Shown piece after piece: positions 1 through 52,708 of a DNA stretch of 52,708 bases (within the stretch, counting starts at the first letter, position 1; every line of letters starts with the position of its first letter). The DNA is from a virus. The stretch spans positions 1 through 52,708 of IMG/VR virus record IMGVR_UViG_3300035700_000486; one strand, given 5' to 3'. The notes under the pieces were generated by a model. The model ran no database searches. It was not told the origin of the DNA and worked only from the letters and a program-made list of their open reading frames with translations. A program made the translations under genes and the position numbers.

Positions 1-391
1 GAGTGTTTGGATTGCTTATATCGGTAGCTGAATTTGTATTAACTGCAATAGTTTCAAGTTTAGAAAGAAATTCCTCTTCCGGGTCTAACATTTCATCTAA
101 TTTTAATTCTAAATTATTCAATCTTGCCAGAAGAGTATTAGCAGTAGGGCTGTCCTGAACTTCTCCTAATCTTTCTTCAAGATCAGGAGTCCTCATTCTT
201 GGTTGGTTAACATCATCATCTGTAGCTTCTCCAGGAGGTAAATATAATCCCGAACTTGGTTGTTTTTCATACATTGTTATCGGCATAATTGCTTCATCCT
301 TACCATCCCGGGTTTGTCCTATAGCAGGAACTTTAAGACCACTACCTCCATCAAAAACAGGTATTTTTTGACTAAACGTTTGTCTTGACAT
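1..391 (-). CDS. Phage tail/baseplate-region structural protein, 3' part outside window
   Basis: An open frame of 130 codons runs from the ATG at 391 off the left edge, so the C-terminus is missing. A good ribosome binding site (AAAGGAG) precedes it. Around residues 73-100 is the phrase SPTANTLLARLNNLE, a pattern that recurs in hypothetical phage tail and head proteins. It lies directly downstream of the tape measure gene, where distal tail or baseplate genes are expected. The precise role is not recognised. The order, strand and spacing make a virion protein likely. Confidence 0.6.
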   Translation of the reverse strand, partial: MSRQTFSQKIPVFDGGSGLKVPAIGQTRDGKDEAIMPITMYEKQPSSGLYLPPGEATDDDVNQPRMRTPDLEERLGEVQDSPTANTLLARLNNLELKLDEMLDPEEEFLSKLETIAVNTNSATDISNPNT

Positions 392-451
392 AATCCACTC
401 TCCTTTCTTAATAAAAAAAAACAAAAAACCGTCAAACTGAAATTGATATGT

Positions 452-3400
452 TTAATCCGTTTGACGGTCATCTTCATCATCTTTCCATTTAAGAAATTCT
501 CTATATAACTCTTCCTTCTCTGAGCCAAAGAAATTGTTGTCATGTGGCGAATAATAATAGTTTTTATTTACTACAGTTGACCCCTCGCCAGAAGTACTTC
601 CTCCTGCATAATAATCATCAGACCCACTGTCAGAGTCTGATCCGGTAGGTACTTCATTATAGCCAAAGTCTAATCCAGCTTCTCTTAATTTCTGTTTGAC
701 ATTGTCAAGCAGTCCTTGCATATTCCGGAAATCTTCTTCTAAATTACCTGTAAAGGATATATCTGATTCTTCGAACCAGGTCTCAAACATTTCTTGATAG
801 ACTTTGGATTCCATGAAAGCATCTATTAATCCCTGTTTAGTATTTTCATAGATAGATTTACCCATTGATTTTGAAAAATCTCTAAAGGATCCCGAATCCA
901 GAGCAGAACTTAGAGCATTACTTAAGGCATTTTTTATTGAATCCAGTCTTTCTTTTAATTTTCGAGATTCATCGGAAACTAAACCCATTGTCTCCAATAA
1001 TTTGTTGATTTTCTCTTCACTTAATCCCGCAGCTTTAGCCTGTTCTCTAAATTGTTCAGCAATAAGATCATTAATGCTGGATATATTTTCCATGTTTTTA
1101 ACCATATTAATCATGTTACTAAATACTTTTTGTATATTACCGCCCTGAATAATCTCTTTAACAAACTGTAAGGGGTTATTCCCTTTATAATTAGCTAATT
1201 TATCAATTATAGTGCCAAATAATTCTTTAAACTGAGCATCAATTTTATCTATATTAATATCATAAAAAAGACTAGCTATATTTTCTTTCATGGTAGAAAA
1301 ATAAGAATTTAAACCGGATGCAAAACTCTGTAAAGCTGAATCACCAGAAGAAAATGCCTGAATAAATGAACTTCTAACATCCTGCATAACAGTAATTATT
1401 CTTTCTCCACCATCTACTATATTTTCTTTATATTTTTGAACCTGTTTATCTATTTCATTACTGTGTTCATTAATATTTTTACCTGCTGCTTTATACATCT
1501 CTTCGATTTTTTTGCGGTACTGGTCAACTTTTTCCTGAGCATCTAACCATTGAACTCCTGCCATATTTTCATATCGAGCTGCTTTGGCTAATTCTTTATA
1601 CGCCACTCTTAATTCTTCAACTGATTCTAAGTAATTTTCTAGCTTATTCCTGAAACTGTCAAAATTAGTTGACCATTTGCCAAGATCTCCGCTGCTGAAT
1701 AGATCACCACCTTCAACTGTAATCTCGGCTAATCTTTTTAAATCATTGCGGCTAATGCTCTGAGTATCATTATATACTTCCTGTAATTCATCTATTCCCA
1801 TATTCCCAATATTACCCGGATAATCATATCCCATTTTTCGCATAGCTGATAACGGGTTGAACCTTTGGGTATAAGTATCATCAAAAACTAGATCTTTTTC
1901 AATTGCCTTTACAGCAATTTTACCAAAATTGGGTTTAATAGTCCCAGTTAAAGAATTATACATTCCTTCAAGAACTTCCGAAGCATCTTTTATATTAGAT
2001 AGAGTAGGATTCTGAGCTACCATTTGAATGATATTCTTAGCTGTTTCAGCAGTGTTTTGTTTTATCTGTTTTATATTCTCGAGTTGCTGTCTATCCAAAT
2101 CTCTTTGCCGTTCCCATTCCTGCTCTTCTTTTTTATTTTTAGCTTCATTATAAGATTGAATAGCACTAACAGCACCCATGGCTGCATTAGCCATGCCAAA
2201 ACCAGCTGTAACTTTAGACATTAAGCCTGTAGCGTTCTGAAAGTTTTTATATTGATTATATCCCTGCTGGCCAGCTCCGATTAATCCACCAACTAGAGCA
2301 CCTTCTTCTGAATTTCCAGTTATATTTCCAAGATTAGTGAAAAAACTTGACATTTGATTAGTTAGATCTGAGATACTTGCTGTAAATTCGGTGGTTTGTT
2401 CCTCTTGACCATTTTCCAGACTTTCGAGATCTTTTTGTAATTGTTCTTGTAATTTTTCTTGTTGTATCCTAAGACTTTTTACTTGTTCTTTGTATTCTTT
2501 TTTCATGCTTTCTATTCCAGAAATTAAGCCCATTATATGATTAAAGTTTTCGGTATCATGAGCAACTTTAGATAAATAAGTTAGCACCTGATTATTTCCT
2601 AAGCCGGCTGCTTTTAAAGACCATCGATTCACCACACTGGGATCAACAGATTCTCCTACTCTTCCTCCCATTTTAAAACCAGGAACATCACCAGAATTAA
2701 TAGCTTCAAGTAATGGCAGGAATTTTTGTGTAGCTTTAGCATTGACTACAAATTCTCCGTTTGAAAGCATTGCTGGAATCGAATCAGAAGTTTCAGAACC
2801 AGGACCATTAATCATCCCACCCAGAGCTTTTTCAGTCCATCTACCTGTATACTTACCTTCTTCATTAACGTCTTTATATTTAGAGTAGTTATTTGGATTG
2901 ATATTATTTTGGTTACCGGAAGGATTGAATAGATCATAAAGCCATGAATCGGACCAGATTTCATTCCAGGCGTCTTTCATATCCTGCCAGAAGTCAGTCC
3001 AAAATTCTTTGGTAAATAATTCATTTACACTCTGTTTCATAGACTCCCATTTTTGATTCCATTCTTTCTCCATGTTCTCAAATCGTTGTTTCCAGTATTT
3101 CAGAGTGAAAGTCTGATTAATGTCCTTTTTTATCTCTGGCCATTTATTATCCCATTCTTTCTTCATATTTTGTATTTTTTTCTGCCAGTATTCTTTAGTA
3201 AATAATTTATCGGATTCTTCTATCCAATTTTTGAAATCCGGATTCAGTATACCTTCTTTCTTAATACTGTTAACCCATTCTTTCCAGTTATTCATAAATT
3301 CTATAAATTTCGGATTCCATATTCCTTCTTCTTTAATTTGTTTTAATCCAACTATAACTTTCTTTTTCCAGTCTTCATAATTTTTAATGTCATCATCTAA

Positions 3401-6031
3401 AGCTATCTGAATCATGGCTTCCAATGCTACGGCTCCAGCTACACCTGCGCCAACTTTTCCAGCTCCAGCAGCTAATAATTTGATTCCGCCTGCAGTTGCA
3501 CCAGCTAAACCAGCTATCTTTCCTGCTAATAATGTGGCTAACCTTGCTCCTGTAAAGGCTAGAGTCAATGTTCCTAAGCTAACAGTAAAATCTAGAGCGA
3601 ATTCTAAATTACTATCAGGCATTACCTGACTTAATTCTTTATTCTGTTTGTAGAGTTCTTTAACATTTGGAATCCAATTTTTATTCAGAGTATGACTTTG
3701 ACCTGGGGCATAATTACCTCCCAGGTATTCAATAAATTTTTTCTGCATAGAGTCAGATAAGGCTGATAGAGTCTGATCTGCTTCCAACTCATATTTTTGT
3801 TTAAATTGCTCCCAATAATGATTAACAGTAGTGGCGGAAGCACCAGCAAACCATTCTCTAGAATGTGGCTCTAGGCCTAACCCCTTCTCTAGTCCTTCAA
3901 AAAATTCTTGATTAGACTCTTTCGCAAATTTATAACCCTGATCTCTGAATCCTGTCATTCCATAAGGTACGGAGGCATTAGGTCCTCCTTCAGCTGTATA
4001 GATTGACCTTAATAATTCACCTATACCATTATTACCGGTGGCTTTTTCTATTTGTTCTTCAATAGAATTACTGCTGAGCAATCCATTAAGCCAGGACTTT
4101 AATGACCCTAATATTTTCATTCCACCTTTAAAAGAGTCAACTCCTACCTCAATTACTATATCAATCACTTCATCATAGGTTAAAGGTTTATCCTTACTTT
4201 TAAGGCCTAATTCATTACGTATCCAGGAGCTGAATTCATTATATAAATTACTTATGTTATCCCATAAGAATTCAATGAAATTAAGTAATATTTGAACTCC
4301 TTCATTGAGATGGATTTGATTATCTTTATTAAGATCGAGTTGAGGCTTAACCCAATTAATGAATTCATTGTATAGATCTTTGATTTTCTCCCATCCGAAA
4401 CTGCCATATTTCAATAACGGATTAACAGCTTCTTTTAATGAAATGTTACCATCTTGATTCATGTCCAGTTCTGTTATTATCCATTTTTCAAATTCGGAAT
4501 ATAAACTTTTAATATTACTCCAAGTAAATCCGGTAAATTTTAATAAAAGCTTTCCTATATCCTGAGCCTTTTCCATCCAGGTAGTTTCTTCCCACCAGGA
4601 CCGGAATTCACCCCATTCTTTTTGAATTCTGGTAACTACTCTCTCTGTTATGCTTCTTATATCCCAGAGATTAAGATACCAGGCAGCGCCTAATACTGAA
4701 ATACCAGCTGTAACAGCTCCGATAGGAGTAGCAAGAGACATAAGTGCTAATCCTACAGCGGAAATAGCAGCTACAACGCCTGTGAATCTTAACGCAAATG
4801 AAACTAATGATTTAATTGCCTCTTTATTATTTTTGACAAAGTCTTGAATAGCAATTGCCCAGGCCGCAATATCATCAAGCATACTATTAACTTCTACCTT
4901 GAAAGTTGATCCGATTTCTCTAACAGCATTTATTACGGTTTCTTTAGCTCTATTGAATCTGTAAGCAATGGTATTTGTGGCTTTTTCAAAAGCTTCCTGC
5001 ATAGACCCTGCGGAATTGCCCATATTTTCTACAGTTTCTTTTAATCCTTCAATATTAGTTGTCATAGAAATTATGGCTCTCATAGACCTCTGTTCAAAAC
5101 CAATACTTTCTAAAAAACCCTGAATTTCTTCATCAGTTAATCCCTGTATTGAGTTAGCCAAATCTTCCATGACTGGCACTAATCCACGGAATTTACCTAA
5201 TTCATCATAAACTTCAATACCAGCGGCAGCTAGTTTGTCTGATCTTTGAGCTAACTGCTCATAAGTTCTGGATAATGCTGTGGTGGCTTCTTCCGCATTC
5301 AATCCTGACTTTGTTACCAGAGCAAGTGCACCATACATACTTTCTAGAGAATCATTTAACCTTTTGGCTCCTGGGAGTAATTGGCCCTGACTTTTTGCTA
5401 ACTCTTCATAAGTAATTACACCCTGCTTAACAGTCTGAAATTGAAGGTTAAATACTTTAGTTAATTCAGTCATACTGAGATTAAAAGCATTTATAGTACT
5501 TAATCCAGCTCGAACAGCATTTTTAGTGGTGGTCATTCCAGCTTGGGCTGCTTTAGAAGCTTTCTGCAATACGGCTATAGAATTAGCTGACTCAACACCT
5601 GCCGAAACTACATCATATAATGCTCCGGAAAGCTGGGTTGCGCTTTCTCCAATTTGGTTTGATACCTGGATAACTTCATCACTTAACTCTTCAAATCTTT
5701 GTCTAGAAGTTTCAAGTAATGTATTAACATTGGCCATTGCTTTTTCAAACTTAGCAAATTTGTATATTGGAATGGCCGTAAAAGCGACAAGAGCTGCAAA
5801 TGCTCTTTTTGCTACATTCCAGAGAGTACGCATAGCCTGCCGCAATTTTACAAATGCGGCTTTCATTTTTTGAACTGCTGCTATAACTTTACGAGCAGCT
5901 GTGCTCACAGATCTCTGGAAACGGGCAAATTGTCTTTTCATTCTCTTAGTATTCCTGATCATATCGTTAATCTGATTTGAATACATATCTCTGGCTCTTA
6001 TTGCCCATTCTAACGCAACTTGTCGGTCCAT
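452..6031 (-). CDS. Tail tape measure protein with EF-hand-like repeats
   Basis: This 1859-residue protein sets tail length and is packed inside the tail tube. Residues 110-350 form a TP901-type tape measure core. Hydrophobic stretches lie at about 416-452 and 811-878. Residues 502-630 are three tandem 43-residue repeats, the first two with complete 12-residue EF-hand loops (D523-N525-D527-G528-I530-E534 and D566-N568-D570-I573-E577). Residues 675-790 start with an AEGG..PYG motif that may be a lysozyme-like fold. Residues 944-1036 are three Trp-rich repeats of 31 residues. Residues 1076-1098 carry the common GPGSETSDSIPAMLSNGEFV motif. The rest is helical, coiled-coil sequence. The gene follows the gpG/gpGT pair, the standard position. 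Family call is secure; the EF-hand and lysozyme readings are inference. Confidence 0.95.
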   Translation of the reverse strand: MDRQVALEWAIRARDMYSNQINDMIRNTKRMKRQFARFQRSVSTAARKVIAAVQKMKAAFVKLRQAMRTLWNVAKRAFAALVAFTAIPIYKFAKFEKAMANVNTLLETSRQRFEELSDEVIQVSNQIGESATQLSGALYDVVSAGVESANSIAVLQKASKAAQAGMTTTKNAVRAGLSTINAFNLSMTELTKVFNLQFQTVKQGVITYEELAKSQGQLLPGAKRLNDSLESMYGALALVTKSGLNAEEATTALSRTYEQLAQRSDKLAAAGIEVYDELGKFRGLVPVMEDLANSIQGLTDEEIQGFLESIGFEQRSMRAIISMTTNIEGLKETVENMGNSAGSMQEAFEKATNTIAYRFNRAKETVINAVREIGSTFKVEVNSMLDDIAAWAIAIQDFVKNNKEAIKSLVSFALRFTGVVAAISAVGLALMSLATPIGAVTAGISVLGAAWYLNLWDIRSITERVVTRIQKEWGEFRSWWEETTWMEKAQDIGKLLLKFTGFTWSNIKSLYSEFEKWIITELDMNQDGNISLKEAVNPLLKYGSFGWEKIKDLYNEFINWVKPQLDLNKDNQIHLNEGVQILLNFIEFLWDNISNLYNEFSSWIRNELGLKSKDKPLTYDEVIDIVIEVGVDSFKGGMKILGSLKSWLNGLLSSNSIEEQIEKATGNNGIGELLRSIYTAEGGPNASVPYGMTGFRDQGYKFAKESNQEFFEGLEKGLGLEPHSREWFAGASATTVNHYWEQFKQKYELEADQTLSALSDSMQKKFIEYLGGNYAPGQSHTLNKNWIPNVKELYKQNKELSQVMPDSNLEFALDFTVSLGTLTLAFTGARLATLLAGKIAGLAGATAGGIKLLAAGAGKVGAGVAGAVALEAMIQIALDDDIKNYEDWKKKVIVGLKQIKEEGIWNPKFIEFMNNWKEWVNSIKKEGILNPDFKNWIEESDKLFTKEYWQKKIQNMKKEWDNKWPEIKKDINQTFTLKYWKQRFENMEKEWNQKWESMKQSVNELFTKEFWTDFWQDMKDAWNEIWSDSWLYDLFNPSGNQNNINPNNYSKYKDVNEEGKYTGRWTEKALGGMINGPGSETSDSIPAMLSNGEFVVNAKATQKFLPLLEAINSGDVPGFKMGGRVGESVDPSVVNRWSLKAAGLGNNQVLTYLSKVAHDTENFNHIMGLISGIESMKKEYKEQVKSLRIQQEKLQEQLQKDLESLENGQEEQTTEFTASISDLTNQMSSFFTNLGNITGNSEEGALVGGLIGAGQQGYNQYKNFQNATGLMSKVTAGFGMANAAMGAVSAIQSYNEAKNKKEEQEWERQRDLDRQQLENIKQIKQNTAETAKNIIQMVAQNPTLSNIKDASEVLEGMYNSLTGTIKPNFGKIAVKAIEKDLVFDDTYTQRFNPLSAMRKMGYDYPGNIGNMGIDELQEVYNDTQSISRNDLKRLAEITVEGGDLFSSGDLGKWSTNFDSFRNKLENYLESVEELRVAYKELAKAARYENMAGVQWLDAQEKVDQYRKKIEEMYKAAGKNINEHSNEIDKQVQKYKENIVDGGERIITVMQDVRSSFIQAFSSGDSALQSFASGLNSYFSTMKENIASLFYDINIDKIDAQFKELFGTIIDKLANYKGNNPLQFVKEIIQGGNIQKVFSNMINMVKNMENISSINDLIAEQFREQAKAAGLSEEKINKLLETMGLVSDESRKLKERLDSIKNALSNALSSALDSGSFRDFSKSMGKSIYENTKQGLIDAFMESKVYQEMFETWFEESDISFTGNLEEDFRNMQGLLDNVKQKLREAGLDFGYNEVPTGSDSDSGSDDYYAGGSTSGEGSTVVNKNYYYSPHDNNFFGSEKEELYREFLKWKDDEDDRQTD
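2924..3202 (-). repeat. Three 31-codon Trp-rich tandem repeats in the tape measure gene
   Basis: Residues 944, 975 and 1006 each begin a unit of the form FT.(E/K)(Y/F)W....(Q/E)(N/D)M(K/E)(K/D).W...W. The 31-residue period is exact. Trp/Phe repeats with helical periodicity are common in tape measure proteins and are thought to set regular contacts along the tail tube. Confidence 0.7.
4142..4528 (-). repeat. Three 43-codon tandem repeats with EF-hand loops, inside the tape measure gene
   Basis: Residues 502-544, 545-587 and 588-630 of the tape measure protein align with the pattern F.W..I..LY.EF..W...EL, then a Ca-binding-type loop, then a hydrophobic helix. Repeats 1 and 2 keep all acidic ligand positions. 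Repeat 3 has lost them. The period of exactly 43 residues is read directly from the sequence. Confidence 0.8.
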
Positions 6032-6078
6032 TATTTATACTCACCTGCCTCTCCATTAATGAGAATAATTATTCGTTG

Positions 6079-6363
6079 TTAGGTTTTTTTATTATCTTCT
6101 TCTTTCTGTTTTCTCTTGATTGCCTTATTCACATAATTAATTATATCCATAATACTTTCTATAATGTGAGCAGGTTGTTCATAGAATCCTCCTGAGTATG
6201 GCAAAAATTCTAGTTCCCAGTATCCTCCCATATTAGTTCTACACATCATCTGAACATCTTTAACCTCTTCAAAATATTTTTGAATTCTATCACTGGGTTT
6301 CTGTCCTTTAATATAAGCTTTACATGCTAATTCCAGCAATTGTTCTTCGGTTCTTTCATTTAG
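6079..6363 (-). CDS. Tail assembly chaperone gpT extension (made by -1 frameshift from gpG)
   Basis: This frame has no ATG and no ribosome binding site of its own; its first methionine-type codon is a TTG at 6339. It is open, in the -1 frame, from the slippery heptamer of the preceding gpG gene. Reading on from CTA at 6363 gives L-N-E-R-T-E-E-Q before that TTG. The joined gpGT product would be about 222 residues. In lambda and most siphoviruses the gpG and gpGT proteins between tail tube and tape measure genes load the tape measure for tube assembly. The frameshift geometry is exact, so a gpGT role is strongly supported. Confidence 0.85.
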   Translation of the reverse strand, partial: LNERTEEQLLELACKAYIKGQKPSDRIQKYFEEVKDVQMMCRTNMGGYWELEFLPYSGGFYEQPAHIIESIMDIINYVNKAIKRKQKEEDNKKT

Positions 6364-6746
6364 TTTTTTTCTTCCTCATCCTCTTCATCATTTTGAGCTA
6401 TATCATTGATTTCCTTGAACTCTTCTACAAATTTTTCCACGTACAACATTAAGTCTTCTTCATTTATTATATTAGAACCACTAATTTCTTTATCGTGACT
6501 CCAATCAGTAAGCATCTTCCTGAGAATAAATAGATCTTGATCTTCTTTTATATCATATTTCCCCAGTTTCATGATTACATCATTTTTTCCTTTATATCTG
6601 ATCGAGTCAGGTCGCTGTTTGTTCTGTATTTGTTTTTTTAATCCGAAACTTGGTCGTTTTTTTCCTTTTACAAATCGACCTTCTTCATCTTCAACGACTA
6701 TGAACATATCATCTATATCAACTTTAAGCTTGTCTTTGTCACTCAT
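6360..6746 (-). CDS. Tail assembly chaperone gpG-like protein
   Basis: This 128-residue protein has a very acidic C-terminus (DEEDEEEKN). It sits between the tail tube and tape measure genes, the gpG position. An AAGGAG site precedes the ATG. The stop codon follows a slippery heptamer that leads into the gpT frame. No sequence motif identifies it; the call rests on position, size and the frameshift. A hairpin terminator lies just upstream, which would lower its expression relative to the tail tube gene. Confidence 0.82.
   Translation of the reverse strand: MSDKDKLKVDIDDMFIVVEDEEGRFVKGKKRPSFGLKKQIQNKQRPDSIRYKGKNDVIMKLGKYDIKEDQDLFILRKMLTDWSHDKEISGSNIINEEDLMLYVEKFVEEFKEINDIAQNDEEDEEEKN
6363..6369 (-). 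other. Programmed -1 frameshift slippery site A AAA AAC
   Basis: On the minus strand the last gpG codons read gaA-AAA-AAC-TAA. This places the canonical X XXY YYZ heptamer A AAA AAC in the correct phase, immediately before the zero-frame stop. After a -1 slip, translation enters the 6079-6363 frame without a stop. A site between tail tube and tape measure genes is the classic location for this event. Confidence 0.88.
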
Positions 6747-6771
6747 TAATTATCACTCCTTATACAAAAAT

Positions 6772-6793
6772 AAGGCCTCAATTAAGAGGCCTT
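6772..6793 (-). terminator. Hairpin terminator between tail tube and gpG genes
   Basis: An 8-bp stem (AAGGCCTC/GAGGCCTT) with a 6-nt loop is flanked by A-rich and T-rich runs on both sides, so it could work in both directions. On the minus strand TTATTTTTG follows the stem. A partial terminator here would let the tail tube protein be made in excess over the chaperone and tape measure. Confidence 0.7.
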
Positions 6794-6833
6794 TATTTAT
6801 ATTATTACTTATTTTAGTTTGTTATTTTATATT

Positions 6834-7817
6834 TTAATATTGAGTATCCTGATCATCTATAATTTCTACAGCAACATTATATCCAGCAGTACTATCCCAA
6901 AAAGCCCCACCTTCAATATCTACAGTAACCTTACCAGGACCACCAACATTAGCTTGTACAGAGTTTAATTTAATTTTTGGATAACTGAATTTTATATATG
7001 GATCTGAATCTGAATTAGCAGAACCAATACCGATATCAATAGGAATTTCAGCCCCTTCTTCCAGGTCATCTTTCATAATATCGTATTCGCTTGCACTAAA
7101 TTGTGCTGTTATAGAAATAGTATGTTCGCTATCTTGAGCATCAAGAGTTCTCAATACTTTGCTTAGGCCATAATCTTCAGAATCCAGATTATTATTATGT
7201 GTGAAAGAAAATTCATCAAGTATACCTTTGATATCCAGATCTTCTGTGCCAACATCATAAGTAATAACATCAGAATCCCATGCAAACAACCTTTCTCCAG
7301 TGTTATCATTAATAGTTTCGGTGGGACTGGTAGTTCCTTTTGAATAATTAATGGCAACTATGTCCAGGGTGTAAGTTAATATCGCTTGACTAGTTACACT
7401 AAGATCTAATTGATTTATTTTCGCGTCAGTATACAGTTCCCAAAAAGTCTCACTATCAAAATATTTAAGCAATGTTAACCAGGTAGTTAATTTAGAATCT
7501 GGAGTAAATATATGTTTATATGGTCCACCTGTCCCCAGATCTTCTGGAGATGAATCTTCAGCACCTATCGAATTTTTGATTATTGTTGGTATCATATCCT
7601 TTTCAACTTCACCATCAATACCACCAGCTCCATAATCCCCAGAAACGTATTGATTATCAGAAAATCTATTCCCGGTGAGGGCTTCACTTTGAACATTATT
7701 TATTTGCTTTTCTAAAGAATTTGAAGTGGCAAGTATTTTTGTTAATGTATCCGAAGGGCTATCTTTAGCTGACTGTTCAGCCAAAGCTGTAACAAGATTC
7801 CTTCCTTCAAAACCCAT
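6834..7817 (-). CDS. Major tail tube protein
   Basis: The protein has 327 residues and starts MGFEGRNLV. The ATG at 7817 is preceded by AAGGAGG at ideal spacing, so the open frame upstream of it (to 7844) is not used. It is acidic and beta-rich in character, with a C-terminal segment (KIKLNSVQANVGGPGKVTVDIEG) typical of phage tail tube proteins. It lies between the neck genes and the gpG/gpGT pair, the standard tail tube position. The terminator that follows fits a highly expressed virion protein. Confidence 0.82.
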   Translation of the reverse strand: MGFEGRNLVTALAEQSAKDSPSDTLTKILATSNSLEKQINNVQSEALTGNRFSDNQYVSGDYGAGGIDGEVEKDMIPTIIKNSIGAEDSSPEDLGTGGPYKHIFTPDSKLTTWLTLLKYFDSETFWELYTDAKINQLDLSVTSQAILTYTLDIVAINYSKGTTSPTETINDNTGERLFAWDSDVITYDVGTEDLDIKGILDEFSFTHNNNLDSEDYGLSKVLRTLDAQDSEHTISITAQFSASEYDIMKDDLEEGAEIPIDIGIGSANSDSDPYIKFSYPKIKLNSVQANVGGPGKVTVDIEGGAFWDSTAGYNVAVEIIDDQDTQY

Positions 7818-7859
7818 TTCAATTCCTCCTTCCAAATATGTCAATCATTTTCATTCTAA

Positions 7860-8267
7860 TTACATATTTCTTCCTTCGATTTTAATTTGAGCAATAAATT
7901 CAATATTATCGTCAACTCCACGCCTCATAAACTTAGACGTTATATTAATCCCTTGGTTCAAAGTCTGGTTTAATCGCGGATGTTCTTTCAATATATCTAC
8001 AATGCTGTCTATCTTTTGAATAAATGCTGACATATCTCTGTCCTCGGGAGCTTCTTCAATATAATAGACAACCAGAGCTCCAGCATCATCATAATTCCAA
8101 CTCAATCCATTATCTAAATTACTTTGAATCGTATCCGGATCAAGACATATTGCAGGATAGTCCTCAGCAATAAAATCCTGATAATTCTTAACTGCATCAT
8201 GATTTATAGTTAAATTATTAGTTAATATCGTTTTTGTAGCATCTATACAATCCCACATTATACTCAT
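7860..8267 (-). CDS. Tail terminator/completion-type neck protein
   Basis: The protein has 135 residues. The ATG at 8267 overlaps the stop of the upstream gene as ATGA and has a GGTGGG site, favouring it over codons further upstream. The family is not recognised. The position, third after the HK97 gp10-like gene and directly before the tail tube, is where tail terminator proteins (lambda gpU type) sit. Function is inferred from position only. Confidence 0.55.
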   Translation of the reverse strand: MSIMWDCIDATKTILTNNLTINHDAVKNYQDFIAEDYPAICLDPDTIQSNLDNGLSWNYDDAGALVVYYIEEAPEDRDMSAFIQKIDSIVDILKEHPRLNQTLNQGINITSKFMRRGVDDNIEFIAQIKIEGRNM

Positions 8268-8674
8268 ACTTCTTCCCACCTTATATTCACTTTCACAACT
8301 GATTGCCAGGCCTGTAATACACTATTCATTTCAGGTTGAGGACTACTTTCTTCTATCTTAACCATATAAGTTTTGATGTCTAAGGAGGCATCCGATAAGT
8401 AAGCTTCGTCCAATAACGATTTAACATCTTCAACAAGTGACAATACCGCCATATCTCCATTGTCAACATTTGAGTAACAATTAATGAAGAGTGGAGTCTC
8501 ATTTTTACCTTTCCTTTGTTTATACGGTTTATTATTGATGATCTCGTAGGAAATAGCATATTTAGAAAAATACTTCAACTCCTTTATTTTTGATATTGAA
8601 CGAACTTTATCGACCTGACTCAATGTTTTTAATTCAGCTTCTAAAACTTGCAGCAATTTGAGCATTGGCACCAA
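8264..8674 (-). CDS. Hypothetical neck/tail completion protein
   Basis: The frame has up to 136 residues; starts at 8674 or 8665 (MLKLLQ) are both possible and neither has a clear ribosome binding site. It overlaps the 3' end of the gp10-like gene by about 40 bases, suggesting translational coupling. No motif is recognised. Its place among the connector and neck genes argues for a structural or assembly role at the head-tail joint. Confidence 0.6.
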   Translation of the reverse strand: MVPMLKLLQVLEAELKTLSQVDKVRSISKIKELKYFSKYAISYEIINNKPYKQRKGKNETPLFINCYSNVDNGDMAVLSLVEDVKSLLDEAYLSDASLDIKTYMVKIEESSPQPEMNSVLQAWQSVVKVNIRWEEV

Positions 8675-9116
8675 CTACCCTTATAAATTCTTTTTCTAAA
8701 AAGGCTACTATCTGGTCTTTCTTATTTTCCCAGGCGGTCCACATATATTTATAGGCTCTTATTCCAGCACTTTCACCATAATTATAATCCTGAGGTACAT
8801 CCTGATAATTAGATTCAGCACCACGTTGACCTGTCCCGTATTCAAGAAAAGAAGCATATTCAATATTAGTTGCAGCTACACCGTCAACCACTCCAAATTG
8901 ATTCCTTACAAAAGAAAAAACACTGGCTCTAAGAGTGCCGGTGTCAACTAATTCCATATTTGTTATTTGTCTTTTGATTTCAGCTTCTAGAATCATGGCC
9001 GCCTGAAGCATGATTCTTTCAGTTTCAGCTTTGAGACCTGTTTTCATCTGTTCCAATTTCTGTATAATGTTATCTGCTCCATTTAATTCGATATCAATCC
9101 AATTGTTTTGATCCAT
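8634..9116 (-). CDS. HK97 gp10-like head-tail/neck protein
   Basis: The protein has 160 residues. The segment VDTGTLRASVFSF around residue 58, followed by IEYASFLEYGT at about 86-96, is the hallmark of the HK97-gp10 family of tail-completion or neck proteins. The N-terminal half is helical (GADNIIQKLEQM). It follows the connector genes as in HK97-like phages. Confidence in the family is good; the exact step in head-tail joining is not shown by sequence. Confidence 0.8.
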   Translation of the reverse strand: MDQNNWIDIELNGADNIIQKLEQMKTGLKAETERIMLQAAMILEAEIKRQITNMELVDTGTLRASVFSFVRNQFGVVDGVAATNIEYASFLEYGTGQRGAESNYQDVPQDYNYGESAGIRAYKYMWTAWENKKDQIVAFLEKEFIRVVGANAQIAASFRS

Positions 9117-9122
9117 TTATTA

Positions 9123-9461
9123 TCACAACCTAACCAGGTTGCATTTTACATACCGGCCGTGAACAGTTCTAGGTCTACTAACTATTTTATATTCACCGTC
9201 GATAATATCTCCTTTTTGCAATTTGTCAGTGAGCATCCCTTTCATAATGGCACTGCCTTCAAATTCTTCTCCTTTTTTAGAGGTGTCATAATTGACGTTT
9301 TCATTAATTTTGCAGGGGTATTCATTGATTATAGGTTCAATCCCTGAATCATCACCAGAACCATCATCAAAAGAAAAATTTGAGCCCGTAGAATCGTTAT
9401 CACTGGTATCAGAATTTCTAGTGATAATAGACTGTCTATCAAATTGTGCTCCTGCTCCCAT
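9123..9461 (-). CDS. Head closure-type connector protein (putative)
   Basis: The protein has 112 residues. The ATG at 9461 (MGAGAQFDRQ) has an AGGAAGTGG site at proper spacing; the GTG three codons upstream does not. A Ser/Asp-rich linker at residues 15-38 is followed by a beta-rich part (GDIIDGEYKIVSRPRTVHGRYVKCNLVRL). This resembles small head-closure proteins that bind the connector. The assignment is mainly from gene order: it lies between the gp6-like connector and the gp10-like protein. Confidence 0.55.
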   Translation of the reverse strand: MGAGAQFDRQSIITRNSDTSDNDSTGSNFSFDDGSGDDSGIEPIINEYPCKINENVNYDTSKKGEEFEGSAIMKGMLTDKLQKGDIIDGEYKIVSRPRTVHGRYVKCNLVRL

Positions 9462-9473
9462 AATTACCACTTC

Positions 9474-9818
9474 CTATAGAGTTTCAATTGTGATCCCTCC
9501 ACCACCTTCGTCATCTTCATCAACATAACGATCAAGAATTCTTTTTACGTCGAGTGGAATATCTTCATCTGAAAACTTAACACTGTAATCACTATCAGAC
9601 TCTGATTGAGCTCCGGTGGTTTTCTTCCAGTCATATTCAGCCCATTTACAGGCAGCTCTTTTTAATCTGCTATTAGTCTGTTCCTCTCCGGTATATTCTT
9701 CAATATCTCCATTAATACCATCAAGGATAATTTGTAATTTAGTATCATATTGACTCATGTCCTGAGGGATTTCCAAATAACTTTTAACTTCAGAAAGACT
9801 GGCATATTCAACTGACAT
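9474..9818 (-). CDS. Head-tail connector protein (gp6-like)
   Basis: The protein has 114 residues. An N-terminal YASLSEVKSYLEI motif is followed by a helical body with LKRAACKWAEYDW, the layout of phage gp6-like/DNA-packaging head-tail connector proteins, which form a ring under the portal. The C-terminus is acidic (DEDDEGGGG). It is the second gene after the capsid gene, as expected for this family. Confidence 0.72.
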   Translation of the reverse strand: MSVEYASLSEVKSYLEIPQDMSQYDTKLQIILDGINGDIEEYTGEEQTNSRLKRAACKWAEYDWKKTTGAQSESDSDYSVKFSDEDIPLDVKRILDRYVDEDDEGGGGITIETL

Positions 9819-9820
9819 AA

Positions 9821-10279
9821 TTATTCACCTTCATTCTTGCTTAACCATTCATTGAATTTGTTTCTTAGATATTCTTTAATAGCTTGAATCATAGCTTCTT
9901 TGTCATTTCTTAACTTAGTCCTACCCTCAATCTCTAATTCCTGAGTTAATTCATATAATTCAGTAGCAGTTTTGGATTCAAGATCAATAATGTAATCCGG
10001 AGGCTCTTTTTCCTTTAATTCAGTAACTTCATTTTTTAATTCTTTCTCTTCTGCATTTATTTTTTTTAACTTAGTCTTTAATTCTTTTATCTTTTGACTG
10101 GCCGCATTATCATCTAAAAGTAAGTCCTCATCCACATCACCTTTTACACGGTTTATCATTCCAGATTCTTTGAACTCTGGTAAATCTTTCTTTTTAACCG
10201 GAACTGTTTTCCCTTTGGGATAAGTTTCATTATTATACTTAACTTGTCTATCTAAAATTACTTCAATAATCTCAGACAT
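9821..10279 (-). CDS. Hypothetical head-region protein with coiled coil and SAP/HeH-like C-terminus
   Basis: The protein has 152 residues. The first 40 residues form a small beta-type segment (VKYNNETYPKGKTVPV) common in short phage head proteins. A Lys/Glu-rich coiled coil covers about 60-92. The C-terminal TATELYELTQELEIEG...RNDKEAMIQAIKEYL resembles the SAP/HeH (Rho N-like) fold often found at the end of phage head proteins. A 13-bp hairpin lies between it and the capsid gene. Role unknown. Confidence 0.6.
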   Translation of the reverse strand: MSEIIEVILDRQVKYNNETYPKGKTVPVKKKDLPEFKESGMINRVKGDVDEDLLLDDNAASQKIKELKTKLKKINAEEKELKNEVTELKEKEPPDYIIDLESKTATELYELTQELEIEGRTKLRNDKEAMIQAIKEYLRNKFNEWLSKNEGE

Positions 10280-10305
10280 TTAATTTCTAGCACCTCCTAT
10301 ATAAG

Positions 10306-10343
10306 AAATGGCCAGAGGATTAAATTATAACCTCTGGCCATTT
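10306..10343 (-). terminator. 13-bp hairpin after the capsid gene
   Basis: The arms AAATGGCCAGAGG and CCTCTGGCCATTT pair perfectly around a 12-nt AT-rich loop. On the minus strand TTTCTTATAT follows, so it can act as a weak terminator. It is the second of two hairpins between the major capsid gene and the next gene. Confidence 0.7.
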
Positions 10344-10356
10344 CACTTTTTACTTT

Positions 10357-10384
10357 TCACTTGACATTGGTTGATGTCAAGTGA
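10357..10384 (-). terminator. 11-bp hairpin after the capsid gene
   Basis: The arms TCACTTGACAT and ATGTCAAGTGA pair perfectly around a 6-nt loop, 33 bases past the capsid stop codon. On the minus strand A-rich sequence follows, so termination alone does not explain it. With the adjacent 13-bp hairpin it could protect the 3' end of capsid mRNA. Confidence 0.6.
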
Positions 10385-10416
10385 ATTACCTATTTAAGTT
10401 ATTATTGTCAATAATA

Positions 10417-11493
10417 TTACCCATTTACGTTAAGGATGTAAACTTCGTCTATTCTCTCGAAAGATGGAAGAGTGATCCCAGAAACGATAGTTTCCACATT
10501 AACTGGAGTGGAAATAGTCTTAGTGGTAACAGCAATTCCTCTATCTACTATCTGTACATCTGCATCACTTTGACCAGTCATAAGATCGGACTCTTCAGGA
10601 GTTGTACCATAATAAGTATTACCTAAAGTTCCTTGACCAGGAATTAGGGAAAATACATCATCTGGGAAGAACTTATTTGCGGACTGATTTTTAACTGTCA
10701 AACTATAATTTTTGTTATATACAGCTACATTAAGATCCAGTTCTTCAAGTAAGTATTCTCTCAACATTCTATCGTTTACATTGGCGTTAGTGTTTCCTAC
10801 ATAACCCTTGGCATCCATGTCATTGAGAATTGAATCATTGTTAAGTAGATATTTCCAAGTTGCACGGGTAGAAACTGCTCTTTGTGGCCTGGTACCCGTA
10901 TCTTCCTCAACAGTATCCTGAGCATCACTTATATCACTCACTGGATCAGCGGTAGAAGTCTGGCTCCATCTATTATCAAATGTTAAAGTAGTCTGATGAT
11001 CGCTGAGATTACTATTAGGATCATAATCATATTGATAAGCTACACCATTAGCTACAATTGCAATCTGAAAAGAACTTAATAACTGCATTCTCATTCTTTC
11101 AGCCTGTACCTCAGCACCTTCAACCAGACCGGTTACATCATCAAATATGTTTTCAAGTATGGTCATGATCATATCATTGTTATCTGCAGCCATTAATTTA
11201 TTAATTTCCTGCCTGTCTTTCTCATTGATTTTCATTGATTCACGGAAGAAAGGCATCTCGGTTTCTATCTTTTCAAAACCGACTCGATCTCTTACAGTAA
11301 CGTCTGCATCAAAGTTACTGGGAGTCAGAGCGACCGGTAATCCTTGAGCTCCTTTAATCCAACTTAAATCTAAACCTAATTGCTTCTGCCTGGGGAAAAG
11401 AGTCCTCCCTAAATAAGGCTCAGCATTAGAAGGTTTGTTTTTATAATAAGTTGCTATTTCTTGCGCATTAGCATAATCATATATAGTAGGCAT
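10417..11493 (-). CDS. Major capsid protein (lambda gpE / Phage_cap_E family)
   Basis: The 358-residue protein is the main shell subunit. The N-terminal EPYLGRTLFPRQKQLGLDLSWIKG and the later FEKIETEMPFFRESMKINEKDRQEI follow the pattern of the gpE-type major capsid family. It follows the scaffold and decoration genes. The protein is strongly acidic. No separate prohead protease gene is visible in the module. Two hairpins mark its 3' end, consistent with a very abundant product. Confidence 0.88.
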   Translation of the reverse strand: MPTIYDYANAQEIATYYKNKPSNAEPYLGRTLFPRQKQLGLDLSWIKGAQGLPVALTPSNFDADVTVRDRVGFEKIETEMPFFRESMKINEKDRQEINKLMAADNNDMIMTILENIFDDVTGLVEGAEVQAERMRMQLLSSFQIAIVANGVAYQYDYDPNSNLSDHQTTLTFDNRWSQTSTADPVSDISDAQDTVEEDTGTRPQRAVSTRATWKYLLNNDSILNDMDAKGYVGNTNANVNDRMLREYLLEELDLNVAVYNKNYSLTVKNQSANKFFPDDVFSLIPGQGTLGNTYYGTTPEESDLMTGQSDADVQIVDRGIAVTTKTISTPVNVETIVSGITLPSFERIDEVYILNVNG

Positions 11494-11558
11494 TCATATT
11501 CACCCTTTCAATTTAGTCATTTTCTTCTAGTTGTTTATATAATTTTTTTATTTATTTT

Positions 11559-12305
11559 TTATCCTTCAGAGATAAATGTGATTCCCTCTAAGGCTTCTCT
11601 GGCATCTTCGCTGGGAACAGAATCCAGTTTATCTTCATCAATATATGCAAATACATACATTGAACCAGGTGCATCTCCATTTGTTACATCAACATCATTA
11701 ACAAGAACTCCTTCAGCAAGATACCCGGTCCCATCATTTCCACCTGATAAAGCTGCAGCACTTTGTGCTTCAACAACTCCTGATCCATCTTCTTCTGCGG
11801 CAGTTTCAGCAGTTACCATATATCCGGCCATGAGATGAGCATTAATTGCAGCAATAACTTCATTAGCAGTACTGGTTATAGATCCAGATCCGCCTGTGGC
11901 TAAACTGACATCGATAGTATCTCCGTCAACAGAAACAGATAAATCCTGATCATTTCCACTCGGATCAGTTAACTTAACTTCTATTTCATCTCCATCTTCT
12001 CCAGGATAAGGTCCGTCCTGATTTGCAGTAACTACTATATCTGCATCTGCATTTGTATTATCTATTTCAAGACTTGCGGCAGTTTTCTGAGTGTTCTTTT
12101 CTTCAACAGTTTCATTTCCATCAAGGTTTGCCAGTACTGGATTACTTACTCCCCCAACAATAGTACCTCTATCAACAATTTTATTCCCGTCAGCATCTGC
12201 TGAAATTCCATCAGCTTCAACCATTATTGGTACCGCGACCTTCGGAGCGGTAGTCAATTTAATAATATCTTCATGATTTGAATAACTGGTTTCAGTATAT
12301 TTCAT
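11559..12305 (-). CDS. Head decoration protein with inserted beta-rich domain
   Basis: The protein has 248 residues. Residues 18-70 (VAVPIMVEADGISADADG... GTIVGGVSNPVL) and the last 60 (LAEGVLVNDVDVTNGDAPGSMYVFAYID) look like the two halves of a small head-decoration fold. Between them is an inserted domain of about 110 residues with Gly-, Asp- and Ala-rich sequence (ISVSVDG-like strands, STANEVIAAINAH), a type that recurs as an insert in phage structural proteins. It sits between scaffold and capsid genes. The insert probably projects from the capsid surface. Confidence 0.7.
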   Translation of the reverse strand: MKYTETSYSNHEDIIKLTTAPKVAVPIMVEADGISADADGNKIVDRGTIVGGVSNPVLANLDGNETVEEKNTQKTAASLEIDNTNADADIVVTANQDGPYPGEDGDEIEVKLTDPSGNDQDLSVSVDGDTIDVSLATGGSGSITSTANEVIAAINAHLMAGYMVTAETAAEEDGSGVVEAQSAAALSGGNDGTGYLAEGVLVNDVDVTNGDAPGSMYVFAYIDEDKLDSVPSEDAREALEGITFISEG

Positions 12306-12346
12306 TTAAGATCAATCCTCCTTATTCTTTAACTCAATTTCAAAAT

Positions 12347-13045
12347 TTAATTCTCAAAGTAATTAGACTGTGCTTCTACAGCATTTTTCTCTTCTTCACT
12401 TCCTCTATTAGCTAACTCTTCGCCGATAGATCCGCCTTCGTTGTTACTTCCTCCGGGAGAATTACTGTTATTAAGTACAGTACCATTTTCCTGGAGCTCT
12501 TTAATAACATCATCTCTTATGGCATCCTGGACTGACTTCATGTCTTCAACTAATCCTTCAACATCTGATTCATCCATATCTGCATTGACATTAATCCAGT
12601 CAGCTAACCTTTTATCTAATTCCTGGTCAGCAATCTGTTCGGCTTTATGTGCTTTCAATTCTTTTCTTCGGAGCTCTTTTTCTTTATCTTGAAGTTCTTT
12701 TTCTTTAGCTTCTAATTTTTCATCTTCAGACATTGATTCCTGCTTTAATTCGTTTAGTTCCTTTTTTAGTTGACCAACATCATTTCTATAAGAATCAAGT
12801 TCTCTTTTGTGCTTATCTTCCATCTGGTCAATCATTTTTTGAGCTTGCTCACTTAATTCATCTTCTAAATCATCACCATCATCACCGTCATCATCATCGG
12901 ATCCACTGTTTCCATCATTTCCTAAATCATCCCCGTCACCGGTGCCGCCGTCATCTCCTTCAGCAGCAAATGAACTCATAGAATTAAAAACTGAAAACCC
13001 TCCAACAATCACTAATGTCATTAATACAATTAAAAGTAAATTCAT
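12347..13045 (-). CDS. Scaffolding-like protein with an N-terminal hydrophobic (signal-like) segment
   Basis: The protein has 232 residues. An Asp/Gly-rich stretch (30-60) leads to a long charged coiled coil (62-140) and a Gly/Ser/Asn tail, the typical DUF4355-like scaffold layout, and it sits between minor head and decoration genes. The odd part is residues 1-28: a hydrophobic segment ending SSFAAE that looks like a signal peptide or membrane anchor. The ATG at 13045 has a CGGAGG site at good spacing. An internal ATG (residue 23) has none close enough. Start choice therefore supports the hydrophobic N-terminus. Confidence 0.72.
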   Translation of the reverse strand: MNLLLIVLMTLVIVGGFSVFNSMSSFAAEGDDGGTGDGDDLGNDGNSGSDDDDGDDGDDLEDELSEQAQKMIDQMEDKHKRELDSYRNDVGQLKKELNELKQESMSEDEKLEAKEKELQDKEKELRRKELKAHKAEQIADQELDKRLADWINVNADMDESDVEGLVEDMKSVQDAIRDDVIKELQENGTVLNNSNSPGGSNNEGGSIGEELANRGSEEEKNAVEAQSNYFEN

Positions 13046-13235
13046 TTATTTGATTCCTCCGTTTTCCGTATTGTTATTCAGTCCGCCTGTGGAAGCCGTA
13101 CTGCAATAACAAGCCGGTAATATTTTTATATAGACATAACAAAATTCCGTCTTCACCTTCAGGACCGTTCAAATAAAAATTTAGCCCGTTCCCTCCGGAT
13201 CGCCGGAATTACTAAAAACTTTTATATTTAAATTA

Positions 13236-13364
13236 TTATTTTTTAGTCAATTTATCAGGTAAAACTTCTTCAACATTACATAATTCTCTATCAAGTCCAC
13301 ATATCTCACATTTCTGGCCAGTGTTAAAAGAATAATTACAATAAACACATTCCCATTCTAGCAT
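13236..13364 (-). CDS. Small zinc-ribbon protein
   Basis: This short gene encodes 42 residues with two CxxC pairs (CVYC at 6-9, CEIC at 19-22), a likely zinc knuckle. The ATG at 13364 is preceded by AGAAGGTG, inside the 3' end of the minor head gene, so the two are coupled. Similar mini zinc proteins are common between head genes of Bacillota phages. Role unknown. Confidence 0.65.
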   Translation of the reverse strand: MLEWECVYCNYSFNTGQKCEICGLDRELCNVEEVLPDKLTKK

Positions 13365-13366
13365 TC

Positions 13367-14314
13367 TTAATTCACCTTCTTCATAGCAGCACCAATTACT
13401 CCTATTAAGTGCCTGCCTTCTTTTTTGCGAATGATTCCGCGATTAGTATAACTTTTCACCTGACTTAGAACCTTATTAAGCTGTTCAGGTGACCTTCTAC
13501 CATCCAACAACCAGCCTTCATAAGTTCTGGCTGGGTTAGTAACCTCAGATTCAATGAATGGTGAATAAGCACACCTGCAATCCGGATGTCTTGGTAAAAA
13601 TGGTTGTTCTCCAATCACATAAACATTGTTATGATCTACAGAACATTCGGGGCAAGTCCTAACATCCAGAGTGGCTAAATATCTGACTTTTTCTAAATTT
13701 GCTTGCTCATATACATCCAGATTTGACTGATTCAAAATAGCATTGTTCCAGGACCTGGTTGTCATTTCTACCCGGTTATAACCTAATTTCTTCGTTGCTT
13801 CATTTAATCTACGGGCTGTTTTCTCTGGATTTTCTCCCAGAGCCACAGATTCAAATAATTCCTGCTCAATTCTGAAAGCTAAATCATTACCATATCTACT
13901 CACATATTCAGTCATGGTTTTACCTTTTATGGTTACTGAATCCACTACTTCAGATTTGATTGCCCTGGTTGGTAGTCTGTTAAATTCTTGATTAATCCCC
14001 AGCTCCGAAGTATTTTTCAATAAGTTCTGAGTAAATAAGGATTCATTTTTATATAAACCGGCCAGATCATCTCTGTAATTAGATATAAAATTACTTTTAT
14101 ATTTTTTTATCTCAGACCTGATCTGCTCTTTAAGTTTCATCTTTCTGTTATATTTAGCTAATTCAGCCTGAGACCAGTTCCCTTTATTATTAGATTTCTT
14201 AAACATTTGCATCATATCATTATCAATTCTATTAATTGTTTTATCTAATTGGTTAGTATACTTGTTTACGTATTTTTCTTCCTCAAGACGGTTTTTTATT
14301 TTTTGTACTAGCAT
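13367..14314 (-). CDS. Minor head protein, SPP1 gp7 / Mu gpF family
   Basis: The protein has 315 residues. The C-terminal part holds the family signature YLATLDVRTCPECSVDHNN, then PFLPRHPDCRC (residues about 213-250), which forms the conserved Cys/His cluster of Phage_Mu_F proteins. The first half is helical. In SPP1 the homologue binds the portal and enters the capsid to assist DNA delivery. It directly follows the portal gene, as in SPP1-like modules. Confidence 0.88.
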   Translation of the reverse strand: MLVQKIKNRLEEEKYVNKYTNQLDKTINRIDNDMMQMFKKSNNKGNWSQAELAKYNRKMKLKEQIRSEIKKYKSNFISNYRDDLAGLYKNESLFTQNLLKNTSELGINQEFNRLPTRAIKSEVVDSVTIKGKTMTEYVSRYGNDLAFRIEQELFESVALGENPEKTARRLNEATKKLGYNRVEMTTRSWNNAILNQSNLDVYEQANLEKVRYLATLDVRTCPECSVDHNNVYVIGEQPFLPRHPDCRCAYSPFIESEVTNPARTYEGWLLDGRRSPEQLNKVLSQVKSYTNRGIIRKKEGRHLIGVIGAAMKKVN

Positions 14315-14331
14315 AAGTTATCAACCGCCTC

Positions 14332-15684
14332 CTATTCAGTGTTATTATTATCGGAACCAGAATCTAAATTAGTATTACTGTTATTAGTACTATGTTCACT
14401 CAATTCGCTGGCAATATCATTTCTGACTTGCTGGTCTTCTTCTTCCAGCCTGTCTAATTCTTCATCTGGATCAGAAATTAATTCAGGAACTTTACTCATT
14501 CCTGTTTTACGGGATATCATTCTGATTCCCCTGAGGCTCTCAATCATGCCTACTAATTCCTTAAGATTGCTGGGCAATATTCCACCAAAACTTAATTTGT
14601 GATCCAACTCTGACTGGCCTAACATCTTCAGGGCCATGTTATCCATTTCTACAACTTTATTATTTATATCTCCGCGAAGGCTCTCAACTTTAGCTTCTAT
14701 CTCAATAGCTTTTACTTTGAGAGCTTCACCAGAGGGATCTCCTGAACTCAATAAGGTAGCCAGTACATATTCAGGATAATCATTAGCAAGGATCTCTTTG
14801 ATATCTTCCTGCTTTTCCAGCATTAATTGAGCTACATTTCCTTGCATTTCTAAATATTGCATCTGTCCTTCATCACCTAGGTGAAAGAAAGTCTGGTCCT
14901 GGTATCTTGATTCATCAACCTTATCTTTACTTTCTTTATTAAACTGTTTACCGTCTTTGTTATCCCAAATAGCAGGTTCGCCGTGAAGCCAGAATATATT
15001 ATTAAGGTAGGCCTCTATTTGATTATACTGGTCAATCTTATTAAACATGGGTTCTAAATTGTAGTTAGTCTCAAATTCAATCACTGGTATGAAATCAAAA
15101 GCTAAAGGACCTGATGTTTCTTGATTTAATTCACCGTCATGATATTCTCTTCTTACACGATAGCCATCAACATTGTAATATTCTTTGACCACCGGAATTG
15201 TTTCCCAGTCTTTAGTGTCAAGGTTGAATTTCTCTGTTTTTCCTTCAATTTTTGCATATATAGTTTTATTTCCCTGTTTTTTTGTTTCGGTATTTGAAGG
15301 ATCGTGAAGAGTGAAAATTATATCATCATCTTTTTTATTAAGTTCTATTACAGATTTTTGAGTGAGAATAAGCCAGAGCACTAAAATATATTTCATCGAT
15401 TGGAAATTGTTTTGGTCCCATATATCTTCAATTTTCTTTTTAGATGGATTCTCTGCGTTGTTGCTGGAATTACTTTCTTCATCTTCTCCCTGGACTTCTA
15501 TATCAAGATTTTTTTTCATAGTTAACGCGTTCATTATGAAAGCTGTTTTTGGCACTGGATTGTATATTTCTTTGGTATCAACAAATAATTTGTGGTTAGA
15601 AATATAATCATCATCGTATACATCATTGTTATAAAAAGACCAAGCTCTCTGAATTTCTTCTAGATCCGGATCTATGTTCTGCAT
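14332..15684 (-). CDS. Portal protein (SPP1 gp6-like)
   Basis: The 450-residue protein forms the dodecameric DNA channel at one capsid vertex. It shows the gp6-family order: a beta-rich wing with VKEYYNVDGYRVRREYHDG, then FDFIPVIEFETNYNLEPMFNKIDQYNQI, then a helical stem (KQEDIKEILANDYPEYVLATLLSSGDPSGEALKVKA) and an Asn/Ser-rich tail. It lies downstream of the large terminase, separated only by a small gene. Ribosome binding site GGAGGTGATC precedes it. Confidence 0.9.
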   Translation of the reverse strand: MQNIDPDLEEIQRAWSFYNNDVYDDDYISNHKLFVDTKEIYNPVPKTAFIMNALTMKKNLDIEVQGEDEESNSSNNAENPSKKKIEDIWDQNNFQSMKYILVLWLILTQKSVIELNKKDDDIIFTLHDPSNTETKKQGNKTIYAKIEGKTEKFNLDTKDWETIPVVKEYYNVDGYRVRREYHDGELNQETSGPLAFDFIPVIEFETNYNLEPMFNKIDQYNQIEAYLNNIFWLHGEPAIWDNKDGKQFNKESKDKVDESRYQDQTFFHLGDEGQMQYLEMQGNVAQLMLEKQEDIKEILANDYPEYVLATLLSSGDPSGEALKVKAIEIEAKVESLRGDINNKVVEMDNMALKMLGQSELDHKLSFGGILPSNLKELVGMIESLRGIRMISRKTGMSKVPELISDPDEELDRLEEEDQQVRNDIASELSEHSTNNSNTNLDSGSDNNNTE

Positions 15685-15722
15685 TTAACGAGGATCACCT
15701 CCTCTGGGAGATAGTTAACTTT

Positions 15723-16148
15723 TTATTCACAAAATTCCTTGATTCGCTTATATTTTTTTTCAGTAGAATGGCCATCCCATTCTTTTTCATGCTGTGACAA
15801 ATGCCAGCTTACCTGTCCGGTAGGCAATTCCATAAATACAACCGGCCATTCTGGCTCCTTAGGGTCAACTCTTATACCACATTCATAACCTAAAGCTATA
15901 CAAAAATTTAATGCAGCTAAAATGAAATTATTTCTATTATCATAATCATTATTTTTATCAAAAGTTTCTATTGATTCCAGATACATTTTTAAACTTTTAT
16001 TTTCTTCCTCAATAAACTCTTCATGTTCTTTCTTAAAAATGTTTTCCAACTCACCGCCACACTCTGGGCATTCATCATATTCATCGTTATAAACTGGAAA
16101 ATAACACTCTATACATTTATGAGTTTGACAAAAAGCCAAATTACTCAT
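15723..16148 (-). CDS. Hypothetical zinc-ribbon protein between terminase and portal
   Basis: The protein has 141 residues. The N-terminus has CxxC pairs (CIEC, CPECGG). The C-terminal half contains VVFMELPTGQVSWHLSQHEKEWDGHSTEKKYKRI, a pattern seen in uncharacterised phage and bacterial proteins with a WDGH(S/T)xEEKYxRI ending. No function is known to me. It interrupts the usual direct terminase-portal junction, so it may be an accessory gene. Confidence 0.6.
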   Translation of the reverse strand: MSNLAFCQTHKCIECYFPVYNDEYDECPECGGELENIFKKEHEEFIEEENKSLKMYLESIETFDKNNDYDNRNNFILAALNFCIALGYECGIRVDPKEPEWPVVFMELPTGQVSWHLSQHEKEWDGHSTEKKYKRIKEFCE

Positions 16149-16191
16149 CCTTTCTATATGAATTTTTAAGTTCTTCTATATTCAAATATTT

Positions 16192-17535
16192 TTACCTCCC
16201 CCGGCCACGCCTGGACCGCCAATCGTAAGATTCAGAAGTTATAATCTGTGGTTCGGTGTTAATCTCATACCTTATTCCATCCAAAGCATGATCATTCTTT
16301 TTAACAGGTTTATCTTCTCCTTTTTCCTGAGCTTTTTCATCCCAAACGTAAGAAGCAAATTCTTTTATAGTATTAGGACAATTTTTCTTGACTACATACA
16401 GCTTACCAGTATTTAAATATGTGGCCACTTTTCTAATTCCATCTACCACATCATTATTAGCTTTAGTAATAGTTATATCCAAATCACTTTTTAATTGAGT
16501 AATGAAACTTGCGGCTGAAGGGTCAACAACTATGTCCTGAATTCCATAGCCGTATTCATTAATGAAATCCAGCATATCATTGCTGTATTGAGCATCAGTT
16601 TTTTGCCTTCCTTCTTCATCGCTATCCCAGTAGTATTCATCAATTATATAACGAACACCGTTTTTGATACCAACTAACAAGAACACTGTAGGGTTACTGG
16701 TACCATAATCGGCCGTAATTCTGAAAGTGTCGAATTGATCAGGGAGTTGATTATATTTAATGGTGTGTTTATCTTCACGCCACATATCATAAATAATACC
16801 TTCTGCCAGCACCCAAAGTCCTAATATGTATCTTTTGTAAAAGACTCCGGAGAACATTCGCTTATATCTTTCTTTGATTTTCTCAGATAAAGTCAGATTA
16901 TCCTTTAATAAGAAATGTAAGTGTAGTATTTGTTTTTCTGCGGCCTTATTAATGTATTCATCTTTCATGAAATGATATGGGCCCTGGGGATTACAGTTCA
17001 TGAAAATTTTACTGTCTTCAATTGAACACCGGCCAATCATCTGGCTAACAAAATTTTCTGGAAACAATGCGGATTCATCTGCAAGTGCTCCGGCTGCAGT
17101 TAATCCCTGGAGTGTGTCCTGACTTGATTTGTTATTAGCACCAAATAAATAGTATATATTAGTTCCTATTTCCATTCTCGGATCATCTGAACGTACATGA
17201 TTGTATTTAATACCTTTAGCTATAAGCATCTGTTTCCAGGGATTGATCACATTTCTGTCAAGAGCTCCCATTGACTTACCAGAAATTATAAAATTTTCAT
17301 TACTGTAAGTATCGAGTGACCAATTAGTGAAACTATCTATCATGGCCACAGTTTTACCTGATCTAATTGAACCGTCTGCTATAATCATATCTTTATCTTT
17401 ATGAGGACTATTATCTGACCACCAGGTTAATAACTTCTTCTGCTTTTTTGAAAAAGGTTTGAATTTGAATGCTGCATTTTTATTCCTCTTCCTGCTCATC
17501 TTCATCATTCCAAACTTGACCGGATGCCACTCCAA
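16192..17535 (-). CDS. terL: Terminase large subunit (packaging ATPase-nuclease)
   Basis: The protein has up to 447 residues; the start may be Met10, Met11 or Met13, as the frame overlaps the small subunit gene. Walker A is GSIRSGKT (55-62). Walker B is GALADESAL. The RNase H-like nuclease has its acidic residues in TADYGT, IVVDPSA and NDHALDGIRY. This is the PBSX/SPP1-type terminase that pumps DNA through the portal and cuts it. Order small subunit, large subunit, portal is standard. SPP1 relatives use headful packaging, which would fit a circularly permuted genome. Confidence 0.93.
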   Translation of the reverse strand: MEWHPVKFGMMKMSRKRNKNAAFKFKPFSKKQKKLLTWWSDNSPHKDKDMIIADGSIRSGKTVAMIDSFTNWSLDTYSNENFIISGKSMGALDRNVINPWKQMLIAKGIKYNHVRSDDPRMEIGTNIYYLFGANNKSSQDTLQGLTAAGALADESALFPENFVSQMIGRCSIEDSKIFMNCNPQGPYHFMKDEYINKAAEKQILHLHFLLKDNLTLSEKIKERYKRMFSGVFYKRYILGLWVLAEGIIYDMWREDKHTIKYNQLPDQFDTFRITADYGTSNPTVFLLVGIKNGVRYIIDEYYWDSDEEGRQKTDAQYSNDMLDFINEYGYGIQDIVVDPSAASFITQLKSDLDITITKANNDVVDGIRKVATYLNTGKLYVVKKNCPNTIKEFASYVWDEKAQEKGEDKPVKKNDHALDGIRYEINTEPQIITSESYDWRSRRGRGR

Positions 17536-18112
17536 TAGCTTTTAAATATTGAGATATGTCCGGATCAATAGGTCCTTCTCTCTGCTCCACTTTATGTTTT
17601 ACGTCGATTAATTTAGCTTTTCTAGTTTGAACCCTGGTGATTGCTTCTTCAATATCCTGTATCTGACCTAAGGTGGCTCTGTTCTTCTCTTCAGTCATAT
17701 CAACTGGACCTTCCGGCCCAGTTCCAACTTTATCATTTATTTCAACAGTGGTGAATTTATTTTTTCTTAGTTCCTGAATTCTTAACATCATTCTGCGGAT
17801 ACGAATATCAGTTAGTCTTATTTCATTGTCAAGTTGGGAAGCTACATCGGTTCTGATCTCATGGTACAATTCTTTTTCCTCTTCATCTAAAGTGTCCAGC
17901 CAAATAGCTTCATGTTCATGAGTTTTTACTGCATTTTTATTCTTTTTCATTTTTTCGGACGGTGCACCTGTGGATTTTCCTCCATGAAATTTACATCTTC
18001 CAGTTCCTGGGTGATCGGTGCCCCAACCTGCTTTTAATTTACAAGGTTCTCCAGTACTCTTGGCTTTCGCTCCACATATATTGCTATGAGGTTCGTTTTT
18101 AGATTCAGACAC
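17480..18112 (-). CDS. terS: Terminase small subunit-like protein with Cys/His N-terminal motif
   Basis: The protein has about 210 residues. A GTG at 18112 (MSESKNEPHS) has an AAGGTGGTG site and is preferred to the GTG codons just upstream. Residues 12-50 hold CGAKAKSTGEPCKLKAGWG...GRCKFHGGKS, the HGG-type Cys/His motif found in many phage terminase small subunits and DNA-binding proteins. The rest is helical with a region (RATLGQIQDIEEAITRVQTRK) suited to oligomer formation. It overlaps the large subunit gene by about 56 bases. Confidence 0.78.
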   Translation of the reverse strand: MSESKNEPHSNICGAKAKSTGEPCKLKAGWGTDHPGTGRCKFHGGKSTGAPSEKMKKNKNAVKTHEHEAIWLDTLDEEEKELYHEIRTDVASQLDNEIRLTDIRIRRMMLRIQELRKNKFTTVEINDKVGTGPEGPVDMTEEKNRATLGQIQDIEEAITRVQTRKAKLIDVKHKVEQREGPIDPDISQYLKAIGVASGQVWNDEDEQEEE

Positions 18113-18157
18113 GACCACCACCTTCTTTCACTTAATTATTTAATACATTTTTATAAC

Positions 18158-18487
18158 TTAATCATCCCTATCCAATATTTCTCGCGCTTTCCTCCAATGG
18201 ATACTTTTCTTACCAAATTTCTCCCACATTGCCTCAGGAACCACAACTCCAAACCTAAATACATAGCTGCAGGTACAGCATTTAAAATAAACATCACATC
18301 TATAAGGATGACTGCTGCCTGTATTTTTACGAATATGAAACAGCCATTTTCTGGCCTGAATTTCAGAACCTCCACATTCTGGACATGTAATCTGTTTTCT
18401 TGGTACTGGAAGCGGTTTTGATAGGTCCCAATACTCATGAACTCGGTTGAAAATTTCATTGCTTGATAATGAAGGAAATAAATTCAT
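18158..18487 (-). CDS. Hypothetical zinc-ribbon protein
   Basis: The protein has 109 residues. The ATG at 18487 is preceded by GAAGGA, which also marks the end of the upstream gene. CPECGGSEI and CCTCSYVFRFG form a treble-clef or zinc-ribbon type pair. It is one of the first late genes, just ahead of the terminase small subunit. A DNA-binding or packaging-related role is possible but not shown. Confidence 0.62.
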   Translation of the reverse strand: MNLFPSLSSNEIFNRVHEYWDLSKPLPVPRKQITCPECGGSEIQARKWLFHIRKNTGSSHPYRCDVYFKCCTCSYVFRFGVVVPEAMWEKFGKKSIHWRKAREILDRDD

Positions 18488-18497
18488 TGATATCATA

Positions 18498-18734
18498 TCA
18501 TTCCTTCATGTCATCTAAAACAGTTTGTTTGGCAGCTTCCAATAATCCAATTAATTTAGTAGCTTCCATGTTTGTGTTCGATCTGGTAATGATTCCTTCA
18601 TCATGTTCATAGATAACAATCATTTCTTCAAGATCATCGTAATCGTCTATCCAGTCATCCATAGATTCTCTTAAAACTCTGGGGGTTACATTCCCATCTT
18701 TTCTATCCTTAGCAGCTTTAAAATCTAAAGTCAT
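18498..18734 (-). CDS. Hypothetical small acidic protein, first late gene
   Basis: The protein has 78 residues and starts MTLDFKAAKDRKDGNVTP. It has a GAAGGAGAG site. The middle is acidic (DDWIDDYDDLEE). No domain is recognised. It follows directly after the terminator at 18782-18806, which makes it the first gene of the late operon. Confidence 0.6.
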   Translation of the reverse strand: MTLDFKAAKDRKDGNVTPRVLRESMDDWIDDYDDLEEMIVIYEHDEGIITRSNTNMEATKLIGLLEAAKQTVLDDMKE

Positions 18735-18781
18735 AAATTACTCTCCTTCAAAAAAATAAATTATTTCTGAAACATGCGAAA

Positions 18782-18806
18782 ACCCCGCTCTGGCTAGGAG
18801 CGGGGT
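18782..18806 (-). terminator. GC-rich terminator ahead of the late operon
   Basis: A 9-bp stem with core CCCCGCTC/GAGCGGGG and a 7-nt loop is followed on the minus strand by TTTTCGC. It lies between the ArpU-like gene and the first late gene. It can end early transcription. If the promoter proposed at 18942-18947 is real, it would stop late transcripts unless they are antiterminated. Confidence 0.75.
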
Positions 18807-18941
18807 AACAACAATATAAAGGAGGTTTTAATATATATGAAAAAAATATTAAATTTTTGTTGATTTTTATTGAAAAATATTATATTATATATTAGAATTA
18901 GGGTTGTTTTTATTTTTATATCACTATATACATTATATCAT

Positions 18942-19006
18942 ACTATTAAGTAAAATAAAGCGAGAATGCTGATATCCAACGACATTCTAAAGACACACAA
19001 AAGACA
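18942..19006 (-). promoter_or_regulatory. Probable late promoter with three 11-bp-phased activator repeats
   Basis: Reading the minus strand, TGTCTTT, TGTCTTT and TGTCGTT begin exactly 11 bases apart (plus-strand positions 19000-19006, 18989-18995 and 18978-18984). A perfect -10 box TATAAT lies at 18942-18947, with no good -35 box 17 bases upstream. Repeats on one DNA face upstream of a promoter without a -35 are typical of activator-dependent promoters. The ArpU/RinA-like regulator gene ends 14 bases before the repeats, so it is the obvious candidate activator. About 200 bases around this site hold no gene. Confidence 0.6.
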
Positions 19007-19019
19007 TCCTGCTAAAAAA

Positions 19020-19517
19020 TTAAGAGATCAACCAATTTTTGAAGAAATCTGCAACATCAGAAATTGGATTATCTAAATAATATTCCAAATCCAATAAACC
19101 ATTAATCCTTTTTAAAGCTTTATCTTTCTTACGTTCCACAGTTTTTTTAGTGTAATTAATTTTATCAGCTATTTCCTCATTAGTATAGTTAACTTTCTTA
19201 CTATATGTCCATTTCAATACGTTATAATCATCATTGTTATTACCATCTTTAATAGTCTCCAGAGAATCGTTTACATCATCTATCATCATTTTCAAAAAAC
19301 TGGCCATTTGCCCCGCCTGATCTTTATTTTCTACAAACCTTCCAATTTCCTGGGAGATCTTATTAGTCTTTCCACTACTTACTCCCGAATAATCCATAGC
19401 TGACGGATGATGATTCTGCTCACTCCTTCTTTTTTCAATTTTATATTTAGCTTCCAGTTCGCCTTGAAAATATAATTTTAAGATATTTTCAATAATTTCT
19501 TTCTCTTGTTTATCCAT
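19020..19517 (-). CDS. ArpU/RinA-like late transcription regulator
   Basis: The protein has 165 residues. The C-terminal part, YTNEEIADKINYTKKTVERKKDKALKRINGLL, is a sigma-70 region 4-like helix-turn-helix as in ArpU and RinA phage regulators. Residues 1-95 are helical and polar. Such proteins switch on late gene expression in Bacillota phages. It is the last early gene and directly precedes the repeats and -10 box of the putative late promoter. Confidence 0.75.
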   Translation of the reverse strand: MDKQEKEIIENILKLYFQGELEAKYKIEKRRSEQNHHPSAMDYSGVSSGKTNKISQEIGRFVENKDQAGQMASFLKMMIDDVNDSLETIKDGNNNDDYNVLKWTYSKKVNYTNEEIADKINYTKKTVERKKDKALKRINGLLDLEYYLDNPISDVADFFKNWLIS

Positions 19518-19768
19518 TAAAAACCACCTCTATTACTTCTCATTTCTATGTCAGTTCTTTTATGAGATTCAATATAATCCGCTTCAACTATTTTTAATAC
19601 TTCCTCCACTGATCCATATTCTTTTTTACAGCGAATACATTTAGCACTATTAGTTGTTATGTCCAGCTTCATGGTTTTTCTCTCGCAATGGGGATAAAAT
19701 ACCATAACTTCCTTATGTAATTTTATCCCCTGAAGCTCACAAATTTCAGCTGCTATTTTCATTGTCAT
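19517..19768 (-). CDS. Small CHC2-like zinc-finger protein
   Basis: The protein has 83 residues. The middle part, VFYPHCERKTMKLDITTNSAKCIRCKKEYGSVEEVLKIV, matches the outline of the zinc-binding domain of DnaG-type primases (CPxC..., CxxC, G-x-V). The first cysteine is replaced by tyrosine (YPHC), so zinc binding may use the histidine. The primase-helicase at 25.6-28.1 kb lacks such a finger, so this could be a detached module; that is inference. It overlaps the ArpU-like gene by one base (TAATG). Confidence 0.55.
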   Translation of the reverse strand: MTMKIAAEICELQGIKLHKEVMVFYPHCERKTMKLDITTNSAKCIRCKKEYGSVEEVLKIVEADYIESHKRTDIEMRSNRGGF

Positions 19769-19814
19769 TTCTACATCCCACCTTAAGATTAATTTTTTGG
19801 AATAAATGTTTCAA

Positions 19815-20150
19815 TTACTTATATCTGTTATCTCTGGCTCTAATTTTACCAGGACCTTCAACGTTACGATCCCATTCCGGATCATACATTTTCACACTGT
19901 CTCCACGTGGTGTTTCTATGCCAAATTTTGCTAAGATACTTCTAATTGGTTTACTGATTTCGGGCTTCTTTTTTTCTTCATTACAATATTCCTTCAACAA
20001 ATTTCTTTGGAAATCTGATATTTCTTTTTCGGAAGCCTGTCCATCATCAATGTAACCAAATTTTTGGCCGCAAAACTCACATAAGTAATACTGGATATTA
20101 CCAAATCTCATATCAGGAGTAGCTTCTTTATGACACCTGGGACAGTTCAT
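19815..20150 (-). CDS. Hypothetical zinc-ribbon protein
   Basis: The protein has 111 residues from the ATG at 20150 (MNCPRCHKEA). A TTG nine codons upstream has a GAAGGGG directly against it, too close to serve well, so the start is uncertain. The N-terminus has CPRCH and CEFCGQKFG, a two-CxxC zinc ribbon. The rest is charged and unrecognised. Confidence 0.6.
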   Translation of the reverse strand: MNCPRCHKEATPDMRFGNIQYYLCEFCGQKFGYIDDGQASEKEISDFQRNLLKEYCNEEKKKPEISKPIRSILAKFGIETPRGDSVKMYDPEWDRNVEGPGKIRARDNRYK

Positions 20151-20182
20151 CTTTTTTATAGATCCCAATTTACTCAACCCCT

Positions 20183-20368
20183 TCAGCTGATATTTCTTTG
20201 CTCTTTTTCTTCTTCAAAATTTGAATGGCATGAAGTTAACAGCAGTGAATCTACCCTTAATTTGCAATATATACTATCCTCATTCATGCAGTACAAAGCA
20301 CTTCCTACATTTTTAACACGATCACAACTTTTACAAAATAATTTAGTACCCAAATAATCTTTTTCCAT
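20183..20368 (-). CDS. Small cysteine-rich protein
   Basis: The protein has 61 residues with CKSC, then CMNEDSIYC and a later C-H, suggesting a small zinc-binding protein. It has a GGAGTG site and lies in a run of short early genes with similar Cys patterns. Role unknown. Confidence 0.55.
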   Translation of the reverse strand: MEKDYLGTKLFCKSCDRVKNVGSALYCMNEDSIYCKLRVDSLLLTSCHSNFEEEKEQRNIS

Positions 20369-20372
20369 ACTT

Positions 20373-20597
20373 TCACTCCTCCAACCTCTTTTTTAACTCT
20401 GCTAATCCATACTCCTTAACAATCTCAACAGCCGTTTTCTCCGATAGTTCCTGTCCCTTGTACACATATATTTGTTTTTCCTTGTCAAAGCTAAAGTCAA
20501 AATCACGTTTGAGCCGTTTCTTTGCTTCTTCCTCCGGATCTTTTCTGATTTTATGTTTTCTAATATCTGGGAACCAATAAGGCATAGGTAATAACAT
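20373..20597 (-). CDS. Small hypothetical protein
   Basis: The protein has 74 residues from the ATG at 20597 (MLLPMPYWFPD), chosen because AAGGGGAG lies at proper spacing; the frame is open 15 codons further upstream without a site. A basic middle part (KRLKRDFDFSFDKEK) is followed by a helix. No domain is recognised. It ends five bases before the next gene's start. Confidence 0.5.
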   Translation of the reverse strand: MLLPMPYWFPDIRKHKIRKDPEEEAKKRLKRDFDFSFDKEKQIYVYKGQELSEKTAVEIVKEYGLAELKKRLEE

Positions 20598-20647
20598 TCT
20601 TATCTCCCCTTTTATTGCTATAGTTCGCTGATATTGTTTCAAATTAC

Positions 20648-21205
20648 TTATTTGAATTTTTCACAAAATTGGCATGATGTACCAGCCTTTTCCCACTTCT
20701 CTCTTCCTTCTTCATATCCCCAATCAAGTCCATATTTATAGGCAAGGGCATTCATACACCGTTCACATGATATTGCTGAAATAATGATAGCTTCTGAAAG
20801 AGTATAATCTCCGCTATTAGCAATAGCTAATGCTAGACCTTCTGAATAACCAGAATGAAAAGACACAACTTTTTTACTTCCATAACCTTCCCATTTTTTG
20901 GGCCATAAATGCCACTTCTTTCTAGTTTGACTTCCCCCACACAAAGTGCATTCTCTACCATATATACCATCTGCCCACCCACCAGTTTTTTTGATATATC
21001 TTCTTGGATGATTACATTTATTAACTTCTTTTTGATGAATAAGTTTAAGATGTTTCGTTGTCAATTCTAATGGAAATCTCGAAACTTGATATTCCGCATT
21101 AGAAGGCATATCTAAGTCATTATTTTTATAGTCTGGTTCACTTATATAATTACCGTCTTTATCCTCAAACCATACAGTTCTTAAATGTTCTTTTTTAATT
21201 TTCAT
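20648..21205 (-). CDS. Hypothetical Cys-rich phage protein
   Basis: The protein has 185 residues. Four Cys clusters are visible: CNHPRRY, CTLCGG, CERCM and CQFCEKF. The stretch SGYSEGLALAIANSGDYTLSEAIIISAISCERCMNAL recurs in uncharacterised early proteins of Bacillota phages. It may bind more than one zinc ion. Role unknown. It has a GAAAGGGGTT site. Confidence 0.6.
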   Translation of the reverse strand: MKIKKEHLRTVWFEDKDGNYISEPDYKNNDLDMPSNAEYQVSRFPLELTTKHLKLIHQKEVNKCNHPRRYIKKTGGWADGIYGRECTLCGGSQTRKKWHLWPKKWEGYGSKKVVSFHSGYSEGLALAIANSGDYTLSEAIIISAISCERCMNALAYKYGLDWGYEEGREKWEKAGTSCQFCEKFK

Positions 21206-21272
21206 TGTTTAACCCCTTTCTTAATTTGCCAATTCTAGCCGATTTATATAATAAATTTTAATTCCCTAAACT

Positions 21273-21803
21273 TTATTCATAATCCTCATGAATTTTACTT
21301 CCAGTAGTCCCTTTTTGTTTTTGATATTTGCCATTATAAGGAGTCTCAGCCAAACCCTGCATTCTGGCAACTACTAACTGACAAATCCTTTGACCCGGTT
21401 TTAAAACAATGGGCCTGGGTGCCGCATTGAAAAGTTCAAGAGTTATTTGACCTTCAAACCCTGGGTCAATGTGACCGGCGTTTTGAATAAAGAGTCCGGT
21501 CCTTCCCACTGAGCTCCTACCTTCAATTTTAGCTTTTAAATAATCAGGGATATTTACAGTTTCTAGGGTGGTGGCCAGAACAAAATCACCTGGATAAATT
21601 CTGTATTTTTTATCAGTTCTGTATTTTACGTATTCTATTTCTTTATTAAGTTCAATATCACTACCTCCATTTTTCTTAATCATCATAAACTCATTTCCCA
21701 ATCTTAAATCAATCGAAGCCGGCTGCACGTTTTCCGGTTGATAAGGCCTGACTAACCGATTAAGATTACATAGCTTTTTTAAATTAGAATCATTGACTAT
21801 CAT
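21273..21803 (-). CDS. dcd: dCTP deaminase (Dcd family, possibly bifunctional with dUTPase activity)
   Basis: The protein has 176 residues, typical for the family. It makes dUTP (or dUMP in bifunctional forms) from dCTP for thymidylate synthesis. Key motifs are PASIDLRLGNEF near the N-terminus, the catalytic block GRSSVGRTGLFIQNAGHIDPGFEGQITLELFN, KPGQRICQLV and the C-terminal nucleotide-closing YNGKYQKQKGTT. IDPGFEG followed by E in LEL is consistent with the active glutamate. It overlaps the upstream gene by one base. It belongs to phage nucleotide metabolism. Confidence 0.92.
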   Translation of the reverse strand: MIVNDSNLKKLCNLNRLVRPYQPENVQPASIDLRLGNEFMMIKKNGGSDIELNKEIEYVKYRTDKKYRIYPGDFVLATTLETVNIPDYLKAKIEGRSSVGRTGLFIQNAGHIDPGFEGQITLELFNAAPRPIVLKPGQRICQLVVARMQGLAETPYNGKYQKQKGTTGSKIHEDYE

Positions 21804-22219
21804 TATTCAGCTTCCTCCTGTTCCCCGATTTCTTCCATTGTACTTATGAATTCATTTTTAATTCTGATCTCTAATAAATTCATTAACATTTCTGGGTTTC
21901 TCTTAAAAATTTCATGTAGTTTCACTGGAGCTTCAACATTAAAAGTATAATATTCTAAATCAGGACCATCTCTTTTGTCTCTTTCTAAATTAACCAGCTT
22001 ACCAATAACTTCATTAACCTGTTGGGTAATCTGTTGAATCTCTTCTGCATGCTTTTCTTCTATTTTTTTTATTTTAGATTTATGTTGATTTTTTAGAAAC
22101 TTTAATTTCGATTTGTAGTTTTCTATATCTATTTTTAAATCCTTGATTATCTCAGCCTGATGTTGATTATATTCTTTTTCTGTTTTATAAGTACTTCTTA
22201 ATACAAAAGGTAATTTCAT
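21803..22219 (-). CDS. Coiled-coil hypothetical protein
   Basis: The protein has 138 residues. Residues 12-78 form a coiled coil rich in K, E and Q (SKIKKIEEKHAEEIQQIT). The C-terminal half (LEYYTFNVEAPVKLHEIFKRNPEMLMNLL) is globular. No enzyme motif is seen. It overlaps dcd as TAATG, so the two are translationally coupled. Confidence 0.55.
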   Translation of the reverse strand: MKLPFVLRSTYKTEKEYNQHQAEIIKDLKIDIENYKSKLKFLKNQHKSKIKKIEEKHAEEIQQITQQVNEVIGKLVNLERDKRDGPDLEYYTFNVEAPVKLHEIFKRNPEMLMNLLEIRIKNEFISTMEEIGEQEEAE

Positions 22220-22249
22220 AAATTTACTCCTCCTTATTTTTTTTGAAAT

Positions 22250-22444
22250 TTAACGCCGGCCAGTTGATCCGCAATATACATATTCAAATCCTCTGTCAGG
22301 ATTTTTGCGTCCAGTAGTCTTATAGATATGTTCACTATAGCCTACACCATTATTTTCAGCCTTAATTCTTAATTCATCTTTTTTCTCCCAACGATAAATA
22401 AAATGTTTTACTTTCACAAAATCATTCCTTTTGGGTTTCCTCAT
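22250..22444 (-). CDS. Small basic hypothetical protein
   Basis: The protein has 64 residues, beginning MRKPKRNDFVKVKHFIYRW. The ATG at 22444 has GGAGG twelve bases upstream; a TTG directly after that GGAGG is too close. It is rich in Lys and Arg, so nucleic acid binding is possible. No family is recognised. Confidence 0.5.
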   Translation of the reverse strand: MRKPKRNDFVKVKHFIYRWEKKDELRIKAENNGVGYSEHIYKTTGRKNPDRGFEYVYCGSTGRR

Positions 22445-22452
22445 ATTATTAA

Positions 22453-22860
22453 TCAACCTCCTATTTTAAATATTTTTTTTATTTTATCTAAAAAAGAAAG
22501 ATCATCCTTCTTCTCCTGATTATTTAAATCTTTTTCATCTTCAAAAGTTTCGGGGTGAAAAGTTGCATTATTAGAAGACTGGGGTTTTTTAACATGAGTT
22601 TCATATTCAACTGTATGGACTTTAAAAGCACCACGACCAATACTTCCCAAAACATACCCTGGTTGTCCAACACCGTTCATTCTAAAAGCACAGGTGTCTT
22701 TTTGATATGTATCTTCTTTAATTACAGACTTGATTAAAAAATTTTCTTCCTCATATTCTCTAATACACCTGGCAATAAATTGTTCCTTGGAATAAAACTC
22801 GGCATCAGCAACAATCTTATTTTCATTATCAAATTTCATAAAATCGAAGTTTTTACTCAT
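22453..22860 (-). CDS. Hypothetical protein
   Basis: The protein has 135 residues. The middle part (CAFRMNGVGQPGYVLGSIGRGAFKVHTVEYETHV) looks beta-rich; the C-terminus is charged with a basic amphipathic end (DKIKKIFKIGG). It overlaps the rusA gene by eight bases. No function recognised. Confidence 0.55.
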   Translation of the reverse strand: MSKNFDFMKFDNENKIVADAEFYSKEQFIARCIREYEEENFLIKSVIKEDTYQKDTCAFRMNGVGQPGYVLGSIGRGAFKVHTVEYETHVKKPQSSNNATFHPETFEDEKDLNNQEKKDDLSFLDKIKKIFKIGG

Positions 22861-23320
22861 TTGATTCTCCCTCCTTTAATATAACTTCAGTCCTGGGTTT
22901 ATTTTTATCCTTTTCCCAGGACTCTTCAAAACCTTTAACATATTTCCAGCCATCGTCTTTAATTACACCTTCATCAACAAGGGCATCCATAATAACTTTT
23001 TTAGCTCCACCAGTGATGTTTCCTGGGTCCTCTCTTTTACTTTCACGGTAATAAATAATTTTCACTTTAACTGTCTTAAAGAAAGGGATTTTTTGTTGCC
23101 TAATATACCAACGAATAGTATCTTCAGTTTCACTTTTTAATGAATTATACTTATATCTGTTAATTAATGCAGCTCCAATTAAATCATTAAGATTCGGTAA
23201 TTTACCTGGTATTATTAATTTAGCTTCCTTTTCTCCAGACTCTGGTTTATATACTTTTTTTGAGTATTCTTTTTTTTGATATTTTTTAGGTAAACTTTTC
23301 CAATTCATTCTTCTACTCAT
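22853..23320 (-). CDS. rusA: RusA-family Holliday junction resolvase
   Basis: The protein has 155 residues. RusA dimers cut four-way DNA junctions formed during replication and recombination. The diagnostic pieces are IPGKLPNLNDLI near residue 37, VKVKIIYYRESKREDPGNITGGAKKVIMDALVDEGVIKDDGWKYV with the conserved acidic residues (D in DPGN, D in MDAL, DD before GW), and the closing strand PRTEVIL. The first 30 residues are a basic extension. It sits with the replication genes. Confidence 0.9.
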   Translation of the reverse strand: MSRRMNWKSLPKKYQKKEYSKKVYKPESGEKEAKLIIPGKLPNLNDLIGAALINRYKYNSLKSETEDTIRWYIRQQKIPFFKTVKVKIIYYRESKREDPGNITGGAKKVIMDALVDEGVIKDDGWKYVKGFEESWEKDKNKPRTEVILKEGESNE

Positions 23321-23333
23321 TTTATTTCACCTC

Positions 23334-24236
23334 TCAAACAAACATTTTGCACCCTCTAGACTTGTAACTCTCAACTGTTTTCAAGAAATATTCTTCATCA
23401 AAATCTAAACAGTCTAAGCATAACCAATTGCCTTCACTCTTCCTACCTATTTTCTTATTAAAACCGATAATATTGTAATCTAACTCTTTGTTGCAATTTA
23501 AACATTTATTTATATCTGGAGGATCCTTTCTAAAGTTACAATTATTAATAGCTGATTTGAAATCACCACTAATAACTTCAATTCTTTTATTTTTTCTAGC
23601 AATTTTAAATTCTTTTTTATCCATAAATTGAGACAGAAAAACTAAACTACCGCTTGCTTCACCATTAAATCTGGTTGCAGGCAAACCTCTAAAATCAATC
23701 ACAACTGTAGCATCTTTTCCAGCTTTTAATTCAGCCTGCTTTTTCTTTTTAGTTAATTCCCATTTAATTTCTGTAATTCGGTGTAATTTTTCATAAATTT
23801 TAGCATTATATTTTTTAATTTCCCGGTCTTTTTCTTTTAGTTTTTTTATTTCTTTTTCGTAACCCTGCAATTCTCTTTTTGCTTTCCAGATATTATGCCT
23901 AGTTAATTTTCTATTGTGTTTTTTAATTAATCTTTTAATATCTTTTTCATTAAATTCCTCGAATTCTTCAGCAGTATGCCTTCTGGCTGTAGTTTTGTAA
24001 CTATATTTATTTCGATATTTCCCGTAAACATCAAAAACTTTCACTTCAATTGGATAATTTCCGAACAAATTCTTTTGTATGCCTTCATAATATTCTGCTT
24101 TCCCTACCATAATATTTCTGATATCATCTGTGCTATACCCTTTAAATATAGGTGTTTCTTTTAATTTATTTTTTAGTTTTTTGTGGTGTTTATCTAATTT
24201 TTCAATCCGGTTTTGAGCAGTTTTGGCAGAAATCAT
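23334..24236 (-). CDS. Hypothetical protein with basic coiled coil and C-terminal zinc ribbon
   Basis: The protein has 300 residues. The ATG at 24236 (MISAKTAQNRIEK) has GAGGTGG at good spacing. Residues 5-30 and 105-175 are Lys-rich helices. Residues 180-220 (VVIDFRGLPATRFNGEASGSLVFL) look like a small globular core. The C-terminus has CLNCNKE... and CLDCLDF, a zinc ribbon. I do not recognise a family. Its 3' end carries a 15-16-base sequence repeated just upstream of its own start. Confidence 0.55.
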   Translation of the reverse strand: MISAKTAQNRIEKLDKHHKKLKNKLKETPIFKGYSTDDIRNIMVGKAEYYEGIQKNLFGNYPIEVKVFDVYGKYRNKYSYKTTARRHTAEEFEEFNEKDIKRLIKKHNRKLTRHNIWKAKRELQGYEKEIKKLKEKDREIKKYNAKIYEKLHRITEIKWELTKKKKQAELKAGKDATVVIDFRGLPATRFNGEASGSLVFLSQFMDKKEFKIARKNKRIEVISGDFKSAINNCNFRKDPPDINKCLNCNKELDYNIIGFNKKIGRKSEGNWLCLDCLDFDEEYFLKTVESYKSRGCKMFV

Positions 24237-24278
24237 TAGACCACCTCTCAAACAAACTTTTCCATCCAGTCAACTCAA

Positions 24279-24464
24279 TCACTCTCCTAGTCTTTTATCA
24301 CTGCAAAAAACTTTCGTTTTTTCACCACATATAAATGGTAAAAATCCTTCTTTATCCTTTTTAGTAGCTTCAAATCTACACATAAAATTCTCATCATGCA
24401 TTGTTTTTTCATATACTGGACAAAATTTATATTTTGGTGCTTTAGGAAAACCTCTGTCCTTCAT
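24279..24464 (-). CDS. Small hypothetical protein
   Basis: The protein has 61 residues with four Cys (CPVY, MCRF, FICG, FCSD), perhaps zinc-binding. GGTGA precedes the ATG and overlaps the upstream stop codon. Role unknown. Confidence 0.5.
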   Translation of the reverse strand: MKDRGFPKAPKYKFCPVYEKTMHDENFMCRFEATKKDKEGFLPFICGEKTKVFCSDKRLGE

Positions 24465-24471
24465 TTTATCT

Positions 24472-25215
24472 TCACCTTGATCCTTTCTTCTTTTCTTCCA
24501 TTCTTTTAAAAGTTTCGTTCAGGTTAGTCATATTAAAATATCCAACACCAATTTTCTTTTCAGCTTTAGCTACCTGTTTTTTATTAAATTCATGAAACAA
24601 TTTTCCTATAATTTTAATGTTTGGCTTTAAAAACTCCTTCTTAATATATTTAATAGTTTCATTTAAGACTTTTTTTCTTTTCTTAACAGATTCTTTATTC
24701 TTTTTTCTATAATTAGAATCATTAACAGCATAATCCCCAAACATTGAATCCTGGGTATAATTAACCTCATTTTTACTAAAATCAAATTCATCTGTTATTC
24801 CATCTTCTTCAGCTACAACCAATAAAAAATCTTTGCTGTTCTCTAAATCTATTTTAATTTTTGAGTTCTCTAGCTTAACCAGACATCCACAGGATCGAAA
24901 TTGATGTAATAGTTCATAAGTTTCTCTCTCAAAACTATATGCAATTCTCAATAACCGGACCCAAATGTAATGATCTTCTTTAATGTCAGGTCTGGGCCCA
25001 AAATTCAAGCCAGATTTTACTTTGTACATATTAATAAATTTATCGAAGCCTTCATCTGTGATTAGTTCTTCTTCATTAAAATTAAATTCAGTATCATTTT
25101 TTATCTTATCCTCAGAATTTTTCTTAGGTTTTGGTTTAACACTTTTCTTTTTCTCATTTTCCCTTTCATTTTTCTGTTTTTTGTTTTTTTTGTTAAGAAA
25201 ATCGAATTCTCCCAT
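24472..25215 (-). CDS. Hypothetical basic protein next to the iteron region
   Basis: The protein has 247 residues. Residues 9-40 are almost all Lys/Glu/Asn and likely disordered. A middle part (DHYIWVRLLRIAYSFERETYELLHQFRSCGC) is helical, and the C-terminus is basic with YIKKEFLKPNIKIIGKLF. The start has an ideal AGGAGG site. It is the first gene downstream of the repeat-rich AT island, so an origin-binding or helicase-loading role is possible, but sequence alone does not show it. Confidence 0.55.
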   Translation of the reverse strand: MGEFDFLNKKNKKQKNERENEKKKSVKPKPKKNSEDKIKNDTEFNFNEEELITDEGFDKFINMYKVKSGLNFGPRPDIKEDHYIWVRLLRIAYSFERETYELLHQFRSCGCLVKLENSKIKIDLENSKDFLLVVAEEDGITDEFDFSKNEVNYTQDSMFGDYAVNDSNYRKKNKESVKKRKKVLNETIKYIKKEFLKPNIKIIGKLFHEFNKKQVAKAEKKIGVGYFNMTNLNETFKRMEEKKKGSR

Positions 25216-25256
25216 TTTCAGGACCTCCTTTCCATATTTTGGATTTATTCTCGAAA

Positions 25257-25561
25257 TGTAATAATGTAATATTACAATTTACGAAATATTACACTTCATA
25301 TTACGCCTCTTATCTTTGTTATATCAACTTTCTCAGCGGGGGTGTAATATTGTAATACGATATAGTAATTTTGTAATAAATCTTTGTAATGACTGATATT
25401 ACAGCATTAAACCTCTATTATTAATAATAAAAAGTTCAAAAGATAATAACCCTCAAATGATATTACAATATTACACCCCCTCTATACTTGTTGATATAAC
25501 AGTGACCATAGACGTAATATGAGGTGTAATATTGTAATAAATGAAATATTACAATATTACA
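25257..25561. repeat. Iteron/dyad island: 14 exact copies of TGTAATA (either strand), candidate replication origin
   Basis: This gene-free, very AT-rich stretch between two replication-region genes holds the heptamer TGTAATA in 14 exact copies on either strand. They include tandem pairs eight bases apart (for example 25343/25351, 25525/25533, and on the other strand 25461/25469 and 25547/25555). A perfect 20-bp inverted repeat (GGGGGTGTAATATTGTAATA) occupies 25338-25357 and 25461-25480. A second inverted pair lies at 25525-25539 and 25547-25561, seven bases apart. A 12-bp palindrome sits at 25265-25276. Such spacing suits cooperative protein binding, as at an origin or a regulatory region. 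Confidence 0.7.
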
Positions 25562-25578
25562 AAGTATCTTCAGCGACT

Positions 25579-28092
25579 TTATTCACTCTGAATGGAAGTT
25601 TTTAATTCTTTTATAACAGCTGGAGCGTTTTCTGGATCAATGATATAGCACATTTTGGGTTTTCCATCTAACCTAATAGTTTTTCTTTCAACATAATAAG
25701 GTTCATCTTTGATGTATCCCAAAACACTTGCTTTATCGAATGGTTGATTTCCAGTTCTTCTACGATAATAAGCTTCCCAGGAATTAAATACAGCAGGGAA
25801 CCACATTCCAATATAACTTTTATCACCTTCATAAGTTGTCTTAATGTGCCTATCTCCAATATCATTATTACTGTACATAATGACAACATCATTCCAAAAG
25901 ATATTAAGCATGTGTTCATCTTCGGCTGTCTCTCTAACTTCTTCACATGACTCCAGGACCCACTCAATAAAATCTTTATCTTTTTTTACCACGGCATAAA
26001 AAGAACCGGCCATAATTGCCCAGTTTTCTGCAGTTCTATCAGTTATATCCTGCTGTACTAAATTAAGTTTTAAATCTTTAATAGTTTCAATAATTTCATC
26101 TTTATAAGTGGTGTAATTTTTTAATAAATGAAATGTAAATCCAGAAAATTTCTCACTCATACGATTAAGCCACTTATAAGGATCACGATTTCTCTTATTA
26201 GCTGAAAGTTGTAAAGGAACACACCTGGTAAAAAGTCCGCTGTCTCTTGGAAGTTCTTCTCCTGAAATAGCTAGCGTCCCCTTTACTTTATATGCTCTGG
26301 CACCAAAAGCGCTTTTTACACCCTTCCCAGATAACTGCCTATTATATGCTGACCTCAAATAACCATCTTTTTTAGTAATGTTTTTTTCATTTCTATATTC
26401 ATCAAACCAAACTCCCAGACTGGAAAAATAGCTTAAGGTTCTCATGATATAATTCTGACTGGATTCATCAATACTAACTCCATCTGATTCAATACCAAAA
26501 AAATTCATTAACCACCTGAGTAAAGTAGTTTTTCCTGACTCACGTTTCCCATGTAGGAATAGAAAAGGAAAATTTCCAATCTCTTCAAAAATCACTCTAC
26601 TAAAAATAGTAGCTACAACCCATCCAATGCCAATGTAAGCTTGATAACTACCTAAATTATATTTTAATTTTTCTGCTATTTTTTCAACATCGAAATCATC
26701 TTCAAGGTATAAAGCCGGAATAGCATCTTCCATATCTTCTCCCCTGGGACCAACTGATAAGCTCTGTGGCTTATATCCTTTACCATTAATCCAGAATATA
26801 CCATCACTATCAGGTTGATATACTTCATTGTCCTTAATAGCAATATTACCAAAGATCCAGAAATTAGGTTCAATCTCTCCTATCTCTTCAGGCATGTAAA
26901 TCATATCACCAGTATCACGTCTAAGTTCAAATTTCCATACTTCAAGTAACTCCTGGGTAGTTCCTTCCCATATATAATTTCCTTTTCCAAAACAATATTT
27001 TTTGAATTCATTTAGCCCCGCCATATCCTTCGGTTCTAAAATGAAAGTGCGGCTGGTTTCTCCAAACTCATTAACGAATTCCACATATCTTTGAACTCCA
27101 TCGGGAGTAATAAATGAAGACTTGATGTTAATCACAAAATTACTGATTTGTTTTTCCCAGGTGTTATCCCCCTTCCTTTTAGTGATTTCATAGCCATAAA
27201 ACCTGCGGGTTACGGGACTTCTGGAAAAATATTTAGCTAACTTCCTTCTAACTATCTTTTCAGCTTCATTTGGTAAAATATCAAAAAACTCGTATTTGTT
27301 TTTTCTATCATTAATAATGGGTAATATGTCATTTTTGTTCTTTCCCTGAGCCAGAGCTCCATCAAAATCTATTTTACCTTTATCCCTCCATTCATCAGGT
27401 AGCCTTGAAATCTTTGTATCAAAACCTTCTTTTTTTAGTTTTGTCTGCATAACGCAAGCCCAGTAAGGAGTATCCCACCTGTTCTCTGGTTTTTCTTTGT
27501 ATTTTTCTTTAAATTGAGAATCATTTTTAACTTCATTATCAAAAATAATTGTTATCTTTTTTACTTTAAAATTATTTAAATACTCAATCAATCTCTTGAA
27601 ATGTTTTCCAGAAAAACTTTGAATTCCAGGAACAGCCATTGCTGGTATACCCCATTGTGCCAAAGCAGTAGCTTTAAATTCTCCTTCAGTCAGCACTATA
27701 TGTTCTGGATTGTCTTTAAGTAGAAATTGACAATAGGGCTGAATATTAACTCCCTTCAGCCCTAGTTTGTGTGGACGAAGTAGAGTACATTTATCTCCGG
27801 ATTCGTCCAAATATGGGATTATAACTCTCTCGTTAAGCAGCATATTGCAAGGCCTGAAGTTGTCATTTACTTCTTCCAGCAATCCATATTTATAGAGTAC
27901 CTGTTCCTCATATTTATCTCGCAATTCATTTATAATTTTCCTGTTCTCTTCCCTACCTGAGACAAATTTAAATTTATCTATGATTTTATCTGTAAAGCCG
28001 CGTTTCTTTTTTAACTTTTCTCGGTCCAGGTCAGTGAGTACAGCTTCATCTAAAAATTTAGTGTAGATCTCTATCTGTAAATTGTCTGCCAC
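25579..28092 (-). CDS. Primase-helicase (TOPRIM domain plus P-loop ATPase)
   Basis: The protein has about 837 residues. A GTG at 28092 has GAAGGTGG ten bases upstream; the frame also extends to a TTG at 28113. Counting from that TTG, a TOPRIM domain lies at 135-260 (LTEGEFKA with E143, IIFDNE with D192), of the DUF3854 type. A helicase-like ATPase follows with Walker A HGKRESGKTT (521-530) and a Walker B-like LGVWFDEYRN (565-574). The part between them resembles DUF927-type helicases. It probably primes and unwinds phage DNA. No N-terminal zinc finger is present. The iteron island lies 18 bases past its stop codon. Confidence 0.82.
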   Translation of the reverse strand: MADNLQIEIYTKFLDEAVLTDLDREKLKKKRGFTDKIIDKFKFVSGREENRKIINELRDKYEEQVLYKYGLLEEVNDNFRPCNMLLNERVIIPYLDESGDKCTLLRPHKLGLKGVNIQPYCQFLLKDNPEHIVLTEGEFKATALAQWGIPAMAVPGIQSFSGKHFKRLIEYLNNFKVKKITIIFDNEVKNDSQFKEKYKEKPENRWDTPYWACVMQTKLKKEGFDTKISRLPDEWRDKGKIDFDGALAQGKNKNDILPIINDRKNKYEFFDILPNEAEKIVRRKLAKYFSRSPVTRRFYGYEITKRKGDNTWEKQISNFVINIKSSFITPDGVQRYVEFVNEFGETSRTFILEPKDMAGLNEFKKYCFGKGNYIWEGTTQELLEVWKFELRRDTGDMIYMPEEIGEIEPNFWIFGNIAIKDNEVYQPDSDGIFWINGKGYKPQSLSVGPRGEDMEDAIPALYLEDDFDVEKIAEKLKYNLGSYQAYIGIGWVVATIFSRVIFEEIGNFPFLFLHGKRESGKTTLLRWLMNFFGIESDGVSIDESSQNYIMRTLSYFSSLGVWFDEYRNEKNITKKDGYLRSAYNRQLSGKGVKSAFGARAYKVKGTLAISGEELPRDSGLFTRCVPLQLSANKRNRDPYKWLNRMSEKFSGFTFHLLKNYTTYKDEIIETIKDLKLNLVQQDITDRTAENWAIMAGSFYAVVKKDKDFIEWVLESCEEVRETAEDEHMLNIFWNDVVIMYSNNDIGDRHIKTTYEGDKSYIGMWFPAVFNSWEAYYRRRTGNQPFDKASVLGYIKDEPYYVERKTIRLDGKPKMCYIIDPENAPAVIKELKTSIQSE

Positions 28093-28210
28093 AAATTCTT
28101 TCACCACCTTCAAAAAAACTTTTCATCTTTTTTAATTCTGTCATATATAATTATCAATTGCATATAATATAATGGGACAACCTATGCTTCGAAATTCTGC
28201 GAAAAATTTT

Positions 28211-28348
28211 TTAGTCTTTTCTTTTGTTACTGGCCCATTGGATTGAGTCAAAATATCTAACTCTGGTGTCGTTTATATTATCTGTAAAGTTATCTCTATT
28301 CCAACATATTAAAATCAATAATAGAATACATGATAAAATTATAAACAT
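28211..28348 (-). CDS. Small single-pass membrane protein
   Basis: This gene encodes 45 residues. MFIILSCILLLILICW is one hydrophobic helix at the N-terminus, followed by a polar tail (RDNFTDNINDTRVRYFDSI). The ATG at 28348 has an ideal AAGGAGG site. Role unknown; small membrane proteins among phage early genes often act on the host envelope or exclude other phages, but nothing here shows that. The 118 bases between its stop and the primase start hold no gene. Confidence 0.6.
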   Translation of the reverse strand: MFIILSCILLLILICWNRDNFTDNINDTRVRYFDSIQWASNKRKD

Positions 28349-28384
28349 TTCAAAACCTCCTTAAAAACAATCTTTTTATAGTAT

Positions 28385-28726
28385 TTATTTCATTTTCCAT
28401 TCATTAACATTTTCCCCTTTATCATCTATATAACAGTCTGCATAGATTTTTCTCGAGGTGATAAAATCCAATCCGGGATAATTTTCATTAATATAATCAT
28501 AAGGGATATCATTCTCATCAAGGAATTTTTTCATCCTGGATTCAAAGATACCTTTACGGCATGTCCAGATTATAATAATTGTTCCATTTTCTTTTTCCTG
28601 TTTCATCATTTCAACTATTTCTGATCTTAATTTTCCTATCTTCGGGAATCTATGTTCAACTATGGTGCCGTCAAAATCTACAGCTATGATTCTGGGCTTA
28701 TAATCTTTGAGAGACATATTATTCAT
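28385..28726 (-). CDS. HAD-superfamily hydrolase
   Basis: The protein has 113 residues. IIAVDFDGTIVEH is HAD motif 1 (nucleophile and acid Asp), IIIIWTCRKG is motif 2 (Thr), and DCYIDDKG is motif 4. It resembles short phage and bacterial HAD proteins that act on nucleotides or polynucleotide ends. The ATG at 28726 overlaps the stop of the preceding frame as ATGA. A second in-frame ATG is three codons on. Substrate is not known. Confidence 0.78.
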   Translation of the reverse strand: MNNMSLKDYKPRIIAVDFDGTIVEHRFPKIGKLRSEIVEMMKQEKENGTIIIIWTCRKGIFESRMKKFLDENDIPYDYINENYPGLDFITSRKIYADCYIDDKGENVNEWKMK

Positions 28727-28918
28727 CCTTTCTTAGTCCTGGCTTCTTCTTTCTCTTTTAATATATTTTTGCATATATCAATAAAACTAACATCAGTATC
28801 ATTATTCTTGTCATTATTAAACTTTCTTAAATCGGATAATATGTTTTTAATTTCTAGTATACTTCTTTTTTTTAATCATTCTTATAAATTTAATTTTATA
28901 TTCAAGTTGATTTGTCAT
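28723..28918 (-). pseudogene. Small gene broken by one base at an A8 run (64 residues if repaired)
   Basis: An ATG at 28918 with a strong GAGGTGG site opens a frame that stops after 23 codons. If one A is removed from the A8 run (plus-strand T8 at 28866-28873) the frame continues for 64 residues and ends in ATGA overlap with the HAD gene. The second part has no start codon of its own. The product would be a charged helical protein. It may be a sequencing error, a true frameshift, or a case of transcriptional slippage. Confidence 0.55.
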
Positions 28919-28929
28919 TTTCTTCCACC

Positions 28930-29166
28930 TCAAAATAAACTTTTCATTAATTTTTTTTTAGGGATATCACAAACCCATACAAAGTCAGTATCACTTCCAC
29001 TGATTTTCTTATGCTTTTTATCAATACCTTTATGGTACTGGCAAGTACTATCCATTCTAGCATCTCCTGAAGGAATACAAACTTTTGAATTTATTATTTC
29101 ACCATTCAAAGGACATTCAAATAATTTTTTAAATCCAACTTCCTTAATTGGCAAATATTTTTTCAT
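28930..29166 (-). CDS. Hypothetical protein
   Basis: The protein has 78 residues with four Cys (FECP, VCIP, TCQYH, WVCDIP), possibly a metal site. GAGGTGG precedes the start. No family is recognised. It lies within a dense run of small early genes. Confidence 0.5.
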   Translation of the reverse strand: MKKYLPIKEVGFKKLFECPLNGEIINSKVCIPSGDARMDSTCQYHKGIDKKHKKISGSDTDFVWVCDIPKKKLMKSLF

Positions 29167-29175
29167 AATTCCACC

Positions 29176-29541
29176 TCAATTTAATCTTTGATGAATTGCT
29201 TGCGGACTCAATCCATAAAAATCAGCAATCTCACGAAAATATAAACCTTTTTCTCTCAACTTCTTCATATCATCACTTTTTCTCCTTTTCTTTAATCTTT
29301 CTAATTTCCTAAAAACATTATCAGCAGAAAGATTAAATAAATTCCCGATACTTTTATACGTCTTTTTCTCTCTAATTCTTAAAAAAGCCATATCAATTTT
29401 ACTGTCGGAGTCATTAAATCTAATATTTGGTTTTTCAAGTGTATTAATATAATCTAGAGCTCCTTCTACAGTATATCCTTTCAAAATTGCCAGAGCACAA
29501 GCACAAACCCCCACTTCTTCAGCTTCAGCAGCAATTTTCAT
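29176..29541 (-). CDS. Helix-turn-helix protein
   Basis: The protein has 121 residues from the ATG at 29541, which has AGAGGTG at proper spacing. Two helix-turn-helix segments are visible: YKSIGNLFNLSADNVFRKLERLK and LYFREIADFYGLSPQAIHQRLN at the very end. It is probably a DNA-binding regulator. The N-terminal MKIAAE is shared with the zinc-finger gene at 19517-19768, which may reflect a small duplication at the start region. Confidence 0.65.
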   Translation of the reverse strand: MKIAAEAEEVGVCACALAILKGYTVEGALDYINTLEKPNIRFNDSDSKIDMAFLRIREKKTYKSIGNLFNLSADNVFRKLERLKKRRKSDDMKKLREKGLYFREIADFYGLSPQAIHQRLN

Positions 29542-29547
29542 TATCAT

Positions 29548-29709
29548 TCACCTCTTATCATATGAGCAATCTACGTTTTCATTTATATCATCATAATCAT
29601 TAAAATAACTACAAGCTTCACATTTTGTAGTTTCTCCAGGGAAATCAGTAAGAGGTATATATTCACCTAACATAGGACAATTAACAAATATAACAGTAGG
29701 AACTTGCAT
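29548..29709 (-). CDS. Small Cys-containing protein
   Basis: This short gene encodes 53 residues, starting MQVPTVIFVNCPMLGEYIPL, with C at 11, CEAC at 30-33 and a last Cys near the end. GGAGGGGATCTT precedes the ATG at 29709. Its TGA stop overlaps the ribosome binding site of the next gene. The Cys pattern suggests a small metal-binding protein. Confidence 0.6.
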   Translation of the reverse strand: MQVPTVIFVNCPMLGEYIPLTDFPGETTKCEACSYFNDYDDINENVDCSYDKR

Positions 29710-29733
29710 AAGATCCCCTCCATGTATTATTTT

Positions 29734-30108
29734 TTAAAACAATTTCAACTGACCGTCGTTTTCAACCCGATACTTTCCTTTTTCATGAATACTAGAAGCT
29801 CCACCGTTTTCTTTAAGATATTCCCATAATGATTCTATAACCTTAGACCTACAATCCTTTTCCACCCATCCTATAAGATTTCCATCCAGATAAAGAGTGA
29901 TGTGTTTATCATTAATTTTTGGTCTTTCTCGGACTGGAAAAAAATTTTTATTCATATTTAAATCTCTAAGGTGGTTCAACCATAATCCAATCCGTTTTTT
30001 TGATATCCATCCAATTATTGGAGTACCTTTATCTTTTTTTAATTCAAAATCAACCTTTGTAAATTTAATCTGGCCATTCTCTTCAGTGAGCTTGAATTGA
30101 CGAGCCAC
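29734..30108 (-). CDS. Hypothetical protein ending in a sliding-clamp-binding motif
   Basis: The protein has 124 residues. The family is not recognised. The last five residues are QLKLF, which matches the bacterial beta-clamp-binding consensus QL(S/D/x)LF, and in a C-terminal position such motifs are usually exposed. It may therefore be recruited to the host replication clamp. It lies three bases from the next gene in the early operon. Confidence 0.55.
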   Translation of the reverse strand: MARQFKLTEENGQIKFTKVDFELKKDKGTPIIGWISKKRIGLWLNHLRDLNMNKNFFPVRERPKINDKHITLYLDGNLIGWVEKDCRSKVIESLWEYLKENGGASSIHEKGKYRVENDGQLKLF

Positions 30109-30110
30109 GG

Positions 30111-30455
30111 TTAATCATCCTTATTCCAATAATCATCTAATGATCCCCCAATAACTGTAGATGTTATTTCTTCTTCTATGTCATTTCTCCAATTATCGTT
30201 TTCTTCATATCTGTTGATAACTTTCTCTAAAATTTCTAGCCACTCATCATAAGCGTCTATTTTCACCCCTGTAAATTCAATTTTGTCCCCATATAGTTCT
30301 TCGGCTACTTCCTTTGAATATTCATTGATTCCTTTATAAATGTCTTCAATACTTTTAAAGTTTACTTTAGCTAGTTCTAATAAAATGTTTTTTAAATCTT
30401 CCATTTCTTCTAGTTCATTTTCTTTAACCAAGGTATATATTTTTTTAGTATTCAT
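30111..30455 (-). CDS. Acidic hypothetical protein
   Basis: The protein has 114 residues from the ATG at 30455 (MNTKKIYTLVKENEL), which has GGAGTGG at ten bases; the ATG three codons upstream is too close to the site. It is helical and acidic, ending in GGSLDDYWNKDD. No family is recognised. Confidence 0.5.
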   Translation of the reverse strand: MNTKKIYTLVKENELEEMEDLKNILLELAKVNFKSIEDIYKGINEYSKEVAEELYGDKIEFTGVKIDAYDEWLEILEKVINRYEENDNWRNDIEEEITSTVIGGSLDDYWNKDD

Positions 30456-30500
30456 TAAAATCATCCACTCCTTTCAGTACAAAGAACCGCCGATATTGTT

Positions 30501-30692
30501 TTATTTGCAATATGGACAACCGTTTAACTTTTTAGCGTTTTCATTTTTATAAACAGTCTCTGTTTCTTTTAAATGTTCAGGTAATTCTTCAAGATAAGTA
30601 GCATCAACAACTTCGTCATCTTCATTTTCTTTTTCCTTTACATCCACTTTCATCCAAGCACCACATTTACATTGTTTTAAATAATACCTCAC
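30501..30692 (-). CDS. Small zinc-ribbon protein
   Basis: The protein has 63 residues. CKCG at residues 8-11 and CPYC at the C-terminus (59-62) form a zinc ribbon around an acidic middle. A GGAGGTGA site precedes it. Role unknown. Confidence 0.55.
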   Translation of the reverse strand: MRYYLKQCKCGAWMKVDVKEKENEDDEVVDATYLEELPEHLKETETVYKNENAKKLNGCPYCK

Positions 30693-30734
30693 TAAATCAC
30701 CTCCTCAGTGCAACTATCCCGCCGATCTATACCA

Positions 30735-31328
30735 CTAATGAAACACCTTCCTGTACGAGTGTTCAATATTAATCTGTGAATTTTGAGCATAGATTTGAGT
30801 TGTTGCCGGATCACTATGCCCCATCAACACTTGCACCTTATCCTGCTCGACTCCTGAATTAATTAAGTGAGAAGCAAATGAATGTCTAAAACGGTGCGGC
30901 TTGACCGGATGTCCTTCGGAACCTATATCAGCTTTCTTACCCATTTTTTTGATGTGTCTATAAAGACTGGACCTACTCATTCTGTTTTTATATCTGCTCT
31001 GAAATATCCAGTTGTTGTTATCCTCTCTAGTTTCTTTATATCTTTTCAGAAGCATAACTGCTTTAGTTGATAATAATGTAACCCGGTCCTTACCACCTTT
31101 CCCGTCAATTACTTCCACACGCTTATTTTGAAAATCAATATTATCCCAATCTAGGTCCCTGGCTTCTGAAATCCTAACTCCTGAACTGTAGAAAACTTCA
31201 ATTATCATTCTGTCAAATAATGAATTAGCTGCCTCTCTCATTCCTTCAATTTCTTCCTGGCTGAATGGATCAGGCTTCCGGTCCTGCTCTTTTGGCCGTT
31301 CAATCTTATTCATAATATTTTTTTTCAA
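30735..31328 (-). CDS. Tyrosine recombinase, catalytic half (Xer-type), split from its N-terminal half
   Basis: The frame has up to 197 residues, opening at a TTG (31328); an ATG at 31313 is the more plausible independent start but has no nearby ribosome binding site. All catalytic residues of the family are present: R52 (GVRISEARDL), K in GKGGKDR, H145..R148 (HRFRH), H171 (MGHSDP) and Y180. It is the direct continuation of the gene at 31306-31881 if one A is taken from the A8 run at the junction. A two-chain enzyme, stop-restart coupling, or slippage are the options. Likely roles are dimer resolution or integration. Confidence 0.85.
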   Translation of the reverse strand: MKKNIMNKIERPKEQDRKPDPFSQEEIEGMREAANSLFDRMIIEVFYSSGVRISEARDLDWDNIDFQNKRVEVIDGKGGKDRVTLLSTKAVMLLKRYKETREDNNNWIFQSRYKNRMSRSSLYRHIKKMGKKADIGSEGHPVKPHRFRHSFASHLINSGVEQDKVQVLMGHSDPATTQIYAQNSQINIEHSYRKVFH

Positions 31329-31881
31329 CTAAATCTTCTTTCTCCAGCCATTGAAAGTAACTGCTAAGAGTAACACACTTGTTCCTGATGGTAGAATTTT
31401 CATTTCCTGCTTTACGCTGTTTCATAAGATAATGTCTAACATCCCGAACTGTAACTTCTTCAATAGGTTTTTGAATTTCCTTAATAAAATTTTCTAATTT
31501 GCCTCTATAACCATCTATAGTATTTGAGCTGCATCCTTCAGATTCTTTCGTATACAAAAATTCATCAATAAGTTGAAACTCTCTGTCTTTATCAGCCCCT
31601 TCCAATTCACCGATAAAATTTTGATATTCAGCTTTGATCACTAACTCCACTTTTCCATCAGTCTTAACTAACATAAGTCCTCTGGATTTGTTTTCAAGCT
31701 GTTTTTCAAGCTGTGATAGAGACTTTTCTATCAGCTCCCGAGAATAACCAGTTAATTCTATTATTTTTTCAACTCTTACCGGTTTTTCTTTCCGGTAGAA
31801 AAATGCTTCCAGGAATGGTACCAATTTATCCTCAGCTGAAAATTTCTTTTTTTTAAATTGAACTACATTTGTTTCAGCCAT
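31306..31881 (-). CDS. ScpB-like winged helix plus core-binding domain of a split tyrosine recombinase
   Basis: The protein has 191 residues with an AGGAGG site. Residues 16-92 (LVPFLEAFFYRKEKPVRVEKIIELTGYSRELIEKSL... RGLMLVKTDGKVELVIKAEY) follow the first winged-helix domain of the SMC partner ScpB closely. Residues 102-185 are the SAM-like core-binding domain of Xer recombinases (YTKESEGCSSNTIDGYRGKLENF, ending SSYFQWLEKEDLVEK). The frame then runs out at an A8 run and the catalytic half continues in another frame. The winged helix on a Xer-type enzyme is unusual to my knowledge. Confidence 0.78.
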   Translation of the reverse strand: MAETNVVQFKKKKFSAEDKLVPFLEAFFYRKEKPVRVEKIIELTGYSRELIEKSLSQLEKQLENKSRGLMLVKTDGKVELVIKAEYQNFIGELEGADKDREFQLIDEFLYTKESEGCSSNTIDGYRGKLENFIKEIQKPIEEVTVRDVRHYLMKQRKAGNENSTIRNKCVTLSSYFQWLEKEDLVEKKYYE

Positions 31882-31919
31882 GTTTACCTCCTATCTTTTA
31901 CAACAAAACATCCACATTT

Positions 31920-32114
31920 TTATTTAGTTAAATTTAAATTGATATCTTTTTTTATTGGTTTTCCAGCTAAAATATTTATATCGGGGCCACTTTCTTTTAA
32001 AGCACAAATCATAACTCCGTCATTAAAAACAATTGCTTCTTCATCACCAATTTCCCATTTTCCATCTTTAAATCTTTCTTCTGCAACAGTAAAGGCTTTT
32101 TCTAAACCATTCAT
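31920..32114 (-). CDS. Small hypothetical protein
   Basis: The protein has 64 residues, beginning MNGLEKAFTVAEERFKDGKW. A GGAGG site lies twelve bases upstream. It looks like a compact beta-rich protein (EAIVFNDGVMICALKESGPDINILAG). No family is recognised. Confidence 0.5.
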   Translation of the reverse strand: MNGLEKAFTVAEERFKDGKWEIGDEEAIVFNDGVMICALKESGPDINILAGKPIKKDINLNLTK

Positions 32115-32144
32115 AATAAAATGATCCTCCCATTAATTTTGATT

Positions 32145-34436
32145 TTATTTCCTTATCCTTTCGCCCAGCTTACTATACCTTTTTTCAACTTTATTATTTT
32201 TTATAGCCTTCCGTACCGCCCAGGTGTTACCTACCAGGATCAATCTATCCTTAGCCCTGGTCATTCCCGTATATAATAGATTTCTTTTAAGCATGATATA
32301 ATGACTTTTGGTCAGACTCATAATGACTATAGGAAATTCACTGCCCTGGCTCTTATGAATGGTAGTAGCATAGGCTAGTTTTAACAAATTAAATTCATCG
32401 ACAGTGAAGATCACCGGTTCTGGATCTTCATTATCAGTAATAACCACAAACATTTTATTACCATCTATTTTAACTACTTTCCCCAGGTTACCGTTGAAAA
32501 CCATCTTGTCATAATCATTTTTCACTACCATAACTTTATCTCCCAGTCTATACTTACCTAATTCAAATTTACCTGAGTAATCTTTATATTTACTGACAGG
32601 ATTAACTATTTCTCTTATAGTCTCATTCATGTTATCTACTCCAGAATCAGATTTATACATTGGAGAAAGAACCTGATAATCCATAGGAGTTTTACCATTT
32701 TCGTTTAAATCTTTTACTATATCAATGATTCTTTCAGCAGCCTGATCATCATCTATAATCTTTTCAAAATCAAAATCACCTTCACTTTTTAATTTGGGTA
32801 TTTCCCCGCTGGCAATTTCGTTGGCTTTCTTAGCTATAATAGAACCATTGGCCTGACGGAAATTATATTTGAGCCTGGTAGTAGGTATTTCTCCACTCCC
32901 TATCATATCTCTTAATACAGATCCAGCTCCAACAGAAGGTAACTGATCAATGTCACCTACAAGAACCACTCTCATATTTGTTTCTATAGCTGCGAACAGA
33001 TCTCTTGCCAGCTCTAGATCACACATTGAGAATTCATCAAGAATAATCAACCCGGGGCCTGGAAGTGGTTGCTCATATCCAAAAACAAATCCACCTTCCC
33101 AGGGGTTATACCTTAGTAATCGGTGGATTGTTTGAGCTTCTCTATTCGTCTGTTCTTCCATTCTTTTAGCTGCTTTCCCGGTAGGAGAAGCAAGATATAT
33201 GGTTCCGTCCGTAGTAGGCAAATCATAAGGACCTGAATTACTATTATTCATCCCTTCATAGATATTACATATAGAATTAATAACTGTAGTTTTTCCAGTG
33301 CCGGGTCCTCCAGTAATGATTGAAATGTTATTTTTAAATGCTCTTTTAATTGCTTCTCTCTGCTCTGGAGCATAATCGAATAACAAATTTTCTTCTTCCC
33401 ATTTAATGATCTGAGTAAATGCTGTATTTTTCAATTCATTTTCAGCATTGAGTAATATTTTGATTCGGTTAGCCAGTTCCTTTTCAGCATGAATATATCT
33501 GGGAATATAAACATCATTTCTTTCTCTTTTCAATTCATCCTGGTCATCAGCCATTTTCTTGACCATTCTACCTATTTCTTTAGTTTCCAGTTCTATATCC
33601 AATAACTTCTTAACTTTTTTTGATATCTTTTTAAATGGCAAATATACATGGCCATCATTTAAAGCTTCATTCAATACATGTTTTATAGCTGCTTTAAGTC
33701 GGAAGGGTGAATCCTTTTCAATTCCCAAACCCCTGGCTATTTTGTCAGCTGTAATAAATCCTATCCGGTCCACATCATCAATTAATATATATGGATTCTC
33801 TTCAATATCACTTAATATATTCCCCGCTTCTTTAGATCGAGTCATATAAGTAGACCAGATCCGGGAAGCCATTCCGGCTGAAATCCCTTTCTGACAAATT
33901 GAAGATTTAAATTCAGCTTGAAGAGAATTTTCGTTCAGATCCTTAGAGATCTGTTGGATCTGTTCATTTTCTATAAAATCGAATTGATTTAACACCTGAG
34001 GGTTCTTCTTTACTTTTTGTAATGTTTTTTCTCCTAACCGGTCAACTATTTTTTGAGCTCTTACTGGCCCAATACCATACATAATTGAAGATAAATAACG
34101 GCAAATTCCAGTCTCATTCTCAGGTAATAAAACTTCAAAGTTATCAAATTTAAATTGTAATCCATACTTACTATGTTTTTTGAATTTACCTTTTAACTGA
34201 TACTTACTCCCTTCCTGCGGTGAGCTCATATGACCCACCGCAGTAGTATTAGGAGCATTATCTCTGTCTATATCCAGTACACAGTAACCATTCTCTGGGT
34301 TGGAAAAGACTATACGGTCAATTATACCCTGAATTTCCTTAACCTCTTTATCAATCTTTTTTTGTTCCTTTTCTATATCCTCAACAGTTTCCACTTTTCC
34401 AGTACCATCTTCAAAATCTTTAAAAACAAATCCCAT
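32145..34436 (-). CDS. recD2: RecD2-type 5'-3' DNA helicase
   Basis: The protein has 763 residues. The ATG at 34436 (MGFVFKDF) has GGAGG at twelve bases and is preferred to the start at 34466. An N-terminal OB-like region and helix-hairpin-helix repeats (IMYGIGPVRAQKIVDRLG; DVDRIGFITADKIARGLGI) come before the helicase core. Walker A is TGGPGTGKTT near residue 375. LIILDEFSMCDLELA is motif II, VLVGDIDQLPSVGAG motif III, and YATTIHKSQGSEFPIVIM near the end motif V. This is the stand-alone RecD2 form that works without RecBC. It probably serves replication or recombination of phage DNA. Confidence 0.93.
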   Translation of the reverse strand: MGFVFKDFEDGTGKVETVEDIEKEQKKIDKEVKEIQGIIDRIVFSNPENGYCVLDIDRDNAPNTTAVGHMSSPQEGSKYQLKGKFKKHSKYGLQFKFDNFEVLLPENETGICRYLSSIMYGIGPVRAQKIVDRLGEKTLQKVKKNPQVLNQFDFIENEQIQQISKDLNENSLQAEFKSSICQKGISAGMASRIWSTYMTRSKEAGNILSDIEENPYILIDDVDRIGFITADKIARGLGIEKDSPFRLKAAIKHVLNEALNDGHVYLPFKKISKKVKKLLDIELETKEIGRMVKKMADDQDELKRERNDVYIPRYIHAEKELANRIKILLNAENELKNTAFTQIIKWEEENLLFDYAPEQREAIKRAFKNNISIITGGPGTGKTTVINSICNIYEGMNNSNSGPYDLPTTDGTIYLASPTGKAAKRMEEQTNREAQTIHRLLRYNPWEGGFVFGYEQPLPGPGLIILDEFSMCDLELARDLFAAIETNMRVVLVGDIDQLPSVGAGSVLRDMIGSGEIPTTRLKYNFRQANGSIIAKKANEIASGEIPKLKSEGDFDFEKIIDDDQAAERIIDIVKDLNENGKTPMDYQVLSPMYKSDSGVDNMNETIREIVNPVSKYKDYSGKFELGKYRLGDKVMVVKNDYDKMVFNGNLGKVVKIDGNKMFVVITDNEDPEPVIFTVDEFNLLKLAYATTIHKSQGSEFPIVIMSLTKSHYIMLKRNLLYTGMTRAKDRLILVGNTWAVRKAIKNNKVEKRYSKLGERIRK

Positions 34437-34476
34437 ATAAAAATTTAACCTCCTTTGAAAAAACAACCATACGTTT

Positions 34477-34734
34477 TTATATTATTTTTTCTAAAATATT
34501 GTTACCTGCTACACATTTCCATCTTCCTTCTTTTGGGAAACCTGAATAAGGTATAAATGTATAGAAATAACCGTTTTTTGCTTCAATTGTTATAGAAAAA
34601 TGTGTACCTTTCCTATAAGAAGGATGTCTTCCTCCTGCTTTTTTAATATAAATGTTTTGAGCATATTCATTTATATCGTTTCTTTGATATACTTTACCTA
34701 CTTTCATTTTTTTATCCTGCTGTCCTTTTTCCAT
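34477..34734 (-). CDS. Small basic hypothetical protein
   Basis: The protein has 85 residues from the ATG at 34734 (MEKGQQDKKMKVGK), preceded by GGGAGG at nine bases. The body has KAGGRHPSYRKGTHFSITIEAKNGYFYTFIPYSGFPKEGRW, likely a beta-rich fold. It overlaps the 3' end of the SbcD-like gene by 23 bases. Function unknown. Confidence 0.5.
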   Translation of the reverse strand: MEKGQQDKKMKVGKVYQRNDINEYAQNIYIKKAGGRHPSYRKGTHFSITIEAKNGYFYTFIPYSGFPKEGRWKCVAGNNILEKII

Positions 34735-35722
34735 GATCCATAACCTCCCTGGCATTCTCAACTCTTACCATGGCTTCCTCTACCACTCTACCCGATATCT
34801 CTTCTTTCTTAGCTATATTTTCCATAATACTTTCCAGCTCCAAATAATTATTATCTCCTTCCTCAGCCAACAGACCTAAAAACTCTTTAGTCATTTCCTT
34901 CCTTCTCTTTTCCTTTTCTATGTGTTCCCGACTCAGGACTTCATGGCCCGGTTTAGCTGATTCTAATTCAATCAATTCAGCTTCCGGTTCACCTTCTTCA
35001 GGAATAGTTAATAATGCTACTTTGGGTTTCCTCTGGATATTAGCTTCAGAAGCTTTTATACGACCAATAGAACCGGGATTAATTAAGAGAGTACTATTCA
35101 TCTTCTTAATGCCAAATCCTTCGTGTTCATGTCCGTTTATCAGAATATCCGGTGCTTCTGGATGTTCTGCTACCTCACTGATTAATGTATGTCTCAATTC
35201 ATATCCTGGAGATTTATCTAATAGCATGCCGTGGGTAATTAATATCTTAGTTTGAGGTTCCTGGTCGTAAAAATCAGATTCATGAGGTAAATAGTATTTA
35301 ATATTCTTATCAGTAATATCCGAATTGAATCCATGTCCCTGTAAAACCAATCCACCTAATCCCGGGAATACTCTTTCCTGTAAATTGTTTATTAAATTAA
35401 AAGACAAAAATAAACCATAAGGAGTTCTGCTCATAGAGTTTAGATTGCCATTATATAGATCATGATTACCCGGAATACAAAATATTGCTGTTTTACATTT
35501 CTTTAATAAGGTTCCAAGTTGACTTATTAAAGATAAAGAAATTCCTGGACTATCAAATATATCTCCAGGAATAATAATACCCTTACATTTATTTTTTTTA
35601 GCTAATTCAAAAATTTCTATTATCTTTTCAACAATAGCATTAGTGTAATGATCTTTTCTGGCTTTAGGATTTCTACCGGTCCAGTGTAGATCGCCAGTAA
35701 CAATGAATTTAGTATCAGTCAT
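34712..35722 (-). CDS. SbcD/Mre11-like metallophosphoesterase nuclease
   Basis: The protein has 336 residues. The ATG at 35722 (MTDTKFIVTGD) has GAAGGTG at good spacing. Five phosphoesterase motifs are present: GDLHW, GDIFD, GNHD, ITHGM and NGHEHEG. This is the nuclease partner of an SbcC/Rad50-like ATPase, as T4 gp47 is to gp46, and the two ATPase halves lie just upstream at 36.3-39.3 kb. The C-terminal 90 residues are helical, as in the region that binds Rad50 coiled coils. It likely processes DNA ends for recombination-dependent replication. Confidence 0.85.
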   Translation of the reverse strand: MTDTKFIVTGDLHWTGRNPKARKDHYTNAIVEKIIEIFELAKKNKCKGIIIPGDIFDSPGISLSLISQLGTLLKKCKTAIFCIPGNHDLYNGNLNSMSRTPYGLFLSFNLINNLQERVFPGLGGLVLQGHGFNSDITDKNIKYYLPHESDFYDQEPQTKILITHGMLLDKSPGYELRHTLISEVAEHPEAPDILINGHEHEGFGIKKMNSTLLINPGSIGRIKASEANIQRKPKVALLTIPEEGEPEAELIELESAKPGHEVLSREHIEKEKRRKEMTKEFLGLLAEEGDNNYLELESIMENIAKKEEISGRVVEEAMVRVENAREVMDHGKRTAG

Positions 35723-35873
35723 CTTTATCACCTTCAGGATTAGTATTATTAACAACTCTTTTAAATTCACTTAATGCAGTATTTTGTATATTTAAATCGC
35801 ATAATAGATCATCATTCAAATATAGATAATAATTTTCGGTTTTAGTATTATAAACTAATTTATACTTACTCAT
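35715..35873 (-). CDS. Small hypothetical protein
   Basis: This short gene encodes 52 residues (MSKYKLVYNTKTENYYLYLN...). GGAGTGATTCAGTT precedes the ATG at 35873, which overlaps the upstream stop as ATGA. Its own 3' end overlaps the SbcD-like start region and supplies that gene's ribosome binding site. It looks beta-rich. No family is recognised. Confidence 0.6.
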   Translation of the reverse strand: MSKYKLVYNTKTENYYLYLNDDLLCDLNIQNTALSEFKRVVNNTNPEGDKDD

Positions 35874-36142
35874 AACTGAATCACTCCATCTTCTTTTTCA
35901 AGCCCATTAAATTCAGTCCAACATCCATAAGAACAACAGCATTCAAAATCGTTCTCCGGAACCCCTTTACCTTTTTCGTAGAAGTCACCACAATTAACAC
36001 AGGATTCTAATTCTATAGTAAACTTTTTCTTTAAGTCAGGTATTCTTTCAATACAATTAATACATATAATTTCTCCAACTACATCTTTCCCATATATTTC
36101 TGAATCTTGACGAATTTCTTTACAAAAATCACATTCAAACAA
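35870..36142 (-). CDS. Zinc-finger protein
   Basis: The protein has 90 residues and starts on TTG at 36142, supported by a GGGGTG site. Cys pairs CDFC, CINC, CVNC and CCCSYGC suggest two zinc sites. Its start overlaps the end of the upstream 49-residue gene. It lies between the SbcC-like C-half and the SbcD-like gene. Role unknown. Confidence 0.62.
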   Translation of the reverse strand: MFECDFCKEIRQDSEIYGKDVVGEIICINCIERIPDLKKKFTIELESCVNCGDFYEKGKGVPENDFECCCSYGCWTEFNGLEKEDGVIQL

Positions 36143-36284
36143 TCTCGTTCACCCCGTTTTCTTTATTTATTTTATTTTTCCTTCCGTTACTAATTGTATA
36201 ATGACAAATTACAGCTCTCATTGATGGATGGTATCCTTGAAAATGCTTACATCTTTCACATTTCAAAGTGTCAACATGTTTCAT
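36135..36284 (-). CDS. Small zinc-finger protein
   Basis: This short gene encodes 49 residues: CERCKHFQG at 9-17, then CHYT at 27-30, giving a C-x2-C-H...C-H pattern. The ATG at 36284 has only a weak upstream site. Its 3' end overlaps the TTG start of the next gene. Role unknown. Confidence 0.5.
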   Translation of the reverse strand: MKHVDTLKCERCKHFQGYHPSMRAVICHYTISNGRKNKINKENGVNEIV

Positions 36285-36320
36285 ATTTCTATCACAAAAA
36301 AACTAATAATATGTCATGAT

Positions 36321-36992
36321 TCAAACTTCATTCACCTCACTATTACCGTTTTCATCACGGCTGACTCCATAACGCTTACTGGCCACCTCAGCCAAATCTC
36401 TATTATGAGTAGTCATAAGAATAGATCTTCCTGTTTTCTCAGAATATTCTTCTAAAAATTTAGCCAGATTGGGAGCATAATCAGAACTAACATGTTTCCC
36501 GGGTTCATCCGCATTTAATATACCTTCATTTTTAGGACTTGCCAGCTCAATTAAGGCTAACCTTAAAGCTATACTTACAATATCACTTACTCCACCACCA
36601 CGGGCACTTTCTGGGGGCTCAGCTACCCATTCGCCGTTATATTTGCTGACTACTTTCCACTCAGCTACCGGATTACCCCCTTTTTTATCAACTTCAACCT
36701 TAAACCTCAGATCACTATCATCAATAATAGATTGAAGAGCAGCTGTAACCGTTCTCTCAATCTTAGTTTTAAGCTGCTCTCTGGCAAATTCAGAAGTCTC
36801 AGCAAAAAGTAATTTAACCTTTTCCCAGGTTTCAAGATTTTCTTTAACCTGAGCCAGTTCCTCTTTAGTCTCCTTCAACTGCTCTTTGAGCAGGGATAAT
36901 TGACCTTTACCCTGCTCATATTTAGATTGGTACTGTTTGATTTGTAATTCGAGTTGAGATAGATCAATTTTATTTTGTAGTTGGTCTGTCAT
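36321..36992 (-). CDS. SbcC/Rad50-like ATPase, C-terminal half
   Basis: The protein has 223 residues. Residues 5-60 are a coiled coil. The ABC-type signature region (ARGGGVSDIVSIALRLALIEL) follows at about 130-150, then the Walker B-like ILNADEPGKHVS and the H-loop LMTTHNRDLAEVA. These are the C-lobe elements of Rad50/SbcC. There is no Walker A, which is in the separate gene at 37833-39263. The two halves would form one nucleotide-binding head, with the SbcD-like nuclease as partner. Confidence 0.82.
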   Translation of the reverse strand: MTDQLQNKIDLSQLELQIKQYQSKYEQGKGQLSLLKEQLKETKEELAQVKENLETWEKVKLLFAETSEFAREQLKTKIERTVTAALQSIIDDSDLRFKVEVDKKGGNPVAEWKVVSKYNGEWVAEPPESARGGGVSDIVSIALRLALIELASPKNEGILNADEPGKHVSSDYAPNLAKFLEEYSEKTGRSILMTTHNRDLAEVASKRYGVSRDENGNSEVNEV

Positions 36993-37291
36993 TGGTTATC
37001 ACCTTCGTTACAGAAACGTTCTAAGAACATTGCTAAATTTGCAATGTCCACGAGATCGTCTTCTGTTAAATTATCAAATTGGCCCAACCCTCTAATTTTA
37101 TGAATGGCTTGCACACAATTTACCTCTAATTTATATCCTATAGTCCCTATAGCTTCGTATTCCTTCCACCCAGTCCAACCTTTTTCATCATATACCCTAT
37201 ATAATTTACTTTTTATTTTGTCAGCAAATCTATCAACAGCTTTACTTAGTTCTAATTTTTCTGGATCGACAGCATTTTGATTGTCAGCCAT
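36989..37291 (-). CDS. Possible nucleotide pyrophosphohydrolase-like small protein
   Basis: The protein has 100 residues. The outline KLYRVYDEKGWTGWKEYEAIG...LEVNCVQAI...LTEDDLVDIANLAMFL resembles short phage all-alpha NTP pyrophosphohydrolase-like proteins, where the last segment carries the metal-binding E/D. The full metal motif (EEE-D) is not clear, so this is a guess. It overlaps the SbcC C-half gene by four bases. Confidence 0.4.
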   Translation of the reverse strand: MADNQNAVDPEKLELSKAVDRFADKIKSKLYRVYDEKGWTGWKEYEAIGTIGYKLEVNCVQAIHKIRGLGQFDNLTEDDLVDIANLAMFLERFCNEGDNQ

Positions 37292-37293
37292 AA

Positions 37294-37593
37294 CTACATC
37301 TTCTCCAATTCATCCATACTGGGCAACATTTCATCAACTTCTTGTATATCATTCTTGATCTTTTCATCAAGCCTACTAATTTCATCTTCCAGATCCTCTC
37401 GGTCGACATCCATTTCCTCCAGTTGTTCCAGGAGTTTTTTTTCATTTTCCTTTACATTTTCTAATTTAGTTTCCAATTTAGTTTTCTTTGATTCAGCCTT
37501 TTTAGCCCGTTTCTTTAAGTCTTCTAAACTAATATCAGTATCAAATTCATCTGTTGGTTGACCACTCTTTAATTTTTCTCCGAAATCAATCAT
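37294..37593 (-). CDS. Coiled-coil protein between the two Rad50-like halves
   Basis: The protein has 99 residues. Residues 20-85 are a dense coiled coil (KKTKLETKLENVKENEKKLLEQLEEM). Its ATG at 37593 overlaps the preceding stop as TAATG. Lying inside the split SbcC/Rad50 module, it might interact with the coiled-coil arms; that is inference from place and structure only. Confidence 0.55.
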   Translation of the reverse strand: MIDFGEKLKSGQPTDEFDTDISLEDLKKRAKKAESKKTKLETKLENVKENEKKLLEQLEEMDVDREDLEDEISRLDEKIKNDIQEVDEMLPSMDELEKM

Positions 37594-37832
37594 TATTCAG
37601 CCTCCTTTAAAATTTTAATATATGCATCCTTAACCTTTTCTTTTATATCACTAATAGTCATGTCTTCTACTTTTCCGGGATTCAAATTAATTGTTACATC
37701 ACCTTTAAAATTTTTATGACAGATTAAGCTTTCCACTTTTACCTTAATCATTAGTTTTTTTTCATAATTAAAAGTTCCAAATGTCGAAAGATCCGAGTAA
37801 TCAAATTCTATATTTTTTATATAAATTTGAAT
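37593..37832 (-). CDS. Small protein apparently starting on ATT
   Basis: The frame is open from just after the stop of the SbcC N-half gene (37833) and encodes 79 residues ending TAATG with the next gene. There is no ATG, GTG or TTG near the front. The first codon after the upstream stop is ATT at 37832, with AAGGTG seven bases upstream. The front part (IQIYIKNIEFDYSDLSTFGTF) reads as real protein. An internal ATG at 37751 has no ribosome binding site. ATT starts are rare but known (infC). Function unknown. Confidence 0.55.
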   Translation of the reverse strand: MQIYIKNIEFDYSDLSTFGTFNYEKKLMIKVKVESLICHKNFKGDVTINLNPGKVEDMTISDIKEKVKDAYIKILKEAE

Positions 37833-39263
37833 TTAAATCACCTTCTTAATATTTTCTTCCTCAATCTCAGACCCGCACCGCTGGCAAATACCTTCTTCTT
37901 TTAATTTATCGGTATACATTTCTCTATATATTTCTGCTTTTTTTATAGATTCATCAATCATATGATTTTTTTTAGTAATTACTTTTTCAAATTCATTTAA
38001 TTTGTTTAATTTATCCTTTAAGTCTTGCAACTCAGATTTATTATTCGCAATTTTAATAACTTTTTCATTAGCTATATCTGCAGAAGCTACTTTATTATAA
38101 TTACCATAGATAACTGCTTTTTTACCGGAAAGATCATATAAGTTATAATGGATCTCTTCAAGTGATTGAATTTTATTTCTTTTATCTAAAATAGACTGAA
38201 TTAATTGGCTGGATTCCTTTACCTGAATTAATTCCCTTAATTTAAATTCATGATTTTTTTTGAGTTCATTCAAAAGTTTAGATTCATGCCTTCGGTTAAA
38301 TAATTTAGAATGTTTTCCTTTATCTTCAAAGATAGATTTTAATCTATCCTGAGCTTCCGCGGTATGTTCTAAATCTTCTATTGAATAATTTAGTTTTGAT
38401 TTTTTTTCATTCAATTCATCTAACCGCTCTTTTATACTTCGATAATCTAATAAATACTGTATATCAGTTTCAGTTTTATCCAACATTTTCACTGCCGGTT
38501 TTAATTGGATAAGCTTATCCAATGCTAATTCCAGTAAACCTTTTTTATGGTCATTGACTTCTAAAGCAGCCTTAATTTCCTTAAGCTTTTCTAATTTTTC
38601 TTTATTTGATTTAATTTCCTGCATTTTATTCTTAACATTTTTAAGTGTTTCTCCCAGTGGTTTAACCCAGCTATATTTCTCAATTTTTAAATTATATTTT
38701 TCAATATCTTCTTCAAGTGATTTTTGTTTCTGGCCAGATCTGTAAATATCAGTTCCTAATTCTTTATTGGCCTTATCTATAACCTCAGTACCAGCCAATT
38801 TCCCTAAAATTTTAGCCCTGGTTGGTGCTGTAATTGAGGATCCTAAGAAAGGACCGGATAATTGTCTGGCAATATTCAAATTCAAAGTTTCTCCGGCTAC
38901 ATCATAAGAATACACGCCTAAAACCTGTTGGACTTGCAGGGGAACGTTGTTTCCAAAGCCTTCATAAACTTCTTCGTAATCCCCCTCGCATATCCAGTAT
39001 TGGTTTAGGGAACTGGTCCTTCTTCTCATGACAGCAAGATCATTCTCCAATACAACAGTAACTATGCATTCAGTTTGACCATGCCTGATAAAATCATCAC
39101 CCTGAGGACGGTTATAAAATAACCACCGGAGAGCCCTGACTACAGCACTTTTCCCGTAGTCAGTAGGTCCGGTGATAACAGTTAAACCATTTCCAGCTGG
39201 CTTTATAACAGTATAATCATGACACTGGAAATTATCTATAATAATCTTTTTAATTTGTTTCAC
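37833..39263 (-). CDS. SbcC/Rad50-like ATPase, N-terminal half ending in a zinc-hook motif
   Basis: The protein has 476 residues from the GTG at 39263, which has GGGGTGATAGG directly upstream; the 5' part of the longer frame overlaps another gene. The N-lobe has IIIDNFQCHDYTVI, Walker A GPTDYGKS and a Q-loop region. A long coiled coil fills residues 180-450. Near the C-terminus is CQRC, the CxxC of a Rad50 zinc hook. So the gene stops right after the hook, and the return coiled coil and C-lobe are encoded at 36321-36992. This is a Rad50 split at its apex. Confidence 0.82.
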   Translation of the reverse strand: MKQIKKIIIDNFQCHDYTVIKPAGNGLTVITGPTDYGKSAVVRALRWLFYNRPQGDDFIRHGQTECIVTVVLENDLAVMRRRTSSLNQYWICEGDYEEVYEGFGNNVPLQVQQVLGVYSYDVAGETLNLNIARQLSGPFLGSSITAPTRAKILGKLAGTEVIDKANKELGTDIYRSGQKQKSLEEDIEKYNLKIEKYSWVKPLGETLKNVKNKMQEIKSNKEKLEKLKEIKAALEVNDHKKGLLELALDKLIQLKPAVKMLDKTETDIQYLLDYRSIKERLDELNEKKSKLNYSIEDLEHTAEAQDRLKSIFEDKGKHSKLFNRRHESKLLNELKKNHEFKLRELIQVKESSQLIQSILDKRNKIQSLEEIHYNLYDLSGKKAVIYGNYNKVASADIANEKVIKIANNKSELQDLKDKLNKLNEFEKVITKKNHMIDESIKKAEIYREMYTDKLKEEGICQRCGSEIEEENIKKVI

Positions 39264-39267
39264 CCTA

Positions 39268-39429
39268 TCACCCCAGCTCTTCTTCATATTTATTCAAAAG
39301 AGAATCAAGCTGGCCAACGGTTCTTTCCAGCTCTTCTTTGGCCAGCCTTTCTGATGTTCTGTTTGCTACTTTTTTGGCTTCATCAGTAAAACCTCTTAAC
39401 CTATGGTAGAATTCTTTTGATTTTTTCAT
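39268..39429 (-). CDS. Small helical protein
   Basis: This short gene encodes 53 residues (MKKSKEFYHRLRGFTDEAKK... LLNKYEEELG), almost entirely helical. AAGGGTG precedes the ATG at 39429. Its stop lies four bases before the GTG start of the SbcC N-half gene and its last codons carry that gene's ribosome binding site. Role unknown. Confidence 0.6.
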   Translation of the reverse strand: MKKSKEFYHRLRGFTDEAKKVANRTSERLAKEELERTVGQLDSLLNKYEEELG

Positions 39430-39440
39430 AGCAAGCACCC

Positions 39441-40226
39441 TTAAGTTATATTATCCATATTGTCAAGATCAACATCATCTTCATTGTCGACATCAACTGT
39501 ATCGTCATTCATATAATCTTCCTGGGTAATATCCTGTTCCTGAGCAGACTTCTTAATCATTTTTCTCTGATCTCTTAACTCAAAAACTCTCTTTGGCGAA
39601 ACCTTATCTCCAATGCCAAATTTAGCAACCGCATAAGTGTAACCGTTACTTTCTTCTTCATTAAGAGTAATAATTGTTTTCTTCATTAGATCCGGAATGT
39701 TTTTGGTTACCCTGGCACTGATATAATTATCAAAATTTCTGATACTGGTAGGAGGAAGCGTTAACATTAGAGGTAATTGATACTCTTCCAGATCAAAATA
39801 CAATCTTCTCATTTCCTTACAGGCTTTACCAGCACTTTGTTCTCCAGAATCAGTTTCAGCACTTCCCCACTGATTATAAGGACATCCTGCGCACTGTCTT
39901 TCTTCTCCCGTATCAGTAACAATTCCAGTCCTGCCATCCATTGAACTACATTCAGGAACTTTTCCTCCACCAGGAGGCCAATAACCTCTGGCTTTATGTT
40001 TATAGGCAATAACTCCTTCAATTTCTTCCATTACATTATCGAAAGGATCAACAAATTTCTGTATGTCTTTATTAATTTTCAATTTAACCGGCTGTAGATC
40101 CACACCCTGAGTAGAGTTCTGTATTTCTTCCTGGTACATTTCAACTAATTGCTTTTTCTGCTCCTCATTTAATTCTTTCAGTTCTTCTTCGGAATATCCT
40201 AGTTCAGCTAAATCATTAGCCATCAT
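39441..40226 (-). CDS. Phage early protein with Cys cluster, possibly ssDNA/recombination-related
   Basis: The protein has 261 residues. Residues 80-140 carry YWPPGGGKVPECSSMDGRTGIVTDTGEERQCAGCPYNQWGSA...GKACKEMRRLYF, a four-Cys pattern conserved in a common family of uncharacterised Bacillota phage early proteins. LTLPPTSIRNFDNYISARVTKNIPD follows. The C-terminal 40 residues are highly acidic, as in ssDNA-binding proteins. Its place beside the recombination ATPase suits a DNA-binding role, but this is inference. Confidence 0.6.
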   Translation of the reverse strand: MMANDLAELGYSEEELKELNEEQKKQLVEMYQEEIQNSTQGVDLQPVKLKINKDIQKFVDPFDNVMEEIEGVIAYKHKARGYWPPGGGKVPECSSMDGRTGIVTDTGEERQCAGCPYNQWGSAETDSGEQSAGKACKEMRRLYFDLEEYQLPLMLTLPPTSIRNFDNYISARVTKNIPDLMKKTIITLNEEESNGYTYAVAKFGIGDKVSPKRVFELRDQRKMIKKSAQEQDITQEDYMNDDTVDVDNEDDVDLDNMDNIT

Positions 40227-40261
40227 CTATCATCCTTTCAAATTTATATTTTTGCTTCTTA

Positions 40262-40858
40262 TTACTCAATGCCAGCCAAAAGATTCATTCTAGCTTCCAG
40301 CATTCCGGCTACTCTCCTATAGCTTTTAAATTCATTATAAATTTTATCCAGCTCAAATTCATACTGTTCCAGTTTCTTTTCAGATTTCTTTAATGTTTTC
40401 GTGGCCTGCTGGAATTCATTATTTTCACTTTTCCATTTCTTTAATGCAGACTGCCTGGCATTTTTATTTGAATATAGTTTCTTTCCACCTTCCGTTTTTG
40501 CCTCATTAATTTCCATCATCAACATAGATTCAATTAATTCTACTTCCTGTTTGGCTTCTTCAACTTCATCTTTATAACCAGAGATAGTTTCTTTCATAGA
40601 TTCTATTTCTTCAGGAAACTCCATTAACTTACCTTTAACTTTTGAATATTCATCAGCCAAGTCAGTATATTCTTTCATTAACTTCTTCATATGTTCAGAT
40701 TTTTTTTGATTAATTTGAGATTTTTTTTGAGTAATAATATTTAATATTTTTTCAAAATCATTTTTTGTTGAAGTAATCTTTTGTTCTAATTCACCATTAA
40801 CTAAAGGCATATTATCCAAATCAGCTTTTGTATCCAAATTATCTAAATCTATAGCCAT
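40262..40858 (-). CDS. Coiled-coil early protein
   Basis: The protein has 198 residues. Most of it (25-195) is helical coiled coil, with a loop near 118-140 (EGGKKLYSNKNARQSALKKWKSEN). Such proteins are common next to phage recombination functions in Bacillota. It starts the recombination gene block. Function unknown. Confidence 0.55.
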   Translation of the reverse strand: MAIDLDNLDTKADLDNMPLVNGELEQKITSTKNDFEKILNIITQKKSQINQKKSEHMKKLMKEYTDLADEYSKVKGKLMEFPEEIESMKETISGYKDEVEEAKQEVELIESMLMMEINEAKTEGGKKLYSNKNARQSALKKWKSENNEFQQATKTLKKSEKKLEQYEFELDKIYNEFKSYRRVAGMLEARMNLLAGIE

Positions 40859-40931
40859 TTCTTTAATCCCCCTTAAATTTATGTTAAACTTAATAAAAGA
40901 ACAAACATTTTAATAAAAAAAGAAATTCAAT

Positions 40932-41102
40932 TTACTTCTGTTCAGTTGTTGCCGCAGCTGGACTTTTTTTGTGGACAGTATTCTTGATTAAAGTTTCTTC
41001 CCCATTGATCCTCTTCCAGAGATAAATTAATCTTTTCTTTTTCATCACTTTCACCTCCTGATATAATGATTGAATAAGCCGGATTTTATCCGACAATTTC
41101 AT
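40932..41102 (-). CDS. Small protein with two well-formed in-frame starts
   Basis: The longer form (56 residues) begins at the ATG at 41102 with GGAGGTG seven bases upstream (MKLSDKIRLIQSLYQEV). A second in-frame ATG at 41045 (MKKKRLIYLWKRING) has AGGAGGTG six bases upstream. Both sites are strong, so two products are possible. It is the first gene after the noncoding RNA region. Function unknown. Confidence 0.5.
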   Translation of the reverse strand: MKLSDKIRLIQSLYQEVKVMKKKRLIYLWKRINGEETLIKNTVHKKSPAAATTEQK

Positions 41103-41129
41103 TTTGTACACCTCCAATTTCTTTTATGA

Positions 41130-41265
41130 GGCAGGGGCAGGATTCGAACCTGCAGCTTCATTTAGGTGTGCTCCCAATCTAGAATATTACACTACAAAGC
41201 TGGAATTGAACCAGACTACCTTTTCAGGTGTGTTCCCTGATCTAGAATTTTTACACTACCCTGCC
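41130..41265 (-). ncRNA. Tandem tRNA-like element closed by one acceptor stem
   Basis: On the minus strand the element begins GGCAGGG-TA, a tRNA-like 5' acceptor half with U8-A9. It ends with a perfect T-arm (GCAGG-TTCGAAT-CCTGC, 41137-41153) followed by CCCTGCC, which pairs with the 5' end over 7 bp. Between them are two related bodies of about 60 nt. Each has GTGT, a shared TCTAGA, and a CACACCT block; the first ends in its own T-arm CTGGTTCAATTCCAG (41200-41214). The inner junction has no acceptor arms. D-loop GG and U33 are missing, so neither unit is a normal tRNA. Confidence 0.5.
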
Positions 41266-41301
41266 ACGTCATTAGTGGAAATGTATCAAAATATAAATAT
41301 C

Positions 41302-41451
41302 ATTCATCCCACCCCTATGCACAACACGCTCGCTTTTGACTTCTCTTGTAATCGAGAGCCATTTGAAAGGTCTAAGGTGGCGTCGAAGCTCGGGAATTTC
41401 ACCGTCTTTGCCGCTGCAGGAAGGGAGGCTTTCAACCGAAGTAGGATGAAT
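41302..41451. ncRNA. GC-rich foldable intergenic island, candidate structured RNA
   Basis: This stretch is clearly richer in G+C than its surroundings and has no credible gene. Nested complementary segments are: ATTCATCC 41302-41309 with GGATGAAT 41444-41451; ACTTC 41339-41343 with GAAGT 41438-41442; TTGAAAG 41363-41369 with CTTTCAA 41429-41435; hairpin CTCTTG-TAAT-CGAGAG 41343-41358; and GGTGG 41376-41380 with TTCACC 41399-41403. Two G-U pairs work only on the plus strand, slightly favouring that strand. The class is not recognised. The flanking sequence to about 41530 is AT-rich and empty. Confidence 0.5.
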
Positions 41452-41531
41452 TATTTAGCTGTCAAAGATCTACGTTATATTTAATAAATGTTATTAATTT
41501 CTGTTAAAAAAATATAATAAAATTGTTATAA

Positions 41532-41566
41532 AAGGTGTGAAAATTATCTATGTATAACCACACCTT
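41532..41566 (-). terminator. Hairpin after the regulator operon
   Basis: The 8-bp arms AAGGTGTG and CACACCTT enclose a 19-nt AT-rich loop, followed on the minus strand by TTATAACAATTTT. It lies seven bases past the stop of the 69-residue gene, so it probably ends the cro-type operon before the noncoding region. Confidence 0.55.
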
Positions 41567-41573
41567 GAGCGGA

Positions 41574-41783
41574 TCAGGCCGTTTCTTCGACCTGGTCCGG
41601 GGTTTCACCGGTGCACTCCCTTGCGGTGTTCTCCGATTCCTGTAGTTCCTTTATTTTTGCTTTTTGCGCTCTCCTGTAACCTACAGCTATAATTCCAATG
41701 AAATCATCCCAGCGTTTTTTCAGATCAGAACTCATTTCATCAAAGTTAAGTTTTGGCGTTTTTTCGGTTGCTTTACTCAACAT
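41574..41783 (-). CDS. Small hypothetical protein, last gene of the regulator operon
   Basis: The protein has 69 residues, beginning MLSKATEKTPKLNFDEMSSDLKKRW. It is mostly helical with a charged C-terminus ending EETA. The end of the gene is GC-richer than its neighbours. No family is recognised. Confidence 0.5.
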   Translation of the reverse strand: MLSKATEKTPKLNFDEMSSDLKKRWDDFIGIIAVGYRRAQKAKIKELQESENTARECTGETPDQVEETA

Positions 41784-41802
41784 TAATCATCTCCCTGATG
41801 TT

Positions 41803-42606
41803 TTAATCAATATTGTCGCTTTCAATAAATAGATCTTCTCCATATTTGGGAAAAGCTTTTAATAATTTCTTTCTGGATGTTTTACCAGTTGCAGAATGCC
41901 AATCAAGTAATCTCCAAAGATGATTGCGGGAAATCCCTATATAATCTGCCATTTCTGACTTAGACCATCTTCTATTCTTAGTAATTTTCTCTAATAATCT
42001 TGAATTAACATAAATTTGTTTTGAGTTATTAGATATAATTTCATCTTCAGTCATATTAATTTCATCAAGATCCACAGGGATATTAACACCAGCTTTTTCA
42101 AATATTGATTTTGCTGTATTAAGTTTTGCCTCTTTGGTAGCTGCAATTTCATCTAAAGTTTTCTTAATTTCTTTAAAAGTTTTAAGAGCTAGTTTAGGAG
42201 TAAATTCAGACTTGTTTTTCTCCATATTCAAAAGATAAGTTCTAACTTTCTTTGCTATTGGACTATCTCTCAAAAGCATTCCTATTCTTAGGAGTGCTTT
42301 TCTGGGAATGATTGTTAATTTAGATGCATATTTAAGGGTAGTTGGGTTTTCCAACTTGCCTTTAAATTTTTCTAATTCTTTATTCTTTAAAATCTTTAAA
42401 CCATCAGATTTTAATTCATTTTTGTGTTCACTAATTGTAGATTTGATAGTTCCTTCAGGCACTTCATAAAAATTTGCTGATTGATTTACTGTAACAATAA
42501 AATTATCAGTCAAATATTGAATAGATTTCACCTTATCTAAAACCTCAATATTTTTTATTTTTTCTTCTCTGAGTGTACGACTTTCAACTAAAGCTAGATC
42601 ATTCAT
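41803..42606 (-). CDS. Antirepressor-like regulatory protein with C-terminal helix-turn-helix
   Basis: The protein has 267 residues. The first 120 (VNQSANFYEVPEGTIKSTISEHKNELKSDGLKILKNKELEKFK... IIPRKALLRIGMLLRDSPIAKKVRTYLLNME) match a family of phage regulatory proteins related in outline to antirepressors, with the RDSPIAKKVRTYLLN ending. Residues 212-240 (WSKSEMADYIGISRNHLWRLLDWHS) form a helix-turn-helix. It lies two genes downstream of the Cro-like gene. It may modulate the lysis-lysogeny choice. Confidence 0.68.
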   Translation of the reverse strand: MNDLALVESRTLREEKIKNIEVLDKVKSIQYLTDNFIVTVNQSANFYEVPEGTIKSTISEHKNELKSDGLKILKNKELEKFKGKLENPTTLKYASKLTIIPRKALLRIGMLLRDSPIAKKVRTYLLNMEKNKSEFTPKLALKTFKEIKKTLDEIAATKEAKLNTAKSIFEKAGVNIPVDLDEINMTEDEIISNNSKQIYVNSRLLEKITKNRRWSKSEMADYIGISRNHLWRLLDWHSATGKTSRKKLLKAFPKYGEDLFIESDNID

Positions 42607-42757
42607 TTTGATTTTCCTTCTGAAATTTAAGAGATCCTATTATTTTGGCATTTTTTATTTTGTTTAATTCTTTAAAAACTAACTTTAAATTGTTCTCAAG
42701 TTCTTCAATTCTTTCAGAATTATCTTCAACAATATCTTTTAATTTTTTTTGAGACAT
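42599..42757 (-). CDS. Small coiled-coil protein
   Basis: This short gene encodes 52 residues (MSQKKLKDIVEDNSERIEELENNLKLVFKELNKIKN...), a single coiled-coil helix. AAGGAG precedes the ATG at 42757. The stop overlaps the start of the antirepressor-like gene. An A8 run near the start is in frame. Role unknown. Confidence 0.6.
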   Translation of the reverse strand: MSQKKLKDIVEDNSERIEELENNLKLVFKELNKIKNAKIIGSLKFQKENQNE

Positions 42758-42787
42758 ATTTTTTCTCCTTTTTTTTGTAGTCTGACA

Positions 42788-43200
42788 GTATACATTTAAA
42801 TAAAAAATTATATAAAAGATGTAATTGCTTCAGCTCCCAATATATCCTTAATTTTTCTCAGATATTTTGGACTCGGATTCTTTCTTTTTCCAGTTTCTAA
42901 TTTAGCAATATATATTCTGCTACACCCTATCTTCTCTGCTAATTCACTTTGCGTAATATCCTTTTCAATACGAGCTCTTTTTAAAGAGTTTGATGTTTTT
43001 GAGATACTTTCCATTCTGAAAATCACCTCCACTTTTTCATCTTGCATTTATAATTATAGTTTACTGTGAGTATAAATGCAAACATATTGTATACCTATAG
43101 TCACCTTTTGTATTGGTTTAGCTCTAAATTTCTCCAGTTTACTATAAATTTCTTATAAATAATACTGTCAGTAAACAGGAACATGTATACTAATAGTGAA
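42788..43200. promoter_or_regulatory. Lysogeny control region with two repeated operator-like motifs
   Basis: Around the Cro-like gene and in the divergent gap 43048-43283 two motifs recur. Motif 1 is GTTTACT(G/A): 43059-43066, 43137-43144 and, inverted, 43169-43176. Motif 2 is TGTATAC: 43088-43094 and 43184-43190, both followed by ATAGT(C/G)A, and inverted at 42788-42794. A further TGTATAC copy lies at 44277-44283 ahead of the lipoprotein gene. These are good candidates for sites of the XRE repressor and the Cro-like protein. AT-rich -10-like sequences lie among them but exact promoters are not certain. Confidence 0.55.
42808..43014 (-). CDS. Cro-like XRE repressor
   Basis: The protein has 68 residues from the ATG at 43014 (MESISKTSNSLKRARI), with GGAGGTG nine bases upstream. 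The helix-turn-helix is ITQSELAEKIGCSRIYIAKLETGKRKNPSPKYLRKI, a standard lambda-repressor-like fold. It is divergent from the XRE repressor at 43284, across repeated operators. This is the arrangement of cro and cI. Confidence 0.82.
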   Translation of the reverse strand: MESISKTSNSLKRARIEKDITQSELAEKIGCSRIYIAKLETGKRKNPSPKYLRKIKDILGAEAITSFI

Positions 43201-43283
43201 TAACTATAATATAAACTTTGAAAATTTTACCTGTAGTATATTCGACATCTTAATGATAAAATAAGAATAAAAGGAGGAACTTT

Positions 43284-43676
43284 ATGGTCAGATTAGGAGA
43301 CAGGCTAGCTAAAGCAAGGGGAAAAACTGGTTTATCTTTAAGGAAGGTGAGCGATAAGTTAAAAAAAAGAGATATAGATGTTTCTCATTCTTATTTATCT
43401 CATTTGGAAAATAATAGAAGGAAAAATCCGAACCTGGATTTATTAAGAGAGTTAGCTGACATTTATAATGTAAGTGTCTCGTATTTTGTGGCTCCTGAAA
43501 AGACATTGGAATCACTTTCCTCTGAGGAAAAAGCATACCTGGAAGATATATTGAAAAATGATAAAATGAAAGCGTTATTAAGAGAAGCTCGAGGATTAAC
43601 TCCCAATGATTTAGTAAGGGTTATTCAAATAGCGAAATCATGGAATGAAGATTCGAATAATAACAACGTGGAATAA
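43284..43676 (+). CDS. XRE-family phage repressor
   Basis: The protein has 130 residues. The N-terminal helix-turn-helix (LGDRLAKARGKTGLSLRKVSDKL...SHSYLSHLENNRRKNPNLDLLRELADIYNVSVSYF) is typical of Bacillota prophage repressors. The C-terminal half (SSEEKAYLEDILKNDKMKALLREARGLTPNDLVRVIQIA) is helical and lacks a LexA-type protease domain, so induction probably relies on the ImmA-like protease downstream. AAAGGAGG precedes it. It faces away from the Cro-like gene. Confidence 0.85.
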   Translation: MVRLGDRLAKARGKTGLSLRKVSDKLKKRDIDVSHSYLSHLENNRRKNPNLDLLRELADIYNVSVSYFVAPEKTLESLSSEEKAYLEDILKNDKMKALLREARGLTPNDLVRVIQIAKSWNEDSNNNNVE

Positions 43677-43701
43677 CATAGGGGAGGTTTAGTTTTATTA
43701 T

Positions 43702-44217
43702 ATGAAAAAAATAAAAAAAGCTGAGATGGAAGCTAGAAAATTTTTAAGAAAGAATAAACTTTCTATTCCGTTCAAAATAAAAAAGGCTATTAAAATTTTG
43801 AGCATAACTTTATATTCGGACAAAAAATTTGAAAAATTACCGGCCATGACTACTACTAATGATCAGGGACAGAAATTAATCGTTGTAAATAATAATATTT
43901 CTAAAACACAACAAAGGTTTAGCATCTGTCATGAAATAGCTCATATAATACTTGGCCATCAAGGTTCTTTTCATTTTTTAACTTCTTCTAAAAAAAATAA
44001 ATCATTAAATGAAAAATGTGCGGATGCTTTTGCCAGTGAATTATTAGTCCCTAGCCATAAATTAACTAAGATTGCATATCAACATAATTTTGATATAAAA
44101 AAATTGAAAAAGATTTTTAAAGTTTCAGAATATGCCATGGTTGTAAAAATGAAAATAGTCGGTCTGCCTATTAAGAATACTTTCTATAAAAATAGGCAAA
44201 AAAATTTGTCCGTGTAG
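43702..44217 (+). CDS. ImmA/IrrE-type metallopeptidase
   Basis: The protein has 171 residues. HEIAH (77-81) is the zinc-binding and catalytic motif; EKCADAFASELLVP (from 104) supplies the third ligand and completes the family pattern. In ICEBs1 and many prophages the ImmA protease cleaves the neighbouring XRE repressor to induce the element. It lies 25 bases downstream of the repressor on the same strand, with a GGGGAGG site. Confidence 0.9.
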   Translation: MKKIKKAEMEARKFLRKNKLSIPFKIKKAIKILSITLYSDKKFEKLPAMTTTNDQGQKLIVVNNNISKTQQRFSICHEIAHIILGHQGSFHFLTSSKKNKSLNEKCADAFASELLVPSHKLTKIAYQHNFDIKKLKKIFKVSEYAMVVKMKIVGLPIKNTFYKNRQKNLSV

Positions 44218-44343
44218 CAAACAAGCGTACGAAGTTTGTCGATATATGGTGGTTCTGTTTAATGTTTTTTCACTTATGTATACTTTACATATCAATTGGT
44301 TATTTATATAATTGAATTAAATTAAATTTTAGGAGGCAATAAA

Positions 44344-45141
44344 ATGAAAAAATATTTTGTTACGTTTCTAACTGTTTTTGTTTTAATTGGTTTATTGTCG
44401 GGATGTAAAAGTGTTGCAAACTTAAATGTAGGTGTTCAAGATAGAGATTCAGCTGAATTTATATTATCTAAAGATGGTAAAAAGATTACTAAACAGGGTA
44501 AAATAGTTACTTTTTCAAGTTTACCTCTGAATACTAAATACCATTTAAAAATTATTTCTGGCAATAAAACGAAGGAATTTGACATACCTTTAACAGGTGA
44601 TTATAGTATCCTCGTCAACATTTCAAATCAAGTAAAAAAGATAAAAGCATATAGTGATATTAATTTTGGGGATACAAGAAAAGAAGTTAATGAAAAATTG
44701 AAGAATATTAAAAATATATCATATAATTCTTTGAATATTTCAGGTAAAACTTTTGATGTTTCTTTTTATTATTATAAAGGATTCCTTTATAAAATAAGAT
44801 TTCAAGGTAAATCAAAAAATGCTAACTATATTGATACTAAAATAAAAGAAGAAGTTAATTTGCTTGCGGATATGATAAGAAGACAGTATGGTTCTCCTTC
44901 AATAACTAATTACCTAAATATTTTAGATTTGCATTCAGAATATGTTACATTCAGTCATACTTGGAAACCCGAAAATTTGCCCTCCAATAAAAAAACAATT
45001 AATATAGGCATTGGAGAAAATGAAGAAAGTACATTTTATTCTGCAATGTTTATTCGGTATTTGCCATTTGTAAATGCAAAAAAACAAGAAACTCAGAAAA
45101 AGGAATCTCAAACTATAAAAAAAGAATCAATTAAATTTTAG
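44344..45141 (+). CDS. Lipoprotein of unknown function, possible lysogenic conversion gene
   Basis: The protein has 265 residues. A signal peptide (KKYFVTFLTVFVLIGLLSGC) ends in the lipobox L-S-G-C, so it should be lipid-anchored on the cell surface. The remainder is beta-rich with Lys-rich ends and no recognised domain. It lies between immunity genes and the integrase on the plus strand, expressed with or near the repressor. A TGTATAC operator-like site lies 61 bases upstream. Phage lipoproteins here often block superinfection, but this is inference. Confidence 0.7.
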   Translation: MKKYFVTFLTVFVLIGLLSGCKSVANLNVGVQDRDSAEFILSKDGKKITKQGKIVTFSSLPLNTKYHLKIISGNKTKEFDIPLTGDYSILVNISNQVKKIKAYSDINFGDTRKEVNEKLKNIKNISYNSLNISGKTFDVSFYYYKGFLYKIRFQGKSKNANYIDTKIKEEVNLLADMIRRQYGSPSITNYLNILDLHSEYVTFSHTWKPENLPSNKKTINIGIGENEESTFYSAMFIRYLPFVNAKKQETQKKESQTIKKESIKF

Positions 45142-45174
45142 TTTTTAAAATAAAATAAATAAGGAGGTTACTTC

Positions 45175-46677
45175 ATGCCAGCAAATCCTAAAAAAGGCGT
45201 TTCATACATCAGAGTATCAAAAAAACGTGATAATATGCTAACAGTAGATACCCAGAAAGATAAAATGGGAAAATTCTGCGAACTGCATGATATTAAACTA
45301 ATAGATACTTACCAGGATATTGATTTTTCCGGACGTACCGGCAACAGACCAGCCTTTCAAAAATTGCTTTCTGACATAGAAAATGAAATCATCAATCCAA
45401 ATTATTTTTTAGTATATAAAGTGGACAGGTTTTCAAGAACTGCTAAAGAATTCTATAAATTCATGACTAAGCTGGAAGATAATAATGTGGATTTAATCTC
45501 TATTACCCAGCATTTTGACACTTCTACTCCTATTGGAAGAGCTATGATGGGTATATTAATCCAGTTTGCTCAATTTGAATCAGATATGACCGGCCAGAGG
45601 ATTAAGGATAATCTACAAAACAATGCTGAAAAAGGAAGATGGAATGGTGGGAATGTGCCTTACGGATATATTTGGGATGAGGAAGAAAAATTATTAAAAC
45701 CGGATCCAGAAGAATCAGAAATAGTAAAAAGAATATTTAAAATGTATACCAGGGGGCACGGAAGCAGTACTATAATTCAATATTTAGAAGAAAAGAGTAT
45801 AGTTTCCCCTTCCGGGAATAACAAATGGGACCGTACTACTATATCCTATCTAATAAGAAATCCATTGTATCTAGGTAAAATTAAGTATGATAATGAAGTA
45901 TATAACGGACAGCATGAAGCTATTATTGGGGAGGACGCCTTTAAACAAGCTAATAAAATACTTGATAATTATGCAGAATCAAACACTACTGAATCAACTT
46001 ATTTACTTAGTGGATTAACTGAATGTGGAGCATGTGGTCAATATGGATTTAATACTTTTTTTGGCTCAGGAAAATATCGTAGTAGAAGATATGTCTGCAG
46101 CCGTAGAGGAAGAAACTCCAAAAAAGAATGTTCAATGGCTGCTTATGATGCAGAATCCCTGGAAGAAAAAGTTTGTGATGAAATATTTTCTCTATCAAAT
46201 AATGAAAGTTTTTTTGAAAAACTAAAAAATAAATTAAACTCAACAGATAGAAAGAAAATAAATAATCTTGAACAGAAGGAAAAATATTTGAAAAAGAAAA
46301 TAAATAAATTGGATAAAACTTTATCTAAAATGTTTGCAGATCATTATGAAAAAGAAATCATTCCTGAAAATCAATTTATTAAGTTCTCTAAAAAATATGA
46401 AGATCAAAAAGAAAAAATAGTGGCCAGTTTAGAAAATATCAGAACAGCAATAGAAGATCAAAATTTAAGAGAAGAAAACATTAATATAATAAAAGAATCG
46501 ATTTCAACTCTTAAAGAAAGCTGGGATTATTTAAGCTGTCAGGAAAAAAATCAAGCATTGAAGAGAGTAGTTGATAAAGTTATCCTATATAAAGATAAAA
46601 TTGAAATTGATCTTTTTTATACAAAAATAAAAATCAACGATATCAGTAAAAAAAGAAAAGTACGCTACCTTGCTTGA
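45175..46677 (+). CDS. Large serine recombinase (phage integrase)
   Basis: The protein has 500 residues. The resolvase domain covers 8-150, with catalytic serine S15 in YIRVS, then YKVDRFSRT and the long helix GRAMMGILIQFAQFESDMTGQRI. The recombinase domain spans 165-270 (NVPYGYIWDEE...TISYLIRNPLYLGKIKY). The zinc ribbon CGACGQYGF...YVCSRR...KECS covers about 283-325. A coiled coil fills 355-450. These are the features of phage serine integrases. attP usually lies next to such genes. GGAGG precedes the ATG. Confidence 0.95.
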   Translation: MPANPKKGVSYIRVSKKRDNMLTVDTQKDKMGKFCELHDIKLIDTYQDIDFSGRTGNRPAFQKLLSDIENEIINPNYFLVYKVDRFSRTAKEFYKFMTKLEDNNVDLISITQHFDTSTPIGRAMMGILIQFAQFESDMTGQRIKDNLQNNAEKGRWNGGNVPYGYIWDEEEKLLKPDPEESEIVKRIFKMYTRGHGSSTIIQYLEEKSIVSPSGNNKWDRTTISYLIRNPLYLGKIKYDNEVYNGQHEAIIGEDAFKQANKILDNYAESNTTESTYLLSGLTECGACGQYGFNTFFGSGKYRSRRYVCSRRGRNSKKECSMAAYDAESLEEKVCDEIFSLSNNESFFEKLKNKLNSTDRKKINNLEQKEKYLKKKINKLDKTLSKMFADHYEKEIIPENQFIKFSKKYEDQKEKIVASLENIRTAIEDQNLREENINIIKESISTLKESWDYLSCQEKNQALKRVVDKVILYKDKIEIDLFYTKIKINDISKKRKVRYLA

Positions 46678-46709
46678 TATATAAGTGTTTTCAGCAATAG
46701 AATATTTCC

Positions 46710-46753
46710 GGACATAGTGAGGAAGTCGCTGGTGCGACTTCCTCACTATGTCC
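46710..46753. repeat. Perfect 20-bp inverted repeat (hairpin) between integrase and tRNA
   Basis: The arms GGACATAGTGAGGAAGTCGC and its exact reverse complement are separated by TGGT. No T-run follows on either strand, so it is not a normal intrinsic terminator, though it may still block transcription. It lies 32 bases past the integrase stop, where attP of a serine integrase is expected. It could also be a regulatory or resolution site. Confidence 0.7.
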
Positions 46754-46795
46754 ATACAAATACTGGTATTTTTATTGAGCTTTCATTAATTATTT

Positions 46796-46872
46796 CTGGC
46801 TATAGCGCAGCTTGGTAGCGCGCTTGCTTCGGGAGCAAGAGGTCCTCGGTTCAAATCCGAGTAGCCAGACCA
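46796..46872 (+). tRNA. tRNA-Pro (anticodon CGG)
   Basis: All arms are complete. The acceptor CTGGCTA/TAGCCAG is followed by A and an encoded CCA. U8-A9 are present. The D-stem is GCGC/GCGC around AGCTTGGTA. The anticodon stem CTTGC/GCAAG has loop TTCGGGA (anticodon 46830-46832). T-arm is CTCGG-TTCAAAT-CCGAG. It is 77 nt long with CCA and a T-run follows. It decodes CCG. Whether it belongs to the phage or marks a host site cannot be decided here. Confidence 0.95.
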
Positions 46873-46927
46873 TTTTTTTATCCCTATAATTTTATTTTTA
46901 TATTTTATCAATTACTTTTGTGAGTTC

Positions 46928-47002
46928 TGCTAAAATAATAACAATATATTCAATATATAATATAATAAACAATAATATAATACATACGATAGTATTTTAG
47001 CA
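46928..47002. repeat. AT-rich block bounded by a 10-bp inverted repeat
   Basis: TGCTAAAATA (46928-46937) and TATTTTAGCA (46993-47002) flank 55 bases made almost only of A and T. The stretch 46873-47084 holds no gene. It lies directly downstream of the replication-relaxation gene, so an origin or transfer-related site is one option; a long terminator is another. Two copies of CATTTGATG sit nearby in 47060-47081. Confidence 0.4.
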
Positions 47003-47084
47003 TTTAATGATTTGAGAAATGGTTGACATGACAGTCAGAACTCGACCACATATAATCAACTCCATTTGATGTTCATTTGATGGT

Positions 47085-47771
47085 CTATTCGACTACCTGT
47101 TTAACGGGTTTACTTAAAAAATCTATAACTTTTAATATTTTTTCTGGGCTCTGTTCAATATAAATCGGCTGTAAATTTGTTCTCTGAACTTCATCTATCC
47201 ATTCATATAATATATCTGTTCTTTTGGAATGCCAGACTACATAATTACATTTTAGATTGTTCTGCCTATACTCCCTCTCATAATCTTTCCATTTGTTTTG
47301 AATAAATTCTTTGTTTTCCCCTCCTGATAAATCTATCTCTAGACAAAAAGAGACATCATAATTTATATAAGCATCTGGCCTAATATTTCCTAACTCTTTT
47401 TCTAACTCAAACCCGTTTATCTCAATAATATCACGGCATTTTAGTTCAATTATTAATTGATTGACTTTGAGTCTGTGTGGCGCTTTAAGCTGTGAAAATC
47501 GAGGTCTGAGAGCTTCCTGACCTGTATCTTGCTTAAATAATTTCTTACCTTTGGCTGACACTCTAAATATTGGAGTTTGTTTACGGCTGTTTCTATGCGA
47601 TAGATAATCACGATCTATATAATTTTTATCCAGCAAAGACTCCCTAATCCTTCTTTGAGCCATATCATAAGATGGAAATTCCAACTGCTGTATCTGAGAG
47701 TGAGAAAGCCAACCATGATAACCTAAATGGTATACGACCCTTCTATCTCTAGGCCTGAACTCAGAAGGCAT
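47085..47771 (-). CDS. Replication-relaxation family protein
   Basis: The protein has 228 residues. An N-terminal winged helix (RDRRVVYHLGYHGWLSHSQIQQLEFPSYDMAQRRIRESLLDKNYI) is followed by FRVSAKGKKLF and a C-terminal alpha/beta part (RPDAYINYDVSFCLEIDLSG...) resembling the restriction-endonuclease-like fold of this family. Family members are linked to plasmid replication and DNA relaxation in Bacillus plasmids. It follows the FtsK-like gene by four bases, the usual pairing of these families on mobile elements. Confidence 0.75.
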   Translation of the reverse strand: MPSEFRPRDRRVVYHLGYHGWLSHSQIQQLEFPSYDMAQRRIRESLLDKNYIDRDYLSHRNSRKQTPIFRVSAKGKKLFKQDTGQEALRPRFSQLKAPHRLKVNQLIIELKCRDIIEINGFELEKELGNIRPDAYINYDVSFCLEIDLSGGENKEFIQNKWKDYEREYRQNNLKCNYVVWHSKRTDILYEWIDEVQRTNLQPIYIEQSPEKILKVIDFLSKPVKQVVE

Positions 47772-47774
47772 TTA

Positions 47775-49070
47775 TTATAACTTCACTCCTTTCCTTTTAT
47801 TTTTAGCTTTCACTTTTGATTCAGACTTCTTTCTTGCTTCCTCCAGATCCACTACATTACTTTCTTTTTCTTCCTCAGACTTAAACTGCTTATATCTTTC
47901 CTGTAATAACTTTTTAGCTCTACCCGGTGATAAATACGGTGCCTGAAATTTTATGTTTTTATTTAGTTTAAATATTCCGCGTCCAGGTATATCTTCCAGA
48001 TCCGCTGCCAGATTATTACCTAATACTATACGAGAATTAACTCCATCGGTAACCCTATGACAAATTTTAACCTGAGTATTTGCTTTGATCTGGCCGTCAA
48101 TCACCTGAGCATCCGGTCTCTGGGTACAAACTATAAAAAATATCCCTGCAGCTCTTCCCATCCGGAATAATTTCCCCAGCTTTGACTGTATAGCTTTACC
48201 CGTCTTTTTTTCATCTCCCACTAACATATTAGGAGACAATTCAGCATATTCATCAAAAACTACTACAATATAAGGAAAACTATTATCTGGCAACTGGTTA
48301 ACATTTGTCACTCGTTCTTCTTCCATAATTTCATACCTGTATTCCATTTGTTCTTCCACTTCAATTAAGTTATCCAGGACCTGATCATGATCTGTAGCAT
48401 AACCATTTTCATTTACATAAGGTGAATCTTTAAATATTGCCAGCTCCACTTTTTTAAGGTCATTGAGATAAAATTTTACATAATCCGGAGAATAATTCAT
48501 AATTAAAGAAGTTATCATACTTCTAATAGTGACAGATTTACCTGATCCGGAATAACCTGCTATAAGAAAATGGAGTTGCTTTTCTGCTATATCAAAAGTG
48601 ATTAATTCTTCTTTGGTGTAACCTATAGGGATCCCTAACTTCATTTTTTTAAGTTTTTTTAATATTTTCCTTGAATACGGATACTTGTTTTCAAATTTTT
48701 CTGTAATAATTTTCATGGTTAATTTTCTACCTTCAGAATTAAACTGGACTTCCGATTCCAGAGCTGTTTCTATTTCTTCTTTTCTTTTAATAAAATTTTT
48801 GGGTTTTTTGCCGTAAGGGATAGTATATTCAGCCTGGTACCCATAATCAGTTTTTTGATGATTTCTTAACCTGGGATATTCTTTAATATCTTTATTAATC
48901 TTATTATAGAGTTTAGTGTGTTCAAATACCTTGTTGAGCTTTTTCTCTGTTTCTGAACGATCATCTTCTTTTTTGAAGGCCTTGGGCAATAAACAAATAG
49001 CACTACCCAACGATCCAAAGCCTAAAATTTGCCACCATTGAGGCAACCACTGTAAAACTTCTAGATTCAT
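47775..49070 (-). CDS. FtsK/SpoIIIE (TcpA)-like DNA translocase
   Basis: The protein has 431 residues. One membrane segment lies at about 7-28 (QWLPQWWQILGFGSLGSAICLL). Walker A is AGYSGSGKS (171-179), Walker B IVVVFDEYAEL (D273, E274), and CTQRPDAQVI near 315 is typical of FtsK. It is shorter than chromosomal FtsK and lacks the gamma domain, like the coupling-protein ATPases of conjugative plasmids (TcpA, ConQ). It is probably a membrane pump for DNA. Its ATG overlaps the upstream stop as ATGA. Confidence 0.88.
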   Translation of the reverse strand: MNLEVLQWLPQWWQILGFGSLGSAICLLPKAFKKEDDRSETEKKLNKVFEHTKLYNKINKDIKEYPRLRNHQKTDYGYQAEYTIPYGKKPKNFIKRKEEIETALESEVQFNSEGRKLTMKIITEKFENKYPYSRKILKKLKKMKLGIPIGYTKEELITFDIAEKQLHFLIAGYSGSGKSVTIRSMITSLIMNYSPDYVKFYLNDLKKVELAIFKDSPYVNENGYATDHDQVLDNLIEVEEQMEYRYEIMEEERVTNVNQLPDNSFPYIVVVFDEYAELSPNMLVGDEKKTGKAIQSKLGKLFRMGRAAGIFFIVCTQRPDAQVIDGQIKANTQVKICHRVTDGVNSRIVLGNNLAADLEDIPGRGIFKLNKNIKFQAPYLSPGRAKKLLQERYKQFKSEEEKESNVVDLEEARKKSESKVKAKNKRKGVKL

Positions 49071-49270
49071 ATATTAAACACCATCCTCACTTGATTCAAC
49101 ATTCTGACTATCATTATTACTACTCTACTAAAAACAATTAAATAAGCAATAAAATCAACATTTTGAGTCATGTTTTCGTCATATCCCATTTTTATTAACA
49201 TTTTATTTAATAAAAAAGCTAGCATGGATACTCCGAAAGCAAACCAAATAGCAGAAATGTCAAAAGTCAT
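49067..49270 (-). CDS. Small membrane protein, first gene of the FtsK-like operon
   Basis: The protein has 67 residues with two hydrophobic helices (IWFAFGVSMLAFLLNKML and VDFIAYLIVFSRVVIMIV). A GGGGGG site precedes the ATG. It overlaps the FtsK-like gene by four bases, so the two are co-translated and may form a membrane complex. Function unknown. Confidence 0.6.
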   Translation of the reverse strand: MTFDISAIWFAFGVSMLAFLLNKMLIKMGYDENMTQNVDFIAYLIVFSRVVIMIVRMLNQVRMVFNI

Positions 49271-49304
49271 TTTCAGTTCCCCCCTTCGATATTTAATTTA
49301 ATAA

Positions 49305-49329
49305 AATAGATATAATTAGCATATCTATT
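49305..49329. promoter_or_regulatory. 9-bp dyad in the divergent promoter region
   Basis: AATAGATAT and ATATCTATT are inverted repeats seven bases apart, in the gap between the FtsK-like operon (minus) and the XRE gene (plus). The size suits binding by a small XRE dimer, so the XRE protein at 49396 may control both promoters. Confidence 0.45.
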
Positions 49330-49395
49330 AAATATATATTACTATGATAATAAGATTATTCACGTAATTAACAGATTATGGGGGTTATGATACAT

Positions 49396-49599
49396 ATGAA
49401 AGTGAAATGCAGAATGAGTGTAATATTAGCTGAGAAGGAAATGCAGCTGAAAGATTTAAAGGAAAAGATAAATCTAGATTATAAACATCTAAGCTCTATT
49501 AAAACTGGAAATACCATGCCTACCATTCCGACAGCGTTAAAAATAGCTAAGGGACTGGAAGTAGGGTTAGATGATTTATGGGTGGAAGTGGAAAAATAA
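49396..49599 (+). CDS. Small XRE (YozG-like) regulator
   Basis: The protein has 67 residues from the ATG at 49396 (MKVKCRMSVILAEKEMQLKD), which has GGGGGTT nine bases upstream; the frame opens 6 codons earlier without a site. The helix-turn-helix is LKEKINLDYKHLSSIKTGNTMPTIPTALKIAKGLEVGLDDLW, a Cro/cI-type family found in plasm­id and phage accessory regions. It is divergent from the FtsK-like operon and probably regulates it. Confidence 0.75.
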   Translation: MKVKCRMSVILAEKEMQLKDLKEKINLDYKHLSSIKTGNTMPTIPTALKIAKGLEVGLDDLWVEVEK

Positions 49600-49659
49600 A
49601 ATTATTGTATAGATAACGTTATATATTGATTTATATTAATTGTATATGCAAAAATAAAT

Positions 49660-49676
49660 CCCGGCTTCTGGCCGGG
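49660..49676 (-). terminator. Terminator of the 49.7-51.7 kb operon
   Basis: The stem CCCGGC/GCCGGG has a 5-nt loop and is followed on the minus strand by ATTTATTTTTG. It ends the minus-strand operon of small genes; on the plus strand it may also serve the XRE gene. Confidence 0.75.
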
Positions 49677-49684
49677 TTAATCAT

Positions 49685-50041
49685 TTAACCAGTCATAAAT
49701 TTTTTATTTTTCTTAAGTATTTCATAATTATTATTATCTAATTTTATAGTCAATTCATAATTCGGTAACTCATTTCCTTCCTGAATGTCGATATTAAATT
49801 GAATTAATCCCTTTTCTTCATCATAACTCCCCTTCAGTTTATAGTCATTATTAACCTCAAATTCTTTACAATTATTTGCTTCAAATCTTAAAAATTCATC
49901 ATCATGTTCCGTTGTAATTTTAAAATTATCAACTTCAAATCCTCTGGTTCTTGTTCTTCTTTTCCTCAATTTATATATTCCTTCTTCTTCAATAACCTTG
50001 CTGATAATACTTTTAATTTTTGCTATTTTAGTTTTAATCAT
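49685..50041 (-). CDS. Hypothetical protein
   Basis: The protein has 118 residues with a basic N-terminus (YKLRKRRTRTRGFEVDNFKITTE) and a beta-rich body (YKLKGSYDEEKGLIQFNIDIQEG). An AGGAGG site precedes it. It is the last of a set of small genes with near-identical ribosome binding sites. No family is recognised. Confidence 0.5.
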   Translation of the reverse strand: MIKTKIAKIKSIISKVIEEEGIYKLRKRRTRTRGFEVDNFKITTEHDDEFLRFEANNCKEFEVNNDYKLKGSYDEEKGLIQFNIDIQEGNELPNYELTIKLDNNNYEILKKNKKFMTG

Positions 50042-50317
50042 TTATTTTTCCTCCTTTATCAATTTCATTTTCTCATTTTTCCCTAGTTTTCTTATGCCTT
50101 CTCCGATACAATCATAATCATGTGCTTTTATTATAACTTCGTCTGTAATAGGAGTAACCTTATAGGTTGTAGCTTGCATAAACCCATTATCTTCAAAATC
50201 AACCTTTTCTTTATTTATTTTTCCTTCCAAAACTTCAAACCCTGCCGAAAAACCTCCACTGCCAAAATAAGAACCACCACTTCTTAATTTGATACTTCCT
50301 TTTTTAATTGCAATCAT
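50042..50317 (-). CDS. Hypothetical protein
   Basis: The protein has 91 residues. The front is Gly/Ser-rich (GSIKLRSGGSYFGSGGFSAGFEVLEGK); the C-terminus is basic. It lies one base from both neighbours, with an AGGAGGAAAAATA site. Function unknown. Confidence 0.5.
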   Translation of the reverse strand: MIAIKKGSIKLRSGGSYFGSGGFSAGFEVLEGKINKEKVDFEDNGFMQATTYKVTPITDEVIIKAHDYDCIGEGIRKLGKNEKMKLIKEEK

Positions 50318-50503
50318 TTATTTTTCCTCCTTTGATTTTAATTCTTTTAATTGTTCTTCATTAATCATAACTTCTGTAACTCTACCATCCGATTTATGAA
50401 ATCCTGCCCACAATTCTCCATCTTCCCTATCTACTGTAATATAATTATAATTTTCATTTAGTTGTAATTTTGTGGCTAATTTTTTATCAAATTTAAATTT
50501 CAT
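50318..50503 (-). CDS. Small hypothetical protein
   Basis: The protein has 61 residues, beginning MKFKFDKKLATKLQLNENYNYI, with a short beta hairpin region (DREDGELWAGFHKSDGRVTEVMI). It has an AGGAGG site and is directly followed by the next gene. Function unknown. Confidence 0.5.
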   Translation of the reverse strand: MKFKFDKKLATKLQLNENYNYITVDREDGELWAGFHKSDGRVTEVMINEEQLKELKSKEEK

Positions 50504-50563
50504 TTATTTTACCTCCTTTAATTTTTATTTTTTTAATCTTTTTTTATCCCCCTTATTATTTTC

Positions 50564-50582
50564 GCCGGGAGCCTATCCCGGC
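50564..50582 (-). terminator. 7-bp GC-rich hairpin
   Basis: GCCGGGA and TCCCGGC pair around GCCTA, 16 bases past the stop of the 50598 gene. No T-run follows on the minus strand, so it may only partly terminate or may stabilise the transcript. Confidence 0.5.
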
Positions 50583-50597
50583 AGGCCGTAATGGTTT

Positions 50598-51272
50598 TTA
50601 GTTTTCTATTGTCCAGCGAAGATAGTCTAAGAGGCAGGTATCCAAATCATAATCGATAGATTCCAGTTGTTCCCGATCTAGAAAGTTTGCTTCATCACCA
50701 TATTTTTCTTCTAACATTTCATACCCTTCTTCTGGGATAATATCCTCGACCTGGAAAGGATTGTTGTTAACCCAATTACTATCCAGCGAATATAATTCAA
50801 TCCAGTTAAGCTCTGGATTAATCCGAGTATTCCCGGTCCAGGTCGTATCATGCAATTCGCCAGTTTCAGGGTCAATGAATACGTGTCCAGAGAAAGTGCC
50901 ACCGGTATTTTCATAAGCCAACCAGACTATTTCAGCTGCTCTCCATGCTTTGATGTTTTCAATTAATTTACGTTGCCTGTCAACTAGATTATCCGGATCT
51001 GGGCCGTTCAAATTTTCGTTAACTTCCTTCAACTCCTGCAATTTTTCCTTATACCATTTATAACTGCCCGGCTCTTCTTCCTTCAATTCTTTCAGAGTTC
51101 TCCAATCATACATGGTTTGTTCTTTTTTGATATTTTCAAACATTTTGTTTTCCTCCTTATTATTTTTGAAATATAAATCTAATGCTTGTCTTACAACTTC
51201 AGACTTGTTTTTCTCTTCTTCTAATTTTTGAGCTTGATCAATGCGAATATAAACTGAAATTTGAGTTTGCAT
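50598..51272 (-). CDS. Ribbon-helix-helix domain joined in frame to an unknown protein, with internal start
   Basis: The frame from the ATG at 51272 (AGGAGG site) encodes 224 residues. Residues 1-40 (TQISVYIRIDQAQKLEEEKNKSEVVRQALDLYF) are a ribbon-helix-helix DNA-binding domain. At residue 44 the sequence AAGGAGGAAAACAAA-ATG is read as K-E-E-N-K-M. It is also a perfect ribosome binding site and start for a 181-residue product beginning MFENIKKEQ at 51143. That part (KAWRAAEIVWLAYENTGGTFSGHVFIDPETGELHDTTWTG) is unrecognised. Two genes seem fused by loss of a stop codon, or both products are made. Confidence 0.6.
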   Translation of the reverse strand: MQTQISVYIRIDQAQKLEEEKNKSEVVRQALDLYFKNNKEENKMFENIKKEQTMYDWRTLKELKEEEPGSYKWYKEKLQELKEVNENLNGPDPDNLVDRQRKLIENIKAWRAAEIVWLAYENTGGTFSGHVFIDPETGELHDTTWTGNTRINPELNWIELYSLDSNWVNNNPFQVEDIIPEEGYEMLEEKYGDEANFLDREQLESIDYDLDTCLLDYLRWTIEN

Positions 51273-51292
51273 TTTATTTTCCTCCTTTTTTA

Positions 51293-51673
51293 TTAACATG
51301 TATGTATTCTTTCTTCTTCCACATAACCATTAGGTTTTACAAATAAATTAACTTGATCTATATCACATTGTTCTCTTCTACTATTACAATCTGTTGTATA
51401 ACTGTAATAATTGACTCTTGAATTATTATTTTTAGCTTTGTTATATGCTTCTTGATACATTTCTATTTGTTCATTATATTTTTCTGTTATTTCATCAAAT
51501 CTTTCTTGACTCACTTCATAAATTGCTAGCCACGCTTCAGGCCGGGCAACTATTTCTTTTGCTTCTAAACCATTTCTAGCACCAATATTTTCTGCAATTA
51601 AATCATCAACCACTTTTATTTTTCCATCTACCTTAATACTAGCTTTTTTTCTATTTACTTCTACTTTTAACAT
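51293..51673 (-). CDS. Hypothetical protein, first gene behind a consensus promoter
   Basis: The protein has 126 residues. The N-terminus (VNRKKASIKVDGKIKVVDDLIAENIGARNGLEAKEIVA) is followed by a helical middle and a Cys-containing C-terminus. GGGGGATATTAAAA precedes the ATG. It is about 50 bases downstream of a perfect promoter. No family is recognised. Confidence 0.5.
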   Translation of the reverse strand: MLKVEVNRKKASIKVDGKIKVVDDLIAENIGARNGLEAKEIVARPEAWLAIYEVSQERFDEITEKYNEQIEMYQEAYNKAKNNNSRVNYYSYTTDCNSRREQCDIDQVNLFVKPNGYVEEERIHTC

Positions 51674-51725
51674 TTTTAATATCCCCCTTAATATTTTTTA
51701 ACCCCTTTTTCTATCTTGTAAATAC

Positions 51726-51754
51726 ATTATAACATGCATGCATGTACATGTCAA
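51726..51754 (-). promoter_or_regulatory. Consensus sigma-A promoter with a 14-bp palindrome in the spacer
   Basis: On the minus strand TTGACA (51749-51754), a 17-base spacer and TATAAT (51726-51731) form a perfect promoter for the 51.7-49.7 kb operon. The spacer holds ACATGCATGCATGT (51732-51745), a perfect palindrome that touches the -10 box. A repressor bound there would block RNA polymerase; the ribbon-helix-helix protein in the same operon is a candidate. The stretch 51755-51937 upstream holds no gene I can support. Confidence 0.8.
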
Positions 51755-51937
51755 ATATATATTAATATTCTTTTAAAAATAACCCCGGGCAATCCCCAAC
51801 ATATCAGCAACCTTAAAATTAGGCAAATTTTTTATAAAAAAGTTAATGTTTAAATTTTCAGACTTTTAAAGACAAAAAAATACTAAGGTGGAAATCTTTT
51901 GTGCAATTTTGATAGTATCCAAAGAAAAAATAATAAC

Positions 51938-52192
51938 TTATAACTCACGCTCAAATACTTTTTCCATTTCATTTGATATACTATCATAACCACCCCAATT
52001 TCTTATATTTTCTAAATCTTTTTCAACTTCTTCAAAACTTTCCTGGTCCTGGCCAGTTATTTCTATTTCAATCAACTTGATCATACCTTCTACAGAAATA
52101 TACTGGCCATTAATTTTATACCTACCTATATTAAATTCTATATTTTTACTTTTAAGTTTATCAATTAATTTTTTAAATAATTCTATTTTAAC
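51938..52192 (-). CDS. Frame-shifted extension of the holin-like gene
   Basis: This frame encodes 84 residues (VKIELFKKLIDKLKSKNIEF... MEKVFEREL) and has no usable start near its front; the first ATG, at 52084, is deep inside. It is open in the -1 frame exactly from the slippery heptamer in the holin-like gene. The joined product would be about 172 residues. The sequence has normal protein character, so it is likely translated, either by -1 frameshifting or from an unseen start. Function unknown. Confidence 0.6.
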   Translation of the reverse strand, partial: VKIELFKKLIDKLKSKNIEFNIGRYKINGQYISVEGMIKLIEIEITGQDQESFEEVEKDLENIRNWGGYDSISNEMEKVFEREL

Positions 52193-52455
52193 TTTTTTAC
52201 TTTTTTATCTTCCAATATATTTTCAACTTCTTTGGTATCATCTGATACAGAGTGTATTTTCATAATTAATTTTTCAATGTACTCTGGTACTTCCAATTCT
52301 GTTTCTTCCAAAATTTCTACAAAAGCATCAATTAAGATGTTAACGATCTTAAAATAAACAGTTTTTTTGTAAAAATTAGTCAATATAAAAACAATAACAG
52401 CTCCAATTACACTTGTTACCGCAGGATTTGAAAGCAAATTAATTATTTCTTCCAT
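52183..52455 (-). CDS. Holin-like membrane protein
   Basis: The protein has 90 residues. One N-terminal membrane helix (PAVTSVIGAVIVFILTNFY) is followed by an amphipathic helical and charged C-terminus, the outline of LL-H-type phage holins. It lies 21 bases downstream of the M15 endolysin gene on the same strand. AAAGGAGAT precedes it. Holins open the membrane to release the endolysin. A -1 slippery site near its end may give a longer form. Confidence 0.65.
   Translation of the reverse strand: MEEIINLLSNPAVTSVIGAVIVFILTNFYKKTVYFKIVNILIDAFVEILEETELEVPEYIEKLIMKIHSVSDDTKEVENILEDKKVKKLK
52192..52198 (-). other. Putative -1 frameshift slippery site A AAA AAG in the holin-like gene
   Basis: The final codons of the holin-like gene read gtA-AAA-AAG-TTA-AAA-TAG. 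A AAA AAG is the most efficient bacterial slippery heptamer (as in dnaX) and is in the right phase. After a -1 slip the reading continues for 84 codons to 51938. Confidence 0.6.
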
Positions 52456-52475
52456 GAAAGATCATCTCCTTTAAA

Positions 52476-52708
52476 TTATTTTCTTCCACCCCAGGTGGCA
52501 AAATTACCATCCCTAACATCCAGATGAATAAAAGTGTTATATAATCCAATCCCATTAAATCCTATCTTTCTGGCCAGATTCCCAATAGTTTCAATATCCA
52601 ATTTTTGATTATGCAAACTAATATCAGCTGCTTTTCCTAATTTGTGTTGACTATGTTTAGCACCACCGACTTGCTTATTCCTTTCAGGACACCTATAACC
52701 AGAATTAA
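52476..52708 (-). CDS. M15-family peptidase endolysin, N-terminus outside window
   Basis: Only the last 77 residues are inside the window. NSGYRCPERNKQVGGAKHSQHKLGKAADIS contains the zinc ligands (H in SQH and D in AADI) of the peptidase M15A fold, and GIGLYNTFIHLDVR supplies the second His of the family. These enzymes cut peptidoglycan peptides and serve as phage endolysins. The holin-like gene follows immediately. The gene starts beyond the right edge. Confidence 0.88.
   Translation of the reverse strand, partial: NSGYRCPERNKQVGGAKHSQHKLGKAADISLHNQKLDIETIGNLARKIGFNGIGLYNTFIHLDVRDGNFATWGGRK

Follow-up and report, generated by a model that had tools for sequence, protein, structure and literature searches.

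Programmed -1 frameshifting is well documented in tailed phages for the tail chaperones, both in lambda-like phages and in many others. With regard to the slippery heptamers themselves, A_AAA_AAG ranks in the top three by efficiency in E. coli; the best heptamers of this class reach about 0.3% there if no stimulator is present, and no more than about 3.7% in the most favorable context (PMC4066793). For lysis genes, dual starts are described for the two holin genes of SPP1 (PMC6316719). In the case of the MS2 lysis gene, work of 1982 proposed frameshifting, and work of 1987 pointed to termination at the overlapping gene (both as cited in PMC5009743). A limited literature search among open papers returned no report of a programmed frameshift in a holin gene. 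The preceding sequence-only reading of the locus studied here had considered a two-form lysis protein of this kind to be new.

The locus is part of the IMG/VR record IMGVR_UViG_3300035700_000486, which was analyzed as a whole (52,708 bases, 33% G+C) and is referred to as the window in the following. It holds the gene set of a tailed phage, i.e., terminase, head genes, tail tube, tape measure, recombination genes and a serine integrase. The record's end cuts an M15-type endolysin gene such that its C-terminal part is left (52476-52706, minus strand; Peptidase_M15_3 with E 5.6e-15, phrog_894 endolysin with E 1.6e-18). A genome scan with the endolysin alignment, done with regard to the host, gave distant matches only, and Rfam gave no family of note. 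Elsewhere in the window, a Replication-relaxation family protein (47085-49070, minus strand) adjoins an FtsK/SpoIIIE-like ATPase, and beside this pair we find the serine integrase (45175-46677) and a tRNA-Pro (46796-46872). This arrangement resembles a plasmid or integrative-element module within a phage genome.

Directly after the endolysin gene, the minus strand encodes a membrane protein of 90 aa (52183-52455) with an ATG start and an SD-like AAAGGAG upstream of it. Its hydropathy profile shows one hydrophobic segment at about residues 4-30 and is followed by a lysine-rich C-terminal end. As is the case for phage holins, which are small membrane proteins with 1-3 spans, it is encoded beside an endolysin. 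Searches of Pfam, PHROGs and NCBIfam gave no significant match, i.e., no holin family. The earlier label "holin-like" therefore stands with regard to gene position and the single predicted membrane helix, while homology does not add to it, and we use the term in this sense. An assignment as tail chaperone G/GT was considered for this gene as well and does not fit its place after the endolysin, i.e., not between tail tube and tape measure.

The -1 frame of the membrane gene (51938-52208, minus strand) is open from 52208 to a TAA that ends at 51938 and overlaps the gene by about 25 nt. This extension runs about 81 codons past the membrane gene's stop, or 84 codons when counted after the slippery heptamer discussed below, such that the predicted fusion product has about 172 aa. 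The chance of an 84-codon open frame is about 5e-4 to 7e-4. The first ATG, GTG or TTG of the frame is the ATG at 52084, i.e., there is no standard start for about 40 codons. Furthermore, this ATG has no usable SD, given a duplex energy of -0.7 kcal/mol vs. a median of -9.4 kcal/mol for the genes of this phage. Both the open frame down to 51938 and the missing start codon and ribosome binding site near its front, as put forward in the sequence-only reading, are hence confirmed.

The same reading had considered the translation of the extension to look like real protein. This is borne out by the codon usage, which is the phage's own. Starting from the ATA at 52186, a value of 0.354 bits per codon relative to the off-frame background is obtained for the 82 codons. 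This is inside the range spanned by the genes of the genome (mean: 0.279), and none of the off-frame windows of the same length reached it. The 34 codons before the ATG at 52084 score 0.287 bits per codon, which is reached by 0.2% of the off-frame windows of 34 codons. That is, the coding signal spans the part without standard start. This bears on the alternative that expression is limited to the 48-aa ORF starting at ATG 52084, using a promoter-like site at 52164-52135, or that the frame is a decaying gene without start. Here, a 10/12 promoter-like match is indeed placed just upstream of the ATG, but the number of such matches (11) is near the expected one (7.3 +/- 2.9 in shuffles), and neither the full coding-like usage of the preceding 34 codons nor the absence of an SD fits an ORF beginning at 52084. 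We thus regard this alternative as quite improbable. Predicting the structure of the extension from its single sequence gave no usable model (pLDDT 49.8), and a weak match to DUF3895 (E 0.0055), like other weak Pfam/PHROG matches, did not pass the cut-off and is not trusted.

The proposed site of the -1 shift is the heptamer A AAA AAG at 52192-52198 (minus strand), which is, as claimed beforehand, in phase with the membrane gene and close to its end; two sense codons (TTA AAA) are left between the heptamer and the TAG stop. By itself, the heptamer is unremarkable. In-phase A AAA AAG is observed at 17 sites among 15,140 codons. Given the peptide EDKKVKKLK and the phage's codon usage, its chance is 5.5%, while any A AAA AAN is expected with 25%; the latter value, which reflects the lysine-rich tail, counts against frameshifting. 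What is rare is to find such a heptamer in phase together with a coding -1 frame that has no start.

Both parts of this combination are features of frameshift sites and found here, i.e., a slippery X XXY YYZ in the zero frame (A AAA AAG) and an open coding -1 frame without own start. A stimulator, i.e., an upstream SD and/or a downstream structure, was not found at 52198-52192. A weak SD-like element, GGAAG, precedes the heptamer by about 10 nt (approximately 52208-52214), and the 20 nt upstream form an anti-SD duplex of -4.4 kcal/mol, compared to the median of -9.4 kcal/mol for the gene SDs of this phage and -7.4 kcal/mol for its tail-chaperone site. A check for a downstream stimulator in 52100-52190 had been suggested; folding revealed no RNA structure downstream of the heptamer (z of about -0.3 to +1.1). 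Folding downstream of the phage's own tail-chaperone heptamer gave no structure either, such that a stimulator is not a strictly defining feature.

This tail-chaperone site serves as an internal control. The G-like gene (6360-6746, minus strand) has an in-phase A AAA AAC two codons before its stop, beyond which the -1 frame continues for about 92 codons and lacks a start at the junction (whole pair 6080-6746, minus strand). It is located between the tail tube gene (6834-7844, Phage_tube_2) and the tape measure gene (452-6031, PhageMin_Tail). Since neither half of the pair matches a tail-chaperone family, the putative G/GT identity rests on position and anatomy, which are those of the textbook case.

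We surveyed the window for genes with a -1 extension of at least 40 codons (n=18) and checked each for a start of the extension as well as for a slippery heptamer in the overlap. For 15/18 genes, a standard start is found no more than about 16 nt from the stop; a further gene (42808-43047) has its start 50 nt on (+50) with a strong SD. In the overlaps of these 16 genes, no slippery heptamer occurs. This leaves 2/18, i.e., the tail chaperone and the membrane gene, whose extensions lack a convincing start; in each of the two, an A AAA AAN is in phase. Their next starts are a TTG at +20 and an ATG at +98, respectively, neither with a convincing SD. To observe the heptamer in 2/2 start-less vs. 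0/16 started extensions has a probability of about 1 in 153 by chance.

Within about 0.5 Mb of other phage contigs, four more start-less -1 frames with heptamer are present, i.e., five including the 52183-52455 case. Three of the four were read out (L043, L015, L062). Each follows a tail-tube-like gene, which is the tail-chaperone position, and one of them also precedes a tape-measure-like gene, where these labels rely on position and sequence instead of a family search. Two of the three are near-identical to the fourth (L063).

The contigs are also informative about the possibility that a single gene, encoding a natural membrane protein of about 172 aa, was split by a one-base change in the length of an A-run, either as an assembly error or as a recent real mutation. 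The fused protein would read naturally, and A-runs, i.e., the likeliest sites for one-base indels, abound in the overlap (two with six A, one with four); furthermore, no second copy of the overlap region was found. However, we saw no clear error-like start-less coding frame in the 0.5 Mb, and no further gene in the window appears disrupted. In addition, a second assembly of the phage (L003), which aligns over about 12.6 kb outside the membrane-gene region, shows one mismatch and no one-base indel there. At 17711-17740, inside the gene for the terminase small subunit, about 30 bases are absent from it, and this difference keeps the frame. Given these observations, a split gene is a somewhat unlikely explanation.

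With regard to homologues of the membrane protein or the extension, no convincing match was obtained in any collection searched. Viral contigs were scanned with either protein, with pieces or with the adjoining gene, and bacterial genomes with the fusion; roughly 400 genomes around a Clostridium-titled and a related genome were taken in as well. We also applied tblastn to phage and plasmid records and blastn to phage records, and compared the phage records behind the loci. Phages with endolysins that are 65-73% identical have unrelated membrane proteins and second genes. Still, those with the closest endolysins show the same layout, i.e., the endolysin is followed by a membrane protein and then by a small soluble gene that overlaps in -1 and has a normal ATGA-type start.

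Since this layout with ordinary initiation exists among the endolysin relatives, we keep as a rival that the extension encodes a small protein of its own, which would arise without fusion by re-initiation at a non-standard start. The candidate is an ATA (52184-52186, minus strand) that overlaps the TAG stop as ATAG, and thus in a geometry like the common ATGA overlap. ATA starts are, however, very rare, and the one at 52186 has no SD (upstream duplex of -1.0 kcal/mol). The genome is AT-rich and uses ATA and ATT codons frequently, such that finding an ATA at the junction carries no weight. Apart from the tail chaperone, the remaining 16 extensions of the survey all begin at standard starts. Moreover, homology of the proteins of the closest-endolysin phages to those encoded here is not detectable, which includes the products of their second genes when compared to the extension. 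The MS2 lysis gene provides a warning precedent, with an early attribution to a frameshift that was later replaced by activation through termination (studies cited in PMC5009743). Taken together, we consider re-initiation at the ATAG to be unlikely.

A related arrangement is seen in the endolysin relatives L029-L034 (about 4370-4410), where a holin-like gene also has an in-phase A AAA AAG shortly before its stop. The second gene overlaps in -1, but has a normal ATG with AGGAG upstream. In a sister group (such as L019-L028), G AAA AAG is found in place of A AAA AAG.

For the layout of membrane gene and extension, programmed -1 frameshifting is our leading explanation, which we hold with about even confidence. 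It is strengthened by the tail chaperone of the same phage, which shares the anatomy while no other gene in the window does. That is, the shift into the extension that the sequence-only reading had proposed is backed by the sequence facts and this parallel, while the lack of downstream structure and the weakness of the SD-like element speak against it. Above all, no relative of either protein was found in any collection searched, whereas a conserved heptamer with both frames is what usually identifies such sites. A second gene without start or a small indel in an A-run would produce the same anatomy.

Under programmed frameshifting, the lysis operon would yield the small single-span membrane protein as its regular product. 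Near the end of the gene, a small share of ribosomes would slip by one base backwards at A AAA AAG, thereby entering the start-less -1 frame, such that a minor long form of about 172 aa would be produced that carries a C-terminal domain of 81-84 residues. For the slippage we infer a level roughly that of an unaided heptamer, i.e., about 0.3%, up to a few per cent. The long form may tune or partner the membrane protein in lysis. We thus propose, more tentatively than the shift itself, a lysis membrane protein in two forms, where the C-terminal domain of the long form could regulate or couple lysis.

The promoter scan gave a perfect sigma-70-type promoter (TTGACA, 17 nt, TATAAT) at 51726-51754 (minus strand), i.e., 3' of the extension and upstream of the next small-gene cluster. 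The gene after it probably belongs to another transcription unit, such that the coding part of the lysis operon would end with the extension. The promoter overlaps a TGCATGCATG-type repeat.

If the frameshift is confirmed, it would be another way to set the ratio between two forms of a lysis protein, beside dual starts. Apart from this locus, the genome-internal test (coding -1 frame without start, heptamer in phase) selected tail chaperones, and it could be applied across phage genomes in search of further cases.

Compared to known systems, the locus shares with the tail chaperone G/GT a small gene with an in-phase X XXY YYZ near its end and a start-less -1 extension of similar size and, as for the copy at 6360-6746, no downstream structure. 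In contrast to G/GT, the gene encodes a membrane protein and follows the endolysin. With E. coli dnaX it has in common the A AAA AAG heptamer and an SD-like element about 10 nt upstream. However, dnaX uses a strong SD and a downstream stem-loop, whereas the element found here is weak and no structure is present; furthermore, the frameshift product of dnaX is the shorter one, while it would be the longer one here. The MS2 lysis gene is likewise an out-of-frame gene of a lysis region reached by ribosomes from the preceding gene, but by re-initiation at a standard start, of which there is none at the junction studied here. Finally, the dual-product holin genes (lambda S105/S107, SPP1 24.1/24.1* and 26/26*) also provide two forms from one lysis gene. 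There, the two forms result from two starts at the 5' end, while the second form proposed here would differ by a C-terminal extension gained via frameshifting.
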